From contig CAMYNZ010000097.1 in assembly GCA_947259865.1 (NCBI GenBank), forward strand, positions 1 through 10,788: a DNA stretch of 10,788 nt, given 5' to 3'. This document shows, piece after piece, positions 1-10,788 of this stretch. The position numbers were made by a program, and so were the translations under genes. This DNA comes from an uncultured Desulfobacterales bacterium (lineage in GTDB: Bacteria > Desulfobacterota > Desulfobacteria > Desulfobacterales > G020354645). Under the pieces are notes generated by a model, which was given only the letters and a program-made list of their open reading frames with translations, did no database searches and was not told the origin of the DNA. Position 1 is the first letter of the stretch, and the number at the start of each line of letters is the position of its first letter.

Positions 1-60
1 TCCCACTTTTCATATTGGATCGAGTTTGGTAAACACCATGGTGTTCAAAAATTGGTGGGA
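1..60. repeat. Palindrome-rich intergenic segment
   Basis: A perfect 14-bp palindrome (AACACCATGGTGTT) lies at 32-45, and TCCCAC at 1-6 is repeated inverted as GTGGGA at 55-60. Further on, around 66-84, is an imperfect palindrome around GAGCTC flanked by CGA/TCG. No convincing reading frame covers this stretch. It could be an operator, a repeat fragment or part of a folded transcript from a gene left of the window. The role is unknown. Confidence 0.4.
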
Positions 61-169
61 GTGGCTTCGATTCGACTGAGCTCGTCGCAGGCCAGCCACG
101 AGGTGTACGCTCCGCTTTCAAACCGCGGGACGCACTACCAGTGAACGCGATCTACTATTTTTGAGACAG

Positions 170-277
170 CTTCTAGATGTCCCGGAAATTACTTCAAAAA
201 GGATTTTTCGGTTTTTGGAAAATGGATGGGAAACCACGGCAGGGCGTATCGTATCGTTGTTTGAACGTGTCTAGAAG
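170..277. repeat. Segment bounded by an 8-bp inverted repeat
   Basis: CTTCTAGA at 170-177 is mirrored by TCTAGAAG at 270-277. The interior is T-rich in places (about 196-220), and I see no protein-like frame in it. The right arm overlaps the outer edge of the terminal-inverted-repeat element starting at 271, so the two may be parts of one repeat structure. TCTAGA is itself palindromic, so part of the match is built in and weakens the case. Confidence 0.25.
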
Positions 278-505
278 TGGTTTCAAAACTCCAGATTAGA
301 CTCAAGAGCAAGCCCGCCACAATAACGGCGGATAAAGCGCAAACCGATCCGCCGTCGCTTGAAAAGCTATGGCGGGACAGGTGAAAAAGCGCAGTCCGCC
401 AGAGTACGTTGGCGGATGAGCGTACATTTTGAAGAGGTTTGCAATCCGCCAAAGATCTCTGGCGGACTAATTGGGCCTTAGATGGTGTTTTGAAACCATT
501 TCTCG
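271..505. repeat. MITE-like element: imperfect 23-bp terminal inverted repeats with internal hairpins
   Basis: Bases 271-293 and the reverse complement of 483-505 agree at 20 of 23 positions, with an exact 12-bp core (TGGTTTCAAAAC at 278-289, GTTTTGAAACCA at 487-498). Between them lie four GC-rich hairpins built on CCGCC/GGCGG (314-331, 348-376, 395-416, 445-466). No transposase or convincing gene is inside; a minus-strand frame reading through the hairpins is low-complexity and probably chance. The right end abuts the livF stop codon (508-506). No target-site duplication is evident by eye. It may be a miniature non-autonomous element, or a structured 3' region of the livF transcript. Confidence 0.5.
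314..466. repeat. Tandem array of four CCGCC/GGCGG hairpins
   Basis: Hairpins are at 314-331 (5-bp stem, 8-nt loop), 348-376 (CCGCC/GGCGG with an inner GCTT/AAGC stem), 395-416 and 445-466. The last two share one design: TCCGCCA, 8 nt, TGGCGGA, each with a self-complementary core in the loop (GTAC or AGATCT). Successive GGCGG blocks start at 327, 371, 411 and 461. Arms of neighbours can also pair across (393-400 with 461-468; 411-417 with 444-450), giving an alternative larger fold. None is followed by a strong T-run on either strand, so a simple intrinsic terminator for livF is not clear. Confidence 0.6.
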
Positions 506-1297
506 TCAGGCTAACCACCTCTTGCGTCTTTTGTAATGTTTCACATCCCGGTAGCTCTTTTTACCGATTTCAGTCAGACCCAGATAAAACTCCCTTACGT
601 CTTCGTTGTCGTAAAGGGTTTTAGCATCGCCGTCTAAAACCACTCGGCCGTTTTCCATTATGTAGCCGTGTTGGGCAATGTTCAGCGCCATGGAGACGTT
701 TTGTTCCACCAGCAAAAGGGTTACTTTCTGATCTTTGTTTAGACGAGTGAGGATTTGAAAAATCTCCTCGACCAGCAGGGGTGCCAAACCCAGTGACGGT
801 TCATCCAGAAGCATCAATTTGGGGGTTGCCATCAGGGCCCTGCCAACGGCCATCATCTGCTGTTCTCCGCCCGAAAGATATCCAGCCCGGACCTTACGCC
901 TGACCTTCAGATTGGGAAAGTAATCATAGACCATCTCCAGATCTTTTCTAACCGCGGAGGAGTCGCTGCGGGTATGAGCGCCGGCGATCAGGTTTTCTTC
1001 GGAATTGAGATGTTCGAAAACCTTGCGACCCTCCAGCACCTGGGCAATCCCCAGTTTAACGATCTGGGGCGAATCCAACTTATCAATCCGCCGGCCCTTG
1101 AATTCAATCGAACCCTTGGTAACTTCTCCGCGATCGGGTCCCAGCAGCCCGGATATGGCTTTCAGGGTAGTGGTCTTACCGGCGCCATTGGCACCCAGCA
1201 AGGTCACTATCTTTTGAGCCGGGACCTCAAACGAAACCCCTTTAAGGACCAAGATGACCTTGTCAAACATCACCTCTATGTTGTTCAGTATCAGCAC
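506..1297 (-). CDS. livF: Branched-chain amino acid-type ABC transporter, ATP-binding subunit LivF
   Basis: One of the two cytoplasmic ATPases that drive the LivHM permease. About 263 residues, the usual length or slightly longer. Visible motifs: Walker A GANGAGKTT (about 35-43), Q-loop near 86, signature LSGGEQQ (141-147), Walker B LMLLDEP (161-167), and LLVEQN at the switch position, where LivF proteins typically have Gln rather than His. The basic tail ends in KRRKRWLA. I chose GTG at 1297 because AAAAGG (1309-1304) sits six bases upstream; TTG at 1303 would add two codons but touches that site directly. It is last in the liv operon, 99 bases after livK, with a hairpin in between. The family is clear; the solute is not. 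Confidence 0.93.
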   Translation of the reverse strand: MLILNNIEVMFDKVILVLKGVSFEVPAQKIVTLLGANGAGKTTTLKAISGLLGPDRGEVTKGSIEFKGRRIDKLDSPQIVKLGIAQVLEGRKVFEHLNSEENLIAGAHTRSDSSAVRKDLEMVYDYFPNLKVRRKVRAGYLSGGEQQMMAVGRALMATPKLMLLDEPSLGLAPLLVEEIFQILTRLNKDQKVTLLLVEQNVSMALNIAQHGYIMENGRVVLDGDAKTLYDNEDVREFYLGLTEIGKKSYRDVKHYKRRKRWLA

Positions 1298-1352
1298 GGT
1301 CAACCTTTTATTTCTTATTGGGTCCTGTTATCGCACTCGAAGGATTGTGGCC

Positions 1353-1376
1353 CGGGAAGACCGGCAGATCTCCCCG
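1353..1376 (-). promoter_or_regulatory. Intercistronic hairpin between livK and livF
   Basis: Arms 1353-1360 and 1369-1376 form an 8-bp stem with an 8-nt loop; in the minus-strand RNA one pair is G-U. It lies just after the livK stop (1399-1397) and before the livF start. No T-run follows, so it is more likely a 3'-end stabiliser or partial attenuator that lets the binding protein be made in excess over the ATPase. This role is inferred; only the hairpin is seen. Confidence 0.4.
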
Positions 1377-1396
1377 AACCTCGAATAGTGTTGCTG

Positions 1397-2644
1397 CTAT
1401 TGGGCCTTGGCCACTTCCTTCAGACGGGCTTTGATGACACCACGATGGGCCTTGTACCAGTCCTTAACAAGCACAAACTTCTCACCATCCCACTGGTACA
1501 CCCGGACCCAACCGCCACCCTCGTGGTCTTTGGCGGTGATCTTCATAGGCGGCAGGAAACCCCCCAGTGTATAGCCCTTGATATGTTCGTAACCCTTTTT
1601 GACCTTCTCGCCGGTAATGGGAGGGCCATAGCGTTTGAGGGCCTGGCGCACGGCTTCCACCTGCAGGCCGATAAAAAAGATGCCCCGGTTGTAATACCCG
1701 GTGACATCCCAATGCTTGTGCATCGGTGTGCCTTCGGCCGCATACATGGCCTTTATCTCCTTGTGTATCGGAAAGTCATGCCCGAGGCCGGTAAACTGAA
1801 TGCTCAGCATGCCCTTGGCGATATCCTTACCGGCGGCCATCACATCCGTTTCGTTAACTCCCCAGACAAAACCGATATAATGATCAAGGGGAAAGCCTTT
1901 ACGAACGAGCTCTTTTAGGGAGACCGAGGGCGCCCGGCCAAACAGATGGGCCACCACCCAATCGGCTTTGTAGCGCCGGGTGATATCGGTCACCTGGGCC
2001 CCCATCTCCAAACCCGGATGAGGAACCCCAAAGGTCCTCAGTTTGAATCCCAACTTCTCGGACAACATTTCCAGAATCCGAATAGGCTCTTTACCCGCCG
2101 AATTGTCATAATAGAGATAGGCAATCTTTAGACCTTTTATTGACTTCTTCTCGGCCTCTTCAATATATTTAATGGCGGCCGTGGCCTGGGACCAGTAGGA
2201 GGCTGCGGCTGGAAAAATATAGGGAAACCGCTTGCCGTCGGCAGCATCCGCCCGGCCGAAACCGGGGGTAATGGCCGGGATCCTGTCGGCCGTGAGCTTG
2301 GGCGTCAGGGAATAGGTGTGGGGGGTCCCGAAAGTGGACAGGGAAACAATACCCTCCATCTTCTGGCGCTGATAACACTCCAGGCCGCGGTTGACGTCAT
2401 AGCCGTGGTTGCATTCGCTGAATTCAACCGGAATGCCTTCGATCGTCCCCCCCTTTTTCTTAAACAGCTTGATGTAATCCTTCATGCCCTGACCCGCCGG
2501 GGGACCCAAGGTGACGAGCCTGTCGTAATCGATATGGTATCCAATCACGATGGGCTTTTCTGCCAGGGCCGTGCCCGCCAGACCTGCGGTCAGGACAACC
2601 AGACCTGCCATGATTCCGACCCAAAATAGCCTTGATTTTTTCAT
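1397..2644 (-). CDS. Periplasmic substrate-binding protein of a branched-chain amino acid-type ABC transporter
   Basis: A 415-residue type-I periplasmic binding protein (Peripla_BP_6/LivK-like) that should capture the solute and deliver it to LivHM. Residues 1-28 form a Sec signal peptide: KKSR, a hydrophobic core, then AxA cleavage after ALA. There is no lipobox Cys, so the mature protein is probably soluble. The mature part begins EKPIVIGYHIDY, and GPPAGQGMKDYI resembles the usual first-lobe helix. The ATG at 2644 has a strong AGGAGG about eight bases upstream. Its place between livM and livF fits. Binding proteins in liv clusters carrying a CoA ligase often bind aromatic or aliphatic carboxylic acids rather than amino acids, so the symbol livK is not assigned. 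Confidence 0.9.
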   Translation of the reverse strand: MKKSRLFWVGIMAGLVVLTAGLAGTALAEKPIVIGYHIDYDRLVTLGPPAGQGMKDYIKLFKKKGGTIEGIPVEFSECNHGYDVNRGLECYQRQKMEGIVSLSTFGTPHTYSLTPKLTADRIPAITPGFGRADAADGKRFPYIFPAAASYWSQATAAIKYIEEAEKKSIKGLKIAYLYYDNSAGKEPIRILEMLSEKLGFKLRTFGVPHPGLEMGAQVTDITRRYKADWVVAHLFGRAPSVSLKELVRKGFPLDHYIGFVWGVNETDVMAAGKDIAKGMLSIQFTGLGHDFPIHKEIKAMYAAEGTPMHKHWDVTGYYNRGIFFIGLQVEAVRQALKRYGPPITGEKVKKGYEHIKGYTLGGFLPPMKITAKDHEGGGWVRVYQWDGEKFVLVKDWYKAHRGVIKARLKEVAKAQ

Positions 2645-2677
2645 GATATTTCCTCCTTTTGTTTGCGCTGCAACGGG

Positions 2678-3760
2678 TTAATATGAAAAGGGCCAGACCC
2701 GGAAGTAATTCTTGATGTTCCTCCAAACCCTGTTGAGGCCCTCAGGTTCTACCACAAGAAAGAAAATGATCAGGGCGCCAAACGTAATGACTTGAACCTG
2801 TGCAAGGATTACGGTGTTGGCGCCCCCCAAAAAGGTATCACCGACCCAATGGCCGACAATGTCCAGCACAATGGGGAGAAGGGTGATAAAAATGGCACCG
2901 TAGATGGCTCCCAGCACACTGCCCATCCCTCCGATGATAATCATGGCCAGGTAATCGATGGAGATAATCAGGGTAAAGCTTTCATAGTTGGCCACCTCGT
3001 AAAAGAAACAGTAAAGCGCACCGCCGACCCCGGCATAAAACGAACTGATGGCAAAGGCTGTAATCTTGTACCGGAAAATATTGATACCGATGATCTCCGC
3101 GGCCACGTCCTGGTCGCGGATGGCCACAAAGGCTCGGCCGACCGGGCTGCGAAACAGGTTAAGGGCGAAAACTACGGCCATCGCCAGGAAGACAAAAATG
3201 ATATAATACTTATATCGCAGGATAGCTTCGGCGTCCCGGGTTGCCGGTATCCAGCCCAATAGATCCGGTGGTTTGACATAAATAGAAGAAAAGGCCCCGC
3301 CACTGACCCAGGTCCAGTGGTTGACCACCCATTCGATGATAAACTGGGCCGCCAGCGTGGCAATGGCCAGATAAAGCCCCTTGACTCTAAGAGAAGGCAT
3401 TCCGAAAAACGAGCCCACCAGGGCTGCCATAATACCGGCGGCCGGCAAACACAGCAGAAAAGTTACGCCGTAGCGCGCGTTGAGGATAGCGGCGGTGTAT
3501 GCCCCCACCATCATAAAGGCCGCATGGCCGACCGAGATCTGTCCGGTAGACCCGGTGAGAATGTTTAGCCCGATCGCACTGATACAGGAAATACCGATAA
3601 GCCCTGCCAGATTCAATGCATACTCGTTGGCAAGCAAGGGAAAGAGGAGATAAAAAACAATTGCGATCACGATGATCATATAGCGCTGCAAGGGAACGGG
3701 GTACAATGCCATGTCCGCTCTGTAAGTCCTTTTGTAATTGCCGCACTCTCGGTTGATCAT
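2678..3760 (-). CDS. livM: Branched-chain amino acid-type ABC transporter permease LivM
   Basis: Inner-membrane permease that pairs with LivH. About 360 residues with many hydrophobic segments (28-45, 50-68, 100-118, 130-145, 186-203, 233-253, 265-300, 320-338). The LivM hallmark TGSTGQISVGHAAFMMVGAY lies at 69-88 and the cytoplasmic EAA-like coupling loop GRAFVAIRDQDVAAEIIGIN at 208-227. The ATG at 3760 has AAGGA nine bases upstream and gives a 16-residue polar N-terminal extension; ATG at 3712 (MALYPVPLQ) is the alternative and matches a more usual LivM length. It ends 33 bases before the livK-like gene and is separated from livH by 203 bases holding an inverted heptad array. Confidence 0.93.
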   Translation of the reverse strand: MINRECGNYKRTYRADMALYPVPLQRYMIIVIAIVFYLLFPLLANEYALNLAGLIGISCISAIGLNILTGSTGQISVGHAAFMMVGAYTAAILNARYGVTFLLCLPAAGIMAALVGSFFGMPSLRVKGLYLAIATLAAQFIIEWVVNHWTWVSGGAFSSIYVKPPDLLGWIPATRDAEAILRYKYYIIFVFLAMAVVFALNLFRSPVGRAFVAIRDQDVAAEIIGINIFRYKITAFAISSFYAGVGGALYCFFYEVANYESFTLIISIDYLAMIIIGGMGSVLGAIYGAIFITLLPIVLDIVGHWVGDTFLGGANTVILAQVQVITFGALIIFFLVVEPEGLNRVWRNIKNYFRVWPFSY

Positions 3761-3847
3761 CTGAAGCTATCCTTATTTATTCAACATCCCGTATCCAGTA
3801 TAGAGTATCCTGCCAACGGTGGCAGAAATGAAGGTTTTCAGTTGTTG

Positions 3848-3940
3848 GTTCAAAGTTCCGGGTTCAAGGTTCAAGGTTAAAAACAGATATAACCCTCAAG
3901 TCAACTTGGAACGTTGAACGTTGAACCCTGAACCTTTTCT
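3848..3940. repeat. Inverted array of GTTCAA-type heptamers
   Basis: The left arm is five heptads in strict 7-base phase: GTTCAAA, GTTCCGG, GTTCAAG, GTTCAAG, GTTAAAA (3848-3882). After a 23-base spacer the right arm, also 35 bases (3906-3940), reads TTGGAAC, GTTGAAC, GTTGAAC, CCTGAAC, CTTTTCT, i.e. the same heptad inverted. The arms can pair imperfectly into a long hairpin. It sits between livH and livM inside an apparent operon. It may be a dispersed repeat inserted into the operon, or a regulatory or processing element. Heptad-periodic repeats of this general look occur in intergenic regions of related bacteria as I recall, but I cannot check this here. Confidence 0.6.
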
Positions 3941-3963
3941 GTTCCGGCTCGTCCGGATTATGA

Positions 3964-4872
3964 TTACACCCGTTCAATAATTTCCTGGCCAAAAAGTCCA
4001 TAGGGTTTGACCATCAGCACCAGGATCATCAGGACATAGGGTGCAAAGTCTTTGGTCCCGCCGCCAACCAGCGGATCCAGATAGCCGGCCGCCAGGCTCT
4101 CCACCGCACCCACAATCAATCCCCCGATAATAGCGCCTAAAACACTGTCCAACCCACCCAGAATTACAACCGGAAAAACTTTCAAACCCACCTGAGCCAG
4201 CAAGGAATCCACGCCCAGGAGACTGCCCCATATCAGGCCGCCAACCACGGCTACCGCCCCGGCCATGACCCAGGCCACACCAAAATAACGGCGCACATCG
4301 ATTCCCATAGCCATGGCGGTCTGCTGATCGTCAGCCACGGCCCGCATGGCGATTCCGCTGCGGCTTTTTAGAAAGAAAAAGGCAAATGCACCTAAAAGCA
4401 GCAGGCTGACCAGACAGGCCACCACATAAATCGGCATGATCAGAATTCCACCGATTTCCCAGGGCCGATCCCGTATAGGCAGCCTTAAGGAATGGGTGGA
4501 TGCCCCCCACACCATGGGCGCAAATCCCCTCAGAACATAGGCCAAACCGATGGTGGCCATGATCATCGATATCACGGGTCTGCCGATCAGCGGTCTGAGC
4601 ATTCCCCTCTCCACGATCAAACCAAAGACCACCATCCCGGCTGCACCGATCAGCACGGCCACAAAGAGATTGACTTTTAAGACTTCCATACTGGCCACTA
4701 CAATATAACCGGCGAACATCACCAGTTCCCCCTGGGCGAAGTTGATGGCATCCGAGGCTTTATAAATGAGCACGAATCCCAGGGCGATCAAGGCGTAGAG
4801 CATTCCGATCAAAAGCCCTTCCACCAGAAGCTCTGTCATAAAATGGATGTTTTCAGACCACCATTCAGCCAT
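3964..4872 (-). CDS. livH: Branched-chain amino acid-type ABC transporter permease LivH
   Basis: Inner-membrane permease partner of LivM, 302 residues, a normal length. LivH features: a first membrane segment about 14-36, NFAQGELVMFAGY (44-56), and the EAA-like loop RAVADDQQTAMAMGIDVRR (177-195) that contacts the ATPases. Further membrane segments lie near 55-90, 100-120, 142-168, 196-220, 230-262 and 275-292. The ATG at 4872 overlaps the last eight bases of the ligase gene, whose stop is at 4867-4865, and has GGAGGTG seven bases upstream; this suggests translational coupling of ligase and permease. The C-terminus (VKPYGLFGQEIIERV) is typical of LivH. Confidence 0.94.
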   Translation of the reverse strand: MAEWWSENIHFMTELLVEGLLIGMLYALIALGFVLIYKASDAINFAQGELVMFAGYIVVASMEVLKVNLFVAVLIGAAGMVVFGLIVERGMLRPLIGRPVISMIMATIGLAYVLRGFAPMVWGASTHSLRLPIRDRPWEIGGILIMPIYVVACLVSLLLLGAFAFFFLKSRSGIAMRAVADDQQTAMAMGIDVRRYFGVAWVMAGAVAVVGGLIWGSLLGVDSLLAQVGLKVFPVVILGGLDSVLGAIIGGLIVGAVESLAAGYLDPLVGGGTKDFAPYVLMILVLMVKPYGLFGQEIIERV

Positions 4873-6805
4873 TTGTGAACACCTCCACTTCTCGAATCGT
4901 CAATTTCGCGTTAATCGTCGTGGTTCGACCATCCTCATAAGTGATTTTTGCCCTTACCTCTACACTGTCCCGATCCGAGTAAAGGGCTTCGATCAGATTG
5001 GCATATTTTTCAGCGATGAATCGACGCCGGATTTTACGGGTGCGCGTGATTTCAGCATCATCCGGGTCAAGCTCTTTGTGCAGTATCAAGTACTTGTTGA
5101 TCTGAGCCCCCCGAAGCTGTTTGTCCGGGTACAGACCTTTATTGACCCGGATGGCTTCATTGTAAATCAGGTCATAGACCTCGGGCTTTTGGGCGATATC
5201 TGTATAACTGGTATAGGCCAGGCTCCTTCTCTCGGCCCAGTTGCCCACAGCGCCCGGATCGATGTTGATCAGGACGACCACATAGGGCCTGTCTTGCCCG
5301 ACAGCCACTACCTCTTTGATGTAGGGGCAGAACTTTAACTTGTTTTCGATATATTTGGGTGCAAAGATGGTTCCGTCCGCCAGGGTGCTGACATCTTTGG
5401 CCCGATCAATGATCTTCAGGTGACCGTCCTTGTCAAGGAAACCCGCGTCACCGGATAAAACCCACCCGTCTTTGAGCGTTTCCCGGGTGGCCTCAGGATT
5501 TTTGTAGTAACCCTGAAATACCCCGGGACTTTTATATATGACTTCACCGTCATCGCTGATCTTTACGTTGACTTCGGGTAGCGGGTGGCCAACGGTGTCG
5601 GATTTGATGTAGCCGTCCTTTTGGATGGAGACCAGTGCGCTGCTTTCCGTCATGCCGTAAACCTGTTTCAAGTTTATTCCCAGAGCACGATAGAACTCAA
5701 ATATCTCAGGGCCGATGGCCTCTCCGGCCGTATAAGCGATACGCACGTTTCGCAGACCCAGATGATCTTTGAGGGGACCGTATACAAAGAATTCACCCAA
5801 ACGATACAGCAGACGACGGAAAAACGAAAGCGGCTCATGGTTCATCATGGCCACAGAAGCATGCTGGCCGATATCAAGAAAAAAGTTAAAGAGTTTGCGC
5901 TTTAAAAAATCGGCATCCTCGATCTTGATCATAACATCTGTCAATAAATTCTCCCAGATACGGGGCGGAAAGAAAAGATAGGTGGGTCCAATATCTTTCA
6001 TGTCCTGCATGAGTGTGGCCGTGCTCTCGGGGCAGTTGGCAGTAAAACCGGCGCAATAGGCCTGTGCCAGCGAAAATATAACATCACCGATCCAGGCCAT
6101 GGGAAGATAGGCCATAATCTCGTCGGTTTCTTTAAGACCCTCGGCTCTGATGGCGTTGCGGGCAGTCATAAGGATATTTGCATGTGAAAGCATAACTCCC
6201 TTGGGTTTGCCCGTTGTGCCGGAGGTATAGCAGATAATCGCCAGATCTTCTTTTTTGCCCTTTTTGATCTCATCTTCAACATCACTCTGGTGCTCGGCGG
6301 CAAATTTGCGGCCCATTTCCTGAACCTGGGCAACGCTTTTCAAAAAGGGTTGTTGGTACTGACGCATGCCTCTGGGATCATCGTAAATGATGTATTTTAG
6401 ATGGGGGCAGCGATCCTTGAGGTTTAGCAGCTTGTCGGTCTGCTCCTGATCCTCGGCCACGGCGAATTTTGTCTCGGAATGGTCCAGGACATAGTGCATC
6501 TCGTCCTCAATGGCGTCCTGAAACAGGGGCACCGGAATACCCCCCAGGCACTGGGTGGCGATCATGCTCCAGTAAAGCCGGGGCCGGTTATCGCCGATGA
6601 TAGCTATCTTATCGCCGCGTTTGAATCCCAAAGATGCCAATCCAACGGCCATGGACCTGACCTGTTTCAGGTACTCGGCCCAGGAGTAAGACTGCCAGAT
6701 GCCGTAATCCTTCTCCCGGATGGCATCTTTGCGATCACCGAACTTGTTGGCGTTATCCAGTAAAAGGTTGGGGAAAGTTAATTCCATCTGCACCGATCCT
6801 TCCAT
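4865..6805 (-). CDS. Long-chain-type AMP-forming acyl-CoA ligase embedded in the liv operon
   Basis: An ANL-superfamily enzyme that would activate a carboxylic acid with ATP and CoA through an acyl-adenylate. About 646 residues, in the range of long-chain acyl-CoA synthetases. Visible motifs: YTSGTTGKPKG (193-203), YGMTESS (383-389), SGD (451-453), DRAKD (467-471), and a C-terminal ITRTRKIRR in which Lys591 aligns with the catalytic Lys region. It ends with about 30 residues beyond the Lys motif. The start is uncertain: ATG at 6805 has GGAAGGA six bases upstream, and ATG at 6787 (MELTFPNLLL) has a second copy nine bases upstream. It lies 17 bases after livG and overlaps livH. The placement suggests that the imported acid is trapped as its CoA ester; the chain length and substrate are not readable. 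Confidence 0.92.
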   Translation of the reverse strand: MEGSVQMELTFPNLLLDNANKFGDRKDAIREKDYGIWQSYSWAEYLKQVRSMAVGLASLGFKRGDKIAIIGDNRPRLYWSMIATQCLGGIPVPLFQDAIEDEMHYVLDHSETKFAVAEDQEQTDKLLNLKDRCPHLKYIIYDDPRGMRQYQQPFLKSVAQVQEMGRKFAAEHQSDVEDEIKKGKKEDLAIICYTSGTTGKPKGVMLSHANILMTARNAIRAEGLKETDEIMAYLPMAWIGDVIFSLAQAYCAGFTANCPESTATLMQDMKDIGPTYLFFPPRIWENLLTDVMIKIEDADFLKRKLFNFFLDIGQHASVAMMNHEPLSFFRRLLYRLGEFFVYGPLKDHLGLRNVRIAYTAGEAIGPEIFEFYRALGINLKQVYGMTESSALVSIQKDGYIKSDTVGHPLPEVNVKISDDGEVIYKSPGVFQGYYKNPEATRETLKDGWVLSGDAGFLDKDGHLKIIDRAKDVSTLADGTIFAPKYIENKLKFCPYIKEVVAVGQDRPYVVVLINIDPGAVGNWAERRSLAYTSYTDIAQKPEVYDLIYNEAIRVNKGLYPDKQLRGAQINKYLILHKELDPDDAEITRTRKIRRRFIAEKYANLIEALYSDRDSVEVRAKITYEDGRTTTINAKLTIREVEVFTNG

Positions 6806-6818
6806 CAATTATCCTTCC
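6797..6818 (-). promoter_or_regulatory. Duplicated ribosome-binding site before the acyl-CoA ligase
   Basis: GGAAGGA occurs twice on the minus strand, at 6818-6812 (six bases before ATG 6805) and at 6803-6797 (nine bases before ATG 6787). Both in-frame ATGs are therefore plausible starts. The second copy overlaps the first start codon. A TTG at 6808 directly before the first ATG is poorly spaced. Confidence 0.5.
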
Positions 6819-6822
6819 GTCG

Positions 6823-7605
6823 TCAGGAATGCTCATTTCGACCAGCAGCGGAGCCCAGATAGGCCTTTATTACCTCGGGGGATTTTCGAATGTCGACGGG
6901 CGGGCCTTCGGCGATCTTGCTGCCGTATTCCAAAACGATGATGCGGTCGGATATATCCATAACCAGCCCCATATCATGCTCGATAAGCAGGATGGTTTTA
7001 TCCAGTTCCTCGTTGGCATCCAGGATGAATCGGGCCATGTCTTCCTTTTCCTCAAGATTCATCCCCGCCATGGATTCGTCCATAATGATAAGCTTGGGGT
7101 CAAGGGCCAGAGCCCGTCCGAACTCTACGCGTTTTTGGATACCGTAGGCCAAAGGTCCGACGGCGGCTTTACGAACATGCTGCATTTCCAGGAAATCGAT
7201 AATGTCCTCGATTTTTTTGCGATATTCAATTTCTTGTTTCTGGGCCAACCCCCAATAAATGCCGCCTGACAATACACCCTTTTTGATGCGGGCATGGGCA
7301 CCCAGCATGAGATTATCGAGGACGGTCATTCCTTTGAACAGGGCGATATTTTGGAAAGTTCGCGCGATGCCGAGGGCGGCAACTTTATGGGAAGGAAATT
7401 TGGTGATGTCGGTGCCGTCGAAAATAATTTCTCCGGCTTCAAAAGAATAGACCTTGTTAATACAATTTACGAGGGTTGTTTTACCGGCACCATTGGGGCC
7501 AATGATGGCCACTATTTCACCGGGGTTGACCTTTAGACTAACGCCATTCAGGGCCATCACCCCGCCAAATTCCTTTGAAATTTGATTGGCCTCAAGAAGA
7601 GCCAT
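6823..7605 (-). CDS. livG: Branched-chain amino acid-type ABC transporter, ATP-binding subunit LivG
   Basis: The second cytoplasmic ATPase of the importer, 260 residues, a typical LivG length. Walker A GPNGAGKTT (36-44), Q-loop ARTFQN (81-86), a long LivG-type helical insert (about 100-145), signature region LAYGIQKR (152-159), Walker B KLIIMDES (171-178) and H-loop His210 in LLIEHD. The Walker B Glu is kept, but the Pro that normally follows it is Ser; AGMN after it is the usual LivG D-loop. The ATG at 7605 has AAAAAGG about five bases upstream. It is the first gene of the importer/ligase operon, with about 420 bp of gene-poor sequence upstream. Confidence 0.94.
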   Translation of the reverse strand: MALLEANQISKEFGGVMALNGVSLKVNPGEIVAIIGPNGAGKTTLVNCINKVYSFEAGEIIFDGTDITKFPSHKVAALGIARTFQNIALFKGMTVLDNLMLGAHARIKKGVLSGGIYWGLAQKQEIEYRKKIEDIIDFLEMQHVRKAAVGPLAYGIQKRVEFGRALALDPKLIIMDESMAGMNLEEKEDMARFILDANEELDKTILLIEHDMGLVMDISDRIIVLEYGSKIAEGPPVDIRKSPEVIKAYLGSAAGRNEHS

Positions 7606-7756
7606 GACAACCTTTTTGAAAAAGTGCAGGTGCTGAATACAATATGATATCTACTTCTGGTTCCCGTGGGAATACATCATACGAGTGTGATTCCAGCCAA
7701 GTCAAAAATTCCAACAAACCATGGTCCGCATCCAGTCGGAAGGTGTCAAAGCGCAC
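7592..7756 (-). CDS. Doubtful small reading frame before livG
   Basis: A 54-codon frame from GTG 7756 to TGA 7594-7592, overlapping the livG start by 14 bases; the frame is open back to 7771. Its translation looks more protein-like than chance, with RFDTFRLDADHGLLEFLTW followed by an acidic, hydrophobic-patterned stretch. I do not recognise it. There is no good ribosome-binding site. A second frame (ATG 7851 to TGA 7764-7762, 29 codons) ends where this one opens, so a one-base shift would join them into about 85 residues. It could be a leader peptide, the remnant of a decayed gene, or chance. Confidence 0.2.
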   Translation of the reverse strand: MRFDTFRLDADHGLLEFLTWLESHSYDVFPREPEVDIILYSAPALFQKGCHGSS

Positions 7757-8000
7757 GAACTTCAAAGATGATCAAACAGGTAAAAGTTTTGCCAGTGATG
7801 GTGAGACCCCCGTCGGTTTTGAAGAACGTTTAGTTTTTTCGAACTCCTCATTTTGCGATTAGAATTTAGTAACTGAAGGTGGCACAGCGTAGGGGGGCTT
7901 GTCAACCCATTTTTACCCGAATGAACGTCTTTTAATGTAATTTATTAGACGATTTACTCAAACAAAAAAATTAATAACGTAACACCTAAAACTTAAAACA
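7606..8000. other. Intergenic region upstream of livG
   Basis: About 395 bp between the mutase terminator and livG. It holds the doubtful small frame (7592-7756), a minus-strand TTGACA at 7905-7900 without a good -10 at the right distance, and an imperfect 26-bp dyad at 7926-7951. A 72-codon plus-strand frame (7644-7862) is Ser-rich with no ribosome-binding site and is not called. The promoter of the importer operon should lie here, but I cannot place it. Confidence 0.4.
7926..7951. promoter_or_regulatory. Imperfect dyad, possible operator upstream of livG
   Basis: CGTCT at 7926-7930 and AGACG at 7947-7951 bound a 26-bp AT-rich dyad in which 9 of 13 half-site positions match. Its size and position are in keeping with a dimeric repressor site controlling the importer operon. 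This rests on symmetry alone. Confidence 0.2.
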
Positions 8001-8030
8001 TGATGAATTCGAATTTTTCCGAATTCATCA
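8001..8030 (-). terminator. Hairpin overlapping the mutase small-subunit stop codon
   Basis: A perfect 11-bp stem (8001-8011 with 8020-8030) and 8-nt loop. On the minus strand it begins exactly with the TGA stop of the small-subunit gene and is followed by a T-rich tract (TGTTTTAAGTTTT). The stem is AT-rich and the T-tract is interrupted, so termination may be weak. It probably ends the mutase operon and separates it from the livG operon. Confidence 0.5.
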
Positions 8031-8429
8031 ATTACCTTCACCCATGGTGTCTTCAATATAACCTACAATTTCTTCCATGCTGGATCCGGGCGGAAAGACC
8101 GCTGCAATTCCCATTGCTTCAAGCAGGGGTATATCTTCCCGGGGGATGGTTCCGCCGGCGATGACGACCTTATTTTCAACCTTTTTTTGTTTGAGGAGGT
8201 CCATAACCTGGCGGACCTGCTGGTAGCGTCCGCCGAGACTCAGACCGATCAGGTCGACGTCTTCCTGAACGGCTGCGGTAACAATCTGTTCGGCCGATAG
8301 CATCCCGCCATAAATAACCTCCATCCCTGCATCTCGCAGGGCCATTGCCACCACAGCAACCCCGGTCCAATGGCCATCCAGGTTTGGTTTTGCCAGCAAT
8401 ATTCGTGGTCGTTGTGTTTGTGGGCCCAT
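8028..8429 (-). CDS. B12-binding small subunit of a two-subunit acyl-CoA mutase
   Basis: A 133-residue stand-alone cobalamin-binding domain, the usual size of small subunits in methylmalonyl-CoA-mutase-family enzymes with split chains. The DxHxxG motif is present as DGHWTG (18-23), with His20 the expected lower cobalt ligand. The GG of the third B12 motif is at 92-93 (AGGTIP). The second motif, normally SxL (e.g. LSILSGAH), reads LSLGGRYQQ here, so it is altered. The ATG at 8429 has AAAGGA about eight bases upstream; an ATG at 8433 is in another frame. It follows the large subunit by 131 bases, and together they should form the active cytoplasmic enzyme. Confidence 0.88.
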   Translation of the reverse strand: MGPQTQRPRILLAKPNLDGHWTGVAVVAMALRDAGMEVIYGGMLSAEQIVTAAVQEDVDLIGLSLGGRYQQVRQVMDLLKQKKVENKVVIAGGTIPREDIPLLEAMGIAAVFPPGSSMEEIVGYIEDTMGEGN

Positions 8430-8560
8430 ACATAAATCCTTTCTGGCTCAGCAGCTTATATGCTTAGCGGTTATCAGCTTTTGCGGCGTGCGAATATAGA
8501 TAGCGTCAGGTCCCAGGAATATGATTAAAAATTTGTGGAACGGTTGAAAGCCTTTGAATT

Positions 8561-10192
8561 TCAGAACGTCATTTTGGGCGGATCCCAGGTGCCGAATACC
8601 TCGCGAAATACCTGGCCGACCTCTCCGACGGTCACGGACGCCTGGACCGTTTTCATCATGATCGGCATGATGTTTGCCCCGGTTTGACAACCTTTGCGAA
8701 GTTCATCCAGGCAACGGTTGGCTTTATCCGTATCACGCTCGTGTCGGAGCTGATCCAATCTTTCCATGGCAATTTCCCAGGCCCTGGGATTGTGACGAAA
8801 AGTCTCCACGCAGTGGGGTTCTTCATCCATCTGGAAGCAATTCACCCCCACCACCTTCAGCTCCCCGCTGGAAACCTTTCTTTGTTTTTTTACAGTTCCC
8901 TTTACGGCTTCCCGGTGGAAAAAGCCCGATTCAAGGGCCGGTATAAAACCGCCTACCTGATCGATTTTGTTCAGATACTCCCAGGTTCGCTTTTCTATCT
9001 CGTTGGTCAGCCATTCCACGTAATACGACCCGGCCAAAGGGTCGATGACATTGGTGATATTGCTTTCGTATTGCAAGATTTGCTGGGTTCTTACGGACAT
9101 TGTGTGGGCCATCTCAGAGGGGGTGCAGATGGCTTCATCATAGGCGGCCACACCCAGCGATTGCACGCCGGCAAGCCCTGCCGCCAGGGCCTGGTAAGTG
9201 CCCCGCACGATATTGTTGAAGGGTTGTTGATACGTATATCCGGAGCCCTGCACCAGAGCATGAATTCGCATTCTGAGGGATCGCGGGTCTTTGGCGTGGT
9301 ATTTTTCACTCAATAATTTGGACCACATGCGACGGGCCGCCCGCATCTTGGAGATGTCCTCAAAGAAATCACGGCCGGTGGCAAAGCTGACTCCGCCGAT
9401 GGCGTATGCGAATTCATCAATCGTTAAATTCCCTCTATTCAGAATCTCATCGATGTAGGCGATGGCATTGGCCATAGTCATGGCCAACTCGTGATGGGAG
9501 TTGACGTTACACTCGCGGGCGTTGTAACCCGGGATTGAAATCGGTATCCACCGGGGCAGCTTATCCACACAAAATTCAATAAGATCACAATTCAACCGCA
9601 GGCCGGCTGCAGGACCCACTTGATCCTGGTAGAGGTTTGATAGATAAAAAAGGAAGAAATCACCCTCGCCGGTTCCGCTCAATTTTTCCAACGGAATACC
9701 TCTTTTCTGGGCCACGGAGAAATAGCAGGCGTGGGAAAAGGGGCTTAACGGCGGTCCGACGCCGCCCGGATGGCAATAAAGCTTTTCGATGGGGATACCT
9801 TCCAGGGCGATCTCAAACTCTTCGAGGGAAAACATCGGCGGCCCGAACTGACCGACTTCGTCTTTACGACCGAGAACCGCAGGATGATCCACGTCATACA
9901 AATACCAGGTGGACATATCGCTTTCCATGATAAACCCGGTTTCCCCCTGTTTTAGTAAATACAGGATGCGTTCCCTTTCGTCTTCGGCAGTACCATAACC
10001 GCTCAGTTGAAATATTCTCCAAAGTTTGGCCCGGTACATGTCGGGATAGGCGCCCCGGGTAAAGGGCGCTTGCCCGGGGGCTCCCAGATCATTTTCATAA
10101 TCTAAGTCGGCAATATCCTGGGGACCATAAATCTTTTTTAAGGGAATCCCGGAGATAGTGCTGTCATAGTCGGGTTTTTTTAGGATTTCCAT
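8561..10192 (-). CDS. Divergent large subunit of a B12-dependent acyl-CoA mutase (methylmalonyl-CoA mutase family)
   Basis: A 543-residue substrate-binding TIM-barrel subunit without a B12 domain, like the large chains of split mutases (isobutyryl- and 2-hydroxyisobutyryl-CoA mutases). Family marks: FTRGAYPDMY (44-53), GYGTAED (65-71), RAARRMW (284-290), NNIVR (326-330), RTQQIL (368-373), IDPLAGSYYVE (383-393). By my eye alignment to P. shermanii methylmalonyl-CoA mutase, key residues differ: Tyr89 to Leu63, Arg87 to Phe61, Gln197 to Glu176, the His of GYH (His244) to Asn224, and the Arg207 segment has no Arg. It therefore probably acts on another acyl-CoA. The ATG at 10192 has AAAGGAG seven bases upstream. 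The usual annotation 'methylmalonyl-CoA mutase' would be misleading. Confidence 0.87.
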   Translation of the reverse strand: MEILKKPDYDSTISGIPLKKIYGPQDIADLDYENDLGAPGQAPFTRGAYPDMYRAKLWRIFQLSGYGTAEDERERILYLLKQGETGFIMESDMSTWYLYDVDHPAVLGRKDEVGQFGPPMFSLEEFEIALEGIPIEKLYCHPGGVGPPLSPFSHACYFSVAQKRGIPLEKLSGTGEGDFFLFYLSNLYQDQVGPAAGLRLNCDLIEFCVDKLPRWIPISIPGYNARECNVNSHHELAMTMANAIAYIDEILNRGNLTIDEFAYAIGGVSFATGRDFFEDISKMRAARRMWSKLLSEKYHAKDPRSLRMRIHALVQGSGYTYQQPFNNIVRGTYQALAAGLAGVQSLGVAAYDEAICTPSEMAHTMSVRTQQILQYESNITNVIDPLAGSYYVEWLTNEIEKRTWEYLNKIDQVGGFIPALESGFFHREAVKGTVKKQRKVSSGELKVVGVNCFQMDEEPHCVETFRHNPRAWEIAMERLDQLRHERDTDKANRCLDELRKGCQTGANIMPIMMKTVQASVTVGEVGQVFREVFGTWDPPKMTF

Positions 10193-10272
10193 TTCGGGAC
10201 TCCTTTGTTCAAAATGATTTAGGGTTGGGCCCGTTGCACCCGCTTATAGCGGGATTGACCATAAAAATTGAA

Positions 10273-10281
10273 AGCATACCA
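10273..10281 (-). promoter_or_regulatory. Possible extended -10 promoter for the mutase operon
   Basis: On the minus strand TGGTATGCT resembles an extended -10 (TGnTATAAT-like), about 80 bases before the mutase start. There is no good -35 at 17 bases. If used, the leader RNA would include the CCCGC/GCGGG hairpin at 10239-10253. Confidence 0.22.
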
Positions 10282-10434
10282 TAAAACCGGCTTCAGTCCT
10301 GATTGGCACCTAAGGATAAATCGGGTGAAAAACCACTGACATAAACAACAGCACATCGAATGCTGTGGAGATGAGAATATGGAATAGGCATTGGGGTGTC
10401 AAGCAATCATTAAAAGTTGGGCGGAAAATCGCAA

Positions 10435-10463
10435 CAATCATTGATCTAAATTTAATGATCAAA
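10435..10463. promoter_or_regulatory. Dyad and direct repeat, possible operator in the divergent promoter region
   Basis: TTGATC (10441-10446) and GATCAA (10457-10462) form an inverted repeat. ATCATT/AATGAT half-sites overlap it, and CAATCATT is repeated 31 bases apart (10404 and 10435). A weak plus-strand promoter (TTGCGT at 10469, TAATTT at 10492) lies just downstream. A regulator binding here could control both divergent units. Confidence 0.25.
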
Positions 10464-10579
10464 TCGTTTTGCGTTTCCGACAATTAAATGTTAATTTAAG
10501 AAAATATCCGGATTAAGCTGGCAGCAACCTTTATGCAGGGCTCAAATAACTTAGCTAAAACAACAAAAGAAGACCTACA

Positions 10580-10788
10580 ATGAATATGCCCGAAGATACT
10601 CAATGGGAAGATCTGGTTGTATCCCCCGAAGAAGCGCTTGCCAATATCAAACCGGGGATGACCATCTTCCTGGGAAGCGGTGTGGCCGAGCCGCGCACGT
10701 TGATGAAGGCACTGATCGACTCCGGTGCTCCCAATACCAATGATCTGGAATTGATCCAGTTGACGAGTCATTCGGACGTTTTTTCATT
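10580..10788 (+). CDS. Acetyl-CoA hydrolase/CoA-transferase family protein, N-terminal fragment
   Basis: Divergent gene, cut by the window end after 69 codons. The start is MNMPEDTQWEDLVVSPEEAL, then IKPGMTIFLGSGVAEPRTLMKAL (about 24-46), the typical N-terminal glycine-rich strand-turn of the acetyl-CoA hydrolase/4-hydroxybutyrate CoA-transferase family. Such enzymes move CoA between acids through a glutamyl-CoA intermediate; the catalytic Glu would lie beyond the window. An in-frame stop at 10556-10558 rules out upstream starts; ATG 10586 is the only near alternative. An AAGAAGA stretch serves as a weak ribosome-binding site. Some members in related bacteria continue into an acetyltransferase domain, which cannot be judged here. 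Confidence 0.82.
   Translation, partial: MNMPEDTQWEDLVVSPEEALANIKPGMTIFLGSGVAEPRTLMKALIDSGAPNTNDLELIQLTSHSDVFS

Follow-up and report, generated by a model that had tools for sequence, protein, structure and literature searches.

A Clade of the Methylmalonyl-CoA Mutase Superfamily without His244 and Its Subclade with a Rebuilt Barrel Lining, Represented by a Subunit Pair from an Uncultured Desulfobacterales Bacterium

Introduction

To our knowledge, few acyl-CoA mutase reactions have been described, and the characterised enzymes share the same catalytic histidine and thread coenzyme A (CoA) down the barrel of the large subunit. In methylmalonyl-CoA mutase (MCM), small serine and threonine residues line the barrel and let CoA pass along its axis; the strands bearing Thr85, Ser114, Ser162 and Ser164 are presumably those that line this tunnel. 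In 2-hydroxyisobutyryl-CoA mutase (HCM) the substrate-specific pair is formed by Ile90 and Asp117. According to a report on an engineered HCM homolog, every rational change of a first-shell residue inactivated the mutase (PMC11599936). This adds to the interest of a natural clade whose first shell has been exchanged. Such a clade is represented in the 10,788-nucleotide stretch of DNA analysed here (hereafter, the window).

Genomic Organization of the Mutase Locus

The two mutase subunits are encoded on the minus strand of the window, the small-subunit gene starting 131 bases downstream of the large-subunit gene:

8561..10192, minus strand: mutase large (catalytic) subunit, 543 aa, PF01642 match
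8028..8429, minus strand: mutase small subunit, cobalamin-binding, 133 aa, PF02310 (E 9.1e-20) and TIGR00640 matches
8361..8378, minus strand: DGHWTG, the DxHxxG motif; D18, H20 and G23, like K14 just before them, do not vary in 7/7 small subunits
8229..8240, minus strand: SLGG loop, in this one sequence two residues shorter than in six other small subunits
8001..8030, minus strand: 13-pair hairpin plus weak T tract immediately after the small-subunit gene, fold z -3.45

The large subunit matched PF01642 with 489.4 bits (cut-off, 22.1) and TIGR00641 with 457.7 bits (cut-off, 303.8), and the small subunit, which is 37–46% identical to the six others compared, matched TIGR00640 with 110.3 bits (cut-off, 57.45). 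In addition, the 29 rows of alignment A1 all matched TIGR00641 at E 1e-20 or better and all matched the same four families. The large subunit with its DxHxxG partner is thus a member of the MM_CoA_mutase superfamily (PF01642/TIGR00641). We take the His of DxHxxG to be the cobalt ligand and assume that the loop containing SLGG holds the cobalamin tail. None of the NCBIfam equivalogs reached its cut-off with the large subunit; NF006944 (methylmalonyl-CoA mutase) gave 371.9 bits against a cut-off of 876, its 721 positions including a B12 domain and so disfavouring a lone large subunit. A fused isobutyryl-CoA mutase (IcmF) was discarded, as NF045497 gave 155.4 against 1500 bits and PF01642 is the sole domain in the large subunit. 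Among solved structures, HCM (PDB 4r3u), in which large and small subunits are likewise separate, matches best in both sequence and fold, and the AlphaFold model of the large subunit (pLDDT 94.5) lies 1.4 Å from it.

The mutase transcript may end at the hairpin, which is weak by count, the region having 5 terminator-like sites against 4.7 in shuffles. Between the mutase pair and livG lies a gap of about 420 bases (7606–8027) without any ORF of at least 80 aa; it holds promoter-like sites on both strands, at a frequency not clearly above shuffle expectation for the region. Beyond this gap, and on the same strand, livG, a gene for an AMP-forming acyl-CoA ligase, livH, livM, a gene for a periplasmic binding protein and livF follow in this order. 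A divergent gene starts at 10580 on the plus strand (10580–10788) and is cut by the window end; its 69 residues present weakly resemble CoA-transferases (PF01144, 21.3 bits; cut-off, 23). The eight window proteins scanned gave no Pfam match to a MeaB-type chaperone or an adenosyltransferase, and no second mutase large subunit is encoded within the window. The periplasmic binding protein of the transporter was also examined for a clue to the substrate, and none was obtained.

Replacement of the Active-Site Residues

A search with the window protein gave 7774 relatives at E <1e-40 among 7997 candidates scored, and the best 120 of these 7774 were aligned with the window protein (121 rows). The positions that differ from MCM are the following:

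10016..10018, minus strand: Arg59, for MCM Thr85, barrel strand 1; Arg in 121/121 aligned rows
10004..10012, minus strand: Phe61 and Leu63, for Arg87 and Tyr89; Phe in 112/121, Leu in 114/121
9923..9931, minus strand: Ile88 (Ser114 position) and Glu90 (HCM Asp117 position), from the alignment
9770..9778, minus strand: Tyr139 and His141 (Ser162 and Ser164 positions), strand 3; Tyr in 114/121, His in 109/121
9665..9667, minus strand: Glu176 (Gln197 position); Q72, E55 and H9 of 141 subclade rows
9635..9637, minus strand: Asn186 (Arg207 position, carboxylate clamp), from the alignment
9521..9523, minus strand: Asn224 (His244 position); Asn in 117/121 and 257/268

The substitutions listed in the initial annotation, namely Phe61 for Arg87, Leu63 for Tyr89, Glu176 for Gln197 and Asn224 for His244, were borne out by both the alignment and the AlphaFold model, and so was a carboxylate clamp without Arg, the Arg207 position being occupied by Asn186. 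No alignment brought the missing His, Tyr or Arg back in a shifted position. Compared with the catalytic chain of MCM (PDB 1req, 4req), the window protein therefore replaces Tyr89, Arg207, His244, Arg87 and the Ser/Thr residues of the tunnel, and MCM proper was discarded because the window protein has Leu63, Asn186 and Asn224. HCM shares with the window an aliphatic residue at MCM position 89 and an acid at MCM position 116 (Ile90/Asp117 in HCM, Leu63/Glu90 in the window); however, it keeps Thr85, Arg87, the small tunnel residues, Gln197, a Gln at 207 and His244, at all of which the window differs. Benzylmalonyl-CoA mutase IaaGH was considered from the published description of the enzyme.

Two further searches were run with P0101 (best 120 of 7015) and P0161 (best 120 of 7993) as queries, and a pooled set of 268 proteins of more than 480 residues was obtained after two shorter ones were dropped. 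Counts over these 268 rows are those of the top matches of three queries, each itself Asn-type: the His244 position is Asn in 257, another residue in 11 and His in none. As outside mutases, 18 proteins were used (L001–L003, 11 from plasmids [L035–L045], two phage-borne and two solved chains). His244 is present in 16 of them and replaced by Asn in the two phage proteins, while Thr85 is present in all 18. Loss of the His, which had been called unusual, is so with respect to these mutases but is the rule across the clade.

Several positions did not change. Glu353 (MCM Glu370), which presumably holds the adenosyl ribose, is Glu in 268/268 relatives. In the Asn-bearing rows of the subclade to which the window belongs, the residues that we take to be CoA contacts are nearly all kept (Tyr49 in 139/141, Met52 in 137/141, Gln344 in 139/141 and Ser345 in 132/141), and His311 is conserved in the clade rows. 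Arg283, on the contrary, is lost. The Arg207 position is C in 63, T in 36, N in 17, H in 5 and A in 4 of the 141 rows and so has no conserved stand-in, which makes a free carboxylate placed as in MCM unlikely, as judged from the alignment.

Phylogeny and Distribution of the Clade

A tree of 65 rows, obtained by a quick search and with SH-aLRT as its support measure, separated the 18 outside mutases from all 47 clade rows by a starred branch. Within the clade, the window belongs to 27 rows that form a starred set, nested in another of 34, and in this quick tree it is placed apart from HCM, which lies on the other side of the branch parting off the outside mutases. The subclade of the window, characterised by Arg59, comprises 147 of the 268 relatives. 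Of its rows, 141 have Asn at the 244 position; 114 of these have Phe instead of Arg87, 96 have Ile instead of Ser114, 130 have Tyr instead of Ser162 and 122 have His instead of Ser164. In six intermediate rows, positions 59 and 61 are both Arg. Among the listed matches whose residues were checked, the source names on the window's side include Deltaproteobacteria, Candidatus Tectomicrobia, Dehalococcoidia, Binataceae and Leptofilum.

The sister group, SYN (named after its Ser-Tyr-Asn motif), also lacks His244 but keeps the tunnel residues. It has Asn at 244 like the window and lies on the same side of the starred branch that parts the His-type mutases; unlike the window, it has Thr or Ser at 85, Arg87, mostly Ser114, Gln330 and mostly Phe at 89. 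It comprises 109 rows with Thr59 and Asn, seven with Ser59 and Asn and five with Thr59 and another residue at 244. Thr85, Arg87 and Gln330 are present in all of the 109 Thr59/Asn rows and Ser114 in 93, while 75 have Gln197 and 79 have Phe at 89; a His at 236 and/or 287 was found in 106 of the 121. The names in this group (example, P0161) include Ca. Syntrophoarchaeum, Ca. Methanolliviera, Dehalococcoidia and Thermodesulfobacteriota.

Other collections were searched as well. A scan of genome contigs with the window protein yielded one locus, a GYH mutase in an Ignavibacteria MAG; when 395 genomes belonging to the same phylum as this MAG were screened with a profile of the clade, no match exceeded 544 bits, on a scale uncalibrated against true members, and the 30 loci taken from it (L002–L031) all read GYH. 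The plasmid search matched 421 records, the best being 38.9% identical among the 60 listed. Twelve plasmid regions were opened, of which L035–L045 were aligned as outside rows and the twelfth, L060, reads GYH and was left unaligned. Three mutase loci, two of them full-length, were found on viral contigs, and a search of phage records gave two weak matches. Finally, solved structures were screened with a profile for members of the clade, and the 11 sequences retrieved are all named MCM, HCM or IcmF chains.

The clade is broad and apparently undescribed in the literature searched, in which no paper describing it was found, subscription papers being mostly outside the coverage. One hint on the neighbourhood of Asn-type genes may come from Methanoliparia of the Gulf of Mexico, in which an operon contains benzoyl-CoA reductase-like subunits and methylmalonyl-CoA mutases, with a CoA ligase in one genome; its authors warn that the reductase genes may serve other functions (PMC6703427). 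The SYN-type proteins P0237 and P0259 are named Ca. Methanolliviera sp. GoM_asphalt and GoM_oil and may correspond to genes of that operon. In a figure legend on Alkanophaga, mcm is listed beside alkane-pathway genes (PMC10322722). Across these searches, the window locus was the only member of its subclade whose gene neighbourhood was obtained.

Lining of the Barrel

The rebuilt tunnel lining, together with His141 on another strand, is a stronger departure from MCM than the loss of His244, and was missed by the initial annotation. Nine lining positions were compared; they lie on strands of the model, with position 143 just beyond. The summed side-chain volume over these positions was 1101 in the window core (sd 10, n=108), 943 in SYN (sd 24, n=31) and 892 in the His-type mutases (sd 12, n=16). 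As positions 59 and 141 had helped to define the core group, the sums were repeated without both, and the gap shrank (775, 741 and 687, respectively, over seven positions). Over five positions (88, 139, 174, 219 and 345) the values were 653, 484 and 480. The added bulk comes mainly from Arg59, Ile88, Tyr139 and His141, and from these residue volumes we infer that the CoA tunnel may be closed.

As a control of a CoA-free barrel we used MutA, the non-catalytic chain of heterodimeric MCM, since MutA-like chains are assumed not to bind CoA. Rows were taken from 8 genomes, all below the TIGR00642 cut-off, and five of the six reading frames were used (L053 was omitted). The three of these five rows without a gap gave 1025–1117 over nine positions and 440–520 over five. 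MutA-like chains are therefore bulky over nine positions like the clade of the window but not over the five, and the control agrees in the nine-position total only. In addition, a His at 141 is present in 2/5 MutA-like rows, which indicates that His141 need not be catalytic.

Clues to the Substrate

When HCM positions are obtained by subtracting 11 from the construct numbering of 4r3u, Leu63 and Glu90 align with Ile90 and Asp117 of HCM, which is the same kind of pair with different letters. An acid at 90 was found in 136 of the 268 relatives, always together with L, I, V or M at 63. It is absent from all 112 relatives with any other residue at 63, and from 20 aliphatic rows as well. The five outside rows with Ile or Val at the 63 position, of which two are nearly identical, have Asp at 90, and the three with Leu (the two phage proteins and L036) have Leu, not an acid. 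Eleven rows combine Arg59 with no acid at 90, so that Glu90 is not simply the salt-bridge partner of Arg59. Because the tree separates the clade from HCM, the shared pair looks convergent, which on alignment evidence would point to a substrate that is hydroxylated or of a similar kind.

His141 is present in 123 of the 147 Arg59 rows, and the remaining 24 have His176 (13), His269 (6) or neither (5). Among 162 rows left after thinning at 80% identity, 61 have His141, 60 have His176 or His269, none has both and 41 have neither. On the tree these traits need only 5 and 6 changes; of four independent pairs an average of 1.9 were opposite and none were the same (p 0.5), and with so few changes a sign test cannot reach significance. 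A relocation of the pocket His to another strand is thus suggestive only. Taken together, the Leu63/Glu90 pair and a pocket His on another strand suggest a working enzyme.

Discussion

The reading that we favour, at about even odds (roughly 0.5), is that the two subunits form an AdoCbl-dependent carbon-skeleton mutase which would bind a hydroxyl-type substrate through Glu90 and Leu63, with His141 replacing His244 and CoA reseated or absent. The residue roles in MCM and HCM and the CoA contacts are assumptions of this mechanism. Cobalamin would be sandwiched by the barrel and the small subunit, whose His20 would sit on the cobalt. The adenosyl radical would take a hydrogen from the substrate, after which the acyl or an equivalent group would migrate. 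Glu90 beside Leu63 could hold a substrate hydroxyl or similar group, as Asp117 and Ile90 do in HCM, and His141 on strand 3 might polarise the carbonyl instead of His244; alternatively, Asn224 might hold the migrating carbonyl. Arg59, Ile88, Tyr139 and His141 would fill the lower barrel, so that either CoA would be seated unlike in MCM or the substrate would not be a CoA ester. The rebuilt pocket makes a substrate other than the known ones probable. A new substrate or altered chemistry, as the initial annotation had proposed, is accordingly the most likely reading, but the His-less state from which it was argued is typical of a broad clade.

An ordinary acyl-CoA mutase acting on a new acyl group is a serious competitor, to which we give somewhat less than an even chance. 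CoA would then still thread the barrel in a slightly shifted position, with the strand-1 Arg moved from 87 to 85, and the novelty would be confined to the acyl pocket. The six rows with Arg at both 59 and 61 look as if Arg had shifted stepwise, the protein exceeds the cut-offs of TIGR00641 and PF01642, His311 is conserved, and the neighbouring genes are CoA-related (the acyl-CoA ligase and the CoA-transferase-like start). All the characterised relatives that we know of act on CoA thioesters, and the conservation of Tyr49, Met52, Gln344 and Ser345 fits CoA still binding. However, Thr85, Ser114, Ser162 and Ser164 all turn bulky and Arg283 is lost. 

The residue volumes would also allow, as a tentative extension of the favoured mechanism, that the tunnel is closed; the clade would then be the first such branch of the superfamily and an AdoCbl mutase of a compact, probably hydroxylated non-CoA acid, with the carbonyl-binding His on another strand. 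We give this bolder reading about one chance in three.

A non-catalytic MutA-like barrel scaffolding another mutase, for which the loss of Tyr89, Gln197, Arg207 and His244, the similar nine-position volume and the His at 141 in some MutA-like rows could be adduced, is improbable. The B12 subunit gene downstream has the DxHxxG His, the new pocket is highly conserved and the window has no second large subunit; moreover, the invariant Glu at the Glu370 position contrasts with S, E, L, A and A in the MutA-like rows, that is, non-Glu in 4/5. Finally, a misassembly, frameshift or misalignment disguising an ordinary mutase can practically be dismissed, since the large-subunit gene reads as one uninterrupted frame and resembles its neighbours in codon composition, relatives with 95 and 85% identity are listed on other contigs and the AlphaFold model is confident.

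A His-less clade with 268 members examined, half of them with a rebuilt tunnel, would point to an undescribed carbon-skeleton rearrangement, present mostly in lineages that have not been cultured. Such a clade would also show if the chemistry requires CoA threading and His244 or if these are one solution among others, and the His-type mutases, SYN, the intermediate rows and the window's clade would offer a natural series for the rebuilding of the pocket.

Other Mutases Found in the Searches

Two IMG/VR contigs encode MCM-type large subunits with a GYN motif (L032:8483-10513 and L033:9959-11572) in which Arg207 and the small tunnel residues are kept. As judged by eye, other genes of these contigs resemble phage baseplate and tail genes, and the mutase neighbours are acetyltransferase-like and, in L033, also glycosyltransferase-like; in L032 a B12 small subunit follows the mutase. 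A faecal phage record (H62, MT838864, 3797-5284) contains a distant mutase-like stretch, 26.6% identical. In L044 and L045, from Paraburkholderia and Marinobacter plasmids, GAH replaces GYH and changes occur at His328, Gln330 and Asn366, so that the pocket is possibly enlarged, perhaps for an aromatic substrate. The mutase of a Sphingobium plasmid (L036:2902-4569) is long-branched, reads GQH and has Leu at 89, Pro at 117 and Asn at 207; it adjoins its own meaB, and genes for an AMP-binding enzyme and a thiolase lie nearby.
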